A DNA stretch of 64,000 nt from Sphingomonas jeddahensis (lineage in GTDB: Bacteria; Pseudomonadota; Alphaproteobacteria; Sphingomonadales; Sphingomonadaceae). A model generated the notes under the pieces. It searched no databases, had not been told where the DNA came from, and saw nothing but the letters and a program-made list of their open reading frames with translations. The position numbers and the translations under genes are program-made. The first letter of the stretch is position 1, and each line of letters begins with the position of its first letter. Of this stretch, positions 1 through 64,000 are shown piece by piece. Location of the stretch: NCBI RefSeq assembly GCF_001981525.1, contig NZ_MPSB01000009.1, positions 1-64,000 of the forward strand, written 5' to 3'.

Positions 1-68
1 TTCACTCCAGCCTCGTGCTCACGCAGCACGCCTATGATCTGATCCTCGGTAAAACGGCCTCGCCGCAT
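1..68 (-). CDS. IS3-family transposase OrfA, N-terminal fragment cut by window edge
   Basis: Reading leftwards from an ATG at 68, 22 codons are visible before the window ends. They encode MRRGRFTEDQIIGVLREHEA and two more residues. This is the standard opening of the OrfA helix-turn-helix protein of IS3-family elements (IS407-like group), which binds the insertion sequence ends. The rest of OrfA and the OrfB DDE integrase would lie to the left. The terminal inverted repeat should fall within roughly the next 100 bases to the right, but I could not identify it with confidence. The family call is firm; whether the element is intact cannot be judged. Confidence 0.7.
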   Translation of the reverse strand, partial: MRRGRFTEDQIIGVLREHEAGV

Positions 69-126
69 CGCTCGTCTCCATCTGACCAGCTAACTTACCA
101 ATGGCATGATTTCCGGGGAGCAGGTC

Positions 127-651
127 ATGACGAATGCGCGTGCCTTACCGAGTGAGGTCCGCAAGACCTCAGACCAGTTCTTCGGATGGCTCCGCGACTA
201 TGATGGCTGGAGAGGTCATTGGACGAATAATCCAGAAGGTTCGGTCGACGTGACCGAACTTAAGCTTTCCTCCCAGCCCTTCAGAATCGAGATCGATGAT
301 AGCGCGTCAGGTGAGATCGTCGGCACAATCGAGACTAGAGGCATCTGCGACAAGGTCCCTTACTTCGAAAGCCTCTTGGTGGACGGAAGCATCTCAAGTT
401 CGAAGTGGGCCACAATCCGCGTCTTTAACTTTATCGGGGGCTATCGCCGCGAGTTCGCCGAACTACGTCTTGAGCGCGACGATCAGATCATGCGGGTAAC
501 GCCCCTAACTGACTTAGCCGGAACGTTCGCAGGAGAGAATCGTGTCGCGCTCGACCCAGAGGGGATTGGTGGCCCAGACAATCGAGAGGCGATCTGTCCA
601 AATAAGGAAGAAGAATCCTTTGCACGCTTGTTGGAGAGGTCCGTAAAGTAA
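127..651 (+). CDS. Hypothetical protein, 174 aa, next to an insertion sequence
   Basis: No family recognised. The protein is soluble-looking, without a signal peptide or membrane segment, and has mixed alpha/beta composition and an acidic C-terminal third. The reading frame opens at 106, but the ATG at 127 is preferred because GGGGAG sits six bases upstream. Base composition is visibly lower in GC than nearly every other gene in the window, and codon choice includes many A/T-ending codons. Together with the adjacent IS3 fragment this suggests acquired DNA. It stands alone, with about 400 bases of non-coding sequence before phaB. The gene itself is probable; its function is unknown. Confidence 0.55.
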   Translation: MTNARALPSEVRKTSDQFFGWLRDYDGWRGHWTNNPEGSVDVTELKLSSQPFRIEIDDSASGEIVGTIETRGICDKVPYFESLLVDGSISSSKWATIRVFNFIGGYRREFAELRLERDDQIMRVTPLTDLAGTFAGENRVALDPEGIGGPDNREAICPNKEEESFARLLERSVK

Positions 652-1059
652 CCTCTTAGCTCCGAAAGCGTCAGAGAAGCGGTGGCATTCATCTGATCCG
701 GTTTCACCAAGTTGCAATTTTGATCGCCGGGAAGTGTCGGTTAGGTCGATTAAGCGACATGCCTACCAACCTGAGCGTAAACTTAATTGCGTGAGTGTGC
801 GTTCTATCTTGAGAGCGCAGGCTGGGCGCCGACGGTCTAGCCAAAGCGATATTGGTTTGATGCGCTCGTCGTTTACGCGACGTCAAAGCAACGTTCAGAC
901 GTTTCTCGGTTGAGCACCGCCTCCGGTGCGCCATCGATCTAGCCAGGACCAGCCCGCCGCGGCAAAGCCGCGTCGTCGGACGGGTTCGGCGGGGCCGACC
1001 CGCCGGCCGTGCCGGGCGCTGCGCTTTGCGCATCGGCCCGCGGGGCGGGCCTGCGCCCG
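652..1059. other. Gene-free stretch between the orphan gene and phaB
   Basis: I see no credible gene here. The left half (about 652-900) is AT-richer like the orphan gene. The right half switches to very GC-rich sequence containing several small hairpins, for example 914-919 pairing with 924-929 and 958-963 pairing with 967-972. These lie downstream of the leftward phaB operon and may act in its termination, though no T-tract is obvious. The composition switch near 900 probably marks the border between acquired and core DNA. Confidence 0.5.
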
Positions 1060-1782
1060 TCAGTACATATGCTGCCCGCCGTTGATGCTCAGCGTCGAGC
1101 CGGTGACGAAGCCGCCCTCCTCCGAGCACAGGAACGCCACGCCGCGCGCGATCTCGTTGGCCTGACCGAGGCGGCCGACCGGGATCTTGGCGACGATCTT
1201 GTCGAGCACGTCGGCGGGGACCGCGGCGACCATGTCGGTGTCGATATAGCCCGGCGCAATGGCGTTCACCGTCACGCCGGCGCGCGCGCCCTCCTGCGCC
1301 AGCGCCTTGGTGAAGCCGTGGATGCCGCTTTTCGCCGCGGCGTAATTGACCTGTCCGTATTGGCCCGCCTGGCCGTTGATCGAGCCGATGTTGACGATCC
1401 GGCCCCAGCCGCGCTCGCGCATGCCGGGGAACACCGCCTTGGCCATGTTGAAACACCCGCCAAGGTTGGTGTCCATGACCTCCTTCCACATCTGGTAGGT
1501 CATCTTCAGGATCGTGCCGTCGCGGGTGATGCCGGCATTGTTGACCAGCACGTCGACCGGGCCGAGCTCTTCCGTCACCTTCGCCACGCCGGCGAGGCAC
1601 GCCTCATGATCGGCGACGTCCCATTTATACGCCTTGATCCCGGTGCGCTCGGTAAAGTCTGCCGCCTTGGCATCGTTGCCGGCATAATTGGCGGCGACGG
1701 TGAGGCCCATGTCCTCCAGCGCAAGGCTGATCGCCTCGCCGATCCCGCGCGTGCCGCCCGTGACGATCGCAACCCGTGCCAT
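1060..1782 (-). CDS. phaB: Acetoacetyl-CoA reductase (PhaB-type SDR)
   Basis: A 240-aa short-chain dehydrogenase that by family reduces acetoacetyl-CoA to (R)-3-hydroxybutyryl-CoA with NADPH, the second step of polyhydroxybutyrate synthesis. Visible are the cofactor loop TGGTRGIG (8-15), NNAG (81-84), catalytic Ser134, Tyr147 and Lys151, and the PhaB-typical C-terminus ending INGGQHMY. Length is standard. It lies 35 bases after hemH on the same strand, so it may share a transcript with hemH and the molybdenum hydroxylase. No phaA or phaC is in the window. FabG-type ketoreductases are the main alternative, but the PhaB-like segment TRDGTILKMTYQMWKEVMDT favours PhaB. Confidence 0.88.
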   Translation of the reverse strand: MARVAIVTGGTRGIGEAISLALEDMGLTVAANYAGNDAKAADFTERTGIKAYKWDVADHEACLAGVAKVTEELGPVDVLVNNAGITRDGTILKMTYQMWKEVMDTNLGGCFNMAKAVFPGMRERGWGRIVNIGSINGQAGQYGQVNYAAAKSGIHGFTKALAQEGARAGVTVNAIAPGYIDTDMVAAVPADVLDKIVAKIPVGRLGQANEIARGVAFLCSEEGGFVTGSTLSINGGQHMY

Positions 1783-1817
1783 TCACCGCTCTCCCAGAGG
1801 ATCAATCCATGGTAACG

Positions 1818-2828
1818 CTACGAAAGGCGCACCCAGCCTTCAAGCTCACGCGCCAGTAAGGTGCGTAACAAATCGATGCCGACGCGGCTGTCGTTCAGAC
1901 AGGGCAAATAGGCGAAATGCGTGCCGCCGGCGGCGAGGAACGTTTCGCGCCCCCGGATCGCCAGTTCCTCCAGCGTCTCCAGGCAATCGGCGGAAAAACC
2001 GGGGGCGACAATCGCGATCTTGCGCACGCCCTTTGCCGGCAGTGCGGCGAGCACCACGTCGGTGGCGGGCTCCAGCCATTTGGCGCGACCGAAGCGCGAC
2101 TGGAAGGTGATCGTCACCTCGCGCCCCATTGCTTCGCCGAGCAGGCGCGCCGTCTTCTGGCAGTGGCAATGATAGGGGTCGCCCAGCTGCAAGGTCCGCA
2201 CCGGCATGCCGTGGAAGCTGGTGATCAAGGCGTCGGGGGTGAAATCGAGCGCGGCCAGGCTCTCCTCGACCGATGACGTGAGCGCCGCGATATAGGCGGG
2301 GTCGTCGTGATAGGGCGGGAGCGTGCGCACCGCGGGTTGCCAGCGCATCGTCGCCAGCCGGGCGAAAGCCTTGTCGTTGGCGGTGGCGGTCGTCGCGGCG
2401 GAATATTGCGGATAGAGCGGGGCGAGCAGGATGCGCTCGCAGCCGGCATCCTTCAGCGCCTGGATGCGGTCGCCGATCGCCGGGCGGCCGTAGCGCATGG
2501 CGTAGTCGACCGTGACGTCGGGGCCGAACGCGCCCTCCAGCGCCTTGGCCTGCGCCTTGGTGATCGCGGCGAGTGGGGAGCCGTCCTCGCGCCACACCTG
2601 GGCATAGGCATGCGCCGATTTCTTCGGCCGCGTCGTCAGCACCGCGCCACGCAGGATCGGTTGCCACACGAGCCGCGGGATCTCCACCACGCGCCGATCG
2701 GACAGGAATTCCGCGAGATAGCGGCGCACCGCGGGTGGATCGGGCGCATCGGGGGTGCCCAGGTTAATCAGCAGCACGCCGACGCGGCGCGGCGGGATCG
2801 GCGGGTGGTCGGCAGGCTTGTTCATCAT
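1818..2828 (-). CDS. hemH: Ferrochelatase
   Basis: A 336-aa protein that inserts Fe2+ into protoporphyrin IX, the last step of protoheme synthesis. The family opening GVLLINLGTPDAP is at 17-29, the catalytic histidine lies in SFHGMP (204-209, His206), and the C-terminal signature GFSADCLETLEE spans 278-289. The start is one of two tandem ATGs (2828 or 2825). The first overlaps the stop of the upstream molybdenum hydroxylase gene in an ATGA arrangement, so the two are probably translationally coupled. The frame stays open about 100 codons further upstream, but that part is antisense-type shadow of the neighbouring gene. Cysteines at 221 and 223 (CHC) lie just after the active-site region. Confidence 0.95.
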   Translation of the reverse strand: MMNKPADHPPIPPRRVGVLLINLGTPDAPDPPAVRRYLAEFLSDRRVVEIPRLVWQPILRGAVLTTRPKKSAHAYAQVWREDGSPLAAITKAQAKALEGAFGPDVTVDYAMRYGRPAIGDRIQALKDAGCERILLAPLYPQYSAATTATANDKAFARLATMRWQPAVRTLPPYHDDPAYIAALTSSVEESLAALDFTPDALITSFHGMPVRTLQLGDPYHCHCQKTARLLGEAMGREVTITFQSRFGRAKWLEPATDVVLAALPAKGVRKIAIVAPGFSADCLETLEELAIRGRETFLAAGGTHFAYLPCLNDSRVGIDLLRTLLARELEGWVRLS

Positions 2829-5032
2829 GATCCAAACGGCAGGCTGCGCGGGCGGTTGCCGGCCGCGGCGGTGAGGGCATTGGCGATGGCGGGCGCGACG
2901 GCGGGCACGCCGAGGTCGCTGACGCCACCGGGATCGGCGCGGCTGGGGATCAGCTCCACGGTGATCTCGGGCATGTCGGCGAGGCGCGGCAGGCGCAGGT
3001 CGCCGAGCGTTCGGGTGTCCGCCACGCCGGCGTTGAAGTGCGGCGCCCGGCCGGTGGCGAGCGCAATGCCGAAGACGATCCCGCCTTCGATCTGCTGGCG
3101 CACCACGTCCGGGTTGATCGCGCGACCGCAATCGACCGCCGCGACGATCCGGTCGACGCGCGGGCGGCCGGCGCCGTCATATTGCGCCTCGGCAAGCACT
3201 GCGATCATGCTGCCGGCCATGGCGTGGCAAGCGAGCCCCTGACCGCTGCCGGCACGCCCGCCGTCCCACCCGCCCAGCGACGCGGCGGTGGTGAGGCAAC
3301 GCGCCAGCCGCGCGTCATGCCCCAGCATGCCGATGCGGAACGACATCGGTTCCGCGCCGGCGCGATGCGCGAGCTCGTCGATGAAGCATTCGGTGAAGAA
3401 GGCGTTGACCCGGTCCGCGCCGCCGCGCAGGTGACCAGTCGGAACGGCGATATCCGTGCGGTGGTGGTCGATCGCGAACGCCGGCAAGCGATAGGGCGGG
3501 GTGGCGCCGGACATGGCGTAAGCGTCGGCACCACCCGAGATGGCCCGCGCGATACCGGCGAGCGGATCGTCCGCGAGCAGCCGCTGCGTCAGCGCCATGC
3601 CCGTCGCGGGAGTGGCGATCTTCGCCTGCCAGCCGAGGATACGTCCGTCGCTGGCCAGCCGCGCGGCCATGTGCGCCCTGGCGGGGGCGCCGAACCGATC
3701 GCGAAGCGTCGCCTCGCGTCGCGTCCATATGACGTGCACCGGTCGGCGCAGCGACATGGCGAGGATCGCCGCTTGTTCGGCGGCATCATGCTCCAGCGCC
3801 TGGCCGAACGAACCGCCGATCAGCATCGGGTGAATCGTGACCTTGGCTTCGGCAACCCCGATGGCGCGGGCTGCGGCGGCACGAGCGAGGCCGGGGGCTT
3901 GGGTCGGCGCCCACAGCTCCAGCCGGTCGCCATGCCACCAGGCGGTGGCGCAGGGCGTTTCCAGTGCGGCGTGAACGCCAAGGCCGACCGCATAATCCGC
4001 CCGCGCCACATCGCCGCGAAGCACCTCGGCGATGTCGCCTTGCTCGGCGAAACGGTCGCCGTCGTTGGCGAGGGCGGCATCGAGCGCACCGGTGATCGTC
4101 TGGGCGTCGGCCAGCCGGCCGCGAGTTTCGAACCGCGGTTGCAGCGCGGCCATGCCCTCGACCGCTGCCCAACTGGTGTTGCCGATCACTGCCGCCCAGC
4201 GTTCGTTCTCCACCACCGCGGTGACACCGCGGACCCGGTCCGCGGCGGCGTTGTCCGTGCGGACCAGGCGGCTTTCGCCACCGACGGGGCCTTGCGCAAT
4301 CGTTGCGAAAACCATGTCCGGCAGCCGCACGTCGCCGGTGAAGTTCGCCGAGCCATCGACCTTCGCTGGCGCGTCCAGGCGGGGGAGCGACTGACCGACG
4401 AGCCGCCCTTCGTCGCCGAAGCGGAGCGGCAGTTCCTCCGGCAGATCGAACCCGGCTGCCGCGGCGGCGAGTTCCCCGAAGCGCAACCGGCGGCCATTGC
4501 TGACCACAAGGCCGTCGCGCGTTTCGCATTGCTCCCAATCCACGCCCCAGCGCGCCGCCGCTGCCTTGGCGAGAAGCACGCGGGCGGCCGCGCCCGCCTC
4601 ACGCAGGGGTGCCTCGAACATGCGCAGCGAGGTGGAGCCGCCGGTCAGCAGCAGTGCCGAACGAACCCAATGTTCGCGCTGGACGGCATCAGGAACGGGG
4701 GCGAGCGCGCCGCCGAACAACGTATCGGCGGCGAGCGGATTGGCGTACAAGGGGTTGGGCAGCGCGGCCTCTACCCCGATCGTGCGCCAGTCCGCGCCAA
4801 GCTCGTCGGCCAGGATCTGCGGCAGTGTGGTGTGAACGCCCTGACCATGCTCCGCCTGCGGCACGACAACGGTAATGCGGCCGTTTTCCGCGATCTTGAG
4901 CCACGCGCCGATCGGCGTTTCACCTTCCGCCGGTGCGAGATCCACGGCATACCGTCGCGGCCAGACCGCCCAGGCGAGCGCGAGGCCGATCCCCGCGCCA
5001 CCAGTAACTAGCAAGGAGCGACGCGAGATCAT
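2825..5032 (-). CDS. Molybdopterin-binding large subunit, isoquinoline 1-oxidoreductase beta (IorB)-like, Tat-exported
   Basis: A 735-aa member of the xanthine dehydrogenase/aldehyde oxidase family. The N-terminus MISRRSLLVTGGAGIGLALAW is a twin-arginine signal with a hydrophobic stretch, so the enzyme should be membrane-anchored or periplasmic. The conserved segment VVVPQAEHGQGVHTTLPQIL near residue 55 and the late GGSFGQALEHDAAEQAA region are typical of the IorB/aldehyde dehydrogenase beta group, which hydroxylates N-heterocycles or oxidises aldehydes at a Mo-cytosine dinucleotide centre. The usual partner, a small 2Fe-2S subunit (IorA), is not adjacent on either side. It overlaps hemH by four bases. 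The substrate is unknown. Confidence 0.85.
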   Translation of the reverse strand: MISRRSLLVTGGAGIGLALAWAVWPRRYAVDLAPAEGETPIGAWLKIAENGRITVVVPQAEHGQGVHTTLPQILADELGADWRTIGVEAALPNPLYANPLAADTLFGGALAPVPDAVQREHWVRSALLLTGGSTSLRMFEAPLREAGAAARVLLAKAAAARWGVDWEQCETRDGLVVSNGRRLRFGELAAAAAGFDLPEELPLRFGDEGRLVGQSLPRLDAPAKVDGSANFTGDVRLPDMVFATIAQGPVGGESRLVRTDNAAADRVRGVTAVVENERWAAVIGNTSWAAVEGMAALQPRFETRGRLADAQTITGALDAALANDGDRFAEQGDIAEVLRGDVARADYAVGLGVHAALETPCATAWWHGDRLELWAPTQAPGLARAAAARAIGVAEAKVTIHPMLIGGSFGQALEHDAAEQAAILAMSLRRPVHVIWTRREATLRDRFGAPARAHMAARLASDGRILGWQAKIATPATGMALTQRLLADDPLAGIARAISGGADAYAMSGATPPYRLPAFAIDHHRTDIAVPTGHLRGGADRVNAFFTECFIDELAHRAGAEPMSFRIGMLGHDARLARCLTTAASLGGWDGGRAGSGQGLACHAMAGSMIAVLAEAQYDGAGRPRVDRIVAAVDCGRAINPDVVRQQIEGGIVFGIALATGRAPHFNAGVADTRTLGDLRLPRLADMPEITVELIPSRADPGGVSDLGVPAVAPAIANALTAAAGNRPRSLPFGS

Positions 5033-5215
5033 CGTCCTCGCTTAGCCGCAGGCGCCGCCGCCGTCATAGCCCACTTCTGGAAAAACGAGACCGGCATCCT
5101 GTTAGTTCTTGAAATAGCGGCAGATTTCGATTGCAGTAAGGAACCATTTCGGAAATTGTGCGTCAGATTGCGTTGGTACGGCGATGGAACATGCCGTCGG
5201 ATTGGGGGGCAGGAG

Positions 5216-5755
5216 ATGGCGGTGAGATCAGACGACAAGCCGATCTTGGAGCGCATCGAAAAGGTGCTCGCGGAGCTTTCCAGGTCGATCTCGCCGACGC
5301 CATCGCTGCTCGACACTCCGACGCCGACGGTAGCGCTGGAAAAGAACATCAACGCGCCGGCCGCATCGACCGATGTGTCGGAGGCCGAGCGGCTCAACGT
5401 CGCCATTGCCTGGATCCGCGCTCGCGCGAAGCGGGACGAGGCGTTCGGAGACGATCTGTTCTTCGATCCGGCCTGGAGCATCCTGCTCGAGCTTTACGTC
5501 CATCACCGTCAACGTACCGCCATGTCGATCACCTCGTTGTGCGTGGCCGCGAAAATTCCTCCGAGCACCGGCCTGCGCTGGATCGCGCTGCTCGAAAAGC
5601 GCGGCCTGGTGAATCGGGAGGCTGACCCGTTCGACCGCCGCAAAAGCTACGCGATCCTCACCGACGAAGCGATCGAACGGGTGGAACGAGCGATGGACAA
5701 TGTGATGGAAAGCAACCGCCAACTAGGAATTGAGCGGGTGCCGCGGATCAATTAG
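5216..5755 (+). CDS. MarR-like winged-helix transcriptional regulator
   Basis: About 180 aa. The C-terminal half carries a winged helix: a recognition-helix region around SLCVAAKIPPSTGLRWIALLEKRG, then a wing (VNREADPFDRRKSYAILTDEA) as in MarR proteins. The N-terminal third is Ser/Pro-rich linker without clear structure. The start is uncertain. The ATG at 5216 directly abuts AGGAG (5211-5215), while a GTG two codons later at 5222 has that same AGGAG at an ideal six-base distance. It is divergent from the Mo-hydroxylase gene across about 180 bases, so it may regulate that operon, itself, or both; this is inference. Confidence 0.75.
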   Translation: MAVRSDDKPILERIEKVLAELSRSISPTPSLLDTPTPTVALEKNINAPAASTDVSEAERLNVAIAWIRARAKRDEAFGDDLFFDPAWSILLELYVHHRQRTAMSITSLCVAAKIPPSTGLRWIALLEKRGLVNREADPFDRRKSYAILTDEAIERVERAMDNVMESNRQLGIERVPRIN

Positions 5756-5914
5756 ATCGATCGCTTGCTGCACATGGAGGGCGACGAGCGACAGCGATTG
5801 CGCGTCAGGCCCATCTTCCGCATGCGCCAGTCCGTCCAGGCAGTTCAGGACGCGACGAAGCAGATCGGCGCAGCCGGCCCCGGTGGAGGTGGAGGGAAGG
5901 CGTTCGTCGGTCAT
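5723..5914 (-). CDS. Small hypothetical protein, 63 aa
   Basis: A short leftward frame that overlaps the 3' end of the MarR-like gene tail-to-tail by about 33 bases. The predicted protein is helical (LLRRVLNCLDGL then HVQQAIDLIDP), with a Ser/Thr-rich start. I do not recognise a family. No good ribosome-binding site is visible before the ATG. It fills an otherwise empty 220-base gap, and its composition resembles a real protein more than a shadow, so it is kept with low confidence. Confidence 0.35.
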   Translation of the reverse strand: MTDERLPSTSTGAGCADLLRRVLNCLDGLAHAEDGPDAQSLSLVALHVQQAIDLIDPRHPLNS

Positions 5915-5978
5915 CGAGAAAATAGCGGACTAACGGGTATTTCGGTTCCGTGACACGGCTGGCAGGCCCGCTGCCGCC

Positions 5979-7619
5979 CTATCCGTTTAAAGAACGGGGC
6001 AGCGCATAGTGCGCCATGCGTTGACGGATCAGCTTCTTGTCGATCTTTCCAGTTGCGCCGAGTGGGATCTCGTCCACGAACACCACATCGTCGGGCATCC
6101 ACCATTTGGCGATCTTACCGTCGAGGAAGGTGGTCAAGTCGCCCTTTTCCGCCATCGCACCGGGCTTGAGCTGGCATAGCAGGATCGGGCGTTCATCCCA
6201 CTTCGGGTGCGCAACGCCGATCACTGCGGCCAACGCGACCGCAGGGTGGCCGGCGGCGATATTCTCGATCTCGATCGAGCTGATCCATTCGCCGCCCGAT
6301 TTCACCACGTCCTTGGACCGGTCGGTGATCTGCATGTAGCCGCGGCCGTCGATCGTCGCGACGTCGCCGGTGTCGAAATAGCCGTCCTCGTCGAGAATCT
6401 CGCCGCCTTCGTTGCCGAAATAGGAGGCGACGATCGTCGGGCCTTTGATCTTCAGGTGGCCGAAGGTGGTGCCGTCGTGCGGCAGCGTCGCGCCTTCGTC
6501 GTCGGTGAGCTTGAACTTCAGGCCGCACATCAGCCGGCCCTGCTTGATCTTGTGCGCGACCTGCGCATCGTCGTCCATCGCCGCGACCTCGGCGCTGGGC
6601 GAGGAGAGAGTGGCGAGCGGCGAGGTCTCGGTCATGCCCCAACCCTGGACGACCTCCACGCCGAACTCGTCGCGGAACGCGCGCACCAGCACTTCGGGCA
6701 CCGCCGACCCGCCAATCGTCACGCGTTGCAGCGTATCGAGCTTGCGGCCCGAGGTGCGCAGATATTGCAGCAGGCCCTGCCATACGGTGGGGACCGCGGC
6801 GGAATAGGTGACGCCTTCCTGCTCGATCAGGTCGCAAATCGATTCGCCGTCCATCCTGGGGCCGGGCAGCACGAGCTTGGCGCCGACCGCAGGGGCGGAA
6901 TAGACGACGCCCCAGGCGTTGGCGTGGTACATCGGCACCACCAGCAGCACCGTGTCGCGCGAGGATAGGGCGAGTGCATCGGCCTGAAGCGTCAGCATGG
7001 TGTGCAGGTAATTGGAGCGGTGGGAATAGAGCACACCCTTCGGATTGCCGGTCGTTCCGGACGTATAGCAGAGCCCGCAGGCGAGATTCTCGTCGAAGCC
7101 GCCCCAGGCGTATTCGGCCGGTTCGCCAGCGATCCATTCGTCAAAGGCGGTGGCGGCGTAATCCGTCTGCGGTAGGTCGGCGGCGGCGCACAGGAAGATG
7201 ACGCGCTCGATTCCCGGGGCCTGCGGCAGGAGCTGTGCGACGACGTCGGCGCAATTGGGGTCGGCGAGGAGGATGCGATCGCCGGCGTGATTGGCGATGT
7301 AGGCGATCTGTTCGAGGAACAGCCGCGGATTGAGCGTATGGAGCACCGCGCCCATGTTGGTTGCGCCGTACCAGGCGGCGACATGGCGATGCGTGTTCCA
7401 GCCCATTGTCGCGACCCGATCACCCCGCTTGATACCGGCGCGGGCGAGCGCGGCGGAAACTCGCTTCGCCATCGCATGAACGCCGGCGTAATCGGTGCGG
7501 GTAACGGCGCCGGTCCAGTCGCGCGAGACGACCTCGCGGCCGGGCGACCAGGTCGCGGCGTGATCGAGGAAGGTATCGACCGTCAGTTGCCCCGACTGCA
7601 TCAGGCCCAGCATCGGCAT
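5979..7619 (-). CDS. Long/medium-chain fatty acid--CoA ligase (AMP-forming)
   Basis: A 546-aa adenylate-forming enzyme that activates a fatty acid with ATP and CoA. Visible motifs are the P-loop-like [11 protein letters not shown] (185-195), the A5 motif GWGMTETSP, the A7 region [11 protein letters not shown] and a C-terminal lysine segment GATGKIDKK. Overall it resembles the AlkK/medium-chain group. The frame stays open to 7697, but those extra 26 codons are an interspersed repeat. The ATG at 7619 with GGAGAGA just upstream is the true start. It is downstream of an acyl-CoA dehydrogenase on the same strand, fitting a beta-oxidation role. Confidence 0.9.
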
Positions 7620-7842
7620 TCTCTCCATCTGCGTCATGCCGAGCTTGTCCCGGCATCCACTGTTCCGCGTACCTCGCGGTCGTTGAGTTTGCGGCACGGT
7701 GGGTGCCGGGACAAGCCTGTCCTGAGCTTCGTCGAAGGGTCAGGTGAGACGATTGCCTGTCCCAGTTCGTCCCGAGCATCGTCGAGGGACACGTTGCGCC
7801 GCGACCCTATCCCTCGACTTCGCTCGGGACGAACGATGGGGA
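7620..7842. repeat. Compound repeat block: family A palindrome, half family C, family B palindrome
   Basis: Between two fatty-acid genes lie three interspersed repeats end to end. 7633-7715 has arms containing GAGCTTGTCCCGGCATCC and its complement (family A). 7716-7738 is a single family C arm (CCTGAGCTTCGTCGAAGG). 7766-7834 has arms GTTCGTCCCGAGC...CGAGGG and the near-exact reverse complement (family B). Related copies occur throughout the window. Confidence 0.85.
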
Positions 7843-9018
7843 TCACCCCTGCGCCGCCTTCCAATCGCGCTTCACCTTCTTGGCGAGGCTCCATTTGTGC
7901 ACTTCGGTCGGGCCGTCGTAGATGCGGAACGCCCGGACCTCGCGGAACACCTGCTCGACAATCGTGTCGCCGCTGACGCCAGTGCCGCCCATCACCTGCA
8001 CGCAGCGGTCGGCGATGCGCATCAGCGCTTCGGACACCGCGACCTTGGCCATCGAGCTTTCCACCGTGCCGAGGTCGCCGGTGTCGAGGACGGACGCACA
8101 CCAGTCGATCATCAGCTCCGATTGCTTCAGGTCGATGAGGTTCTCGGCCAGCATGAAGCCGACGCCCTCGTGATCGACCAAGGGCTTGCCGAACGCATGG
8201 CGACGATTGGCGTAATCGGTCGCGATCTCGTGCGCGCGGACGCAGGCGCCGTGCCAGCGCATGCAATGGGTGAGACGTGCAGGCGCGAGGCGGACCTGCG
8301 CGAGCTTGAAACCGTCGCCTGGATTGCCGAGCATCTGGTCGGCCGGAACGCGAAGGTTCTCGATCGTCACCACCGAATGCCCGCCGGGCATCGATGAGTC
8401 GATCGTCTCCAGCACGCGATCGATGCGGATCGCGGGATCAGGCAGGTCGACGAGGAACATCGACGCACCTTCATCCGCCTTGGCCATGACGATACCGACC
8501 TTGGCGCCGTCCGCACCGGTGATGAAGGTCTTGCGGCCGTTGATCACCCAATGGTTGCCGTCGCGCACCGCGGTGGTGAGCATCATCGACGGGTCGGAGC
8601 CGGCGCCCCCGCCATTCGGGCCGTCGCCGGCGGGCTCGGTCATGAAGAACGCCGAGCGCGCGGTTCCGTCGACCAATGGCTTGAGGAAGCGCTCCTTCAG
8701 TTCGGGCGACGCCTTCTTGCCGAGGAGGTACATGTTGCCCTCGTCGGGGGCCATGACGTTGACGGCGAGCGGACCCAGCGGGGAGAGGCCCGAGGCGCGC
8801 AGCACGTCGGCGGTCTCGCGATGGGTGAGGTGGTCGCCGTCGGGCAGGATGTGCGGAGTGAGCAGGCCGGCGTCGCGGGCCAGGGCACGCATCTCCTGCA
8901 CCAGTTCGTCGCTGGGGCCGTGCGACGTGGAACGCGGATCGCGCTCATAGGGAACGATCCGCTCGCGCACGAACGCCTCGACCCTGGCGGCGATCTCCTG
9001 GCCTCTCGTCATCCTCAT
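7843..9018 (-). CDS. Acyl-CoA dehydrogenase family protein
   Basis: A 391-aa FAD-dependent dehydrogenase, presumably introducing the alpha-beta double bond into an acyl-CoA during beta-oxidation. Recognisable parts are AFFMTEPAG (flavin/substrate loop), INGRKTFITGADGAKVGIVMAK, and the C-terminal VQVMGGTGVSGDTIVEQVFREVRAFRIYDGPTE region split by the usual helices. The ATG at 9018 (AGGGA just upstream) or at 9012 is the start. The open frame continuing to 9345 runs through repeats and is rejected. It is upstream of the acyl-CoA ligase, with a repeat block between. Resembles the group annotated acyl-CoA dehydrogenase family member 10/11-like; exact chain-length preference cannot be told. Confidence 0.88.
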   Translation of the reverse strand: MRMTRGQEIAARVEAFVRERIVPYERDPRSTSHGPSDELVQEMRALARDAGLLTPHILPDGDHLTHRETADVLRASGLSPLGPLAVNVMAPDEGNMYLLGKKASPELKERFLKPLVDGTARSAFFMTEPAGDGPNGGGAGSDPSMMLTTAVRDGNHWVINGRKTFITGADGAKVGIVMAKADEGASMFLVDLPDPAIRIDRVLETIDSSMPGGHSVVTIENLRVPADQMLGNPGDGFKLAQVRLAPARLTHCMRWHGACVRAHEIATDYANRRHAFGKPLVDHEGVGFMLAENLIDLKQSELMIDWCASVLDTGDLGTVESSMAKVAVSEALMRIADRCVQVMGGTGVSGDTIVEQVFREVRAFRIYDGPTEVHKWSLAKKVKRDWKAAQG

Positions 9019-9356
9019 GTCCCTGCTGCTTGTTGTCAGTCGGGCGCGGTCTTGTCGTGTTTCGCTGTGTGTCGCCAGTGGAAAGCGTGGCCGTCCGTTC
9101 CGAGCGGTATCACTTGCGGCCTGTGCCTCGACTTCGCTCCGCACGAACGGATCGGCGCGCTCCGTTCGTCGCCCCGGCCTTGCGCCGCGATCCAAGGTGC
9201 CGCGCGTGCTGCCGCTGGAGGCGAGAACGCAGCGTGCGGGGAGGGTTGGATCCCGGATCAAGTCCGGAATGACGGCGGTGGGCTGGGCGGGTACGCCGCG
9301 GCCGTTGGGTTTGCGTAACGGTGGATGCCGGCACGAGGCCGGCATGACGTTGCGGA
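9019..9356. repeat. Repeat-filled intergenic region (families A and B)
   Basis: A 338-base gene-free gap before the leftward acyl-CoA dehydrogenase. It contains a family B arm (9123-9150, ending CTCCGCACGAACGG), a family A arm (9244-9275, GGATCCCGGATCAAGTCCGG) and a second family A arm variant (9330-9349, GGATGCCGGCACGAGGCCGG). The left arms are degenerate or lost. No gene is credible here. Confidence 0.8.
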
Positions 9357-10193
9357 TTAGCCCACGAGCGCCAGCAGCCGCCGCGCGCTTTTCAGATGCG
9401 GTGCGTCAATCATCTTGCCGTCGAGCTGGAGCGCGCCGGCGCCCGGGTTCGCGTCGAAAGCGGCGATGACGGCTTTCGCATGGGCGATCTCCGCCTCGCT
9501 GGGCGTGAACGCATCGTTGATGACCGAGACCTGCGTCGGATGGATCGCCAGCATCCCCGTGAAGCCGTCGCGCTGTCCACGCGCGGCATAGGCCGCCAGC
9601 GCATCTAGATTGCGGAAATCCGGAAACACCGTCTCAATCGCCGGCACGCCCGCGGCATGCGCGCCGAACAGGGTGAGCGCGCGGACGACGCGATAGGGAT
9701 CGGTGTAGCTGCCGTCATCCTCGCGTGCGGTGGCAGCGCCGATCGATGCGGGCAGATCCTCCGCCCCCCAGGTGACGCCCGCCAGCCGCCCGGCAACGCC
9801 CGCAAAGGTGCCGAGCTGGAACACCGCGGCCGGCGTCTCGCTGGCGACCGGCAGCACCAGATAGTCGCCCGGCAACCGATCGAGCAGCATCGCGACCGAC
9901 TCGGCGCCTTCCGCCTTGGGCAGCACCACGCCGTCGAGCGACAGGCCGGCGAGTGCCTCCAGATCGGCGGCGACCTCGTCGCTGTCGATCGGATTGACCC
10001 GCACGAACACCGCCGGCCCATCCTCGCGCGGCGCCTCGATCCACGCGCGCACCGCCGCACGCGCCTCGGGCTTGCGCTCCGGAACCACCGAATCCTCTAG
10101 GTCGAGGATCAGCGCGTCGGCGCCGGTCGCGACCGCCTTGGGGAAGCGCTCCGGCCGGTCGCCGGGAACGAACAGCAGCGAGCGCAACTTCAC
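9357..10193 (-). CDS. HpcH/HpaI aldolase / citrate lyase beta-like (CitE-like) protein
   Basis: A 278-aa TIM-barrel CoA-ester lyase of the CitE-like/CLYBL group. Seen: the opening RSLLFVPGDRPERFPKA, the Mg-site strand LDLEDSV (30-36), FVRVNP, and LAIHPTQVSVINDAFTPS near the C-terminus. Homologues act as (S)-citramalyl-CoA or malyl-CoA lyases or beta-hydroxyacyl-CoA thioesterases. No citrate lyase alpha or gamma subunits are near, so a true citrate lyase is unlikely. Its ATG overlaps the galE stop by four bases, giving an unexpected galE-citE-like transcript. It could serve CoA-ester catabolism alongside the neighbouring fatty-acid genes; this is inference. Confidence 0.85.
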   Translation of the reverse strand: MKLRSLLFVPGDRPERFPKAVATGADALILDLEDSVVPERKPEARAAVRAWIEAPREDGPAVFVRVNPIDSDEVAADLEALAGLSLDGVVLPKAEGAESVAMLLDRLPGDYLVLPVASETPAAVFQLGTFAGVAGRLAGVTWGAEDLPASIGAATAREDDGSYTDPYRVVRALTLFGAHAAGVPAIETVFPDFRNLDALAAYAARGQRDGFTGMLAIHPTQVSVINDAFTPSEAEIAHAKAVIAAFDANPGAGALQLDGKMIDAPHLKSARRLLALVG

Positions 10194-11191
10194 TTGCCCA
10201 TCTCCGCCAGCTTGCGCTCCCAGGCGAGCGCGTCACGCACGATGCCGTCGAGCTCAGCGCGCTTGGGTTGCCAGTCGAGCGCGGCGAGGATCGCGCTGTT
10301 GTCGGCGACCAGCTCGGCCGGGTCGCCGGCGCGGCGGCCCTCGACGCGACGTTCGATCGTCATGTTGGTGACGCGATCGACCGCGTCGAGCACTTCGAGC
10401 ACCGAGAAGCCGCGGCCATAGCCGCAGTTGAAGGTGAAGCTCTCGGCCGGGGCGGCGATCAGCTGCTTCAATGCGGCGACATGCGCGTCGGCAAGGTCCG
10501 AGACGTGGATGTAATCGCGCACGCCAGTGCCGTCGCGGGTCGGGAAGTCGGTGCCAAACACGCCCACAGCGGCGCGCTTGCCGGTCGCGGCCTCGACCGC
10601 GATCTTGATGAGGTGGGTGGCGCCGACGGTGGATTGGCCGCTGCGACCCTCGGGGTCGGCGCCAGCGACGTTGAAATAGCGCAGCGCGCCATAATTGAGA
10701 GGGTGCGCCGCGGACACGTCGTGCAGCATCGCCTCGGTCATCAGCTTGGACATGCCGTATGGATTGATCGGAGCCTGGGGATCGCTCTCGGTGATCGGCA
10801 CCTTGGTGGGGTTGCCGTAGGTCGCCGCGGTGGAAGAGAAGATGAAGTGCGGTACGCCTTCCGCCACCGCGCTCTCGATCAGGCTGCGCGTCGCGGCGGT
10901 GTTGTTGCGATAATATTTAAGCGGGTTGCTGACCGATTCGGGCACTACGACGGAGCCGGCAAAGTGCATGATCGCGCGCACCTCATGCTCACGAATCACG
11001 TTCCGCACGCCCGCGTCCTCGACGGCGATGTTGACGAAGGAGGCGCGTGGATCGACGGCCCAGTCGAAGCCGGTAACGAGATTGTCGATCACCACCACGT
11101 CGAACCCGGCATCGAGCAGCGCAAGCACCGCATGGCTGCCGATATAGCCGGCCCCGCCGGTCACCATCACCTTGCCGTCGAATGCTGCCAT
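10190..11191 (-). CDS. galE: UDP-glucose 4-epimerase
   Basis: A 333-aa extended SDR that interconverts UDP-glucose and UDP-galactose. NAD-binding TGGAGYIGS at 11-19, the SSTAATYG segment (119-126), catalytic Tyr145/Lys149 in YGMSK, and GDPAELVAD near the C-terminus are all in place, and length is normal. It supplies UDP-galactose for surface polysaccharide or glycolipid synthesis. First gene of a two-gene leftward unit with the CitE-like gene, divergent from msrA; the divergent spacer contains a family C repeat. Confidence 0.93.
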
Positions 11192-11247
11192 GCACGTGCT
11201 CCTTTGCGCGGGCCTTATCGGCTTCCTACATTGGTCTCCAACACAAT

Positions 11248-11334
11248 CCGTTCGGGCTGAGCTTGTCGAAGCCCTGTCTTTCTTTCCCGCGGCGGGGAGA
11301 AGGGCAGCCCTTCGACAAGCTCAGGGCGAACGGG
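11248..11334. repeat. Family C interspersed palindrome
   Basis: Arms 11248-11274 and 11308-11334 are inverted copies (core GAGCTTGTCGAAG / CTTCGACAAGCTC, flanked by CGTTCG / CGAACG). The right end stops 15 bases before the msrA start codon, so the repeat forms most of the msrA leader. Confidence 0.85.
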
Positions 11335-11349
11335 AAAGCGGAGATTGAG

Positions 11350-11892
11350 ATGACCGAATATGCGACGCTGGCCGGTGGCTGCTTCTGGTGCACCGAGGCG
11401 GTGTTCAAGGACGTGATCGGCGTCGAGAGCGTCGAGAGCATCTATATCGGCGGCACTGTGCCCAACCCCACCTACAAGCAGGTGTGCGGCGGCGATACCG
11501 GCCATGCCGAGGCGATCCGCGTCGGCTTCGATCCCGAACAGGTGACCTATGCCGACTTGCTCGACATCTTCTTCGCCACGCACGATCCGACGCAGCTCAA
11601 TCGCCAGGGCAATGACGTCGGCACGCAATACCGTTCTGCGATCTTCCCGATGACGGTGATGCAGGAGGAGCAGGCGAACCAGGCGATCGCCCGCGCGCAG
11701 GCCGACCAGACCAAGCCGATCGTCACCACCATCGAGCAGGCGGACGAATATTATCCGGCCGAGGATTACCACCAGGGCTATTGGGACGGCGAGGGCCAGC
11801 GCAATCCCTATTGCCTCGCGGTAATTCCGCCCAAGCTGCAGAAGCTGCGCAAGAGCTTCGCCGCGCGGTCGAAGGCGGCGGTGACGGCGTAA
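11350..11892 (+). CDS. msrA: Peptide-methionine (S)-S-oxide reductase MsrA
   Basis: A 180-aa enzyme repairing oxidised methionine. The catalytic motif GCFWC (10-14, nucleophile Cys11), the [18 protein letters not shown] segment, [18 protein letters not shown] and the late EDYHQGYW are classic MsrA. No signal peptide, so cytoplasmic. The open frame extends upstream to 11182 but runs through a family C repeat, and the ATG at 11350 is the true start, with GGGAAAGCGGAGA upstream. No MsrB is adjacent. Confidence 0.95.
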
Positions 11893-11927
11893 GTCGCACA
11901 TTCCTCCTTCTGACGGAGGAGGAAATC

Positions 11928-12845
11928 TCAGCGATGCGCGGCGCGTCTCAAGCGATCGTTGATCGCCGCACCGATGCCGGCCGGCGGGATCGGCGCGACC
12001 GCGATCCTCGTTGCGGGAGACGCATCCGCGCGATGCAGCGCGTCGAACAGCCGCGCGGCGGCTTCGATCGGGTCTCCGGACGGCGACAGGCTTTCGTCAC
12101 CTCCCACCCCGCCGAAGCCGATCAGCCACTCGTCGTCTTCTCGTGCGGTGACATTGAGGCGCAGCGGCTTGGCGGGCGCATAATGCGTGGCAAGCTGCCC
12201 CGGCGCGGTGACCGTTCCGCTCGGCACGGCAGCGGAAAGCCCCAGCTGCTCGGCGGTGATCGGCCCCGGGCGCAGGATCTTGCCGCCACCGACGATCGTC
12301 GATTCGAGCCCCGCGCTGGTCGGTCCGTCGTCCACGATTAACGGCACGCGCGCCCCAAGGCTCGCCGCGACATGCGCCGCGCGGGTCGGGCTGATGCCGT
12401 TGCTGGCGTTGGCGGATGGCGCGGCGAGCGGGCGGCCACTCGCGGCGAGCACCGCCTGCATCGCGCGATGCGCCGGCACCCGCAGCGCGATCGTGTCGAG
12501 CCCGGCGGTGACGAGCGCGGCGATGCCCGCATCAGGTCGCAACGGCAGCACCAAAGTCAGCGGCCCCGGCCACCAGCGCGCCGCCAGCGCACGCGCCGCC
12601 TCGTCGAACATCGCGATCCGCTCGGCCGCGGCGGGATCGGGGACGTGAACAATCAACGGGTTGAAGCTCGGCCTGCCTTTGGCAGCATAGATGCGCGCCA
12701 CCGCCGCCGGGTCGGTCGCATCGGCGGCGAGTCCGTAGACGGTTTCGGTCGGGACCGCGACGATGTCGCCGGCGCGTAGCAGCCTTGCCGCTAGGGCAAC
12801 CGCGCCTTCGTCAAAAGGCAGGATTTGCGGGAGTTGAGCCGTCAT
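11928..12845 (-). CDS. tsaC: L-threonylcarbamoyladenylate synthase (Sua5-type TsaC)
   Basis: A 305-aa protein making threonylcarbamoyl-AMP for the t6A37 modification of ANN-decoding tRNAs. The YrdC domain is clear: IVAVPTETVYGLAADA, KGRPSFNPLIVHV and the PSANASNGISPTRAAHV loop. The extra C-terminal domain (from about residue 205, GTVTAPGQLATHYAPAKPLRL) marks the long Sua5 form. The ATG at 12845 is chosen; the frame opens 13 codons earlier but that would intrude on the divergent gene's promoter. It is divergent from an acyl-CoA dehydrogenase with under 40 bases between start codons. Confidence 0.92.
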   Translation of the reverse strand: MTAQLPQILPFDEGAVALAARLLRAGDIVAVPTETVYGLAADATDPAAVARIYAAKGRPSFNPLIVHVPDPAAAERIAMFDEAARALAARWWPGPLTLVLPLRPDAGIAALVTAGLDTIALRVPAHRAMQAVLAASGRPLAAPSANASNGISPTRAAHVAASLGARVPLIVDDGPTSAGLESTIVGGGKILRPGPITAEQLGLSAAVPSGTVTAPGQLATHYAPAKPLRLNVTAREDDEWLIGFGGVGGDESLSPSGDPIEAAARLFDALHRADASPATRIAVAPIPPAGIGAAINDRLRRAAHR

Positions 12846-12882
12846 CAGGGGGCGGTATAGCGATCCGGACCAGGAGAAGAAC

Positions 12883-14565
12883 ATGCCTTACGCCGCCCCC
12901 ATTGCCGAACAGCGGTTCGTGCTCGAACAGATCGTCGGGATCGGCGAGCTTGCGGGAACTGAGCGATTTGCTGCCGCCAGCCCCGACGTGATCGACGCGG
13001 TGCTGGAAGGGATCGCTCAGCTCGCCGAGGGAGAATGGGCGCCACTGGCGCGCGCTGGCGACACGGTAGGGGCGAAGTGGACGCCGAACGGTGTGGTGAT
13101 GCCGGAAGGCTACAAGGCCGCCTACAAGGCGTTCGTAGAGGGCGGCTGGGGCACGATCGGAGTCCCGGAGGCGTTTGGCGGACAGGGGCTGCCGTTCGCG
13201 GTGCAATGCGCGGTGCTGGAGACGCTGGGGAGCGCCAACATGGGCTTCGCGCTGGCGCCGATCCTGTCGGTTGGGGCGATCGAGGCGTTGCAGCATCACG
13301 GCACGCCCGATCAGCAGGCGACCTGGCTCCCCAAGCTCGCCACCGGCGAATGGACCGGCACGATGAACCTCACCGAGCCGCAGGCGGGCAGCGACGTGGG
13401 CGCGCTGCGCGCCACCGCGACGCCGCGCGGCGACGGGACGTTCCTGGTCAAGGGGACCAAGATCTTCATCTCGTTCGGCGACCATGACCTCACCGACAAT
13501 ATCGTCCACCTCGTGCTCGCCCGAACGCCCGACGCGCCGGTCGGCACCAAGGGCATTTCGCTGTTCCTGGTCCCCAAGGTGCGCGCCGACGGCACGCCGA
13601 ACGACGTGCGGGTGGTGTCGATCGAGCACAAGATGGGGCTCCACGCCTCGCCCACCTGCGTGCTGTCGTTCGGCGACAACGACGATTGCGTCGGCGAGCT
13701 GATCGGACCGGAGTTCGGCGGCATGCGCGCGATGTTCACGATGATGAATAACGCCCGCCTCAACGTTGGCCTTCAGGGCGTGCAGGTGGCCGAGGCGGCG
13801 ACGCAGAAGGCGGTGGAATATGCCCGCGAGCGCGTGCAGGGCGCGCGCGCCGGCGCGGCGGCGGCGATCATCGAGCATCCGGACGTGCGCCGCATGCTGA
13901 TGCGGATGAAGGCGCAGACTCAGGCGGCTCGCGCGTTGGTCTATTATGCCGCGGGCCAAGTGGATCGCGCCGGCCTAGGCGACGCCGCGGCGCGTGACCG
14001 GCTGGAAATCACGACGCCGCTCGCCAAGGCGCATGGCACCGATCTGGGCAACGAGGTCGCGAGCCTTGGCGTGCAGGTCCACGGCGGGATGGGCTATATC
14101 GAGGAGACCGGCGCAGCGCAGTATTTCCGCGATGCGCGGATCACGCCGATCTACGAAGGCACCAACGGCATCCAGGCCGCCGATCTGGTCGGGCGCAAGC
14201 TGTCGCTTTCCACCGGCGCGGCGTTCGCGACGCTGATCGAGGATCTGCGCGGGAGCACACATGAGGCGCTGGGCGACCTGGTGACGGCGTGCGAGGCGGT
14301 CGGGCGGCGGCTCCAGACCGCCGACGCCGATGACCGGCTGGCGGCAAGCTATCCCTTCCTGACCATGCTGTCGGTCGCAACCTGTGGCTGGCTGCTCGAG
14401 CGCGAGGCGGCAGCAGCGGGTGACGACGCGTTCGGACGGGCCAAGAAGGCGGTGGTCGCTTTCTACCTCGATCAAATCGTGCCGGAGGCGCTTGGCTTGC
14501 GCGCAGCGGCGGAGGCGTCCGCCGCTGCGCTCTACGCCCTTGATGCCGAGGCATTTGCGGCATGA
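12883..14565 (+). CDS. Acyl-CoA dehydrogenase, DmdC-like with C-terminal extension
   Basis: A 560-aa FAD enzyme. It is longer than typical acyl-CoA dehydrogenases because it has the N-terminal extension (YKAAYKAFVEGGWGTIGVPEAFGGQGLP) and the C-terminal acetyl-CoA-dehydrogenase-like domain found in the DmdC/3-methylmercaptopropionyl-CoA dehydrogenase group. Seen are MNLTEPQAGSDVGALR, KIFISFGDHDLTDNIVHLVL and HGGMGYIEETGAAQYFRDAR, with PIYEGTNGIQ near 420. AGGAGAAGAAC precedes the ATG. The stop overlaps nat in ATGA. It may act on fatty acyl-CoAs or on DMSP-derived thioesters; the family does not settle which. Confidence 0.9.
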   Translation: MPYAAPIAEQRFVLEQIVGIGELAGTERFAAASPDVIDAVLEGIAQLAEGEWAPLARAGDTVGAKWTPNGVVMPEGYKAAYKAFVEGGWGTIGVPEAFGGQGLPFAVQCAVLETLGSANMGFALAPILSVGAIEALQHHGTPDQQATWLPKLATGEWTGTMNLTEPQAGSDVGALRATATPRGDGTFLVKGTKIFISFGDHDLTDNIVHLVLARTPDAPVGTKGISLFLVPKVRADGTPNDVRVVSIEHKMGLHASPTCVLSFGDNDDCVGELIGPEFGGMRAMFTMMNNARLNVGLQGVQVAEAATQKAVEYARERVQGARAGAAAAIIEHPDVRRMLMRMKAQTQAARALVYYAAGQVDRAGLGDAAARDRLEITTPLAKAHGTDLGNEVASLGVQVHGGMGYIEETGAAQYFRDARITPIYEGTNGIQAADLVGRKLSLSTGAAFATLIEDLRGSTHEALGDLVTACEAVGRRLQTADADDRLAASYPFLTMLSVATCGWLLEREAAAAGDDAFGRAKKAVVAFYLDQIVPEALGLRAAAEASAAALYALDAEAFAA

Positions 14566-15395
14566 GCCTGCCCTTCAACCTGCCCGCCTATCTGGAGCGG
14601 ATCCGTCTTCCTGCCCGCCCGACGATCGATCACCACGGGCTGGCGGCCGTGCAGCGTGCGCATCGGCTGGCGATCCCGTTCGAGAATCTCGACGTCGCGC
14701 TCGGGCGCGGGATCGACATTTCCGCCGATGCGGTGTTCGGCAAGCTGGTGATCGCCGGACGCGGTGGTTATTGTTTCGAGCAGAACCGGCTCTTTCTCGA
14801 TGCGCTCCACGCGCTTGGCTTCGAGGCAAGGCCCCTGCTTGCGCGGGTGTGGCTCAACGCCGAAAACGTGCCGCCGAAGACGCATACGGTCAGCCTCGTC
14901 ACCATCGATGGGCAACAATGGATCGCCGATCCGGGGTTCGGCGGCAGCTATGCACCGCCCATGCCGCTGGTCGACGGGGCGGAGGCGGATGCGCCGGACG
15001 GGGCGCGCTTCCGGCTGTCGCAGGATGCGACGCATGGCTGGATGCTGTTCCGGCACGGTGAGCTCGGCAGCACCGATGGGCGAGGCGGCGCTGCTGGTGC
15101 CGGGTTCCAGCCGCAATATAGCTTCACGACCGACATGGTCTGGCCGGCCGATCTGGCGATGGGTAATCTTTGGACGTCAACGGCACCGGGTACGCGCTTC
15201 ACCACGTTGAAGGTGGTGAGCACCGTTCTGCCGCACGGCTTCGCAACGCTGACCGACCGGCACTATCGACGCCGCGTGGGTGAGGAAGAGACAGCGACCG
15301 AGATCGCCGATCCGCGCGTGTATCGCATGCGGCTGAGCATGATGTTCGGCATCGATCTGTCGAAGGATGAAGTCGCGGCGCTCGGGTTGTTCTAG
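14562..15395 (+). CDS. nat: Arylamine N-acetyltransferase
   Basis: A 277-aa acetyl-CoA-dependent enzyme. The Cys-His-Asp triad is visible as Cys71 (GGYCFEQN), His108 (KTHTVSL) and Asp123 (IADPGFGG). Residues IPFENLDV (38-45) match the family N-terminus. By family it N- or O-acetylates arylamines, hydrazines or hydroxylamines. It overlaps the preceding acyl-CoA dehydrogenase by four bases, so the two are co-translated, which might reflect supply of a CoA thioester, but no function for the pair is known to me. Confidence 0.92.
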   Translation: MSLPFNLPAYLERIRLPARPTIDHHGLAAVQRAHRLAIPFENLDVALGRGIDISADAVFGKLVIAGRGGYCFEQNRLFLDALHALGFEARPLLARVWLNAENVPPKTHTVSLVTIDGQQWIADPGFGGSYAPPMPLVDGAEADAPDGARFRLSQDATHGWMLFRHGELGSTDGRGGAAGAGFQPQYSFTTDMVWPADLAMGNLWTSTAPGTRFTTLKVVSTVLPHGFATLTDRHYRRRVGEEETATEIADPRVYRMRLSMMFGIDLSKDEVAALGLF

Positions 15396-15403
15396 GCGTC
15401 CGC

Positions 15404-15450
15404 ACCCCCTCCCCTTGCCCCGAAGCGGCGGCGAAGGGGGGCGCTTGCGC
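15404..15450. terminator. Possible bidirectional terminator between convergent genes
   Basis: Between the converging nat and dienelactone hydrolase genes, CCCCTT at 15411-15416 pairs with AAGGGG at 15434-15439 around a 17-base loop, followed by a second small GCGC-rich dyad. No clear T-run is present, so this is suggestive only. Confidence 0.3.
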
Positions 15451-16176
15451 TCAGACGAACAATTCGGCCAGAAAGTCGCTCATCGCCTTCCAGCTACGGC
15501 GATCGGCACGTTCCTCATGGCCGAAGCCTGAGCCCTCAGCCATGGGCATGCCCGCGTCGGTAAAGGCGTGGCCCGCATTGCCATAAGCGTGAATCTGCCA
15601 ATCGGCCTGACCTTCGGTCAGCTCGCGGCCGAGCGCGACCATCGTATCAGGCGGGCACAGCGGATCTTCCCAGCCGTGGCAGACAAGCAGCTTGGCCGCG
15701 ATCGGCGAAACGTTGGCGTAATCGGGGCGATCATATACGCCGTGGAAGCTCACCCCGCCCAGAAAGGGCAGGCCAGCGCGGGCCATATCGAACACGCATT
15801 TGCCGCCGAAGCAGAAGCCCACCGCGGCCACCTTCGCCGGATCGACGGCGGCGAAGCCGCGTAATGCCGCCAGCGACGCGTCCAATCGATCGCGCAGGAG
15901 CATGCGATCGGCGTTCAGCGCATCCATATATTCTGGCACGTTCTCGCTTTCGCGCGTCTTGCGCTTGCCCTGACCGTACACGTCGCAGGCAAGTGCGACA
16001 TAGCCGAGCTTGGCGAGATCCTCCGCCTTCCGGTTATCCGATTCCTTTTGGCCGAGGATGTTAGGGCAGACCAGCACGCCGGGGCGCGGGGTTTCGACCT
16101 CGTCCTCCCAGGCGATCACGCCTTCGAAGGGGCCACCCGGGCCGTCGTAGATCAGGGTCTGTCGGACGATCGCCAA
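15451..16176 (-). CDS. Dienelactone hydrolase family protein
   Basis: A 241-aa alpha/beta hydrolase. The nucleophile is Cys122 in GFCFGG, with Asp171 (CHGWEDPL) and His203 (GNAGHAF), the dienelactone hydrolase triad. True dienelactone hydrolases open the lactone ring in chlorocatechol degradation, but most chromosomal members have unknown substrates. There are no ring-cleavage genes around it, so a housekeeping role is as likely. Monocistronic, leftward, with a family C repeat in the divergent spacer to gpmA. Confidence 0.88.
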   Translation of the reverse strand: MAIVRQTLIYDGPGGPFEGVIAWEDEVETPRPGVLVCPNILGQKESDNRKAEDLAKLGYVALACDVYGQGKRKTRESENVPEYMDALNADRMLLRDRLDASLAALRGFAAVDPAKVAAVGFCFGGKCVFDMARAGLPFLGGVSFHGVYDRPDYANVSPIAAKLLVCHGWEDPLCPPDTMVALGRELTEGQADWQIHAYGNAGHAFTDAGMPMAEGSGFGHEERADRRSWKAMSDFLAELFV

Positions 16177-16191
16177 TGCCTCTCTCCATTT

Positions 16192-16284
16192 CGTTCGCCC
16201 TGAGCTTGTCGAAGGGCTGCCCTTCTCTCTATCAGCGCGGCGTCAAAGGAAAGTCAGCGCTTCGACAAGCTCAGCGCGAACGGG
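16192..16284. repeat. Family C interspersed palindrome
   Basis: Arms 16192-16216 (CGTTCGCCCTGAGCTTGTCG then AAGGG) and 16258-16284 (CTTCGACAAGCTCAGCGCGA core) form an inverted pair in the spacer between the dienelactone hydrolase gene and gpmA. It ends 13 bases before the gpmA ATG and so occupies its leader. Confidence 0.85.
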
Positions 16285-16297
16285 AGATACCTAACCC

Positions 16298-16984
16298 ATG
16301 CCCAAGCTCGTCCTGATCCGCCACGGCCAGTCCGCCTGGAACCTCGAGAATCGCTTCACCGGCTGGTGGGATGTCGACGTGACCGAGAAAGGCGCTGCCG
16401 AAGCCAAGGCCGCGGGCGAGCTGATGGCCGCCAAGGGCCTCGATTTCGACCTCACCTTTACCTCGCTGCAAACGCGGGCGATCAAGACGCTGAACCTGGC
16501 GCTGGAGGCGATGGGCCGGCTGTGGCTGCCGACCGAAAAGCACTGGCGGCTCAACGAGCGCCATTATGGCGGCCTTACCGGGCTGAACAAGGCGGAGACC
16601 GCGGCCAAGCACGGGGATGAGCAAGTCCATATCTGGCGGCGCAGCTTCGACATTCCACCTCCGATCGAGGAAGTTGGCGGCCCCTATGACATGACCTCTG
16701 ACCGTCGTTACGCGGGCATCGACATTCCCAAGACCGAGAGCCTCAAGGACACGATCGCCCGCGTCCTGCCTTATTGGGAAGAGCGGATCGCGCCCGAGCT
16801 GCGCGCCGGCCAGCGCGTGCTGATATCCGCGCACGGCAATTCGCTGCGCGCGCTGGTCAAGCACTTGTCGAACATCCCCGACGACGAGATCACCGGACTG
16901 GAGATCCCGACTGGCCAGCCGATCGTCTATGAGCTCGCCGACGATCTGTCCGCGACCGACCGTTACTATCTCAGCGAACGCTGA
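16298..16984 (+). CDS. gpmA: 2,3-bisphosphoglycerate-dependent phosphoglycerate mutase
   Basis: A 228-aa glycolytic and gluconeogenic enzyme interconverting 3- and 2-phosphoglycerate. Phospho-acceptor motif [10 protein letters not shown] (6-15, His9), [27 protein letters not shown] and the second histidine in [14 protein letters not shown] are all present. Length is slightly shorter than E. coli GpmA, as usual in alphaproteobacteria. It is followed 23 bases later by rarD on the same strand. Confidence 0.95.
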
Positions 16985-17007
16985 TCCCGACTCCGGAGAT
17001 ACCCGCC

Positions 17008-17889
17008 GTGACGAACAATGCCGCGCGTGGCGGGCTCCTGCTGGGCCTTGGCGCCTACGCGATGTGGGGCGTGCTGCCGCTCTACTTCCGCTGGCTTGGC
17101 GGCGTGCCGGCGCTGGAGGTGCTGGCGCATCGCGTGGTGTGGTCGCTGGCGCTTCTGGTGATCGTGGTCACCGCCATGCGGCGCTGGACCACGATCCGGG
17201 CGGCGGTGACCGCGCGGACGCTGGCGATGCTGGCGGCCAGCGCGCTGCTGATCGGCACCAATTGGCTGATCTACATCTGGGCGGTGAACAACCACCAAAC
17301 GCTGGCGGCGAGCCTTGGTTATTTCATCAATCCGCTGGTCAACGTCGCCCTTGGCGTTGCGGTGCTGGGCGAGCGGCTGCGGCGGTGGCAGGGGGTGGCG
17401 ATCGGGATCGCCTCGGTCGGCGTCTTGGCGATGGCGCTGGGCGCGGCCGACACCTTGTGGATTTCGCTGATGCTGGCTTTATCGTTCGGCCTGTACGGGC
17501 TGGTGCGAAAGACGGTAGCGATCGATTCGCTTGGCGGGTTGATGATCGAGACGTTGCTGCTGGCGCCGCCGTCGCTGATCTATCTTATGCTGGTGGCGCA
17601 GGATGGTGGCGGCGCGTTTGGCGGCGACCTGATGCTCAACGCCAAGCTGGTGATGCTGGGCGGGATCACCGCTGCGCCGCTGCTGATGTTCGCCGCGGCG
17701 GCGCGGCGGCTTCCCTATTCATCCCTTGCGCTGCTGCAGTATCTCGCGCCGACCTTGCAGTTCATCGTTGCGGTGGCGGTGTTCGGCGAGGCGCTGCGAT
17801 CGTTGCACTTCCTGGTGTTTGGGCTGATCTGGGCCGGATGTGCGCTGTTCGCGTGGGACAGTGTGCGCGCGGCGCGGGCGCGGCGCTAG
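17008..17889 (+). CDS. rarD: RarD-type EamA family transporter
   Basis: A 293-aa inner-membrane protein with about ten hydrophobic segments arranged as two EamA repeats. The family marks GAYAMWGVLPLYFRWL near the N-terminus, TNWLIYIWAVNNHQTLAASLGYFINPL in the middle, and LPYSSLALLQYLAPTLQF near the end identify RarD. The transported compound is unknown; RarD was named for chloramphenicol sensitivity. The start is GTG at 17008 with CGGAGAT nine bases upstream. Probably co-transcribed with gpmA. Confidence 0.9.
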   Translation: MTNNAARGGLLLGLGAYAMWGVLPLYFRWLGGVPALEVLAHRVVWSLALLVIVVTAMRRWTTIRAAVTARTLAMLAASALLIGTNWLIYIWAVNNHQTLAASLGYFINPLVNVALGVAVLGERLRRWQGVAIGIASVGVLAMALGAADTLWISLMLALSFGLYGLVRKTVAIDSLGGLMIETLLLAPPSLIYLMLVAQDGGGAFGGDLMLNAKLVMLGGITAAPLLMFAAAARRLPYSSLALLQYLAPTLQFIVAVAVFGEALRSLHFLVFGLIWAGCALFAWDSVRAARARR

Positions 17890-17892
17890 CCA

Positions 17893-17995
17893 GATTCCCC
17901 TCGCTCAAGCGGGAGGGATTAAGGGTGGGCTTGTCCGCGAGCGCTGTGGCCGGTGACAGCCCCACCCCCAACCCCTCCCGCAAGCGGGAGGGGAG
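17893..17995. repeat. Family D interspersed palindrome
   Basis: Two hairpin-forming units, CCCCTCGCTCAAGCGGGAGG near 17896 and CCCCTCCCGCAAGCGGGAGG near 17971, flank a GTGGGCTTGTCC / ACAGCCCCAC core. The block lies between the convergent rarD and radical-SAM genes and may double as a terminator. This is the only complete copy of this family I see in the window. Confidence 0.75.
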
Positions 17996-17996
17996 T

Positions 17997-19244
17997 TCAG
18001 GCCGCAAACAGTTCCAACTGTTGCTTCTTGGGGGCCACCAACGGTTTCAGCTCCGCCTTGTCCGTCAGCGCCACGGGGCGCCAATCCTCTGCAACGATGA
18101 ACGGGCGGATCTTGGCGATCGACACGGTCAAACGCGCCACGTCGTCGAGGCGCAGCTTGCGCCAGCGACGGCTTGTGAGGATGTTCGCCACCGCCTTGGT
18201 TCCGAGCCCGGGCACGCGAAGCAGCAGCTCCTTTGGCGCGCGGTTCACGTCGACGGGGAAGCTGTCACGGAACTTCAGCGCCCAGGCGAGCTTGGGATCA
18301 ATGTCGAGCGGCAGCATGCCGGTTGCATCATCCGCGGCGGCGACGACTTCCTTCGGCTGAAAGCCGTAAAAGCGCATCAGCCAATCGGATTGGTACAGCC
18401 GATGCTCGCGCATCAGCGGCGGGCGTTGGAGCGGGAGCACCGCGGATGCGTCGGGAATCGGGCTAAACGCCGAATAATAGACGCGGCGCAGTTCGAAACG
18501 GTCGTAGAGTCGAGCGGCCTTGGTGACGATGTCGCCGTCGGTCGCCGCGTCGGCACCGACAATCATCTGCGTCGATTGGCCGGCGGGCGCAAAGGCGGGC
18601 GCGGACTTGTAGCGCGCCTTGGCATCGCGGGTATCGAGAATTGACGTTTTCAGGCCATTCATCGCGCCTTCGATGCGGCCGTTATCCTTTTCGGGGGCGA
18701 GCCGCTTCAATCCGCTGACCGTCGGCAGTTCGACGTTGATCGACATGCGATCGGCATAAAGACCCGCTTGGTGGATCAGTTCGGGATCGGCGTCGGGGAT
18801 GGTTTTGAGGTGGATATAGCCGCGAAATTCATGATCTTCGCGCAAAGAGCGGGCAACTTCGACAATCTGCTCCATCGTATAATTTGACGAGCCGATGATG
18901 CCGGAGGAGAGGAACAGGCCTTCGATATAGTTGCGTCGATAGAAGGACAGGGTGAGGTTCACCACCTCCTTGGCGGTGAAGCGCGCACGGCGGACGTTGG
19001 AGCTTTTGCGATTGATGCAGTAATGGCAGTCAAAGATGCAGCTGTTGGTCAGCAGGATTTTGAGCAGGCTGATGCAGCGGCCGTCGGGCGCGTAGGCATG
19101 GCAGATGCCCATCCCTTCGGTGGAGCCCAGCCCCTTGCCGTCGCGCGAATTGCGCTTCGCCGTGCCAGACGAGGCGCAGGAAGCGTCATATTTCGCTGCA
19201 TCCGCAAGGATTTCCAGCTTCTGTCGGACGTCTAGCTGCGCCAT
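17997..19244 (-). CDS. Putative DNA modification/repair radical SAM protein
   Basis: A 415-aa radical SAM enzyme with the [4Fe-4S] motif Cx3Cx2C at Cys69, Cys73 and Cys76 (CIFDCHYC). Opening residues AKYDASCASSGT and the downstream INRKSSNVRRARFTAKEVV match the protein family known as rSAM_link_UDG. A helix-hairpin-helix (VNRAPKELLLRVPGLGTKAV, about 340-360) near the C-terminus implies DNA contact. In other genomes it sits beside a UDG/DUF4130 fusion protein; here the downstream neighbour is a repeat and rarD, so the partner is elsewhere or absent. A LexA-type box overlaps its promoter (19247-19261). The biochemical reaction is not known to me. Confidence 0.9.
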   Translation of the reverse strand: MAQLDVRQKLEILADAAKYDASCASSGTAKRNSRDGKGLGSTEGMGICHAYAPDGRCISLLKILLTNSCIFDCHYCINRKSSNVRRARFTAKEVVNLTLSFYRRNYIEGLFLSSGIIGSSNYTMEQIVEVARSLREDHEFRGYIHLKTIPDADPELIHQAGLYADRMSINVELPTVSGLKRLAPEKDNGRIEGAMNGLKTSILDTRDAKARYKSAPAFAPAGQSTQMIVGADAATDGDIVTKAARLYDRFELRRVYYSAFSPIPDASAVLPLQRPPLMREHRLYQSDWLMRFYGFQPKEVVAAADDATGMLPLDIDPKLAWALKFRDSFPVDVNRAPKELLLRVPGLGTKAVANILTSRRWRKLRLDDVARLTVSIAKIRPFIVAEDWRPVALTDKAELKPLVAPKKQQLELFAA

Positions 19245-19246
19245 TT

Positions 19247-19261
19247 GTTCTATATAAGTTC
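19247..19261. promoter_or_regulatory. LexA (SOS) box, GTTC-N7-GTTC
   Basis: GTTC (19247-19250), seven bases TATATAA, then GTTC (19258-19261): an exact match to the alphaproteobacterial LexA direct repeat. It completely overlaps the -10 element of the leftward radical-SAM gene, which is where a repressor would block transcription. It is the only such site I found in the window's intergenic regions. Confidence 0.75.
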
Positions 19262-19279
19262 CCGAGCCGTCATTGTCGA
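19251..19279 (-). promoter_or_regulatory. Sigma70-type promoter of the radical-SAM gene, probably leaderless
   Basis: On the minus strand: -35 TCGACA (19279-19274), 17-base spacer, -10 TATATA (19256-19251), then only six bases (GAACAA) before the ATG at 19244. A start site about seven bases after the -10 falls on the A of the start codon, so the mRNA is likely leaderless. No Shine-Dalgarno fits in this space. Confidence 0.6.
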
Positions 19280-19310
19280 CCTTGTCACATCCCGAGGGTA
19301 CCGACGAACC

Positions 19311-20528
19311 ATGCGCTTACTCCGTTCCGCCGCTGGCCCCTATCTGCTGCTGGCGGTGACGTGTCTCGTCGGCTGGCTGTTCAAGGCGCATTGCGGCGCA
19401 GGCTGGACCGGCGACGAGCAATATCTGACGGGCTGCTATTCGGATGCGGTGCCTTTCTGGGGGCTGCGCGAGGTTGCGGCGGGACAGTTGCCCTATGTCG
19501 AGGCGCGGATCGAATATCCGGTGCTGACCGGCGCGCTGATCTGGCTGGAAGGGCTGGTTGTGCGCACGATCGGCGGTACGCGCGGCGATGCGATCGACTT
19601 CCTGCTGGTGGTATCGATCGTCAATGCTGCGCTCGCCTTTGCGGTGCTGCACATGATGGAGCGCGCGGGCGTGCCGCTGATCCGCCGCTGGTGGTGGGCC
19701 GGCGCGCCGCCGCTGGTGCTGTACCTCGGGCATAATTGGGACATGCTGGCGGTGGCGTTCGCGGTGGCGGCGCTGCTCGCGGGGCGACGCGGCGAGGCGC
19801 TCGCCGGCGCGGCGCTAGCGGCGATCGGGACGGCGGCGAAACTCTTTCCCGTGCTTCTGCTCCCGCTGCTCGGGCTGGGCGCCTTGTTCCGCCGCGACGC
19901 ATCGTGGCGCGACCGCCTGATCGGTGCGACGGCGCTGACGGCGACGGCGATTGCCTTTTGGGGCGTGCTCAACCTGCCGATCGCGCTTCGGGCGTTCGAG
20001 AATTGGAGCGAGTTCTACACCTTCAGCAGCGCGCGCAGCGGCACGGCCGCGTCGGTTTGGGAAATCATGGCGGTGCAGGGCTGGTGGGCGACCGACATCG
20101 CCGCGCGTAACCTGTGGTCTTTCGTTGCCTTCGTTGGTGGCGCGGCGGCGATCGTGCTGCTCGGCTGGCGGCGGCATCGCGATGTGCTCTGGGTGTTGTT
20201 CACCCCAGTGCTGGCCTGGTTCCTGCTCACCAACAAGGTCTATTCGCCGCAATTCGACCTGTGGCTTTATCCGTTCCTGTTGCTGACATCTCGGCGGCTG
20301 TGGCCCGTGGCTTGGTTCGTGGTCGGGGATCTGGCGGCGTATTGGGCGGAATTCTGGTATTTCGCTTCGCCCGGTGGCGCAGGGATGGGGGTGACCCAGG
20401 GGCATATCGCCGTGGCGGCGGCGCTGCGCGCGGGCGCGATGCTGTGGGTGATCGTTGATGGCGTGCGTGGCCCGACGCCGGCGTGGGTCGGCCCTTACTC
20501 GGCCGCGAGCAGGGTCTCCGCGGCCTGA
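19311..20528 (+). CDS. Glycosyltransferase 87 (DUF2029)-type integral membrane mannosyltransferase
   Basis: A 405-aa polytopic membrane protein with about ten hydrophobic segments. A periplasmic loop after the first segment (EQYLTGCYSDAVPFWGLREV) carries acidic residues as in polyprenyl-phosphate-sugar dependent GT-C enzymes, and LPYVEARIEYPVLTGALIWL and WDMLAVAFAV are typical GT87 segments. By family it would transfer mannose or another sugar from a lipid carrier to a glycan or lipid. ATG at 19311 chosen; the 22 codons before it overlap the radical-SAM promoter. The 3' end overlaps smc tail-to-tail by 34 bases. Confidence 0.75.
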   Translation: MRLLRSAAGPYLLLAVTCLVGWLFKAHCGAGWTGDEQYLTGCYSDAVPFWGLREVAAGQLPYVEARIEYPVLTGALIWLEGLVVRTIGGTRGDAIDFLLVVSIVNAALAFAVLHMMERAGVPLIRRWWWAGAPPLVLYLGHNWDMLAVAFAVAALLAGRRGEALAGAALAAIGTAAKLFPVLLLPLLGLGALFRRDASWRDRLIGATALTATAIAFWGVLNLPIALRAFENWSEFYTFSSARSGTAASVWEIMAVQGWWATDIAARNLWSFVAFVGGAAAIVLLGWRRHRDVLWVLFTPVLAWFLLTNKVYSPQFDLWLYPFLLLTSRRLWPVAWFVVGDLAAYWAEFWYFASPGGAGMGVTQGHIAVAAALRAGAMLWVIVDGVRGPTPAWVGPYSAASRVSAA

Positions 20529-23500
20529 AGGTCGACCGACACCAGCCGGCTGACGCCGCGTTCGATCATCGTGACGCCGAACAGGCGGTGCATTCGGCTC
20601 ATCGTCACCGCATTGTGGGTTACGATCAGATAGCGCGTCTGCGTCTCGCGGCTCATGCGTTCGAGCAGGTCGCAGAACCGCTCGATATTGGCGTCGTCGA
20701 GCGGCGCATCGACCTCGTCGAGGACGCAGATCGGCGCTGGATTGGTGAGGAACAGGCCGAAGATCAGCGCCACCGCCGTCAAAGCCTGCTCGCCGCCCGA
20801 CAGCAATGTCAGCGATTGCAGCCGCTTGCCCGGCGGCTGCGCCATGATCTCCAGCCCGGCTTCCAGCGGATCGTCCGAATCGATCAGTTCGAGGTGTGCC
20901 TGCCCGCCGTCGAACAAGGTGGTGAACAGGCGGCGGAAATGGCCGTTCACTGCCTCGAACGCGGCCAGCAGCCGCTGGCGACCCTCGCGGTTCAAGGTGC
21001 CGATTGAGCCGCGCAGGCGATTCACCGCTTGCCCCAGTTCCTCGCGCTCGGCGGCATTGCCACGCGCGCCCGCTTCCAGCTCGGCGAGTTCCTGCTCGGC
21101 GACGAGATTGACCGGCCCGATCCGCTCGCGCTCGCGGGTCAGCTTGTCGTGCGCTGCCGCTTCCTCTTGCGGGGTGCGCATGTCCGCGCTGGCGAAGCCG
21201 ATCCGCTCCGGCAGGACGGGAGCCGGACATTCGAAGCGCTCGCCGGAGACGCGGCCGAGCTCGACACGGCGCAGTTCCTGGTTCTCCGCGCGCGCGATCG
21301 CACCGGCGCGGGTTTCGCGCGCTTGCGACAGCGTCTCACCGGCTAGCCGCGCCGCCTGCTCGCTCTGCCGCAGCGCGATCTCGGCAGCGCCTTCGGCAGC
21401 GGCGAGCGTTTCGTTGGCGATGCGGGCAGCGTGATGTTCGGTCGCAGCGGCTTCAATCGCGGCGGCGAGCGTGGCGGGCCGGTCAGCAAGAGTCGCGATC
21501 TCTGCGGCGATCTCTGCTTCCCGCTTGGCCATGTCGGCGATGCGGCGAGCAGCGTCGCCAGCGCGGGCGCGCCAGCTCTTCACCTCAGCCTGTGCGGCGG
21601 CGAGGCGAGTTCGAGCGTCTTGGCCGGCGCGCTCGGTCGTGCTGCGGGCTGCGCGTGCGTCGGCAACGGCGGCGCGGCGCGTTTCCGCCTCGCGCTGGAG
21701 CGTCGTAACGGTGGCGGCCGTGGCACTGGTGTCCGGAAGGGCGATGAGCGCCGCGTGCGCGTCGGCCTGTTCCCGCGCGGCCTCGTCGTGCTCGGTCGCA
21801 ATGCGCGCCGCACGGGCATCGAGATCGGCGCGCAGGCCGGCAAGGCGCTCGATCTGCGCGGCGGCGCGGTCCTGCCGGGTGCGGGCGTCGCGAGCGGCGG
21901 CATCCGCATGGGTCAGCTGATCGCGCGCCGCTCTGGCCGCGCTTCGGGCGGCAACGATCCTGCTCTCCTCGGCAGCGAGGTCCTGCTCGGCGGCGCCGAC
22001 TGCCGCCGTTGCACGCGGGAGCTGAGCGTCGATCGCGGCTAGGCGATTGCGCCGTTCGAGCCGCTCGGCTGCGGCGGCCCCGCTCTGCCTGGCGACAAAG
22101 CCGTCCCAGCGGCGCAGGAAGCCGGCGCGCGTGACGAGGCGCTCGCCCGGGGCGAGTGGGCGGCTGTCATCCGCGTCAACGACGATGACATGGGCGAGGC
22201 GAAGGGCAAGGAAGGGCGGGGCGGTGACATGGCCGCCCAGGCGATCCGCTTGTTTGGTTCGGCCTAAGCTGGTCGTGGGCTTTGTTGAGGGGCAGGTGTC
22301 CGGCTCACGCACTTCGACAAGCTCAGCGCGAGCGGGGTCAGGGGTGTGGTCCTCGCGCGCTGAATCCGACCAATAGGCGTTCGCGCTGGGGTCGAGCCCC
22401 ACCTCAAGATCGTCGCCGAGCGCGGCGGCGAGCGCGCGTTCGTAGCCCGGAGCAGCGCTGACGTGGTCGAGCAGGCGGTCGCGGCCCTTGCGCTCGGTGG
22501 CCTTGCGCAAGGCGGCGGCTTCGCTTTCCAGCGCGGCGAGTTCGGCGCGCGCCGCCGCGCGGGTGGCCTGCGCGGTGTCGCGGGCGGCCACGGCGGCGCG
22601 TTCATCGTTCTCTGCGCTTACCTGCGCGGTTCGAGCAGCATCGGCTTCGTCAAGCGCCGCTGCGAGTGCCTGTTCCGCGGTGGCGCGCTCCGCGTGGATC
22701 GGCGCTGCCTCGCCAAGCGCGCTGATCTGCGCGGTGATCTGCGCCACGTCGCGCGCCGCGCGGTCGAGCCGCGCACGTGCGGCGGCGGCGGCGGCTTGGG
22801 CGACGCGGGCGTCGGCTGCTTCGCTCGCCTGACGTGCCAGTGCTTGCGCCAGTGTCACCTCGGCATCGCGCGCAAGCCGCTCGGCTTCGCCCAGCGCGGC
22901 CTCACGCGCGGGTAGTTCCTCGACGGCGCGGGTGATCGCCGCTTCCAGCGGCTTGCGTTCGCCGTCCAGCCGGGCGAGCGCTTCCGCCGCGTCATTGGCT
23001 AGCGCGCCCTCGCGCGTGCGGTCGTCGGCGATCCGTGTCGCGGCCTGGGCCAGCTCGGCGAGCCGGCGCTGCACGCCGCGTTGCTTGCCGTGCAAACCTT
23101 CGAGCCGGTGCGCGATCTCGCCGCTGCGATCCCGCGCGGCGAGCGCCTGGGCGCGCGCCCTCGCCAATGCTTCGGTCGCCTGCGCCTGATCGGCCGCCGC
23201 GACGCGCTGAGCCTCCGCCGCTTGGGTAACACGCGCCTCGGCAGCCGCGGCTTCGGCCTTGGCGGCATCGGCAGCGGCGGCCGCCTCGCGCCAGCGGGCG
23301 AAGATCATGCGCGCCTCTGCAACGCGGATCTGCGTGGAAAGTGAACGGTACTTTTCCGCTTGGCGCGCCTGCCTCCGGAGTGCCGCGGCGCGCGCGCCCT
23401 GTTCCGCGATCACCTCGTCGAGCCGCGCGAGATTTGCCTCGGTCGCGCGCAATTTCTGCTCGGCATCGCGGCGTCGCACATGCAGCCCTGCGATCCCCGC

Positions 23501-23971
23501 GGCTTCCTCCAGCATCGCCCGGCGATCGGCGGGTTTGGCGGCGATCACCGCGCTGATCCGCCCCTGGCTGACGAGCGCCGGGGAGTGCGCGCCCGTCGCG
23601 GCATCGGCGAACAGCAGCGACACGTCCTTGGCGCGCACGTCCTTGCCGTCGATGCGATAGGCGCTGCCCGCGCCACGCTCGATGCGGCGGACCACTTCCG
23701 TTTCCGCGCCGCCGATCTCGGCCAGGATCGACACTTCCGCGAAGTCGCGCGATGGGCGGGTCGCGGTACCGGCGAAGATCACGTCCTCCATGCCCGCGCC
23801 GCGCAGCGATTTGGCGCTGTTCTCGCCCATCGTCCAACGCAGCGCTTCGAGCAGGTTGGATTTGCCGCAGCCATTGGGGCCGACGACGCCGGTCAGCCCT
23901 GGCTCGATGCGCAGATCGGCCGGGTCGACGAAGCTCTTGAAGCCGGAAAGGCGCAGCCGCTTGATCTGCAC
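20495..23971 (-). CDS. smc: Chromosome segregation protein SMC
   Basis: A 1158-aa condensin ATPase. Walker A is GPNGCGKS (31-38). Two long Ala/Arg/Glu-rich coiled-coil arms flank a hinge around residues 520-620, and the C-terminal head carries LTLLSGGEQALTAVAL (signature) and ICVLDEVDAPLDD (Walker B). It entraps DNA to organise and segregate chromosomes, with ScpA and ScpB, neither of which is here. Oddity: codons about 546-554, inside the hinge, are encoded by a family C interspersed repeat read in frame (residues ARAELVEV), followed by a low-complexity stretch REPDTCPSTKPTTSLGRTK that looks inserted. No frameshift results. Confidence 0.95.
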   Translation of the reverse strand: MQIKRLRLSGFKSFVDPADLRIEPGLTGVVGPNGCGKSNLLEALRWTMGENSAKSLRGAGMEDVIFAGTATRPSRDFAEVSILAEIGGAETEVVRRIERGAGSAYRIDGKDVRAKDVSLLFADAATGAHSPALVSQGRISAVIAAKPADRRAMLEEAAGIAGLHVRRRDAEQKLRATEANLARLDEVIAEQGARAAALRRQARQAEKYRSLSTQIRVAEARMIFARWREAAAAADAAKAEAAAAEARVTQAAEAQRVAAADQAQATEALARARAQALAARDRSGEIAHRLEGLHGKQRGVQRRLAELAQAATRIADDRTREGALANDAAEALARLDGERKPLEAAITRAVEELPAREAALGEAERLARDAEVTLAQALARQASEAADARVAQAAAAAARARLDRAARDVAQITAQISALGEAAPIHAERATAEQALAAALDEADAARTAQVSAENDERAAVAARDTAQATRAAARAELAALESEAAALRKATERKGRDRLLDHVSAAPGYERALAAALGDDLEVGLDPSANAYWSDSAREDHTPDPARAELVEVREPDTCPSTKPTTSLGRTKQADRLGGHVTAPPFLALRLAHVIVVDADDSRPLAPGERLVTRAGFLRRWDGFVARQSGAAAAERLERRNRLAAIDAQLPRATAAVGAAEQDLAAEESRIVAARSAARAARDQLTHADAAARDARTRQDRAAAQIERLAGLRADLDARAARIATEHDEAAREQADAHAALIALPDTSATAATVTTLQREAETRRAAVADARAARSTTERAGQDARTRLAAAQAEVKSWRARAGDAARRIADMAKREAEIAAEIATLADRPATLAAAIEAAATEHHAARIANETLAAAEGAAEIALRQSEQAARLAGETLSQARETRAGAIARAENQELRRVELGRVSGERFECPAPVLPERIGFASADMRTPQEEAAAHDKLTRERERIGPVNLVAEQELAELEAGARGNAAEREELGQAVNRLRGSIGTLNREGRQRLLAAFEAVNGHFRRLFTTLFDGGQAHLELIDSDDPLEAGLEIMAQPPGKRLQSLTLLSGGEQALTAVALIFGLFLTNPAPICVLDEVDAPLDDANIERFCDLLERMSRETQTRYLIVTHNAVTMSRMHRLFGVTMIERGVSRLVSVDLQAAETLLAAE
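22312..22336. repeat. Family C repeat arm inside smc
   Basis: CTTCGACAAGCTCAGCGCGA plus flanking GCGGG, the same arm seen at 16260 and 11310, but here inside the smc reading frame. Only one clear arm is present; a degenerate partner may lie near 22265-22290. Confidence 0.8.
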
Positions 23972-24041
23972 GATCCGCGCGTCTTGGCGCGATCAGCGAC
24001 AGGTGTGCAAGAGGAACGAAGTCCTGAACATCGCTACCGTC

Positions 24042-24124
24042 GTCACCCCGGGCTTGACCCGGGGCCCCGCTGCCTTGCTGCGCCAGACGAAGAATCGGGA
24101 CCCCGGATCAAGTCCGGGGTGACG
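24042..24124. repeat. Family A interspersed palindrome
   Basis: Arms 24042-24071 (GTCACCCCGGGCTTGACCCG and following bases) and 24097-24124 (GATCAAGTCCGGGGTGACG core) form an inverted pair between smc and the leftward acyl-CoA dehydrogenase. It fills most of the 160-base spacer. Confidence 0.85.
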
Positions 24125-24133
24125 AAGGGAGGC

Positions 24134-25708
24134 TCAATTTCGCGCCGACACCAGCCCGCGCGCGATCACCTGCGCCTGGATCTCCGCTGCCCCCTCAAAG
24201 ATGTTGAGGATGCGCGCGTCGCACAGCACGCGGCTGATCTCGAATTCCAGCGCATAGCCGTTGCCGCCGTGGATCTGCAGCGAGGCATCGGCATTGCTCC
24301 ATGCCGCGCGTGCGGCGAGGAGCTTCGCCATCCCCGCCTCGATGTCGCAGCGCTTGCCCGAATCCTTGGCGCGTGCCGCGGCATAGGTGAGCTCGCGCGC
24401 GGTGATCAGATCGACCAGGCTCATCGCGAGCTTGTCGGACACGCGCGGGAAGCCGATGATCGCGCGGCCGAACTGCTTGCGGTCGAGCGCATAGGCGAGC
24501 CCCAGCTCAAGCGCCCGCCGCGCCACGCCGACGGCGCGCGCCGCGGTCTGGATCCGCGCGCCCTCGAAGGTGCGCATCAGCTGCTTGAAGCCCTGGCCCT
24601 CCTCGCCGCCGAGCAGCGCGTCGTCGGGCGCCGCCATGCCATCGAACGACAGCGCATATTCGCGCATCCCGCGATAGCCGAGAACTTCAATCTCGCTCCC
24701 CGACATGCCGGGGGCGGGAAAGGGGTCGCCCTCCGTTCCGCGTGGCTTCGGCACCAGCAGCATCGAAAGGCCCGCATAGCCCTTGGCGTCGGGGAGCGTG
24801 CGGGCGAGCAGCGTCATCAGGTCCGACCGGGCGGCATGGGTGATCCACGTCTTGGCGCCGTCAATCCGCCAGCCGTCACCTTCGAGTCGCGCTCGCGTCT
24901 GCAGCGAGCCAAGGTCGCTGCCCACATCAGGCTCGGTGAACACCGCCGTCGGCAGCACCTCGCCGCTCGCGATGCGCGGCAGCCAGGCGGCCTTTTGCGC
25001 TTCCGTCCCCGACCCCGCGATCAGCTCACCCGCGATCTCGGACCGCGTGCCGAGCGACCCGGCCCCGATCCACCCGCGCGACAGTTCCTCGGTGACGATG
25101 CACATCACCAGCTTGGACAGGCCCAGCCCGCCATAGCTCTCCGGAATGCACACCCCGAACGTGCCGAGATCCGCCATCTTCGCCACCGTCGTGTCGGGGA
25201 TCAGAGCGTTGGCGAGGTGCCAGCTATGCGCATGCGGGACGATCTCGGCGGCGGTGAAGCGGCGGAACTGGTCGCGAATCGCGTCGAGTTCTGGGTCGTG
25301 CAGCGTCTCGCTCGGCCATTCGCCAGCCGCGAGCCGATCGGCCAGCGCACGACGATCGGCCGCGGAATCGCGATCGAGCAGGTCCGCGCAGGCATCGGCG
25401 AGCGTGCGCGCCTCGGCGCCCAGCCCCAAGTCGGCCGGCCGGAACAGCTCGTTCTGCCCCATCGGCAGTCCGCCGACGAGCTGCGCCACGCCCTCCTGAA
25501 ACGCCAGCCGCGCCACCAGCGTGTCGATCGGGCTGTCACTCGCCCATCCGTGCACCGCCTCCAGCGCCGCCACGGTGGTCGCGACCCAGGCGAAGCCATG
25601 GCCGGCGCGCTGCTCGGCATCGATCGGTGCCGCCTCCAGCCGCGCCGCCAGCGCCGCGCGGGCGTCGTCGCGATAGCGCTGCGCCGCCGCCAGCGCCGCC
25701 TGCAGCAT
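24134..25708 (-). CDS. Acyl-CoA dehydrogenase with N-terminal extension
   Basis: A 524-aa FAD-dependent dehydrogenase. The first 140 residues are an Ala-rich helical extension ([20 protein letters not shown]) not found in short family members. The rest is canonical: [36 protein letters not shown], and the C-terminal [20 protein letters not shown] with [16 protein letters not shown]. This architecture is shared by acyl-CoA dehydrogenases linked to dicarboxylate or methylsuccinyl-type CoA esters and by some fatty acyl ones, so the substrate is open. Its ATG shares one base with the thiolase stop (TGATG), so it is the second gene of a thiolase-dehydrogenase operon. Confidence 0.88.
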
Positions 25709-26931
25709 CACGCGCGCTCGAAGATCGCGGCGATCCCCTGGCCGCCGCCGATGCACATCGTCTCGAGGCCATAGCGGCCGTCGCGGCGCACCAACTCGCG
25801 CGTCAGGTTGGCAAGGATCCGCCCGCCGGTCGCACCGATCGGGTGGCCGAGCGAAATGCCCGAGCCGTTGACGTTGAGGATGTCGTTGCGGCTGTCGTCC
25901 TTGCTCCAGCCCCAGCCCTTGAGCACCGCGAGAACCTGCGGCGCGAAGGCCTCGTTGAGCTCGACGAGGTCGATATCGTCCCAGCCGAGGCCGTTGCGCG
26001 AGAACAGCCGCTCGACCGCCGGCACCGGCCCGATCCCCATGCGCGACGGGTCGCACCCCGCCGCCGCCCAGGAATGGAACCACGCGATCGGCTCCAGCCC
26101 AAGTTCCTCCAGCTTGTCCTCGGCAACGACGAGGCAGGCGGCGGCGGCGTCGTTCTGCTGGCTGGCGTTGCCGGCGGTCACCACGCCGCCCTCCAGCGCG
26201 CGCAGCTTGCCCAGCGACTCCATCGTCGCGTCCGGGCGATAGCCCTCGTCGCGGTCGAAGATGATCGCCTCGCCCTTCTTCTGCGGCACCGCGACCGGCA
26301 CCAGCTCGTCGGCGAACAGCCCCTTCTCCCACGCTGCGGTGGCGCGCTGGTGCGAGCGGACGGCATAGGCGTCGGCTTCCTCGCGGGTGATTTCGTAATC
26401 CTTGGCGAGATTCTCTGCCGTCTCGATCATGCCCGAGATGACGCCGAACCGCTCGACCGGCTGGCTCATCAGCCGCCCGCGCGTCAGGCGATCGTGCAGC
26501 GTCAGATTGCCGGCGCGCATGCCCTTGCGCACATCGGTGGTGTAATGTTCGACGTTGCTCATGCTCTCGCAGCCGCCAGCGACCACCACGTCGGACGCGC
26601 CGGTCTGCACCATCATCGCCGCATCGATCACCGCCTGAAGCCCGGAGCCGCAGCGGCGGTCGAGCTGATAGCCCGGCACCTCCAGCGGCAGCCCCGCGGC
26701 GAGCCACGACCAATGCCCGATCGCCGGCGCCTCGGCATTGCCATAGCCCTGCGCGAAGACGACGTCGTCGACGCGCGTCGGATCAATCTTCGTCCGCTCG
26801 ATCAGCGCCTTGATGATCGTCGCGCCCAGCTGCCCCGCGCCGAGTGAGGACAGGCTGCCGCCGAACTTGCCGACGGCGGTGCGGATGGGCGCGACAATGG
26901 CGGCGCGGCGCAGTCCGGTGCTGGGGGTCAT
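25708..26931 (-). CDS. Acetyl-CoA C-acyltransferase (thiolase)
   Basis: A 407-aa thiolase. The nucleophile is Cys94 in [12 protein letters not shown], with [13 protein letters not shown], the histidine segment [16 protein letters not shown] and the C-terminal general-base cysteine in TMCIGGGQG. It cleaves 3-ketoacyl-CoA to acetyl-CoA and a shortened acyl-CoA, or runs in reverse to acetoacetyl-CoA (feeding PhaB). The ATG at 26931 has AGGAG nine bases upstream; the TTG six codons earlier overlaps that site and is rejected. First gene of the operon with the acyl-CoA dehydrogenase. Confidence 0.93.
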
Positions 26932-27070
26932 GGGCGTTAACTCCTGCAAGGCGGAGATGCGGCCGGGGATGGTGTTCCGCTCTCCTTGTTGGCGGCGGGC
27001 CTATCGGATGCCCCACCCGCTTTCAACAGCGAGGATTGGTTTTCAACGGGCTGAACTTCCCACCATTCCC

Positions 27071-27154
27071 GTCACCCCGGGCTTGCCCCGGGAGCCCGCT
27101 ACCTTTCGCCCCGCCGAAAGAAGAAGCGGGACCCCGGATCAAGTCCGTGGTGAC
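27071..27154. repeat. Family A interspersed palindrome
   Basis: Arms 27071-27100 (GTCACCCCGGGCTTGCCCCG onward) and 27126-27154 (CGGATCAAGTCCGTGGTGAC core) form an inverted pair in the gap between the thiolase start and the ispG stop. The remainder of the 26932-27218 gap holds the thiolase leader and nothing else I can identify. Confidence 0.85.
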
Positions 27155-27218
27155 GAAGAAGGGAGGGCAAGCGCTCCCTCACCAACACCGCACGAAAGCA
27201 CCACTTTCGTGCGCCAGG

Positions 27219-28343
27219 CTATTCCGCCGCCACTTTCGTCGCTTCGCCTGCAGCCTCAAGCTCCGCCGCCTTGGCCTCGACCAGCCGGACGATATGGTCG
27301 ATCATCCCCTCGTCCTGCACGACATGGTCGGTCACACCCGACAGATACACCATATGCTTGCCATTGCCGCCGCCGGTGAGGCCAATGTCGGTCTCGCGCG
27401 CCTCGCCTGGCCCGTTGACAACGCAGCCGAGCACCGACAGCGACATCGGCGTGCGGATGTGCTGCAACCGTTCCTCCAGCGTCTGCACGGTGCGGATCAC
27501 GTCAAAGCCCTGTCGCGCGCAGCTTGGGCAGCTCACCACGCGCACGCCGCGATTGCGGATTCCGAGCGCCTTCAGGATCTCGAACCCGACGCGCACTTCC
27601 TCTTCGGGCTCGGCCGAGAGCGAGACGCGGATCGTGTCACCGATGCCGTACCACAGCAGCGAGCCGATCCCGATCGCGCTCTTCACCGTGCCGCCGACGA
27701 ACCCGCCCGCCTCGGTAATGCCCAGGTGAAGGGGGCAGTCCACCGCTTCGGCGAGCTGCTGGTACGCCGCGACCGCCAGGAAGATGTCGGACGCCTTTAC
27801 CGCCACCTTGAACTCGTGGAAGTCGCGATCCTGCAACAGCTTGATATGGTCGAGCGCCGACTCGACCAAGGCTTCGGGGCAGGGCTCGCCATATTTCTCG
27901 AGCAGGTCCTTCTCGAGGCTCCCGGCGTTCACCCCGATGCGAATCGAGCAGCCATTGGCCTTGGCGGCGTTGACCACTTCGTTCACGCGATCGGCCGATC
28001 CGATGTTGCCCGGATTGATCCGCAGGCAGGCCGCGCCAGCGTCCGCCGCCTCCAGCGCGCGCTTGTAGTGGAAATGGATGTCCGCGACGATCGGCACGCG
28101 CGAGGCGCGCACGATCTGCTTCAGCGCAGCGGTCGAGGGCACGTCGGGGCAGCTGACGCGGATGATGTCGACGCCGGCGTCCTCGCAGCGCCGAATCTGG
28201 TCGATTGTGGCGCGCACGTCGTCGGTCGGCGTGTTGGTCATCGTCTGCACGGTGACGGGCGCATCGCCGCCGACGGGAACATTGCCGACCATGATCTGGC
28301 GGCTTTGGCGGCGGTGAATATCACGCCAGGGGCGGATCGACAT
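27219..28343 (-). CDS. ispG: 4-hydroxy-3-methylbut-2-enyl diphosphate synthase
   Basis: A 374-aa [4Fe-4S] enzyme that converts MEcPP to HMBPP in the non-mevalonate isoprenoid pathway. Visible are the TIM-barrel opening [20 protein letters not shown], the repeated substrate-loop regions LRINPGNIG and [16 protein letters not shown], and the C-terminal cluster ligands in [12 protein letters not shown] and [13 protein letters not shown]. Standard length for the alphaproteobacterial form. Monocistronic, divergent from a DUF1993 gene across 70 bases. Confidence 0.96.
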
Positions 28344-28413
28344 CTAGGCTTCCTATCGGCTTTGCCGGGGATATAGCGTTGCGCGACCATAAACGGAAAT
28401 TGGGGGCAGGACG

Positions 28414-28935
28414 ATGACGCTTTCGCTTTATGACGCAGTGATCCCGTCGAATTTGCAGATCCTGGGTGCCGTCGATGCGCTGCTCGACAAGGCTGAGTCG
28501 TTTGCGGGCGATTGCGGGATGCTGCCGGCGGAGCTGATCGACGCGCGGTTGGCGTCCGACATGCTGCCCTTCGGCTATCAGGTGAAATCGTGTGCGGACC
28601 ATTCGATCGGCGGCATCGAAGGGGTGCGCGGTGGAAACTTTTCGCCGAGCATGAAGCCTTGGCCGACTGGTTTCGCCGAACTTCACGCGCTGATCGGCGA
28701 TGCGATCGCCACTTTGCAGGCCGTCGACCGTGCCGAATTCGACGCGCTGGCTGAACGCGAGACGCAGTTCTCGATGGGCGACCTGAAGCTGCCGTTCACC
28801 GGCGGACAGTTCCTGCTCTCCTTTTCGCAGCCCAACTTCTATTTCCACGCCACCACCGCCTATGCGATCCTGCGGGCGCAGGGCGTGCCGCTCGGCAAGA
28901 AGGATTTCCTGGGGAAGCTGCGCATCAAGCGATGA
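28414..28935 (+). CDS. DUF1993 domain-containing protein
   Basis: A 173-aa protein with the DUF1993 pattern: an N-terminal helix with SLYDAVIPSNLQILGAVDAL, a central MLPFGYQVKSCADHS segment, and a C-terminal FYFHATTAYAILRAQGVPLGKKDFLG. These proteins look like DinB-fold four-helix bundles; His in HATTAYAILR and in CADHS could be metal ligands, but the function is unknown. Single gene between divergent ispG and the tRNA-Ser gene. Confidence 0.85.
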   Translation: MTLSLYDAVIPSNLQILGAVDALLDKAESFAGDCGMLPAELIDARLASDMLPFGYQVKSCADHSIGGIEGVRGGNFSPSMKPWPTGFAELHALIGDAIATLQAVDRAEFDALAERETQFSMGDLKLPFTGGQFLLSFSQPNFYFHATTAYAILRAQGVPLGKKDFLGKLRIKR

Positions 28936-29059
28936 GCCGATCACCGGTTCGCACGCCAGAGTTCGGGCCGAGATCCATCGCGCTGCAGGCGCTGATCGCC
29001 AAGCCTACCGTGGGTGACAGGGGCGGCTTGGTAGATTCGCGCAGGAAAGACAGCGGAGG

Positions 29060-29149
29060 TGGCGGAGACGGAGGGATTCGAACCCTCGGTACGGTTTCCC
29101 GTACGACGCTTTAGCAAAGCGTTGGTTTCAGCCACTCACCCACGTCTCC
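29060..29149 (-). tRNA. tRNA-Ser (anticodon GCU), CCA encoded
   Basis: The 90-base gene reads GGAGACG at the 5' acceptor strand and CGTCTCCGCCA at the 3' end. The anticodon loop TTGCTAA gives GCU, decoding AGC and AGU. A long variable arm (CGTACGGGAAACCGTACCG) and the T-arm GAGGGTTCGAATCCCTC are typical of tRNA-Ser. Confidence 0.97.
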
Positions 29150-29167
29150 GGGCCTGGCGGAAGCGCG

Positions 29168-29196
29168 GCTATAGCGAGGCGTGCGGGGTCGATCAA
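29168..29196 (-). promoter_or_regulatory. Sigma70-type promoter of tRNA-Ser
   Basis: On the minus strand, -35 TTGATC (29196-29191), spacer 17 bases, -10 TATAGC (29173-29168), placing the transcript start about a dozen bases before the tRNA 5' end. Confidence 0.6.
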
Positions 29197-29263
29197 CACT
29201 TGCCGGCATCATGCACGACGATTCACTCCGGCGCATGGTCGACTCCGCCCGCCGCGCCGTTCA

Positions 29264-29293
29264 TTGCCGTGCAAGCTGGCACTTGTTTATAGT
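29264..29293 (+). promoter_or_regulatory. Candidate promoter of eipA
   Basis: TTGCCG (29264-29269), 18-base spacer, TATAGT (29288-29293). The -10 is close to consensus, the -35 is weak. Start would be near 29300, leaving a leader of about 28 bases. Confidence 0.35.
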
Positions 29294-29327
29294 GCGCTGA
29301 AACGGGGCCTGCCCGGGGGAATGTACG

Positions 29328-30113
29328 ATGCGCAAGTTCATGATCGCCATGGGGCTGATCGCCACAATGGTGAGCGGGGCCGCACCCGCGCAGGTCCGCA
29401 CCATCGATCCCAATCAGTCGATCGACGGCGATCTCGATGGGCCGCGTGTCCCGCCGGCGCCGACACGCGCGCAGACGCCGGCCGAGACGTACCGCGAACC
29501 AACCTACACGCAGGACACGCCCGATCAGGACGCGCCGCCGCTGGAGGCGCCATTGCCCGCGCCTGTGCCCGCCCCGGCGCCCCGCACGCCCGGCGCGGAG
29601 GCACGCGCGGAAGCGACCACTGATGCCGCCACCACCTTCAAGCGCGACGATCTGATCGGTGCGGGCGAAGGCGTGTTCGGCAAGGGCGCCGAAGGCTTCG
29701 CCTCGATCATCGAAAAGATCCTGTCCGAACAGGGCGAGCCCAACGCCTATATCGCCGGCCGCGAGGCGGCAGGCGCGTTCGTCGTGGGGCTGCGCTACGG
29801 CTCGGGCATCATGACGCACAAGGTCGAGGGGCAAATGCCGGTCTATTGGACCGGGCCGTCGATCGGCTTCGACGTGGGCGGCGATGCCAACAAGGTGTTC
29901 GTGCTGGTGTACAACCTGTACGATACCGCCGATCTTTACCGCCGGTTCCCAGCTGCAGAGGGCCGGCTGTATTTCGTCGGCGGGTTTGCCGCGACCTACC
30001 TGCGGCGTGGCAATGTCGTGCTGATCCCGGTGCGGCTCGGTGTCGGTTATCGGGCGGGCGTCAACGTCGGCTATATGAAGTTCACCCAGAAATCGAACTG
30101 GCTGCCGTTCTGA
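29328..30113 (+). CDS. eipA: EipA family (DUF1134) envelope integrity protein
   Basis: A 261-aa exported protein. N-terminal signal peptide MRKFMIAMGLIATMVSGAAP with AQ cleavage, a Pro/Ala-rich disordered linker to about residue 95, then the DUF1134 domain: GVFGKGAEGFASIIEKILSE, YGSGIMTHKVEG, VYWTGPSIGFDVGGDANKVF. In Brucella, EipA is a periplasmic beta-fold protein needed for cell-envelope integrity and O-antigen-linked phenotypes; the same role is inferred here. ATG at 29328 is seven bases after GGGGGA. The proline-rich linker is longer than I would expect for the family. Confidence 0.88.
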   Translation: MRKFMIAMGLIATMVSGAAPAQVRTIDPNQSIDGDLDGPRVPPAPTRAQTPAETYREPTYTQDTPDQDAPPLEAPLPAPVPAPAPRTPGAEARAEATTDAATTFKRDDLIGAGEGVFGKGAEGFASIIEKILSEQGEPNAYIAGREAAGAFVVGLRYGSGIMTHKVEGQMPVYWTGPSIGFDVGGDANKVFVLVYNLYDTADLYRRFPAAEGRLYFVGGFAATYLRRGNVVLIPVRLGVGYRAGVNVGYMKFTQKSNWLPF

Positions 30114-30243
30114 CGCGTCGACCGGCGGCAGGGCGGCGGTACGAAACGCAGCGTCTCCGTTCGCCGACTTGGTGCGGCGCGGCCGTCGCCCATATCATCC
30201 CCGAGATAGCTTGGCGCACCGGCGCCGGCACGAGGATGATTCC

Positions 30244-31260
30244 ATGAAGAAGATCGGTTTTCTGTCCTTCGGCCACTGGTCGAACAGCGCGCATTCGGCG
30301 ACGCGCTCGGCCAGCGACGTGCTGCTCCAGTCGATCGACCTAGCGGTGGCGGCGGAGGAATTGGGCGTGGATGGCGCCTATTTTCGGGTCCACCATTTCG
30401 CGCAGCAGCTCGCCTCGCCCTTTCCGCTGCTCGCCGCGGTGGGTGCGCGCACCAAGCGGATCGAGATCGGCACGGGCGTGATCGACATGCGCTACGAGAA
30501 TCCGTTCTACATGGCGGAGGATGCCGGCGCCGCGGACCTGATCAGCGGCGGGCGGCTGCAGCTCGGCATCAGCCGCGGCTCGCCCGAGCAGGTGATCGAG
30601 GGCTGGCGCCACTTCGGCTATGTGCCCGCTGGGGGCGAAAGCGACGCCGACATGGGGCGGCGGCATGGCGAAGTGTTCTTCGAGCTGCTCAAGGGCCAAG
30701 GCTTCGCCCGGCCCAACCCGCGGCCGATGTTCCCCAACCCCCCAGGGCTGCTTAGGCTGGAGCCGTTCTCCGAAGGGCTGCGCGAGCGGATCTGGTGGGG
30801 CTCCGGCGCGGATGCCACCGCCGTGTGGGCGGCGAAGAAGGGCATGAACCTGCAAAGCTCCACGCTGAAGGCCGACGAGAGCGGCGAGCCGTTTCACGTT
30901 CAGCAGGCGAAACAGATCCGGGCCTATCGTGCCGCGTGGCAGGAAGCGGGGCACAAGCGCGAGCCCCGGGTGTCGGTGTCGCGGTCGATCTTTGCGTTGG
31001 TGAACGATCAGGATCGCGCCTATTTCGGGCGTGGCGACGACAGCGACCAGATCGGCGTGATCGACAATATGCGGGCGGTGTTCGGGCGTTCCTACGCCGC
31101 GGAGCCGGACCGGCTGATCGAGCAGTTGCGCGCTGATGAGGGGATTGCGGAGGCGGATACGTTGCTGCTGACGGTGCCCAACCAGCTCGGCGTGGATTAC
31201 AATGCGCATGTGCTGGAGAGCATCCTGACGCAGGTGGCGCCGGCGCTCGGGTGGCGGTGA
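30244..31260 (+). CDS. LLM-class flavin-dependent oxidoreductase (luciferase-like)
   Basis: A 338-aa bacterial-luciferase-fold protein. Typical segments: VDGAYFRVHHFAQQLASPFP, IEIGTGVIDMRYENPFYMAEDAGAADLISGGRLQLGISRGSPEQV (read in parts), and GSGADATAVWAAKKGMNL. These are two-component monooxygenases that use reduced FMN from a separate reductase; the substrate cannot be told. ATG at 30244 follows GAGGATGATTCC; the open frame from 30169 has no supporting site. Stand-alone, rightward, followed by two repeats. Confidence 0.87.
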   Translation: MKKIGFLSFGHWSNSAHSATRSASDVLLQSIDLAVAAEELGVDGAYFRVHHFAQQLASPFPLLAAVGARTKRIEIGTGVIDMRYENPFYMAEDAGAADLISGGRLQLGISRGSPEQVIEGWRHFGYVPAGGESDADMGRRHGEVFFELLKGQGFARPNPRPMFPNPPGLLRLEPFSEGLRERIWWGSGADATAVWAAKKGMNLQSSTLKADESGEPFHVQQAKQIRAYRAAWQEAGHKREPRVSVSRSIFALVNDQDRAYFGRGDDSDQIGVIDNMRAVFGRSYAAEPDRLIEQLRADEGIAEADTLLLTVPNQLGVDYNAHVLESILTQVAPALGWR

Positions 31261-31272
31261 CGGAACCACGCC

Positions 31273-31506
31273 CGTCATGCCAGGCTGGCCCCGGCATCCA
31301 GCCGTTTGCGAACCCTCCCGCCGGTGAATAGACGGCACCCTGGGTGCCGGCACAAGGCCGGCATGCGATAGGGACGCACCTTCGCTCAACACACCATCGT
31401 CATCCCGGGCTTGACCCGGGATCCATGGCTCCCGCGGGCGCTGGTGCTCGACAATGAGCGCCAGCGTTCGCGGCACGTCGGATCCCGGCGCGAGGCCGGA
31501 ATGACT
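31273..31506. repeat. Two family A palindromes in tandem
   Basis: First unit: arms 31273-31301 (GTCATGCCAGGCTGGCCCCG) and 31334-31366 (GGTGCCGGCACAAGGCCGGC). Second unit: arms 31398-31430 (GTCATCCCGGGCTTGACCCG) and 31475-31506 (GGATCCCGGCGCGAGGCCGG). They fill the 253-base gap between the converging LLM and acyl-CoA ligase genes. Confidence 0.85.
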
Positions 31507-31513
31507 GACGGCC

Positions 31514-33229
31514 TTAGGCCGCCGCCGCGGCCTCCGTGGCCGCCAAGGCGCGGTACTTCGTCCGCAGGCTCACCTTGTCGATCTTCTCCGTACCCAGCCG
31601 GGGTAGCGCCTCATCGGCCAGCCAGATGCGCTGCGGCACCTTGAAGGCGGCGATATGCTGGGTCAGGAAGGCGCAGATATCGTCCACCGTCACAGCGCCC
31701 GGCGTTGACAGATGTACTACCGCGCCAGGCACTTCGCCGTAGCGCTCGTCCGGCAGGCCGAAGACAGCGGCTTCGGCGACGTCGGGATGCTGGTACAGCG
31801 CATCCTCCACCTCCTGACAGCTAATGTTTTCGCCGCCACGGATGATGATGTCCTTTTTGCGATCGACGATGAAGAGATAACCATCCTCATCGAGATAGCC
31901 GATGTCCCCGGTGCGGAAGTAACCATCGGCAGTGTAAGCCTCCGCGGTCGCTTCCGGCTTGCCCCAATATTCCTGGAAGCAGGCTACCGAACGAATCGCC
32001 ACTTCGCCGCGCTCGCCCTGCGGCACGGGCGCCCCGGCATCGTCGAGGATCGCAAGATCGACCAGCGGCATCGAGGGACGCCCCGCGGAGTTCGGCTTGG
32101 CGAGGTAGTTGGTGCGCCAATTTCCGGTGCCGACGCCATTCGTCTCGGTCAGGCCATAGCCGATCAGCGGCTTGCCCTCCATTTCCTGCTCAATACGGTT
32201 GACGTGCTCGACCGGCCGTGGCGCGCCGCCGGCGGCGAAATCGGCGACGCTCGACAGGTCATACTGATGCCGGTTGGGGTGGTTGAGGATCTCGAAGCTC
32301 ATCAGCGGCACGCCGACGAAATAGGTGATCTTCTCCCGATCCATCAGCCGCATCGCCTCTTCGGCGTTCCACTTGGGCATCAGCACCAGCTTGCGGCCAA
32401 TGGCAAACGACTGGAGGAACACCGGCACTTCGGCAGTGACGTGGAACAGCGGCAGGTTGAGCAGCGTCGAGGGTTGATACTGGTTGGTCACCACGCCTTC
32501 CTGCGCACCGATCGCCATCATCATCAGCGCGGAGCCGAGATAGTTGAACACACCCTGCGTTACCTGGCGGTGGGTCGACAACGCGCCCTTCGACTGGCCG
32601 GTCGAGCCCGAGGTGAAGAGGATGGTGGCGTGATCGTCCGGGCCGACCTGCGGCAGATCGGCAGCGCCATCACCCACCTTGGCGAGGATCGGCGCAAGTG
32701 CGGCGTCGATCGGCTGGAGGTCGTCGAACTCGACCACCGTCGCCTTGAGTCCGGCAAGATCCGCGAGCCGCTTGCAGCGCGGCGGATCGGCGAAGACCAG
32801 GGTGCAGCCGACATCGTCGACGCCCGCCTGAAGCTCCTCCGACTGCCACCAGCCGTTGAGCAGCGTCGCAACGCCGCCGGCCATCAGGATGCCCATGTAG
32901 AGGACGATCCACGAGGTGGAGTTGCGTGCGGCGATGCCGACGCGGTCGCCCTTCTTCACGCCGAAACCGCCGACCAGCGCGGCCGCAACCTTCTCGGCAC
33001 GAGCATAGACATCGGCGTAGGTCAGCCGCTCGTCGCCCGAGACCAGGAATTCGGTAGCGGCATGCTGCTGCGAATAATGCGCGAAATAGGCCGGCAGCGT
33101 CGGCGGCGCGCCCGCGATCATCGGCAGCGTCTGGCCGAACCGTTCGGTCGTACCGAGCGCAAGCGGACCGCCCTCTCCCGTCAACGCGGCCATGGTCGCG
33201 TCCATCTTGAGGTCCAGTTCGGTCTTCAT
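31514..33229 (-). CDS. Acyl-CoA synthetase (class I adenylate-forming)
   Basis: A 571-aa AMP-dependent ligase. P-loop motif [19 protein letters not shown]5 motif [15 protein letters not shown]7 region [31 protein letters not shown] (read in two parts) and a C-terminal lysine in [11 protein letters not shown] are present. The N-terminus resembles the fatty-acid or aromatic-acid CoA ligases (FadD/FACL type). ATG at 33229 with GGAGAG upstream. Divergent from lgt across only 56 bases that contain a six-base tandem repeat. Substrate unknown. Confidence 0.88.
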
Positions 33230-33240
33230 TCTTCTCTCCG

Positions 33241-33264
33241 CTTGGTCTTGGTCTTGGTCTTGGC
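33241..33264. repeat. Six-base tandem repeat in the acyl-CoA ligase/lgt spacer
   Basis: CTTGGT is repeated three times followed by CTTGGC. It sits in the very short divergent spacer between the acyl-CoA ligase and lgt start codons. Confidence 0.85.
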
Positions 33265-33285
33265 CTTTGGCACCCTTATGGAGGC

Positions 33286-34197
33286 GTGACGCCGAAGGGA
33301 AAAGCCTTGATCCTGCCTCAAATGATTGCTGCCGCGGCAGCCGCTGGCCACATTCGCTTCGAGGACCTGGGGCTGCACCCGGATGTCTTCTCGATCGGCT
33401 TCTTTACGCTGCGCTGGTACAGCCTGGCCTATATCGCCGGCATCGTCATCGGTTGGTGGTATCTGCTCAAATTGCTCGACCAGCCAGGCGCGCCGATGGC
33501 GCGGCGGCATGCTGACGATCTGGTCTTCTATGCCACGCTCGGCATCATCCTGGGCGGGCGGGTCGGCTATGTGCTGTTCTACGCGCCCGACATGATCCTG
33601 CACCCGTTGCGGATCTTCAGGCTGTGGGATGGCGGCATGAGTTTCCACGGTGGGGTGATCGGCACCAGCCTGGCGATCATCCTGTTCGCGCGAAAGAACG
33701 GGCTCAACTGGCTGCGCATCCACGATTACGTCGCCTGTGTGGTGCCGTTCGGCCTGTTCTTCGGTCGGCTGGCGAATTTCGTGAACGGCGAATTGTGGGG
33801 CAAGCCCGCGAACCTTCCCTGGGCCATTGTGTTCGACCGTACGGTGCCGACGGGCGTGCCCGAGCCGGCGCGCCACCCGAGCCAGCTCTATGAGGCGGGG
33901 CTGGAAGGGATCGCCCTGTTCACGTTGCTGTGGTTCTTCTTCTGGCGGACCAATGCGCGGTATCAGCCCGGCAAGCTGACCGGGCTGTTCCTGCTCGGTT
34001 ACGGCCTGGCGCGGTTCACCGTGGAATTCTTCCGCGAGCCGGATTCGCAATTCGCCGGCACGATCTTCGCGACGACGATCCATATGGGGCAAGTGCTGTG
34101 CCTGCCGATGATCGCGGGCGGCCTGTACCTGATCGCCACCGCGCCGCGGCGGCGCGAGCGGGTAGAGCCGATCGCGGGCGGCACCAGCGTGGCGTAG
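33286..34197 (+). CDS. lgt: Prolipoprotein diacylglyceryl transferase
   Basis: A roughly 300-aa inner-membrane enzyme that transfers diacylglycerol from phosphatidylglycerol to the lipobox cysteine of prolipoproteins. Seven hydrophobic segments, with [15 protein letters not shown] near the N-terminus, [16 protein letters not shown], and the Lgt signature [20 protein letters not shown]. The start is unclear: GTG at 33286 follows GGAG too closely, while TTG at 33307 or ATG at 33322 would shorten the protein by 7 or 12 residues. The lipobox-bearing EF-hand protein at 47.7 kb would be a client. Confidence 0.93.
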
Positions 34198-34352
34198 CGA
34201 GCGGCAGGCACTTCGCCCGGACTGGCTGGGCAGTAGGGTGCGGTCTGAAGGGCACAGTGGTGCACAAAATCGTGCGGTGATGGGTCTTCTGCGCGCTTCC
34301 GTCGTTACACCGGCGCGTCGCACGGGCGACGCTGGTGGATTGGAGACTGGGA

Positions 34353-34607
34353 ATGGTTCCAAAATTTCTTAGTGGGCTGGCGGCAAGCGCGCTTGTCCTT
34401 GCGCCGGTCGCGGCATCGGCGGCACCGGCGGCCTCGCCGGCCTCGAAGCTGTCGGTCGCCAAGTCGGTGCGCGCCGGGACGCCCACCAACAAGGCCGATC
34501 GGCTCGCAGGCGGTGCGATTCTGCCGGCCCTGCTGGCCGCCGTGATTGTCGCTGGTGGCATCTATCTCGTCGTTGATGACAATGACGATGATTCCGACAG
34601 CAACTGA
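34353..34607 (+). CDS. Small exported single-pass protein with acidic tail, 84 aa
   Basis: Starts MVPKFLSGLAASALVLAPVA, a clear signal peptide (cleavage near ASA), then a Ser/Lys/Ala segment, a hydrophobic helix ALLAAVIVAGGIYLVV and an acidic tail DDNDDDSDSN. I recognise this pattern as a recurrent small-protein type of sphingomonads, but no function is known to me. ATG at 34353 has GGAG seven bases upstream; a GTG at 34335 lies before that site. The acidic tail could bind cations. Confidence 0.65.
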   Translation: MVPKFLSGLAASALVLAPVAASAAPAASPASKLSVAKSVRAGTPTNKADRLAGGAILPALLAAVIVAGGIYLVVDDNDDDSDSN

Positions 34608-34683
34608 CCGGTAGCGGCGGGCTCCCGGCCGCCGCCCGCGCGCCGTCTGCCTCTACGGGGGTAAACGCCGGACGAGCGGATGG

Positions 34684-34930
34684 TTGGCGCTGGTCAGGCA
34701 CCGACCGGAGGCGCTTGCGCAGGCGGCGCGTCATGTGGCGCTTTCAGCCTGTCTGCTCGCGCCTACCGTGCCGCGCTACACCAGCTACCCCGCCGCGGCC
34801 GGGTTCTGCCCTTCGGGCAGTGACAGGGACATGGCGGCGGCCCTCGATGTGATCGAGCCGGACGCCGCAGCTAACGCGTCGCCGTTCGGTGGATTGCTGT
34901 TCTGCCAGTCCGTTCCCGTCAATCGCCTTG
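34684..34930 (+). pseudogene. hemN: Relic of hemN (oxygen-independent coproporphyrinogen III dehydrogenase), 5' fragment
   Basis: One frame encodes LLAPTVPRYTSYPAAAGF followed by SGSDRDMAAALDVIEPDAA. PRYTSYP is the characteristic HemN opening that precedes the radical SAM domain. After about 60 residues the similarity is lost: the expected cysteine motif is not found, and a leftward gene starts to occupy the region at 34919. No start codon with a ribosome-binding site is evident. I read it as a truncated, decaying hemN copy. The call depends on one short motif and its spacing. Confidence 0.5.
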
Positions 34931-35302
34931 CGCGAGGATGGCGGCGATGTCGTCGACCGGCACGTCGAATGCTGCGGCGATGCCGGCGGGCGAGGCGCCG
35001 CGCTGCGCGAGGGCGCGAACGCGATCGGGGTTGAGGATCATCGCGTAGCCGCTCGTATCGCGTTGTTCGCGCACGATGTCCTTGCGCCCGGAGCCGCGAC
35101 AGCGTTGCGCGGCGGCGCGATGTGGATCGCTGGCAGCCAGCTCGGCATCGGCCTGCCGCTTGGCCTGGCGCGCGGCTTCGCGTTCACGTGCCTGTGCCTC
35201 GCGGGCCGCGGCGCGCGCTTCCAGGCGGGTAAAGGTGGCGTCGGTGCGCGTCGGCGGCGCGGAGGGAAGTGGTGGGGGGCTGCCCCAGCTTTTGTGGACC
35301 AT
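34919..35302 (-). CDS. Hypothetical protein, 127 aa, downstream of CPA1 antiporter
   Basis: Unrecognised. The centre is a highly charged Ala/Arg/Glu helix (ARAAAREAQAREREAARQAK) and the C-terminus resembles a small helix-turn-helix (RVRALAQRGASPAGIAAAFD then VPVDDIAAIL). It begins six bases after the antiporter stop on the same strand, so it is very probably in the same operon. It runs over the end of the hemN relic. Could be a small DNA-binding or coiled-coil regulator; this is a guess from the C-terminal helices. Confidence 0.55.
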   Translation of the reverse strand: MVHKSWGSPPPLPSAPPTRTDATFTRLEARAAAREAQAREREAARQAKRQADAELAASDPHRAAAQRCRGSGRKDIVREQRDTSGYAMILNPDRVRALAQRGASPAGIAAAFDVPVDDIAAILAQGD

Positions 35303-35308
35303 GTGTTA

Positions 35309-43582: not shown

Positions 43583-44832
43583 ACATCCTTGGCCAGCCGG
43601 ACGCCGGTGAACTGCCAGCGCTGATGCGGGTAGAAGAAGTTGCGGTATGAGGCCCGAACGTGGCCGCGCGGGGTGACGCAGGAACCACCGCGCAGCACGA
43701 ACTGCCCGCTCATGAACTTGCCGTTATACTCGCCGACCGCGCCGTCGGCCGGCACGAAGCCGGGATAGGGGCGATAGGCGCTGCCGGTCCATTCCCAGAC
43801 GTCGCCGAAGAAAGCCGGGCCGCCGGGTGAGGGGCGCGGCTCGACCGGACCCGCGGCGTCCATCTGGTTGCCAGTGGCGGGATCGTGCGCGGTGGCGGCC
43901 GATTCCCATTCCGCCTCGGTCGGCAGGCGAGCGCCGGCCCAGCTGGCATAGGCGTCCGCCTCGTAAAAGCTGACATGCGTGACGGGTGCGGCGGGATCGA
44001 TGGCGCGGCGCCCGTCGAGGCCGAAGCGTGTCCAGGTGTCGCCCTGCTGCTCCCAATAGAGCGGCGCGGCGATCCGCTCGCGCTGTAGCCAGGCCCAGCC
44101 GTCCGACAGCCAGTGGCGCGGATCGCGATAGCCGCCATCGGCGATGAACTGCTGCCACTCGCCATTGGTGACCGTGCGATCGGCGATGGCGTGGGGCGCC
44201 AGCAGGGTGCGATGGCGCGGGCCCTCGCAATCAAACGCGAAACCCGCGCCGGCGTGGCCGATCTCCGCGATCTGCTCAGGCCGTTCGATCCAGCCGATCG
44301 GGCCGGGCATGGCGACCGGAACCTTGGGCGGGGCGGGCCAGATCGCCGGTTCGAGCGGATTTTCGGAAAATAGGTGGAGGATGTCGGTAACGAGCAGTTC
44401 CTGGTGCTGCTGTTCGTGATGGCAACCGAGCTCCACCAAGGCACGCGCGTCGCTGGAGAGCAAGGGGAACGCGGCAAGCAGCGCGGCATCGACCGCTGCG
44501 CGGTAATCGCGCACCTCGTCCAGCGTTGGACGGGTAATCATGCCACGGCGTGCGCGCGCGTGGCGGCGGCCTTCCGCCTCGTAATAGCTGTTGAACAGGA
44601 AGGGGAAGCGTTCGTCGTGCAGCTGATAACCGGAGACGTGATCACGCAAAACGAAGGTTTCAAAGAACCAGCTGGTGTGCGCGAGATGCCATTTTACGGG
44701 CGACGCATCTTCCATCGATTGGACGGTGGCGTCAGCGTCGCTGAGCGGCGTCGTCAGCGCGGTTGTGAGGGCGCGTACGTCCTGAAAGCGGGTGGCGCGA
44801 AAATCGCGCCCGGTTGCCTGATACAGTCGCAT
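43579..44832 (-). CDS. egtB: Ergothioneine biosynthesis sulfoxide synthase EgtB
   Basis: A 417-aa non-heme iron enzyme that attaches the thiol donor to hercynine with O2. The N-terminal DinB-like bundle holds the iron motif HHEQQHQE (HxxxHxE); the C-terminal FGE-sulfatase domain shows [31 protein letters not shown] and [20 protein letters not shown]. No egtA, egtC or egtE is adjacent, so the thiol donor and C-S lyase must be supplied from elsewhere. ATG at 44832; transcribed leftward with egtD. Confidence 0.95.
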
Positions 44833-44969
44833 GCCGTCCTCTCTTCCGGCAGGCGTGGGCGATCGACATGACCGTCATCAGACGCACGCTGGATGCAGCG
44901 AAGGACATGATCCCCCGACGGCCGGTCGAACGCACCGGCCATCCTGTTTGTTTCAACCCAGGTTAAACG

Positions 44970-45212
44970 TCAGGTGCGGCCGGCCGCGAACAGCAGCACG
45001 ACAACGATCAGCACGGCCAGCGCCTGGAACAAGATGCGCTGCTGCATCATGCGGTTCGACTTGAGCTGGCTGTCGGTAGGACCGGTGCCCGTCCCACGCG
45101 CCTCCGCGCTGGCGTTCTGCAAAAAGGCGACGATGCCGCGCACCAGCGCGACGAGCGTCGCAATCAGCGCCGCGACCAGAAGGATGACGAGGAACGTCTG
45201 CATGCCTCCCAT
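44970..45212 (-). CDS. Twin transmembrane helix small protein (HIG1-like), 80 aa
   Basis: Two hydrophobic helices (QTFLVILLVAALIATLVALV and FQALAVLIVVVLLFAA) separated by a polar loop ending DSQLKSNRMMQQRILFQ. The loop pattern is that of HIG1-domain proteins, small inner-membrane proteins associated with respiratory complexes. The start may be 45212 (abutting the gluQRS stop) or 45203, which has GGGAGG close before it. Probably co-transcribed with gluQRS. Confidence 0.8.
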   Translation of the reverse strand: MGGMQTFLVILLVAALIATLVALVRGIVAFLQNASAEARGTGTGPTDSQLKSNRMMQQRILFQALAVLIVVVLLFAAGRT

Positions 45213-46106
45213 CTAGGTACTCGCGGGGTGATTGGGAAGGCGTCCCGCACGAAGCTCCGCGGCGATCTTGCGGCCCTCCACGCCTGCCTCGCGCAAGGCG
45301 GCTAGTGTGGGGGCGTTGTGCCGCTTGGCGAGGCGAACTCCGTCCGGTCCGGTGAGCAGATAGTGATGGTGGTAATGCGGCGTGGGCAGGCCGAGCAGCG
45401 CCTGGAGCAAGCGATGGACATGGGTGGCCGCGAACAGATCGCGCCCGCGCACCACATCTGTGACGCTTTGCCACGCATCGTCGATCGTCACCGCGAGGTG
45501 ATAGCTGGCGGGCGCATCCTTGCGCGCGAGGACGACGTCGCCGGTGGCGAGTGGATCAGCGGGGATCGCCCTCCCATGGTCTTGCCACGTCAGCGCGCCC
45601 GCGCGAGCGACCGCCGCCGCCATGTCGAGCCGCCAGCAATAGAGGCGATCGGGCTCGTCACTGCGGCCGCGACAGGTGCCGGGGTAGAGCGGCTCGGCGC
45701 CGTGCGGGGCGGACAGGCTGGCAGCAGCGATTTCAGCGCGGGTGCAATAGCAGCGGTAGAGCAGGCCCATGCCGCGCAGCTGGTCGAGCGCGGCAGCATA
45801 AGCGGGCAAGCGCTGCGACTGGTGGATCACGGCGCTGTCCCACGCCAGGCCGAGCCAGGCGAGATCGTCACGGATCGTCTCAATGTGTTCAGGCCGGCTT
45901 CGAGTACCGTCGATATCCTCGATCCGCAGGAGGAATTTGCCGTCGCGGGCGCGGGCGAAATCGTGCGCGAGGATGGCGCTGTAGGCGTGGCCGAGGTGGA
46001 GGCGGCCGGTGGGGGAGGGGGCAAAGCGAGTGACGGTCACGCGTGCGGATGTGCGGGGTGCAGGCGTGGTGGGCAAGGGCGGCGACTCGATCTCACTTCG
46101 CGTCAT
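45213..46106 (-). CDS. gluQRS: Glutamyl-Q tRNA(Asp) synthetase
   Basis: A truncated glutamyl-tRNA synthetase paralogue, about 297 aa, lacking the anticodon-binding domain. It attaches glutamate to queuosine-34 of tRNA(Asp). HIGH-type motif FAPSPTGRLHLGHAYSA, LLRIEDIDGTRSRPEH, the zinc-site region RCYCTRAEIAAA and the KMSKS-equivalent VRLAKRHNAPTL are visible. The ATG at 46106 lies at the edge of a repeat, and the first 22 residues look unstructured; a GTG shortly before TVTRFAPSPTG is a credible shorter start. Confidence 0.9.
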   Translation of the reverse strand: MTRSEIESPPLPTTPAPRTSARVTVTRFAPSPTGRLHLGHAYSAILAHDFARARDGKFLLRIEDIDGTRSRPEHIETIRDDLAWLGLAWDSAVIHQSQRLPAYAAALDQLRGMGLLYRCYCTRAEIAAASLSAPHGAEPLYPGTCRGRSDEPDRLYCWRLDMAAAVARAGALTWQDHGRAIPADPLATGDVVLARKDAPASYHLAVTIDDAWQSVTDVVRGRDLFAATHVHRLLQALLGLPTPHYHHHYLLTGPDGVRLAKRHNAPTLAALREAGVEGRKIAAELRAGRLPNHPAST

Positions 46107-46195
46107 TCCCGCGGAGGCCGGAATCCATACGCGCAGGTTCCTCGATCGAGCCGCAGCGGTCGCGTCTATGGATTCCCGCCTCCGCGGGAGTGACG
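46101..46195. repeat. Family A interspersed palindrome (variant with CCGCGGAGGCCGG)
   Basis: Arms 46101-46133 (CGTCATTCCCGCGGAGGCCG) and 46163-46195 (ATTCCCGCCTCCGCGGGAGT core) form an inverted pair between gluQRS and the enoyl-CoA hydratase stop. The left edge overlaps the annotated gluQRS start codon. Confidence 0.8.
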
Positions 46196-46219
46196 GGGGA
46201 AGCGACGAAGAGCGCTACT

Positions 46220-47011
46220 CTACCGCCCGCTGAACACCGGCTCCCGCTTTTCCATGAACGCCGCCACCCCTTCCTTATGGTCCTCCGTTGTCATCAGGCG
46301 ACGGATCGTCTCGATCGCCCAGCCGCCGAGCTCGCGCGCGTCGCCATACGCCGCCTTGCGCAACCCTTCCTTCATGTACCGCAGCGCGAGCGGCGGATTG
46401 GCGGCGATACGCCCAGCCAACGCGCGGGCCGCGGGGAGCAGATCGCCGTGCGGCACCACTTCGCGCACCAGCCCGATGCGCGCGGCCTCGGCCGCATCGA
46501 TCACATCGCCGGTGAAGAGCAGCTCCGCCGCCTTCGCCGGCCCGACGATCGAGGGCAGGCGATAGAATCCGCCGACGTCGCAGACCAGCCCGCGCTTGAT
46601 GAACAGCTCCGCAAATTTCGCCTTGTCGCTGGCGATGCGAATGTCAGCATAGAGCGCCAGCTCCATGCCCCAGCCGACCGCTGCGCCGTTCACCGCCGCG
46701 ATCACCGGTTTGTCGCATTCCAGCGCGGCAATGGCGGCAGGGGTGGGCTGGTGGCGCACCACCGGCGGTGCCTTGCGCTTGGCGAAGGCATCCGGCCCGG
46801 CCATGATCTCGCCCACGTCGTCGCCTGAGCAGAAAGCGGGATCGGCGCCCGTCACGATCACGCAGCGCGCGTCTTCGTCCGTCACCGCGCGGCGGAACGC
46901 CGCCTCCAGCTTGGCATAGGCATCCCAGTTGAGCGCATTGCGCCGTTCCGGCCGGTTTAGCGTGATCGTGGCAATGTGATCGGCGACTTCATAGGTGACG
47001 GTTTCGCTCAT
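46220..47011 (-). CDS. Enoyl-CoA hydratase/isomerase family protein
   Basis: A 263-aa crotonase-fold protein. Oxyanion-hole segments GADPAFCSGDDVGEI and NGAAVGWGMELALYADIRIA are present, with the glutamate position of the second region as FIKRGLVCDVGGFYRLPSIV. The first catalytic glutamate of classical hydratases is not obvious, so isomerase or other crotonase chemistry is possible. Acts on CoA thioesters, probably in beta-oxidation. Single gene, divergent from the HNH gene. Confidence 0.87.
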   Translation of the reverse strand: MSETVTYEVADHIATITLNRPERRNALNWDAYAKLEAAFRRAVTDEDARCVIVTGADPAFCSGDDVGEIMAGPDAFAKRKAPPVVRHQPTPAAIAALECDKPVIAAVNGAAVGWGMELALYADIRIASDKAKFAELFIKRGLVCDVGGFYRLPSIVGPAKAAELLFTGDVIDAAEAARIGLVREVVPHGDLLPAARALAGRIAANPPLALRYMKEGLRKAAYGDARELGGWAIETIRRLMTTEDHKEGVAAFMEKREPVFSGR

Positions 47012-47109
47012 TCATCCTCTCCCCTTGACCCGGCGTTTTGCCGGCTGTCATCATGACGTCATCGCTTGGCGCATAACGACCGGCGACACGGTATCGAAGG
47101 GGAGCGCGC

Positions 47110-47679
47110 TTGTTCCATCCCGATCTGATCCGGCACCCGGATTCGTGCCCGACGTTGGTCCTCAACGCGGATTACACGCCGCTTTCCTATTATCCGCTCA
47201 GCATCTGGCCATGGCAGACCGCGGTCAAGGCAGTGTTTCTCGATCGCGTCGACATCGTCGCCCATTACGAGCGCGAGGTGCGCAGCCCTAACCACTCGAT
47301 CCGGTTGCCGTCCGTGATCGCGCTGAAGCAATATGTGCGGCCGTCGCAATTCCCGGCCTTCACCCGCTTCAATCTGTTCCTGCGCGATCGCTTCGCCTGC
47401 CAATATTGTGGCACGCACGAGCGCGATCTGACGTTTGACCATGTCGTGCCGCGGGCGCAGGGTGGGCGGACGACCTGGGAAAACGTCGTCACCGCCTGTT
47501 CGCCGTGCAACCTCAAAAAGGGCGGACGGACCCCGAAACAGGCTGCGATGCCGCTGCATGTGGAGCCGATTCGACCGACCAGCTGGCACCTGCAGGAGCA
47601 TGGCCGCAGCTTCCCTCCCAACTATCTCCATGAGACATGGCACGATTGGCTCTATTGGGACGTTGAGCTCGAAGCTTGA
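47110..47679 (+). CDS. HNH endonuclease family protein
   Basis: A 189-aa protein. Zinc/HNH core: FACQYCGTHERDLTFDHVVPRAQGG then NVVTACSPCNLKKGGRTP (read in parts), giving paired CxxC and a DHV-x-N-x arrangement typical of HNH nucleases. The N-terminal TLVLNADYTPLSYYPLSIWP and the C-terminal LHETWHDWLYWDVELE are shared with a stand-alone HNH family widespread in alphaproteobacteria whose target is unknown. Start is TTG at 47110, seven bases after GGGGA. It precedes the EF-hand lipoprotein by 22 bases. Confidence 0.88.
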   Translation: MFHPDLIRHPDSCPTLVLNADYTPLSYYPLSIWPWQTAVKAVFLDRVDIVAHYEREVRSPNHSIRLPSVIALKQYVRPSQFPAFTRFNLFLRDRFACQYCGTHERDLTFDHVVPRAQGGRTTWENVVTACSPCNLKKGGRTPKQAAMPLHVEPIRPTSWHLQEHGRSFPPNYLHETWHDWLYWDVELEA

Positions 47680-47701
47680 TCTTGAGGGAGGTTAAACGGG
47701 G

Positions 47702-48097
47702 ATGCGATCGTTGATCGTGCTGGCGGCGCTCGTGCCGCTGCTGGCAGCGTGCGGCACGTCTGAAGAAGACCATGACGAAACGGCTGCGGCGGCTAATTAC
47801 ATGCCGCCTACCGTCACTTCACGGCTGGACTTCGGCAGCGAAATCGAACGTCGTTTTCATGCCTTCGACACCAACCGTGACGACAAGATCACCGCCGACG
47901 AATTGCCTGAGCGGCTGAAGCCAATGATCGCGCGCGGCGACGAGAACGGCGACCGCGCGCTCAGTTCGCAGGAGTGGAGCGAGTTGCTGCTCGACTGGTT
48001 CGACCGCAACGACCTTAACAAGGATGGCACGCTGACCAGCGAGGAACGCGAGACCTATCGCGAGCGCCACCCGCGCCCTGTCCAGACTGCGCGTTGA
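47702..48097 (+). CDS. EF-hand lipoprotein, 131 aa
   Basis: Lipoprotein signal MRSLIVLAALVPLLAACGTS with lipobox LAAC (Cys17). Then three Ca2+-binding-type loops: DTNRDDKITADE, DENGDRALSSQE and DLNKDGTLTSEE, each with the spacing of an EF-hand. It is therefore a membrane-anchored periplasmic calcium-binding protein; function unknown. GAGGG lies about eight bases before the ATG. Its stop is 33 bases before the ppc start, so these genes probably form a transcript with ppc. Confidence 0.88.
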   Translation: MRSLIVLAALVPLLAACGTSEEDHDETAAAANYMPPTVTSRLDFGSEIERRFHAFDTNRDDKITADELPERLKPMIARGDENGDRALSSQEWSELLLDWFDRNDLNKDGTLTSEERETYRERHPRPVQTAR

Positions 48098-48129
48098 CGC
48101 GGACGGCTGGTGCGGTGCAGCATGGCGGG

Positions 48130-50799
48130 ATGAGCACCCTTCCTCCGATCACCAACAACGATGACATTCGCTATCTCGGCCGTGTGCTGGGAGACGTGAT
48201 CCGCGAAATGGGCGGGACGCGGCTGTTTGCCGCGACGGAGGCGATCCGTTCCGCCTCGGTCGAGCGGCATCGCGACGGTGGCGCGCCGGTGGATCATCAC
48301 CTGGAGGCCTTGTCGCTTGACGAGACACTGGATTTCGTGCGCGGCTTTATGCTGTTCTCGATGCTGGCCAATCTCGCGGAGGACCGCCACGGCATCGCCG
48401 CGGAGGAAGGCGCCGATGTCGCCTCCGCGCTGGAGCGGTTGGCGGGCGAGGGCATAGACCAGGACGCGGTTTGTGCGTTGCTTGAGCATGCGCTGATTGC
48501 CCCCGTGCTCACCGCCCACCCAACGGAGGTGCGGCGCAAGAGCATGATCGACCATCGGAATCGTATCGCCGAGCTGATGGCGATGCGCGACATGGGGGCG
48601 GAGGAGACACCGGACGGCGACCGGATCGACGAGGCCATCGTGCGGCAGGTCGCCCTTTTGTGGCAGACGCGGGTGCTGCGACGCGAGCGATTGTACGTCA
48701 CCGACGAGGTGGAGACTGCGCTTTCATATTTGCGCGACGTATTTCTGCCCGTGATTCCAGCGCTGTACCAGCGGTGGGATCGGGCCATGGGGCGGCGGTT
48801 GCCTGCTTTCCTGCGGCCGGGAAGCTGGATCGGCGGCGATCGCGACGGCAATCCCTTCGTGACGGCGGATTCGCTGCGCGCGGCACTCGCCAAGGCGGCG
48901 GCGGCGGCGATCGGTTATTACCTCGACCAATTGCATGCGCTTGGATCGGAACTATCGATTTCGGCCGATCACGCGCCGGTCGATGCGGCGGTGCTCGCGC
49001 TTGCCGAGGCGAGCGGCGATAATGCCGAAAGCCGGATCGACGAGCCGTACCGCCGGGCGCTATCGGGCATTTATGCGCGGCTTGCGGCCACTTACGAGGC
49101 ACTTGTGGGCACGCAGCCGCCACGGCCGGGGGCGCGGCGGGCAGAGCCCTACCCGGATCCGCATGCGCTGCGCGCCGATCTGGTGGCGCTTGCCAAGCCG
49201 CTGGCGGCGGCGGCGGGCGGGCTGCTCGCCAGCGGCGGGGCGATCGGGCGGTTGATCCGCGCGGTGGAGGTGTTCGGCTTCCATCTCGCCACGCTCGACT
49301 TGCGGCAGAACAGCGCGGTGCATGAGCGGGTAGTGGCCGAGCTGCTGAAGACGGCGGGCGTGTGCGAGGATTACCTGGGACTTGATGAGGATGAGCGGGT
49401 CGCGTTGCTCAATCGCGAGCTCGCCAGCGCGCGGCCACTGACCAGCCGATACATCGATTATTCGCAGGAGACCGCGGGCGAACTGGCCATCGTCGCTGCA
49501 GTGGCTGAGGCCCATGCCGCCTACGGCCCGGCGTGCATTCGGCAGTATATCGTGTCGATGTGCCAGTCGGTCAGCGATCTGCTCGAAGTGCATCTGCTGC
49601 TCAAGGAAGTGGGGCTCTACGTGCCCGGCGATCCGCCCCAGGCCGCGGTGATGGCCGTGCCGCTATTCGAGACGATCGGCGATCTGGAGGCGGCGCCCGG
49701 CATCATGCAGGCGTGGTTCGCGCTGCCCGAGGTTGCCGCCATTGCCACCGCGCGCGGCCATCAGGAAGTGATGATCGGCTATTCCGATTCCAACAAGGAC
49801 GGCGGCTATCTCACCTCGGGCTGGCAATTGTCCAAGGCCTCGACCGCGCTGAAGCCGGTGTTCGAGGCGGCGGGTGTCGGCATGCAACTGTTCCACGGCC
49901 GCGGCGGCGCGGTGGGGCGCGGCGGCGGATCGGCCTTTGCGGCGATCCGCGCGCAGCCACCAGGCACGGTGCAGGGCCGCATCCGAATCACCGAACAGGG
50001 CGAGGTGATCGCCGGCAAATATGGCACGCGCGAAAGCGCGATCACCAATCTGGAGGCAATGACCTCCGCGACGCTGCTGACCAGCCTGTCGCCGGCGCCG
50101 CTGTCCAATGCCGAGAACGAGTCCTTCGCCAAGGCGATGGACCGGCTGTCGGACACCGCGTTCCACGCCTACCGCGATCTTGTGTACGGCACCGAGGGGT
50201 TCAACGCCTTTTTCCGGCAGATGACGCCGATCGCGGAGATCTCCGGGCTGAAGATCGGCAGCCGGCCAGCGAGCCGCAAGAAATCGGCCAAGATCGAGGA
50301 TCTGCGCGCGATCCCCTGGGTGTTCAGCTGGGCGCAGGCGCGAGTGATGCTGCCGGGTTGGTATGGTGTCGGCCATGCCATCGCGGCGTTCGAGGACAAG
50401 GCGCTGCTCGCCGAGATGGCGGAGGGCTGGCCGCTGTTCGCCGCGACGCTGGCGAACATGGAGATGGTGCTGGCGAAATCCGACATGGGGATCGCGGAGC
50501 GCTACGCGGGTCTTGTCGAGGACGACAAGCTGGGCGCGCGGATCTTCGGGCGGATCAAGGACGATTGGCAAGCGACCTGCGACGGCTTGCTTGAGGTGAC
50601 CGGGCAATCACGGTTGCTGGACAAGCATCCGGCGCTGGATGCCTCTATCCGGTTGCGGCTGCCGTATATCGAGCCGCTCAACCTGTTGCAGATCGAGCTG
50701 ATGCGGCGCCATCGTGCGGGCGAGGATGATCCGCGGATCGCCGAGGGCATTCTGCTGTCGATCAATGCGATTGCGACGGCGTTGCGCAATTCGGGTTGA
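48130..50799 (+). CDS. ppc: Phosphoenolpyruvate carboxylase
   Basis: An 889-aa enzyme that carboxylates PEP to oxaloacetate, refilling the TCA cycle. Catalytic histidine in VLTAHPTEVRRKS, substrate loop GSWIGGDRDGNPFV, the conserved GYSDSNKDGGYLTSGW, FHGRGGAVGRGGG and the late RAIPWVFSWAQARVMLPGWY are all present. ATG at 48130 preferred; the frame from TTG 48094 overlaps the lipoprotein stop. Length and motifs are normal. Confidence 0.95.
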   Translation: MSTLPPITNNDDIRYLGRVLGDVIREMGGTRLFAATEAIRSASVERHRDGGAPVDHHLEALSLDETLDFVRGFMLFSMLANLAEDRHGIAAEEGADVASALERLAGEGIDQDAVCALLEHALIAPVLTAHPTEVRRKSMIDHRNRIAELMAMRDMGAEETPDGDRIDEAIVRQVALLWQTRVLRRERLYVTDEVETALSYLRDVFLPVIPALYQRWDRAMGRRLPAFLRPGSWIGGDRDGNPFVTADSLRAALAKAAAAAIGYYLDQLHALGSELSISADHAPVDAAVLALAEASGDNAESRIDEPYRRALSGIYARLAATYEALVGTQPPRPGARRAEPYPDPHALRADLVALAKPLAAAAGGLLASGGAIGRLIRAVEVFGFHLATLDLRQNSAVHERVVAELLKTAGVCEDYLGLDEDERVALLNRELASARPLTSRYIDYSQETAGELAIVAAVAEAHAAYGPACIRQYIVSMCQSVSDLLEVHLLLKEVGLYVPGDPPQAAVMAVPLFETIGDLEAAPGIMQAWFALPEVAAIATARGHQEVMIGYSDSNKDGGYLTSGWQLSKASTALKPVFEAAGVGMQLFHGRGGAVGRGGGSAFAAIRAQPPGTVQGRIRITEQGEVIAGKYGTRESAITNLEAMTSATLLTSLSPAPLSNAENESFAKAMDRLSDTAFHAYRDLVYGTEGFNAFFRQMTPIAEISGLKIGSRPASRKKSAKIEDLRAIPWVFSWAQARVMLPGWYGVGHAIAAFEDKALLAEMAEGWPLFAATLANMEMVLAKSDMGIAERYAGLVEDDKLGARIFGRIKDDWQATCDGLLEVTGQSRLLDKHPALDASIRLRLPYIEPLNLLQIELMRRHRAGEDDPRIAEGILLSINAIATALRNSG

Positions 50800-50826
50800 G
50801 GCTTGATGGAAGCAGGCGCTGTTTGG

Positions 50827-50913
50827 CACGTGCTTCGACAGGCTCAGCACAAACGGGGTTGGGCGATTGTGGTCTTCATCGGGCCGTTCGTGCTGAGCTT
50901 GTCGAAGGACGTG
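50827..50913. repeat. Family C palindrome in opposite polarity
   Basis: Left arm 50827-50856 (CTTCGACAGGCTCAGCACAA core) and right arm 50884-50913 (CGTTCGTGCTGAGCTTGTCG core). The arms point the other way round from the copies at 11248 and 16192. Lies downstream of ppc and upstream of the PepSY operon. Confidence 0.85.
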
Positions 50914-51022
50914 TTCCACGCGCTCCTCTCGCAAGCCAAATGCCGTATATGCTGTTGCGAATTATTCGCGATTGATTTAGCTGCCGTTGCACGAGGCGTG
51001 ATTGGTCGCGCGGGGGTGGTGC

Positions 51023-51718
51023 ATGCAGGCGAGCGAGGTGGAAGCGGTACGCGAGCGGCGAGTGTCTAGCGACACGCCGGCCCCGCGTCGCGCCGCCGCG
51101 CCCAAGCCGAAGAAGAAGGTCCGCGCCTTCTGGCTGAAGCAGTTGCACACCTGGCATTGGGTGAGCGCGGCAGTGTCGCTGGCGGGCATGTTCCTGTTCG
51201 CCATCACCGGCATCACGCTCAACCACGCCGCGTCGATCGGGGCGGAGCCGCAGGTGACTCGCGCCGAGGCGACACTGCCGCCGCCGCGGCTGGCCGAGTT
51301 ACGCGGCGATCATGCCGAAGGGGCGCCGCTGCCGCCGCGCGTGGCGCAGGCGGTCGCCGGGGCGGTTGCGCTCGATCCGGCGGGGCGCGCCGGCGAATGG
51401 ACCGACAAGGAAGTCTATGTTGCCATGCCCGGGCCGGGGCGCGATTCCTGGATCAGCATCGACCGCGACACTGGCGCGATCAGCGCAGAGACGACGTGGC
51501 GCGGCTGGATTTCCTACCTCAACGACCTGCACAAGGGGCGCAACACCGGTGACCCCTGGTTCTGGTTCATTGATGTCTTTGCGGTTGCCTGCATCGTCTT
51601 CACGCTGACCGGGCTGGTGCTGCTCCAACTTCACGCGCGGCATCGCCCGTCCACCTGGCCATTGGTCGCCACGAGCCTGATCGTGCCGCTGCTGCTGGCC
51701 GTGTTCCTGATCCACTAG
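51023..51718 (+). CDS. PepSY-associated transmembrane protein
   Basis: About 231 aa. A basic cytoplasmic N-terminus (PRRAAAPKPKKKVRAFWLKQ) leads into a first helix (VSAAVSLAGMFLFAITGITL), then a periplasmic PepSY-like domain (KEVYVAMPGPGRDSWISIDR, DTGAISAETTWRGWISYLND), then two C-terminal helices. LHTWHWV and LHKGRNTG contain histidines at membrane borders, a pattern of heme or quinone-linked PepSY redox proteins. First gene of an operon with DUF2271, DUF4198 and apbE. Inferred role: transmembrane electron transfer to a periplasmic flavoprotein. ATG at 51023 follows a G-rich tract. Confidence 0.85.
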   Translation: MQASEVEAVRERRVSSDTPAPRRAAAPKPKKKVRAFWLKQLHTWHWVSAAVSLAGMFLFAITGITLNHAASIGAEPQVTRAEATLPPPRLAELRGDHAEGAPLPPRVAQAVAGAVALDPAGRAGEWTDKEVYVAMPGPGRDSWISIDRDTGAISAETTWRGWISYLNDLHKGRNTGDPWFWFIDVFAVACIVFTLTGLVLLQLHARHRPSTWPLVATSLIVPLLLAVFLIH

Positions 51719-51727
51719 AGAGGTTTC

Positions 51728-52213
51728 ATGCGCCCAGCCTATCTGCTCGTTGCCGGTGCGATCAGCGCGCCAATTGCTGCCGACAGGGCCGCCGCCCACA
51801 CCGTCAGCGTTACCGTGCCGCAGCTGAAGGTGGCCGAATATCACCGGCCGTACGTGGCGGGCTGGCTGGAGCCGGCGGCGGGCGGGCCCGCGCGCACCGT
51901 GTTCGTGTGGTATGACGTAAAGAAGGGCGGGGCGGAGCCGGGCACCAAATGGCTTGCGGATCTGCGCAGCTGGTGGCGCAAGGGTGGGCGGACCATGAAG
52001 CTGCCCGCCGATGGCGTTAGCGGCGCGACCCGCGCACCCGGCACGTACCAGATCCCGCTGCCCAAGGGGCTGCCCGCCGGCCAATATGTGCTGAACGTCG
52101 AGGCTGCCCGCGAAACCGGCGGGCGCGAACTCGTCCGCGTTCCCATCACCGTTCCCGGCCGCGGGGGCTCTGCCAAAGGCGGCGCCGAGCTCGGCACCGT
52201 TATCGTTCGTTGA
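51728..52213 (+). CDS. DUF2271 domain exported protein with ApbE flavinylation motif
   Basis: A 161-aa protein with a short signal peptide (MRPAYLLVAGAISAPIAADR, then AAAH) and a beta-rich domain: VTVPQLKVAEYHRPYVAGWL, TVFVWYDVKKGG. The sequence DGVSGAT at 95-101 fits the ApbE acceptor consensus Dxx(S/T)GA(T/S), which predicts covalent FMN on Thr101. It ends by overlapping the next gene's leader. Nine bases separate it from the PepSY gene. I infer that it is the periplasmic flavin carrier of this operon. Confidence 0.85.
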   Translation: MRPAYLLVAGAISAPIAADRAAAHTVSVTVPQLKVAEYHRPYVAGWLEPAAGGPARTVFVWYDVKKGGAEPGTKWLADLRSWWRKGGRTMKLPADGVSGATRAPGTYQIPLPKGLPAGQYVLNVEAARETGGRELVRVPITVPGRGGSAKGGAELGTVIVR

Positions 52214-52224
52214 GGATCATGCCC

Positions 52225-53082
52225 ATGCGCTTGAAAACCGTCCTGCTCGCCGCGATCGGTGCCGCTACCCTCGCCGCGCCAGCGCTGGCGCATCGCCAGT
52301 GGCTGTTGCCGTCAACGACGACGCTGTCGGACACCAACCAATATGTGACGATCGACGCCGCCATCTCCAACGACCTGTTCTACCCTGATCACGTCGCGAT
52401 GAGCCCGGAGATGATCAAGGTGTGGGCGCCGGACGGCAGCGCCGGGACGATGGAGAATGCCGCGAAGGGGCGGCACCGCACCACCTTCGACGTCAAGGTC
52501 GACAAGCCGGGCACGTGGAAGATCGGCACGGAGATGTCTTCCGTGATGGGCAGCTTCACGCTGAACGGTGAACAATGGCGTGTGGGTGGCCGCCGAGGGC
52601 CGCCGCCCGCCGCGGGAGCCCCGGCGCGGCCGATGCCAAAGTTCGTCGCCACGCCCGCCGACATCCCGGCGGGCGCCACTGACGTGAAGCTGACCGAGGT
52701 GATGGGCCGCAATGCGATCTTCGTCACGGCAGGTGCGCCGAGCGAGGATGTGTTCAAGCCGACTGGCAAGGGGCTGGAGTTCCAGCCGATCACGCATCCG
52801 GGCGCGCTGGTGTCTGACGAGGAGGGGCAATTCCGCTTCCTGGTGGACGGCAAGCCGGCCGCGGGCGTGAAGGTGACGGTGGTGCCCGGTTCCAAGAAGT
52901 TTCGCGAGACGGAGGGCGCGCAGGAGCTGACCACCGGCGCGGATGGCGTGCTGCGGGTCAATTGGCCTGTCGCGGGCATGTACTGGATGAGTGCTTCGCT
53001 TACCGACGCGAAGGTGACGGCACCGCGGGCCACCGAGCGGCGGATGAGTTTCACCACCACGCTGGAGGTTCCGGCGCCCTGA
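52225..53082 (+). CDS. DUF4198 domain exported protein
   Basis: A 285-aa protein with a clean signal peptide (MRLKTVLLAAIGAATLAAPA, cleavage after ALA, mature HRQWLLPSTT). The rest is beta-rich with Ig-like character: QFRFLVDGKPAAGVKVTVVP and GVLRVNWPVAGMYWMSASLT are typical of DUF4198, sometimes annotated as nickel or cobalt-uptake periplasmic domains. A Pro/Arg/Gly linker (GRRGPPPAAGAPARP) lies mid-protein. ATG at 52225 has GAGG eight bases upstream; ATG at 52219 is too close. Third gene of the operon; its stop shares one base with apbE's ATG. Confidence 0.85.
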   Translation: MRLKTVLLAAIGAATLAAPALAHRQWLLPSTTTLSDTNQYVTIDAAISNDLFYPDHVAMSPEMIKVWAPDGSAGTMENAAKGRHRTTFDVKVDKPGTWKIGTEMSSVMGSFTLNGEQWRVGGRRGPPPAAGAPARPMPKFVATPADIPAGATDVKLTEVMGRNAIFVTAGAPSEDVFKPTGKGLEFQPITHPGALVSDEEGQFRFLVDGKPAAGVKVTVVPGSKKFRETEGAQELTTGADGVLRVNWPVAGMYWMSASLTDAKVTAPRATERRMSFTTTLEVPAP

Positions 53083-54083
53083 TGGGCGTCGCGTGTTCGC
53101 ACCGTCCCGCCAAGTCGATGCGGCTGGCCGTGCCAGCGATCGATCCGGCGGCGCTGGCGGGATGGGACCCACATGCGGCAGTGATGGAGTTCGACGGCGC
53201 GACGATGGGCACGCGCTGGCGGGCGCGCTTCGCCGCGCCGGCGCAGCTCGACCTGCCGAGGCTCACGCGGGCGATCGACGCGATGCTTGGCGAAATCGTC
53301 GCCGAGATGAGCCACTGGGCGCCCGATTCGCTAATCAGCCGCTTCAATCGTGCGCCGGCGGGGCGCTGGCTGGCGCTGCCGCCGGACTTCGCCACGGTGA
53401 TGGCGGCCGCGCTGGACGTGGCGGCGAAATCGGATGGCGCGTTCGATCCGGCGATCGGCGCGCTGGTCGATTTGTGGGGCTATGGCCCGGTGTCGCGGCC
53501 TCAACCCCCGGATGCGGCAGCGATCGATGTCGCCGCAGCGCAGGGCGGGTGCCGGCAGCTGCGCTTCGATCCGCATGCGCGCCGGTTGCAGCGGCTGGGC
53601 GAGGTGCAGCTCGACCTGTCCGGCATTGCCAAGGGCTATGCGGTCGATCGCTTGTCGGCGGTGCTGGCGGCGCATGACGTGCGGCACAGTCTGGTCGAGA
53701 TCGGTGGCGAATATGTCGGGCGTGGCCTGCGGCCCGATGGCGACCCGTGGTGGGTCGAGTTGGAGACGCCGGGCGCGCTGGCTGCGCCGATCCGGGTGGC
53801 GCTGCACCAGCACGCGGTGGCGACATCGGGCGATTATGTGCGTGGGCGGCATACGATCGATCCGCGTACCGGGCGGCCGGTGGCGCACGCGCTGGCGGTG
53901 AGCGTGGTGCACGCCTCGGCGATGCTGGCGGATGCCTGGGCGACGGCGCTGGGCGTGGCGGAGCCGGACGAAATGATGGCGCTGGCGGAGGCACACAGCC
54001 TGATGGTGCGCGCGCTGCTGCGGCGGCGTGATGGGGTGAGCGAATGGATCAGCCCGGCGTTGGCGGCGCTGGTGGCGGGCTGA
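53082..54083 (+). CDS. apbE: FAD:protein FMN transferase
   Basis: A 333-aa ApbE. It moves FMN from FAD onto a Thr or Ser of a target protein, Mg2+ dependent. Segments: FDGATMGTRWRARF, DSLISRFNRAP, DGAFDPAIGALVDLWGYGPV, LDLSGIAKGYAVDRL, LVEIGGEYVGRGLRPDGDPW, HAVATSGDYVRG, HTIDPRTGRPV. No signal peptide or lipobox is visible in the first 35 residues, unlike most ApbE, so localisation is unclear. Fourth and last gene of the operon, overlapping DUF4198 by one base. Confidence 0.92.
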   Translation: MGVACSHRPAKSMRLAVPAIDPAALAGWDPHAAVMEFDGATMGTRWRARFAAPAQLDLPRLTRAIDAMLGEIVAEMSHWAPDSLISRFNRAPAGRWLALPPDFATVMAAALDVAAKSDGAFDPAIGALVDLWGYGPVSRPQPPDAAAIDVAAAQGGCRQLRFDPHARRLQRLGEVQLDLSGIAKGYAVDRLSAVLAAHDVRHSLVEIGGEYVGRGLRPDGDPWWVELETPGALAAPIRVALHQHAVATSGDYVRGRHTIDPRTGRPVAHALAVSVVHASAMLADAWATALGVAEPDEMMALAEAHSLMVRALLRRRDGVSEWISPALAALVAG

Positions 54084-54089
54084 GGCTCA

Positions 54090-54171
54090 CCGTTCGTCCC
54101 GAGCATCGTCGAGGAACAGCCGCTAGCGCTACGGCTGTGGCGTGTGCCTCGACTTCGCTCGGCACGAACGG
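54090..54171. repeat. Family B interspersed palindrome
   Basis: Arms 54090-54114 (CGTTCGTCCCGAGCATCGTC then GAGG) and 54146-54171 (CCTCGACTTCGCTCGGCACG then AACGGG) form an inverted pair with a short GCTAGCGC hairpin between them. It follows the apbE stop and may act as its terminator. Confidence 0.85.
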
Positions 54172-54242
54172 GTGGGATGGTTCGTGACCTCCCGACACCC
54201 AAGGATGCGGACCCCTTGGGCCTGTCGTCGCGTTGAGCAGCG

Positions 54243-55313
54243 ATGATCGGCCGCCTAGCCTCTGCCCTCGATTCGCGTGCGGCCTGCCGCATGGCCTTCG
54301 CCGATGTGCTTGCGGCGTTCGATGCGGCGCGACCGATTGCCATTCTCTCGCATTTCGATGCCGATGGGCTTGCCGCGGCGGCGGTCCTGTCGCGCGCGCT
54401 GGAGCAGGCTGGTTGCCGCGTTGTCGTGCACCTCACCGGCAAGGGCGAGACGCCGTGGGACGACAGCGTTGCCGCGCGCCTGTCGGCGGAACAGCCTGGT
54501 GGGTTGATCCTTGCCGATCTCGGCACGCGCGCCGAGCCGGTATTACCGGGCTGCCCGACCTTGGTGATCGATCATCATGTGCCGACCGGTGAGCCGAAAG
54601 GCGCGATCACGCTGAGCGGCAATGGCCTGGCGCCGGAGCCGACGACGGCGCTGCTGGCGTGGTGGGCGGCGGGAGCGGTGGGCGATGTGGATGATCTGCT
54701 GTGGCTGGCGGCGATCGGGCTGATCGGCGACATGGAGGAGGGGCGCGACTTTCCGGAGCTTGCGGAGGCGCAAGCGCGCTGGGGCAAGACGGCGTTGCGC
54801 GACGCCGTGTCGCTGATCAACGCACCGCGCCGGACGGCGGCGGCGGATGCGGGACCGGCGCTTCGCCTGCTGCTGCGCGTCGACGGGCCGAAAGCAATCA
54901 CCAAGGGGACGGACGCTGATGCGGAGGCGCTGCGTGCCGCCAAGGCGGAGGTGCGCGCGGCGATGGATGTCGCCAAGCGCGCCGCGCCGATCGTCACTGG
55001 CGACGTGGCGCTGATCCCGCTCGATACGCCGTGCCAGATTCACCCGCTGATCGCGCAGCAATGGCGCGGGCGGCTGAAGGACAAGATCGTGATCGCCGCC
55101 AACCGCGGATATCGCCCGGGCTGGGTCCATTTCGCGGCGCGGTCAGCGAGCGGGCGTGACCTCATCCGCTTTCTTGCCGAGCACCGGCCGCCCAACGCGG
55201 ATTCCCGCTACGGCAATGGCCATGCGCAGGCGACCGGCGGCGCGCTTCGCGTTTCAGACTGGAACGGCTTCATCAGCGATCTTGGCATTCCTCAGGCGCA
55301 GGTGCTTTCATGA
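54243..55313 (+). CDS. DHH-family phosphoesterase
   Basis: A 356-aa protein of the DHH/RecJ-like superfamily. Metal-site motifs are ILSHFDADGLAAAAVLSRAL (34-53) and LVIDHHVP (DHH). The late GHAQATGGALR resembles the DHHA-type GGGH-containing lobe. Members are single-strand exonucleases, nanoRNases or cyclic dinucleotide phosphodiesterases; which activity is not clear. Its stop overlaps the uvsE start in ATGA, so it is translationally coupled to a UV repair endonuclease, pointing to a nucleic-acid substrate. ATG at 54243 taken; 54291 is an alternative. Confidence 0.87.
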   Translation: MIGRLASALDSRAACRMAFADVLAAFDAARPIAILSHFDADGLAAAAVLSRALEQAGCRVVVHLTGKGETPWDDSVAARLSAEQPGGLILADLGTRAEPVLPGCPTLVIDHHVPTGEPKGAITLSGNGLAPEPTTALLAWWAAGAVGDVDDLLWLAAIGLIGDMEEGRDFPELAEAQARWGKTALRDAVSLINAPRRTAAADAGPALRLLLRVDGPKAITKGTDADAEALRAAKAEVRAAMDVAKRAAPIVTGDVALIPLDTPCQIHPLIAQQWRGRLKDKIVIAANRGYRPGWVHFAARSASGRDLIRFLAEHRPPNADSRYGNGHAQATGGALRVSDWNGFISDLGIPQAQVLS

Positions 55314-56473
55314 CCGACAACAACCGCCCTCTGCGGCTGGGTTTTCCCGTCAAGGTGATGGGCAAGCCGGGGCTGAAATCCGGCGATACGCGGCGCTGGC
55401 AGAACAACCCGCACCTCAAACATTCGCTTGAGCTGCTCGATGAGGTACTGGAGTATCTCAAGAGCGAGAAGCTCGACATGTACCGGCTGTCGTCGGACAT
55501 TGCGCCTTACGCAACTCACCCGGATATGCCGCAATTCCACAACATGGTGGCGGAAAGCGATGCGGAGCTGCGCGCGTTCGGGGCCAAGGCGCGCGGTTAT
55601 GACATTCGCCTGTCGTTCCATCCGTCGCAATACGTGCTGCTCAACGCGCCCAATCCGGAGCTGACCAGGAAGAGCATCTGGGATCTGTCGAGCCAGGCCG
55701 AGATGTTGGACCGGATGGAGCTGAACGACGAAGCGGTGATGATCACCCATGTCGGCGGGGTCTATGACGATCACGAAGCGAGCCGTGCGCGCTGGATCGC
55801 GGGCTGGGAGCAATGCCCCGAACACGTCCGGCGGCGGCTGGTGCTGGAGAATGACGACATCCGCTTTTCCGCCGCCGACGTCTTGTGGATTCACGAGCGA
55901 ACCGGCGTTCGCTGCGTGTTCGATTATCAGCATTTCTGGTGCCTCAACCCCGAGCGGCTCGACATGCGCGAGACGCTGGAGAAGTTTCTTGCCACCTGGC
56001 CGGCGGGCGTCCGGCCCAAGATCCATTTCTCCTCGCCCCGCACCGAGTTGCGCGAGATCAAGCAGAAGATCACGCCTAAGCAGCGCGCTGCCGCACAGGC
56101 CGGCACCGCCAAGGCTAAAAAGGGCGAGTTGCTGAAGGCACCAGTCAAGGCGACCGCACGCGTAAAGACCGTGCTTCGCCCACCGATCTGGACCGGGCAC
56201 GCCGATTTCACCAACCCGTTTGAATTCGCGACCTTCATGCGAATGGCCGAGGGGCTGTTCTTTGACGTGATGATGGAAGGCAAGTCCAAGGATTTGAGCC
56301 TTTTGCGGCTGCGCCCCGATCTGTTGCGCTTCGCCCCCGACGTGGCGGCACGGTTCGGGATCACCGAGAAGGATGCGGCTGCCTTTGCCGCCGACGAAGC
56401 ATGGCTGGACCAGGGCATGGAGTCGGATGACGAGCCCGACGTCGATGAGGGATTGGCGCAGGCGGCGGAATGA
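55310..56473 (+). CDS. uvsE: UV damage endonuclease UvsE/UvdE
   Basis: A 387-aa TIM-barrel nuclease nicking 5' of cyclobutane dimers and 6-4 photoproducts. Typical segments: LRLGFPVKVMG, YRLSSDIAPYATHP, LSFHPSQYVLLNAPNPEL, VITHVGGVYDDHEAS-like MITHVGGVYDDHEAS, RLVLENDDIRFSAADVLWIH, VRCVFDYQHFW and KIHFSSPRTELREIK. The C-terminal 80 residues (ETHDVMMEGKSKDLSLLRLR equivalent FFDVMMEGKSKDLSLLRLR, then an acidic tail) extend past the core. Co-translated with the DHH gene; together they suggest an excision-type repair unit. Confidence 0.93.
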   Translation: MTDNNRPLRLGFPVKVMGKPGLKSGDTRRWQNNPHLKHSLELLDEVLEYLKSEKLDMYRLSSDIAPYATHPDMPQFHNMVAESDAELRAFGAKARGYDIRLSFHPSQYVLLNAPNPELTRKSIWDLSSQAEMLDRMELNDEAVMITHVGGVYDDHEASRARWIAGWEQCPEHVRRRLVLENDDIRFSAADVLWIHERTGVRCVFDYQHFWCLNPERLDMRETLEKFLATWPAGVRPKIHFSSPRTELREIKQKITPKQRAAAQAGTAKAKKGELLKAPVKATARVKTVLRPPIWTGHADFTNPFEFATFMRMAEGLFFDVMMEGKSKDLSLLRLRPDLLRFAPDVAARFGITEKDAAAFAADEAWLDQGMESDDEPDVDEGLAQAAE

Positions 56474-56505
56474 TCGCGCACGGCACGAGTTGAAAAGGAG
56501 TGGAG

Positions 56506-56787
56506 ATGGAAATCATCAAGCAACCGATCGGCGAAGCGGCTCCGATCGACGGCGATTGCATCCGCGTCCAGGAACTGGAGGGCGGGCGTTTCCTGCTAAA
56601 CGGATCGGTGTTGCTCAACTGCGGCGATGTCGAGCCGGCGGAATCGGTCGCGCTGGTCGGCGGCGAGCCATATGCCAGCTATGACGCGGCAGAGGCTGCG
56701 GGCCTCGCCTGGGCGAACGATCATTGCACGGATCGGCTTTACGTCTGCCGATCGGATGGCACGATACCGCTGCCCGACATGGTGTGA
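56506..56787 (+). CDS. Hypothetical protein, 93 aa, third gene of DHH-uvsE unit
   Basis: Unrecognised small acidic protein beginning MEIIKQPIGEAAPIDGDCIR, with beta-strand-like GGRFLLNGSVLLNCGDVEPA and a C-terminal CTDRLYVCRSDGTIPLPDMV. Three cysteines and no signal peptide. AAGGAG lies six bases before the ATG at 56506. It follows uvsE by 32 bases, so it may be in the same transcript. Function unknown. Confidence 0.65.
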   Translation: MEIIKQPIGEAAPIDGDCIRVQELEGGRFLLNGSVLLNCGDVEPAESVALVGGEPYASYDAAEAAGLAWANDHCTDRLYVCRSDGTIPLPDMV

Positions 56788-56839
56788 CGATTGCGACAGG
56801 TTGTTGCGTGAAAGGGTGTTGCTACGTAACCACGAAGCT

Positions 56840-58864
56840 ATGAAGCTCCTTTCCACGGCGGCAATCGCTGCGCTCGCGCTATCCCTCGCCACTCATGCCG
56901 CGGCAGAGGTGCAGCGCTACAGCGTGATCTTCGGCGGCAAGAATGTCGGCCACCTCAATGCCGATGTGCAGGGCGAGCGCACGGCAATCGATTTCGATTA
57001 CAAGAACAACGGTCGCGGCCCGACCATGAAGGAAGTGCTGCGCACCGACGCCAGCGGGCTGCCGGTCGCCTGGGATATTACCGGCACGACCACCTTCGGC
57101 TCCAAGGTGGAGGAGCATTTCGCGCGCGACGGCAAGGGCGCGCGCTGGACCGACGCCACCGGCACTGGCTCGGCCGCGGGCACGGGGGTCTATGTCGCGC
57201 AGAGCGGCAGCCCCTGGGCGACGGCCCTGTATGCGCGCGCGATCATGAACGCGGGCGGCACCACGCTAGCGGCGCTGCCCGGCGGCACACTGACGCTGAC
57301 CAAAGGGCAGACGCTGACGGTGAACGGCGCCGGCGGGCCGTTGCAAGTGACCGCCTATGACCTGGGCGGCATCGAGACCACCCCCGACACGATCCTGCTG
57401 GATGCCAAGGGCGACATGTTCGCGGCGCTTTCCACGCGGCAGGTGATCGTGCGGGCGGGCTATGAAGGCGAGGCCGAGCGGCTCAAGACGCTGGCGGCGC
57501 AATGGTCGACCGACCGGTTCGTGGCGATCAACAAGAAGGTGGCGCATCGCTATGCTGGGCCGGTGCGCATCCGCAACGTGCGGGTGTTCGACAGCAAGGC
57601 GGGCACGGTCGGTACGCCGGTGTCGGTGCTGGTTTCGGGCAACAAGATCGTGCGGGTCGAGCCGCTGTCGGCCAAGGGTGCGGCTGGTGAAACGGTGATC
57701 GATGGCGCGGGCGGGACAATCGTTCCCGGCCTGTACGAGATGCATGCGCATACCGGACAAGAAGGCGCGCTGCTCAACCTGATGGCGGGCGTCACCACGA
57801 TGCGTGACATGGGCAACGACAATGCGGTTCTAGACAAGCTGGTCGAGCGGATCGACGGCGGGGTGATCGCCGGCCCGCGCATCGTTCGCGCCGGCTTCAT
57901 CGAGGGCAAGAGCCCGTTCAGCGCCAACAACGGCATCCTCGTCAACAGCGAGGCCGAAACCGTGGCGGCGGTGCGCTGGTACGCCGACCAGAAGAAGTTC
58001 TGGGGCGTCAAATCGTACAACAGCATGAACCCGGCGTGGATTCCCGCGCTGGTCAAGGAAGCGCATGCGCGCGGGCTGAAGGTGGCGGGGCACGTCCCCG
58101 CCTTCGCCACGGCCGACCAGATGATCGAGGCCGGCTTCGACGAGATGACGCACATCAACCAGTTCATGCTGGGGTGGGTGATCAAGCCGGAGGAGGACAC
58201 GCGCACGTTGTTCCGCCTGACCGCGCTCAAGCGCCTGCCGGCGCTCGATCTGGATAGCCCCAAGGTGCAGCATACGATCGGGCTGATGGTCGACCGCAAG
58301 GTGCCGATCGACGTGACGCTGGGCATTCACGAGAACCTGCTGCTCAATCGCGACGGGCAGGTCGCGCCGGGGGCGGTGGACTATATCGATCACTTGCCGG
58401 TCGGCGCGCAGCGCAGCCTGAAGCAGCAGTGGATCGATACGTCCGCGCCCGGCGACGATGCGGCCTATCGCGGTGCTTATGACAAGATCGTTGCGACGAT
58501 CCGGATGCTCAACAATCGCGGTGTGATGATCGTGCCAGGTACCGACACGGGCGGCTCGTTTACGTTTCACCGCGAGCTGGAGCTTTACCAGAAGGTCGGC
58601 ATGACGCCCGCGCAGATCCTGACGCGCGCGACATGGGACATGGCGAAGTATCTGGGGCAGGATGCGACGCTGGGGTCGGTGGAGCAGGGCAAGCTGGCCG
58701 ACTTCTTTCTGGTGCCGGGTGACCCGACGAAGGATTTGAAGGCGATCAAGCGCATCGCCATGGTGGTGAAGGATGGCGCCTTCTACTACCCGGCCGAGGT
58801 ATATCCGGAGTTCGGGATCAAGCCGTTCGCGGCGGCGCCAGTGGTGCGTGGGGCGGCGAAGTAA
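56840..58864 (+). CDS. Secreted amidohydrolase family protein, 674 aa
   Basis: Signal peptide MKLLSTAAIAALALSLATHA with cleavage after AAA, a beta-rich N-terminal domain to about residue 240, then an amidohydrolase TIM barrel: metal motif GLYEMHAHTGQEG, VTTMRDMGNDNAVLD, AGHVPAFATADQMIEAGFDE, HINQFMLG and late PGTDTGGSFTFHRELELYQK, closing with LGSVEQGKLADFFLVPGDP. Members of this exported group are often metal-dependent peptidases or imidazolonepropionase-like enzymes of unknown substrate. Single gene; ATG at 56840, shorter than the open frame. Followed by a 367-base gap. Confidence 0.88.
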   Translation: MKLLSTAAIAALALSLATHAAAEVQRYSVIFGGKNVGHLNADVQGERTAIDFDYKNNGRGPTMKEVLRTDASGLPVAWDITGTTTFGSKVEEHFARDGKGARWTDATGTGSAAGTGVYVAQSGSPWATALYARAIMNAGGTTLAALPGGTLTLTKGQTLTVNGAGGPLQVTAYDLGGIETTPDTILLDAKGDMFAALSTRQVIVRAGYEGEAERLKTLAAQWSTDRFVAINKKVAHRYAGPVRIRNVRVFDSKAGTVGTPVSVLVSGNKIVRVEPLSAKGAAGETVIDGAGGTIVPGLYEMHAHTGQEGALLNLMAGVTTMRDMGNDNAVLDKLVERIDGGVIAGPRIVRAGFIEGKSPFSANNGILVNSEAETVAAVRWYADQKKFWGVKSYNSMNPAWIPALVKEAHARGLKVAGHVPAFATADQMIEAGFDEMTHINQFMLGWVIKPEEDTRTLFRLTALKRLPALDLDSPKVQHTIGLMVDRKVPIDVTLGIHENLLLNRDGQVAPGAVDYIDHLPVGAQRSLKQQWIDTSAPGDDAAYRGAYDKIVATIRMLNNRGVMIVPGTDTGGSFTFHRELELYQKVGMTPAQILTRATWDMAKYLGQDATLGSVEQGKLADFFLVPGDPTKDLKAIKRIAMVVKDGAFYYPAEVYPEFGIKPFAAAPVVRGAAK

Positions 58865-59231
58865 GCGCAAGCCACGCGCCCCCCGGGGCCGAGCACGTGC
58901 GCCGGTGCATATGCTGCGACGTGCACGCCCATTTGCTTCTTCATCCCGGACTTGATCCGGGATCCATGGTGCCGCGCAGGGTGCGCTCACAAGGCAAGCG
59001 GGAGCGCCAGCGGAGGGTTGGATCCCGGAGCAAGTCCGGGATGACGGATTATTTCGGCGCCGCGTGCTCAGGACAGGTCTGTGCCAGGGTCCAGATTCTG
59101 GGAACCAGGCGATATCGGAGTGCGCGGCACCCTGATGCCGGGTCAAGCCCGGCAGGCGGGGCCGTTTAAGGAAGCTGGCGGGAGTGGCCGGATGGTGAAA
59201 AAGCATTACGGCGCATTATCTTAACGGTTCC
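58865..59231. repeat. Repeat-bearing gap with family A palindromes
   Basis: Full palindrome arms 58941-58976 (CATCCCGGACTTGATCCGGG) and 59014-59046 (GGATCCCGGAGCAAGTCCGG), plus a solitary arm at 59118-59155 (GATGCCGGGTCAAGCCCGGC). No gene in the remainder; the last 70 bases lead into the esterase start. Confidence 0.8.
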
Positions 59232-59822
59232 ATGACCGTCGCTACCCCGCTCATCCTCGCGTTCGGCGACAGCCTTGTCGCCGGCTATGGCCTCGCCCCT
59301 ACCGACAGCTTCCCGACGCAGCTCGAACGCCGCTTGCGTTCCGAGTATCCACAAGCGCAGGTGCTTAACGCCGGCGTGTCCGGTAACACCACTGCCGACG
59401 CGCTGGGTCGCTTACCCCGCGTTCTCAGCGCGTTGCCCGCGCGGCCGGATCTGGCGGTCGTGCAGATCGGCGCGAATGACGTGCTGCGTGGCATCGCGCC
59501 GGATCGTACCCGCGCCAACCTTGATGCAATGCTGACCGAGTTCGCGCGCTGCGGCATTCCCGTGCTGCTCGCCACGCTGGAGCCGCCGGCGTTTCTGCGG
59601 GCTCGCACCAGCGCGTATCTCGGCATCCATGCCGAGGTGGCGGCACGGCACGGGGCGGCGATCGCGAGCTTCTTTCCGGCGGGCGTGCTCGGGCGTGCGG
59701 ACATGGCGCTGTTCGACCGGGTGCATCCCAATGCGCGCGCGATCGCGGCCGTCGTGACGCACATGCTGCCGGCGATCGAACAAGCGCTGCGGCAGCGTAG
59801 CGGCGGGGCCATGGCGGCTTGA
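59232..59822 (+). CDS. GDSL-family arylesterase/lysophospholipase (TesA-like)
   Basis: A 196-aa SGNH hydrolase. Block I ILAFGDSLVAGYGL (nucleophile Ser), block II GVSGNTTADALGRL, block III QIGANDVLRG and block V DRVHPNARA (catalytic Asp and His) match TesA-type arylesterase/thioesterase I. Unlike E. coli TesA no signal peptide is seen, so it may be cytoplasmic or its start lies elsewhere. It may act on lysophospholipids or acyl-CoA thioesters. Single gene upstream of katG. Confidence 0.9.
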   Translation: MTVATPLILAFGDSLVAGYGLAPTDSFPTQLERRLRSEYPQAQVLNAGVSGNTTADALGRLPRVLSALPARPDLAVVQIGANDVLRGIAPDRTRANLDAMLTEFARCGIPVLLATLEPPAFLRARTSAYLGIHAEVAARHGAAIASFFPAGVLGRADMALFDRVHPNARAIAAVVTHMLPAIEQALRQRSGGAMAA

Positions 59823-59928
59823 CGTTATTGATCGGACCGGTCTCTCGTTTCGTCTTCTTTGATCGATTTCGTCGCTGTCGCTGACGAATATATCCTGCTT
59901 CTCTCGCGTTGGGATCGGCCTAGGCTGA

Positions 59929-62223
<2,295 letters not shown>

Positions 62224-62230
62224 CAACCTC

Positions 62231-62313
62231 GTCACCCCGGACTTGATCCGGGGGTTCCGCTGTTGACTGACTTCGCAGAAGAAGCGGGACCCCGGCTTAA
62301 GGCCGGGGTGACG
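62231..62313. repeat. Family A interspersed palindrome
   Basis: Arms 62231-62260 (GTCACCCCGGACTTGATCCG) and 62284-62313 (CCGGCTTAAGGCCGGGGTGA) form an inverted pair starting eight bases after the katG stop. It may serve as katG's terminator. Confidence 0.85.
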
Positions 62314-62346
62314 TGCCTGTCCGGGGCAGGGCAACGCCTCGTTATC

Positions 62347-62371
62347 GGAACCCCACCCCCGCGCCCCCGTT
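62347..62371 (+). promoter_or_regulatory. Candidate EcfG promoter of exoD
   Basis: GGAAC (62347-62351), 16 bases, CGTT (62368-62371), only nine bases before the exoD ATG at 62381. Start would fall about two or three bases before the ATG, predicting a near-leaderless mRNA. The C-rich spacer makes chance occurrence possible. Confidence 0.4.
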
Positions 62372-62380
62372 CATCGGCGC

Positions 62381-62974
62381 ATGGCCAATGATCCGCATAG
62401 CGTCGGCGATATTCTCGACCGGCTCGACGAACTCGCCGATAGCAATGACGAGGTGTCGCTCGGCCAGACGATCGAGGCGTTCGGCAATCGCAGCTATGCG
62501 CCGTTCCTGATCGTCATTCCCCTGATCGACATTTCGCCGGTGGGATCGATCCCCGGCTTGCCGACCCTGCTCGCGCTGGTGATCGTGCTGACCGCCGGAC
62601 AATTGCTGTTCGGGCGCAAGCATCTGTGGCTGCCCGGATTCCTTGCCAACCGTTCGCTCAAGTCGAAGAAGGTGAAAAAGGGCGTGGAGAAGGTGCGCCC
62701 GGTCGGCAAGTGGATGGACAAGTGGTTCCACGGCCGGCTGCCGGCGCTCACCAAGGGGCCGATGGTGCGGGTGGCGGCGGCGGCGATCATCGTGTTGACC
62801 ATGGCGGTGCCGCCGCTGGAGCTGCTGCCGCTCGCCACCACCGCGCCGATGGCGGCAATCGCGGCGTTCGGCATGGCGCTGCTGGTCAGGGACGGGCTGC
62901 TGATGATCGTGGCGTTTGTTGCTGCGGCGGGCGCGCTGGCGGCAGCGGCGGGGCTGTGGGCGTCGCGGGGGTAG
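62381..62974 (+). CDS. Exopolysaccharide synthesis protein ExoD
   Basis: A 197-aa inner-membrane protein of the ExoD family. Pattern: a soluble start GDILDRLDELADSNDEVSLG, first helices FLIVIPLIDISPVGSIPGLP and LLALVIVLTAGQLLFGRKHLWLPGFL (in parts), then two C-terminal hydrophobic stretches. ExoD in Rhizobium meliloti is required for exopolysaccharide production and alkaline tolerance; molecular activity is unknown. No clear ribosome-binding site; the ATG at 62381 sits just after an EcfG-like promoter. Single gene after katG. Confidence 0.88.
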   Translation: MANDPHSVGDILDRLDELADSNDEVSLGQTIEAFGNRSYAPFLIVIPLIDISPVGSIPGLPTLLALVIVLTAGQLLFGRKHLWLPGFLANRSLKSKKVKKGVEKVRPVGKWMDKWFHGRLPALTKGPMVRVAAAAIIVLTMAVPPLELLPLATTAPMAAIAAFGMALLVRDGLLMIVAFVAAAGALAAAAGLWASRG

Positions 62975-63042
62975 GGGATACCTCCTCCAATTGGACAAAG
63001 TGTCGGCGTTCGTCCGGTGAGTCGACGCAGGTATCTTACCTC

Positions 63043-63133
63043 CATGCCGGGCTTGTCGCGGCATCCAGGCACCCGTGTACTCACTGGCCGCTTGGTTTGC
63101 GGAACACTGGATGCCGGAACGAGCCCGGCATGA
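63043..63133. repeat. Family A interspersed palindrome
   Basis: Arms 63043-63075 (CATGCCGGGCTTGTCGCGGC) and 63098-63133 (GGATGCCGGAACGAGCCCGG) form an inverted pair between the convergent exoD and the oxidase-operon small gene. Confidence 0.85.
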
Positions 63134-63186
63134 CGATTGTGGCCAGGTTGGTGTTTCAGCGACGGGGTTCCCCGGTCGTCACGCCA

Positions 63187-63471
63187 TCACACGATCAGCG
63201 CTGGCAATCCCTGCCACAGCACGGAGATGGCGCTGATCCCCGCGCCGACGAGTGCGAGCTTGCGCATCCATTCGCGGAAATCGTCACCGCCGCTGGGCAC
63301 ACGCAGACGCACGATCAGCCACGCATCCGCCGCGAGGCACGCCAGCGTGATCAGCAGCGTCAGCACATGGCCGAGCGGAAGCCCGGGAAACACACTTGCC
63401 GCGATGTAGATGGCGAAGAAATGGACGGTCCAGACGATCAGGCCGCCCAGCATATAGGCCCAGGCGCGCAT
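63187..63471 (-). CDS. Small membrane protein of cytochrome oxidase operon, 94 aa
   Basis: Three hydrophobic helices: YMLGGLIVWTVHFFAIYIAA, LGHVLTLLITLACLAADAWL, LALVGAGISAISVLWQGLPA. Four bases after the oxidase subunit's stop and on the same strand, so it is in the same operon. Small proteins of this kind follow fused cytochrome c oxidase subunits in sphingomonads and rhizobia; possibly an assembly or subunit-IV-like factor. Function not established. Confidence 0.8.
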   Translation of the reverse strand: MRAWAYMLGGLIVWTVHFFAIYIAASVFPGLPLGHVLTLLITLACLAADAWLIVRLRVPSGGDDFREWMRKLALVGAGISAISVLWQGLPALIV

Positions 63472-63474
63472 CGC

Positions 63475-64000
63475 TCAGAACGGCCCCGGAAAGAGGCGCG
63501 CGATCAACGCGGCGGCGATGCCTTCGACGGCGGTGTAGCACATGAACATCACCACCAGGTCCATCGTGTTGTTGCGTGGGCAAACGATCAGTGCGCGGCT
63601 GTTTCGCGCCGACAGGTAACCGGCCATCAGCACGCAGATGAACACCAGAATGCCCTGCAGCGACTGGAAGGCGTAGACGATCGCGCCCTGGCCGCTCGCC
63701 GTCGGCCACAGGCCGTGCGCGGTCCAGTTCCAGCAATCCACGCCGAAACCGAAGAGCAGCGAGGCGGCGGCGCAGCAGATCAGCACGCCGGGGGTCCATA
63801 GCTCGGTATTTTCGCGGGCCAGCATATAGCGGGCCAGGATCGCCAGCCCCGCGCCGCCGCCATGGCCGAGCAGGATCGGGACCAGCCACGTCACGTCGGG
63901 CGGCTTGATCCAGAATTGCGGATGGATGCCGTAGAGGTAGAAATAGCCGAACACCGACATGGTGAAGATCATGCCGACGACGATCAGCAGGATGATCATC
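63475..64000 (-). CDS. Cytochrome c oxidase subunit I/III-type protein, C-terminal part
   Basis: The visible 174 residues at the C-terminus are membrane helices (GMIFTMSVFGYFYLYGIHPQF; ILLGHGGGAGLAILARYML; IVYAFQSLQGILVFICVLMA; MDLVVMFMCYTAVEGIAAAL). This looks like the C-terminal end of a long cytochrome c oxidase subunit I with an attached subunit III-like segment, as found in alphaproteobacteria. An ATG at 63999 exists but is probably internal, since the reading frame continues off the window edge. Terminal electron acceptance from cytochrome c to O2. Confidence 0.6.
   Translation of the reverse strand, partial: MIILLIVVGMIFTMSVFGYFYLYGIHPQFWIKPPDVTWLVPILLGHGGGAGLAILARYMLARENTELWTPGVLICCAAASLLFGFGVDCWNWTAHGLWPTASGQGAIVYAFQSLQGILVFICVLMAGYLSARNSRALIVCPRNNTMDLVVMFMCYTAVEGIAAALIARLFPGPF

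Follow-up and report, generated by a model that had tools for sequence, protein, structure and literature searches.

PepSY-like flavinylation systems are a described operon class: 3220 PepSY-like clusters are on record, among which 2833 carry DUF2271 and 1500 carry DUF4198, and a role in iron reduction has been proposed for them (Méheust et al. 2021, PMC8238504). In the same study, a DUF2271 protein of Amantichitinum ursilacus was flavinylated by ApbE, and a T-to-A mutation of the target Thr abolished the modification. In Caulobacter, the CC3059-63 operon is Fur-bound, Fur-repressed and induced by iron limitation (PMC3751524), and transposon mutants in this operon are less fit in EDTA (PMC11870441).

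In the window (the whole 64,000-nucleotide stretch of DNA analysed), four co-directional genes on the + strand are arranged in the order PepSY_TM_like_2, DUF2271, DUF4198 and ApbE, with intergenic spacings of 9, 11 and -1; an in-frame ATG at 52219, six bases 5′ of the DUF4198 start, would shrink the second gap to 5 if used. This layout, as well as the DGVSGAT motif in DUF2271, had been reported by the first-pass annotation, whose coordinates were reproduced to the base and whose family assignments agree with the Pfam matches. A membrane protein matching both PF16357 and PF03929 adjoins DUF2271 and ApbE, and the operon is thus a PepSY-like flavinylation system of the type described earlier (PMC8238504). 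The pathway can no longer be called uncharacterised, as it had been, since the operon class, the modification of DUF2271 and the iron-reductase proposal were all published in 2021 (PMC8238504). What is new here is that the flavin-attaching ApbE shows no recognisable export signal and that, in many related species, its gene is without an ordinary start codon.

The DUF2271 gene (51728..52213, +; 161 aa; PF10029, E 7.3e-40) encodes a predicted periplasmic FMN carrier with a signal-peptide-like N-terminus (residues 1-23) that is of the exported type by a hydrophobicity heuristic; no twin-Arg was seen in the DUF2271 N-termini of 145 loci. The ApbE acceptor motif DGVSGAT occupies residues 95-101 (52010..52030, +), with the predicted FMN site at Thr101 (52028-52030). 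Across 167 related loci, for which the residue counts at motif positions were summed by hand, 166 have Thr and one has Ser at the equivalent of Thr101 (motif position 7), and the strict form [ST]GA[ST] is kept in 143; because of this conservation, DGVSGAT is not a chance occurrence. The combination of PF10029 and an [ST]GA[ST]-type motif with a target Thr/Ser is that of an ApbE substrate, and the Thr conservation, along with the experimentally proven homologue (PMC8238504), supports the earlier proposal that DUF2271 is modified at Thr101. Asp95, which that proposal had treated as a required motif residue, is replaced too often for such a role: the position is D in 118 loci, N in 30 and A/S/H in 19, and since N, A or S is found there in 48 of the 167, a need for D95 was ruled out. 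The sole orphan DUF2271-DUF4198 pair among the genus loci (L139) keeps DGISGAT, and comparing apbE adjacency with motif loss has little power because almost no DUF2271 of the genus lacks an adjacent apbE. Searches of the genome turned up none of the other ApbE substrate types FMN_bind, NqrB/RnfD or DUF3570, so that DUF2271 is the one substrate of a known type identified there. A PDB fold search with the DUF2271 model, which is weak near the motif (pLDDT about 58), gave no hit that reached E 0.001.

The last gene (53082..54083, +; 333 aa; PF02424, E 5.2e-72) encodes the only ApbE in the genome. Its homology to solved ApbEs in the PDB (E 3e-44) and its Pfam match identify it as an FAD:protein FMN transferase, with near-invariant positions that include K184, G208-G209, H257 and A283-D284. 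The 333 aa are counted from ATG 53082, and an alternative ATG at 53118 lies immediately 5′ of the conserved RLAVP. No signal-like stretch was detected on the window ApbE by the hydrophobicity heuristic, and the typical extracytosolic form, with a signal peptide or lipobox, is not matched. The hydrophobicity threshold is reached by just 6 of 145 ApbE N-termini but by 144 of 145 for DUF4198, and ApbE is without a signal-like stretch in most operons across the phylum too. The first-pass annotation had overlooked that ApbE lacks a signal peptide; with DUF2271 appearing exported, the site of flavinylation departs from a simple periplasmic picture.

That the signal-less ApbE adds the flavin in the cytoplasm, before DUF2271 is exported, is about as likely as not. 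Alternatively, ApbE may act in the periplasm and arrive there by an unrecognised route despite having no classical signal peptide, as the classic ApbE is a lipoprotein of the periplasm, complementation in Salmonella failed with a cytosolic version (PMC12052999), and a betaproteobacterial operon ApbE was described with a signal peptide (PMC8238504). Such a route is rather unlikely, given the scarcity of signal-like stretches both in the 145 loci and across the phylum, and given that flavinylation works in the E. coli cytosol with both partners signal-less (PMC8238504). In the parts of the latter paper that deal with signal peptides and cytosolic ApbE, no mention of a signal-less ApbE in such operons was found.

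The first gene (51023..51718, +) encodes a 231-aa PepSY_TM_like_2 membrane protein (PF16357, E 6.6e-76; PF03929, E 9.8e-13) that is a predicted di-haem transmembrane electron conduit. His45, His68, His170, His204 and His231 are invariant (conservation 0.98-1.00 in 155 loci), and these five histidines suit a di-haem membrane conduit of the FoxB type that would bind haem, in support of the earlier assignment of PepSY-TM as a membrane electron conduit. No sequence match to the protein was found among solved PepSY structures.

Upstream of the operon, a Fur-like palindrome, TGCGAAT-T-ATTCGCG (50956..50970, +), fits the 7-1-7 palindrome at 14 of 15 positions and places a predicted Fur-binding site in the promoter; it had been missed in the first annotation. 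The site is the best Fur-box match in the window, to a consensus partly modelled on it. With this same consensus, in part derived from the window site, 107 of 164 operon loci showed a match of at least 12/15 near the PepSY start; among shuffled controls the number was 19 of 3280. FeoB is encoded in the genome. The conserved box and the Fur-regulated Caulobacter homologue (PMC3751524) support the role in metal uptake that had been suggested for the operon.

The third gene (52225..53082, +; PF10670, E 2.9e-48) encodes a secreted beta-sandwich DUF4198 protein that is predicted to bind metal. A signal-like stretch is present in 144 of 145 DUF4198 proteins (hydrophobicity threshold), and the predicted mature N-terminus is His23, which is invariant together with H56 and H191 (conservation of H23, 0.98 in 155 loci). 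The structure model (pLDDT 91.7) has the DUF4198 fold: it is closest to Zcp (Z 20; PDB 9MHI-9MHO, structures with zinc, copper and cobalt), a beta-sandwich on which a search of the available papers turned up no directly relevant work, and also resembles IsDUF4198 (PDB 9GCB; VIA Z 14.5), which shares both the fold and the Pfam family. The structural alignment opens with residue 23 at chain residue 1 of the solved proteins, so that the predicted mature N-terminal His is aligned to His1 of IsDUF4198, a protein that binds Ni(II) best and with a Kd of 18 nM (PMC12537917). The two solved proteins differ from DUF4198 here in sequence, at 13-16% identity (13% over the aligned fold for the distant homologue IsDUF4198). 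By analogy with this published nickel binder, the fold and the aligned histidine support the earlier view of DUF4198 as a metal-binding partner.

The operon is probably a Fur-regulated PepSY-type flavinylation system that reduces periplasmic ferric iron for uptake, with an assimilatory ferric reductase as the most likely function. A donor in the cytoplasm, or a quinol, would feed electrons into PepSY_TM_like_2; these would cross the membrane on two b haems held by the protein's histidines and then reach the FMN that ApbE, acting in the cytoplasm before export, would have placed covalently on Thr101 of DUF2271. The acceptor reduced by FMN-DUF2271 would be Fe(III) or a ferric chelate, while DUF4198, via its N-terminal histidine metal site, would probably hold or hand over the metal. 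Several observations stand against this model: the DUF4198 protein of known metal preference, though a distant homologue, binds nickel best; the signal-less ApbE does not fit standard periplasmic flavinylation; and the flavodoxin-FNR reductase, which in other Alphaproteobacteria is encoded downstream of apbE and serves as the electron source, is absent, as it was not found in genus loci (150 of which were read >1.2 kb downstream of apbE) and no fused form was found anywhere in the genome.

The same electron chain might instead serve nickel, zinc, cobalt or copper, with DUF4198 as a selective metal chaperone, for which the affinity of IsDUF4198 for Ni(II) (PMC12537917) and the metals in the Zcp structures speak; this is improbable, as Ni and Zn need no reduction, the Fur-like box is conserved, and the Caulobacter homologue responds to Fur and iron. 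Equally, DUF2271 and PepSY are generic carriers and PepSY/MsrQ-type systems serve several acceptors (PMC8238504), yet a non-assimilatory periplasmic relay to, for example, oxidised proteins, quinones or toxic metals is quite improbable, since the Fur-like box and the homologue phenotypes indicate iron.

At the DUF4198-apbE junction, an in-frame CTG (53079..53081, +) overlaps the TGA stop of DUF4198 as CTGA, and in the window it lies immediately 5′ of the ATG (CTG-ATG). In about half of the genus loci, apbE has no ATG, GTG or TTG and this CTG is the sole plausible start; 33 of 69 CTGA loci have no other in-frame apbE start whatever, and in rare relatives GTGA or ATGA replaces CTGA. A Shine-Dalgarno-like GAGGT (53065..53069, +) lies inside the 3′ end of DUF4198. 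Where apbE has no canonical start, 66 of 72 loci retain the GAGG; the figure is 22 of 42 for same-frame loci that do have such a start and 5 of 30 where apbE lies in another frame. The association is strong in the raw counts but loses significance once relatedness is taken into account on the tree (median p 0.25), so GAGG was not used as proof of CTG initiation. Decay of apbE where no normal start exists was rejected, as both the Arg and the Pro of its N-terminal motif are retained in all 69 of 69 loci while their codons switch synonymously, and third codon positions account for 55% of the differences. CUG initiation of ApbE in about half of the genus loci examined is likely; the joint proposal of cytoplasmic flavinylation before export together with low, coupled ApbE output from the CUG overlapping the DUF4198 stop in these loci is put forward tentatively. 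A -1 frameshift yielding an exported DUF4198-ApbE fusion in CTGA species, which would account for missing start and missing signal peptide alike and fits both the -1 frame of apbE in all such loci and the GTA or ATA in place of CTG in three loci, is very unlikely, as C-TGA is kept although the sense codon before the stop differs between loci (CCC, GGC, AAC, CGC), relatives have GTG or ATG at the same position, other-frame loci encode a stand-alone signal-less ApbE with ordinary starts, and about half of the CTGA loci are without any other in-frame start. No mention of CTG was found in Huber et al. 2019 (PMC6728339), and a search of the available papers for bacterial CTG starts that overlap stop codons turned up no directly relevant work.

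The operon is a further well-supported case, in a sphingomonad-type genome, of predicted iron reduction based on flavin, and its side results, the missing export signal of ApbE and the probable CUG start, could outweigh the operon itself in importance. ApbE is usually called periplasmic, and the absence of an export signal from most ApbEs of a widespread operon class makes the site of flavin attachment directly testable. The CTG at apbE is an uncommon natural example of a probable bacterial CUG start, phylogenetically conserved and alternating with GTG and ATG at one position via synonymous changes in the upstream gene; such starts would be mis-annotated or missed by gene finders restricted to ATG/GTG/TTG.

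Compared with the clusters of Méheust et al. 2021, the operon likewise joins PepSY (PF16357/PF03929), DUF2271 with [ST]GA[ST], a secreted DUF4198 and ApbE, but its ApbE is without a signal peptide and its PepSY protein has no NAD-binding domain. Caulobacter crescentus CC3059-CC3063 (PMC3751524, PMC11870441) has the four genes in identical order and a Fur-type box upstream, and differs in its fifth gene, a CysJ-like flavoprotein reductase that the operon here lacks. The cytosolic ApbE of Klebsiella (reviewed in PMC12052999) is also signal-less, but it acts on a fumarate reductase of the cytoplasm, whereas the substrate here is predicted to be exported. Finally, the overlapping stop and start codons, with a Shine-Dalgarno-like sequence inside the upstream gene, resemble ATGA/TGATG coupling (Huber et al. 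2019, PMC6728339), in which the overlap codon is ATG or GTG, whereas in many relatives here it is CTG.

The operon at 51023-54083 (+ strand) consists of PepSY_TM_like_2, DUF2271, DUF4198 and apbE. These four genes and their spacings, as first described from sequence, were borne out, each gene receiving a high-confidence Pfam assignment, and PF10029 was found in 177 of 295 genus genomes.

In 72 of the 145 genus loci, the stretch from the DUF4198 end to the conserved ApbE motif contains no ATG, GTG or TTG, and in 69 of these 72 a CTG in frame with apbE overlaps the stop codon of DUF4198 (CTGA; for example L036, L056, L063 and L247 among the related loci, equivalent to window 53079-53082). In the 145 operons, DUF2271 and DUF4198 begin with canonical start codons without exception, and loci with apbE in another frame all have a canonical apbE start (29 of 30 by script; L053 has ATG). 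From its sequence pattern, the apbE start region of the CTGA loci is judged to be translated, because the Arg and Pro of the ApbE motif are kept in 69 of 69 with codons switching CGN/AGR, and because differences in the region cluster at third codon positions. We infer that apbE would initiate at this CTG; the rival explanation is that ApbE is made as a frameshift fusion. The open frame upstream is free of any canonical start in 33 of the 69 loci. At L057, L117 and L126, which carry DGISSAT in DUF2271, GTA or ATA (TAA stop) replaces CTG and a canonical apbE start is likewise absent.

In relatives this position reads GTG at six genus loci and ATG at L245 and L248. Which codon results depends on the third base of the final DUF4198 Pro codon. 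CCC is over-represented there, with 89 CCC vs 13 CCG; the control frames give 12 of each, and the background frequency of CCC is 38% (Fisher P value 1.7e-5, relatedness not corrected for). On the ApbE tree, the start state changes at least 12 times along supported branches; an association of GAGG with CTG-only loci was lost after phylogenetic correction. By script rule, 29 of 77 named loci are CTGA-only, including Sphingobium sp. SYK-6, Sphingomonas rubra, S. desiccabilis, S. azotifigens, and Sphingopyxis and Brevundimonas strains. The window copy reads CTG-ATG (53079-53081 and 53082), so its apbE can do without an unusual start; another ATG, at 53118, immediately precedes RLAVP.

The acceptor motif DGVSGAT of DUF2271 lies at 52010-52030. 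A tally of the motifs at 167 related loci gives Thr at the modified position in 166 and Ser in the one remaining, and Asp at position 95 in 118 and Asn in 30; hence, of the two residues that the first-pass annotation expected to be conserved, Thr101 strongly is and Asp95 is not obligatory. Strict [ST]GA[ST] occurs in 143 of 167, the remainder being SSAT, SGPT, SRPT, SAPT and similar. The comparison that the first-pass annotation proposed between genomes with and without apbE has little power, since nearly all genus DUF2271 genes adjoin apbE, with only few exceptions. One orphan DUF2271-DUF4198 pair (L139, without apbE or PepSY) keeps an intact motif, in a genome (G300) with a second, complete operon (L151). 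A distant DUF2271 type (L051, L098, L099, L100 and L101) has NGITGAS or DAITGAS; it comes with an ApbE lacking a signal peptide, has a flavodoxin-FNR reductase in its vicinity, and has no recognised PepSY_TM_like_2 operon partner.

ApbE is single-copy in the window's genome, and DUF2271 is the sole known-type substrate found there, because searches of that genome for FMN_bind, NqrB/RnfD and DUF3570 found none. A hydrophobicity heuristic, which is not SignalP, detects no signal peptide in the operon's ApbE (median best 11-residue N-terminal hydrophobicity over 145 loci: ApbE 1.15, DUF2271 1.80, DUF4198 2.45). In place of one, the N-terminus of this ApbE has the short conserved motif R-[IVL]-[AVL]-[ILV]-P. 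Signal-less ApbE occurs in most operons across the phylum, L221 being one clear lipoprotein exception; fused ApbE-DUF2271 polypeptides have a signal peptide (fusions at L045, L050, L075, L079, L081 and L097, with PepSY in four of six). For classic ApbEs the site of action is the periplasm (PMC12052999), which a signal-less ApbE might reach by an unrecognised export route; flavinylation also occurs in the E. coli cytosol when both partners lack signal peptides (PMC8238504). We infer that DUF2271 may be flavinylated before export.

DUF4198 very probably binds metal in the periplasm, because H23, H56 and H191 are conserved (155 loci) and its AlphaFold model (pLDDT 91.7) matches Zcp at Z 20 and Ni-bound IsDUF4198 at Z 14.5. 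The alignment opens with model residue 23, the predicted first mature residue, set against chain residue 1, which is the N-terminal His that binds metal in IsDUF4198. FeoB is also encoded in this genome.

H45, H68, H170, H204 and H231 of PepSY_TM_like_2 (conservation 0.98-1.00, 155 loci) could, on the likely topology, hold one haem per membrane side. Other, non-sphingomonad Alphaproteobacteria have a flavodoxin-FNR reductase after apbE (L086, L089-L095; position plus tblastn), directly 3' and with a membrane-like N-terminus in L086, L090, L091, L094 and L095. The window operon, in contrast, has no such downstream gene, as is true of all genus loci, and no fused flavodoxin-FNR reductase was found in its genome.

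Upstream lies a near-perfect 7-1-7 Fur-type palindrome, TGCGAATTATTCGCG (50956-50970). Matches of at least 12 of 15 near the PepSY start occur in 107 of 164 loci vs 19 of 3280 shuffles, a somewhat optimistic statistic as the pattern was partly modelled on the window site; at up to 3 mismatches, Fur-type sites in the window are no commoner than chance. A dispersed REP-like sequence, TTCGACAAGCTCAGCACGAACGG, has seven window copies vs 0 expected, in inverted pairs at 50834-50906 and near 11248-11333 and 16191-16283; one such pair separates ppc from the operon.

The pathway had been taken as uncharacterised, yet Méheust 2021 (PMC8238504) already describes this operon class: of 3220 PepSY-like clusters, 2833 have DUF2271 and 1500 DUF4198, DUF2271 is flavinylated by ApbE with Thr needed, and ferric iron reduction is the proposed role. 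The window operon is taken as a further member of this class. Its four genes are shared with Caulobacter CC3059-63, an operon to which Fur binds, which responds to iron limitation by induction (PMC3751524), and whose mutants lose fitness in EDTA (PMC11870441).
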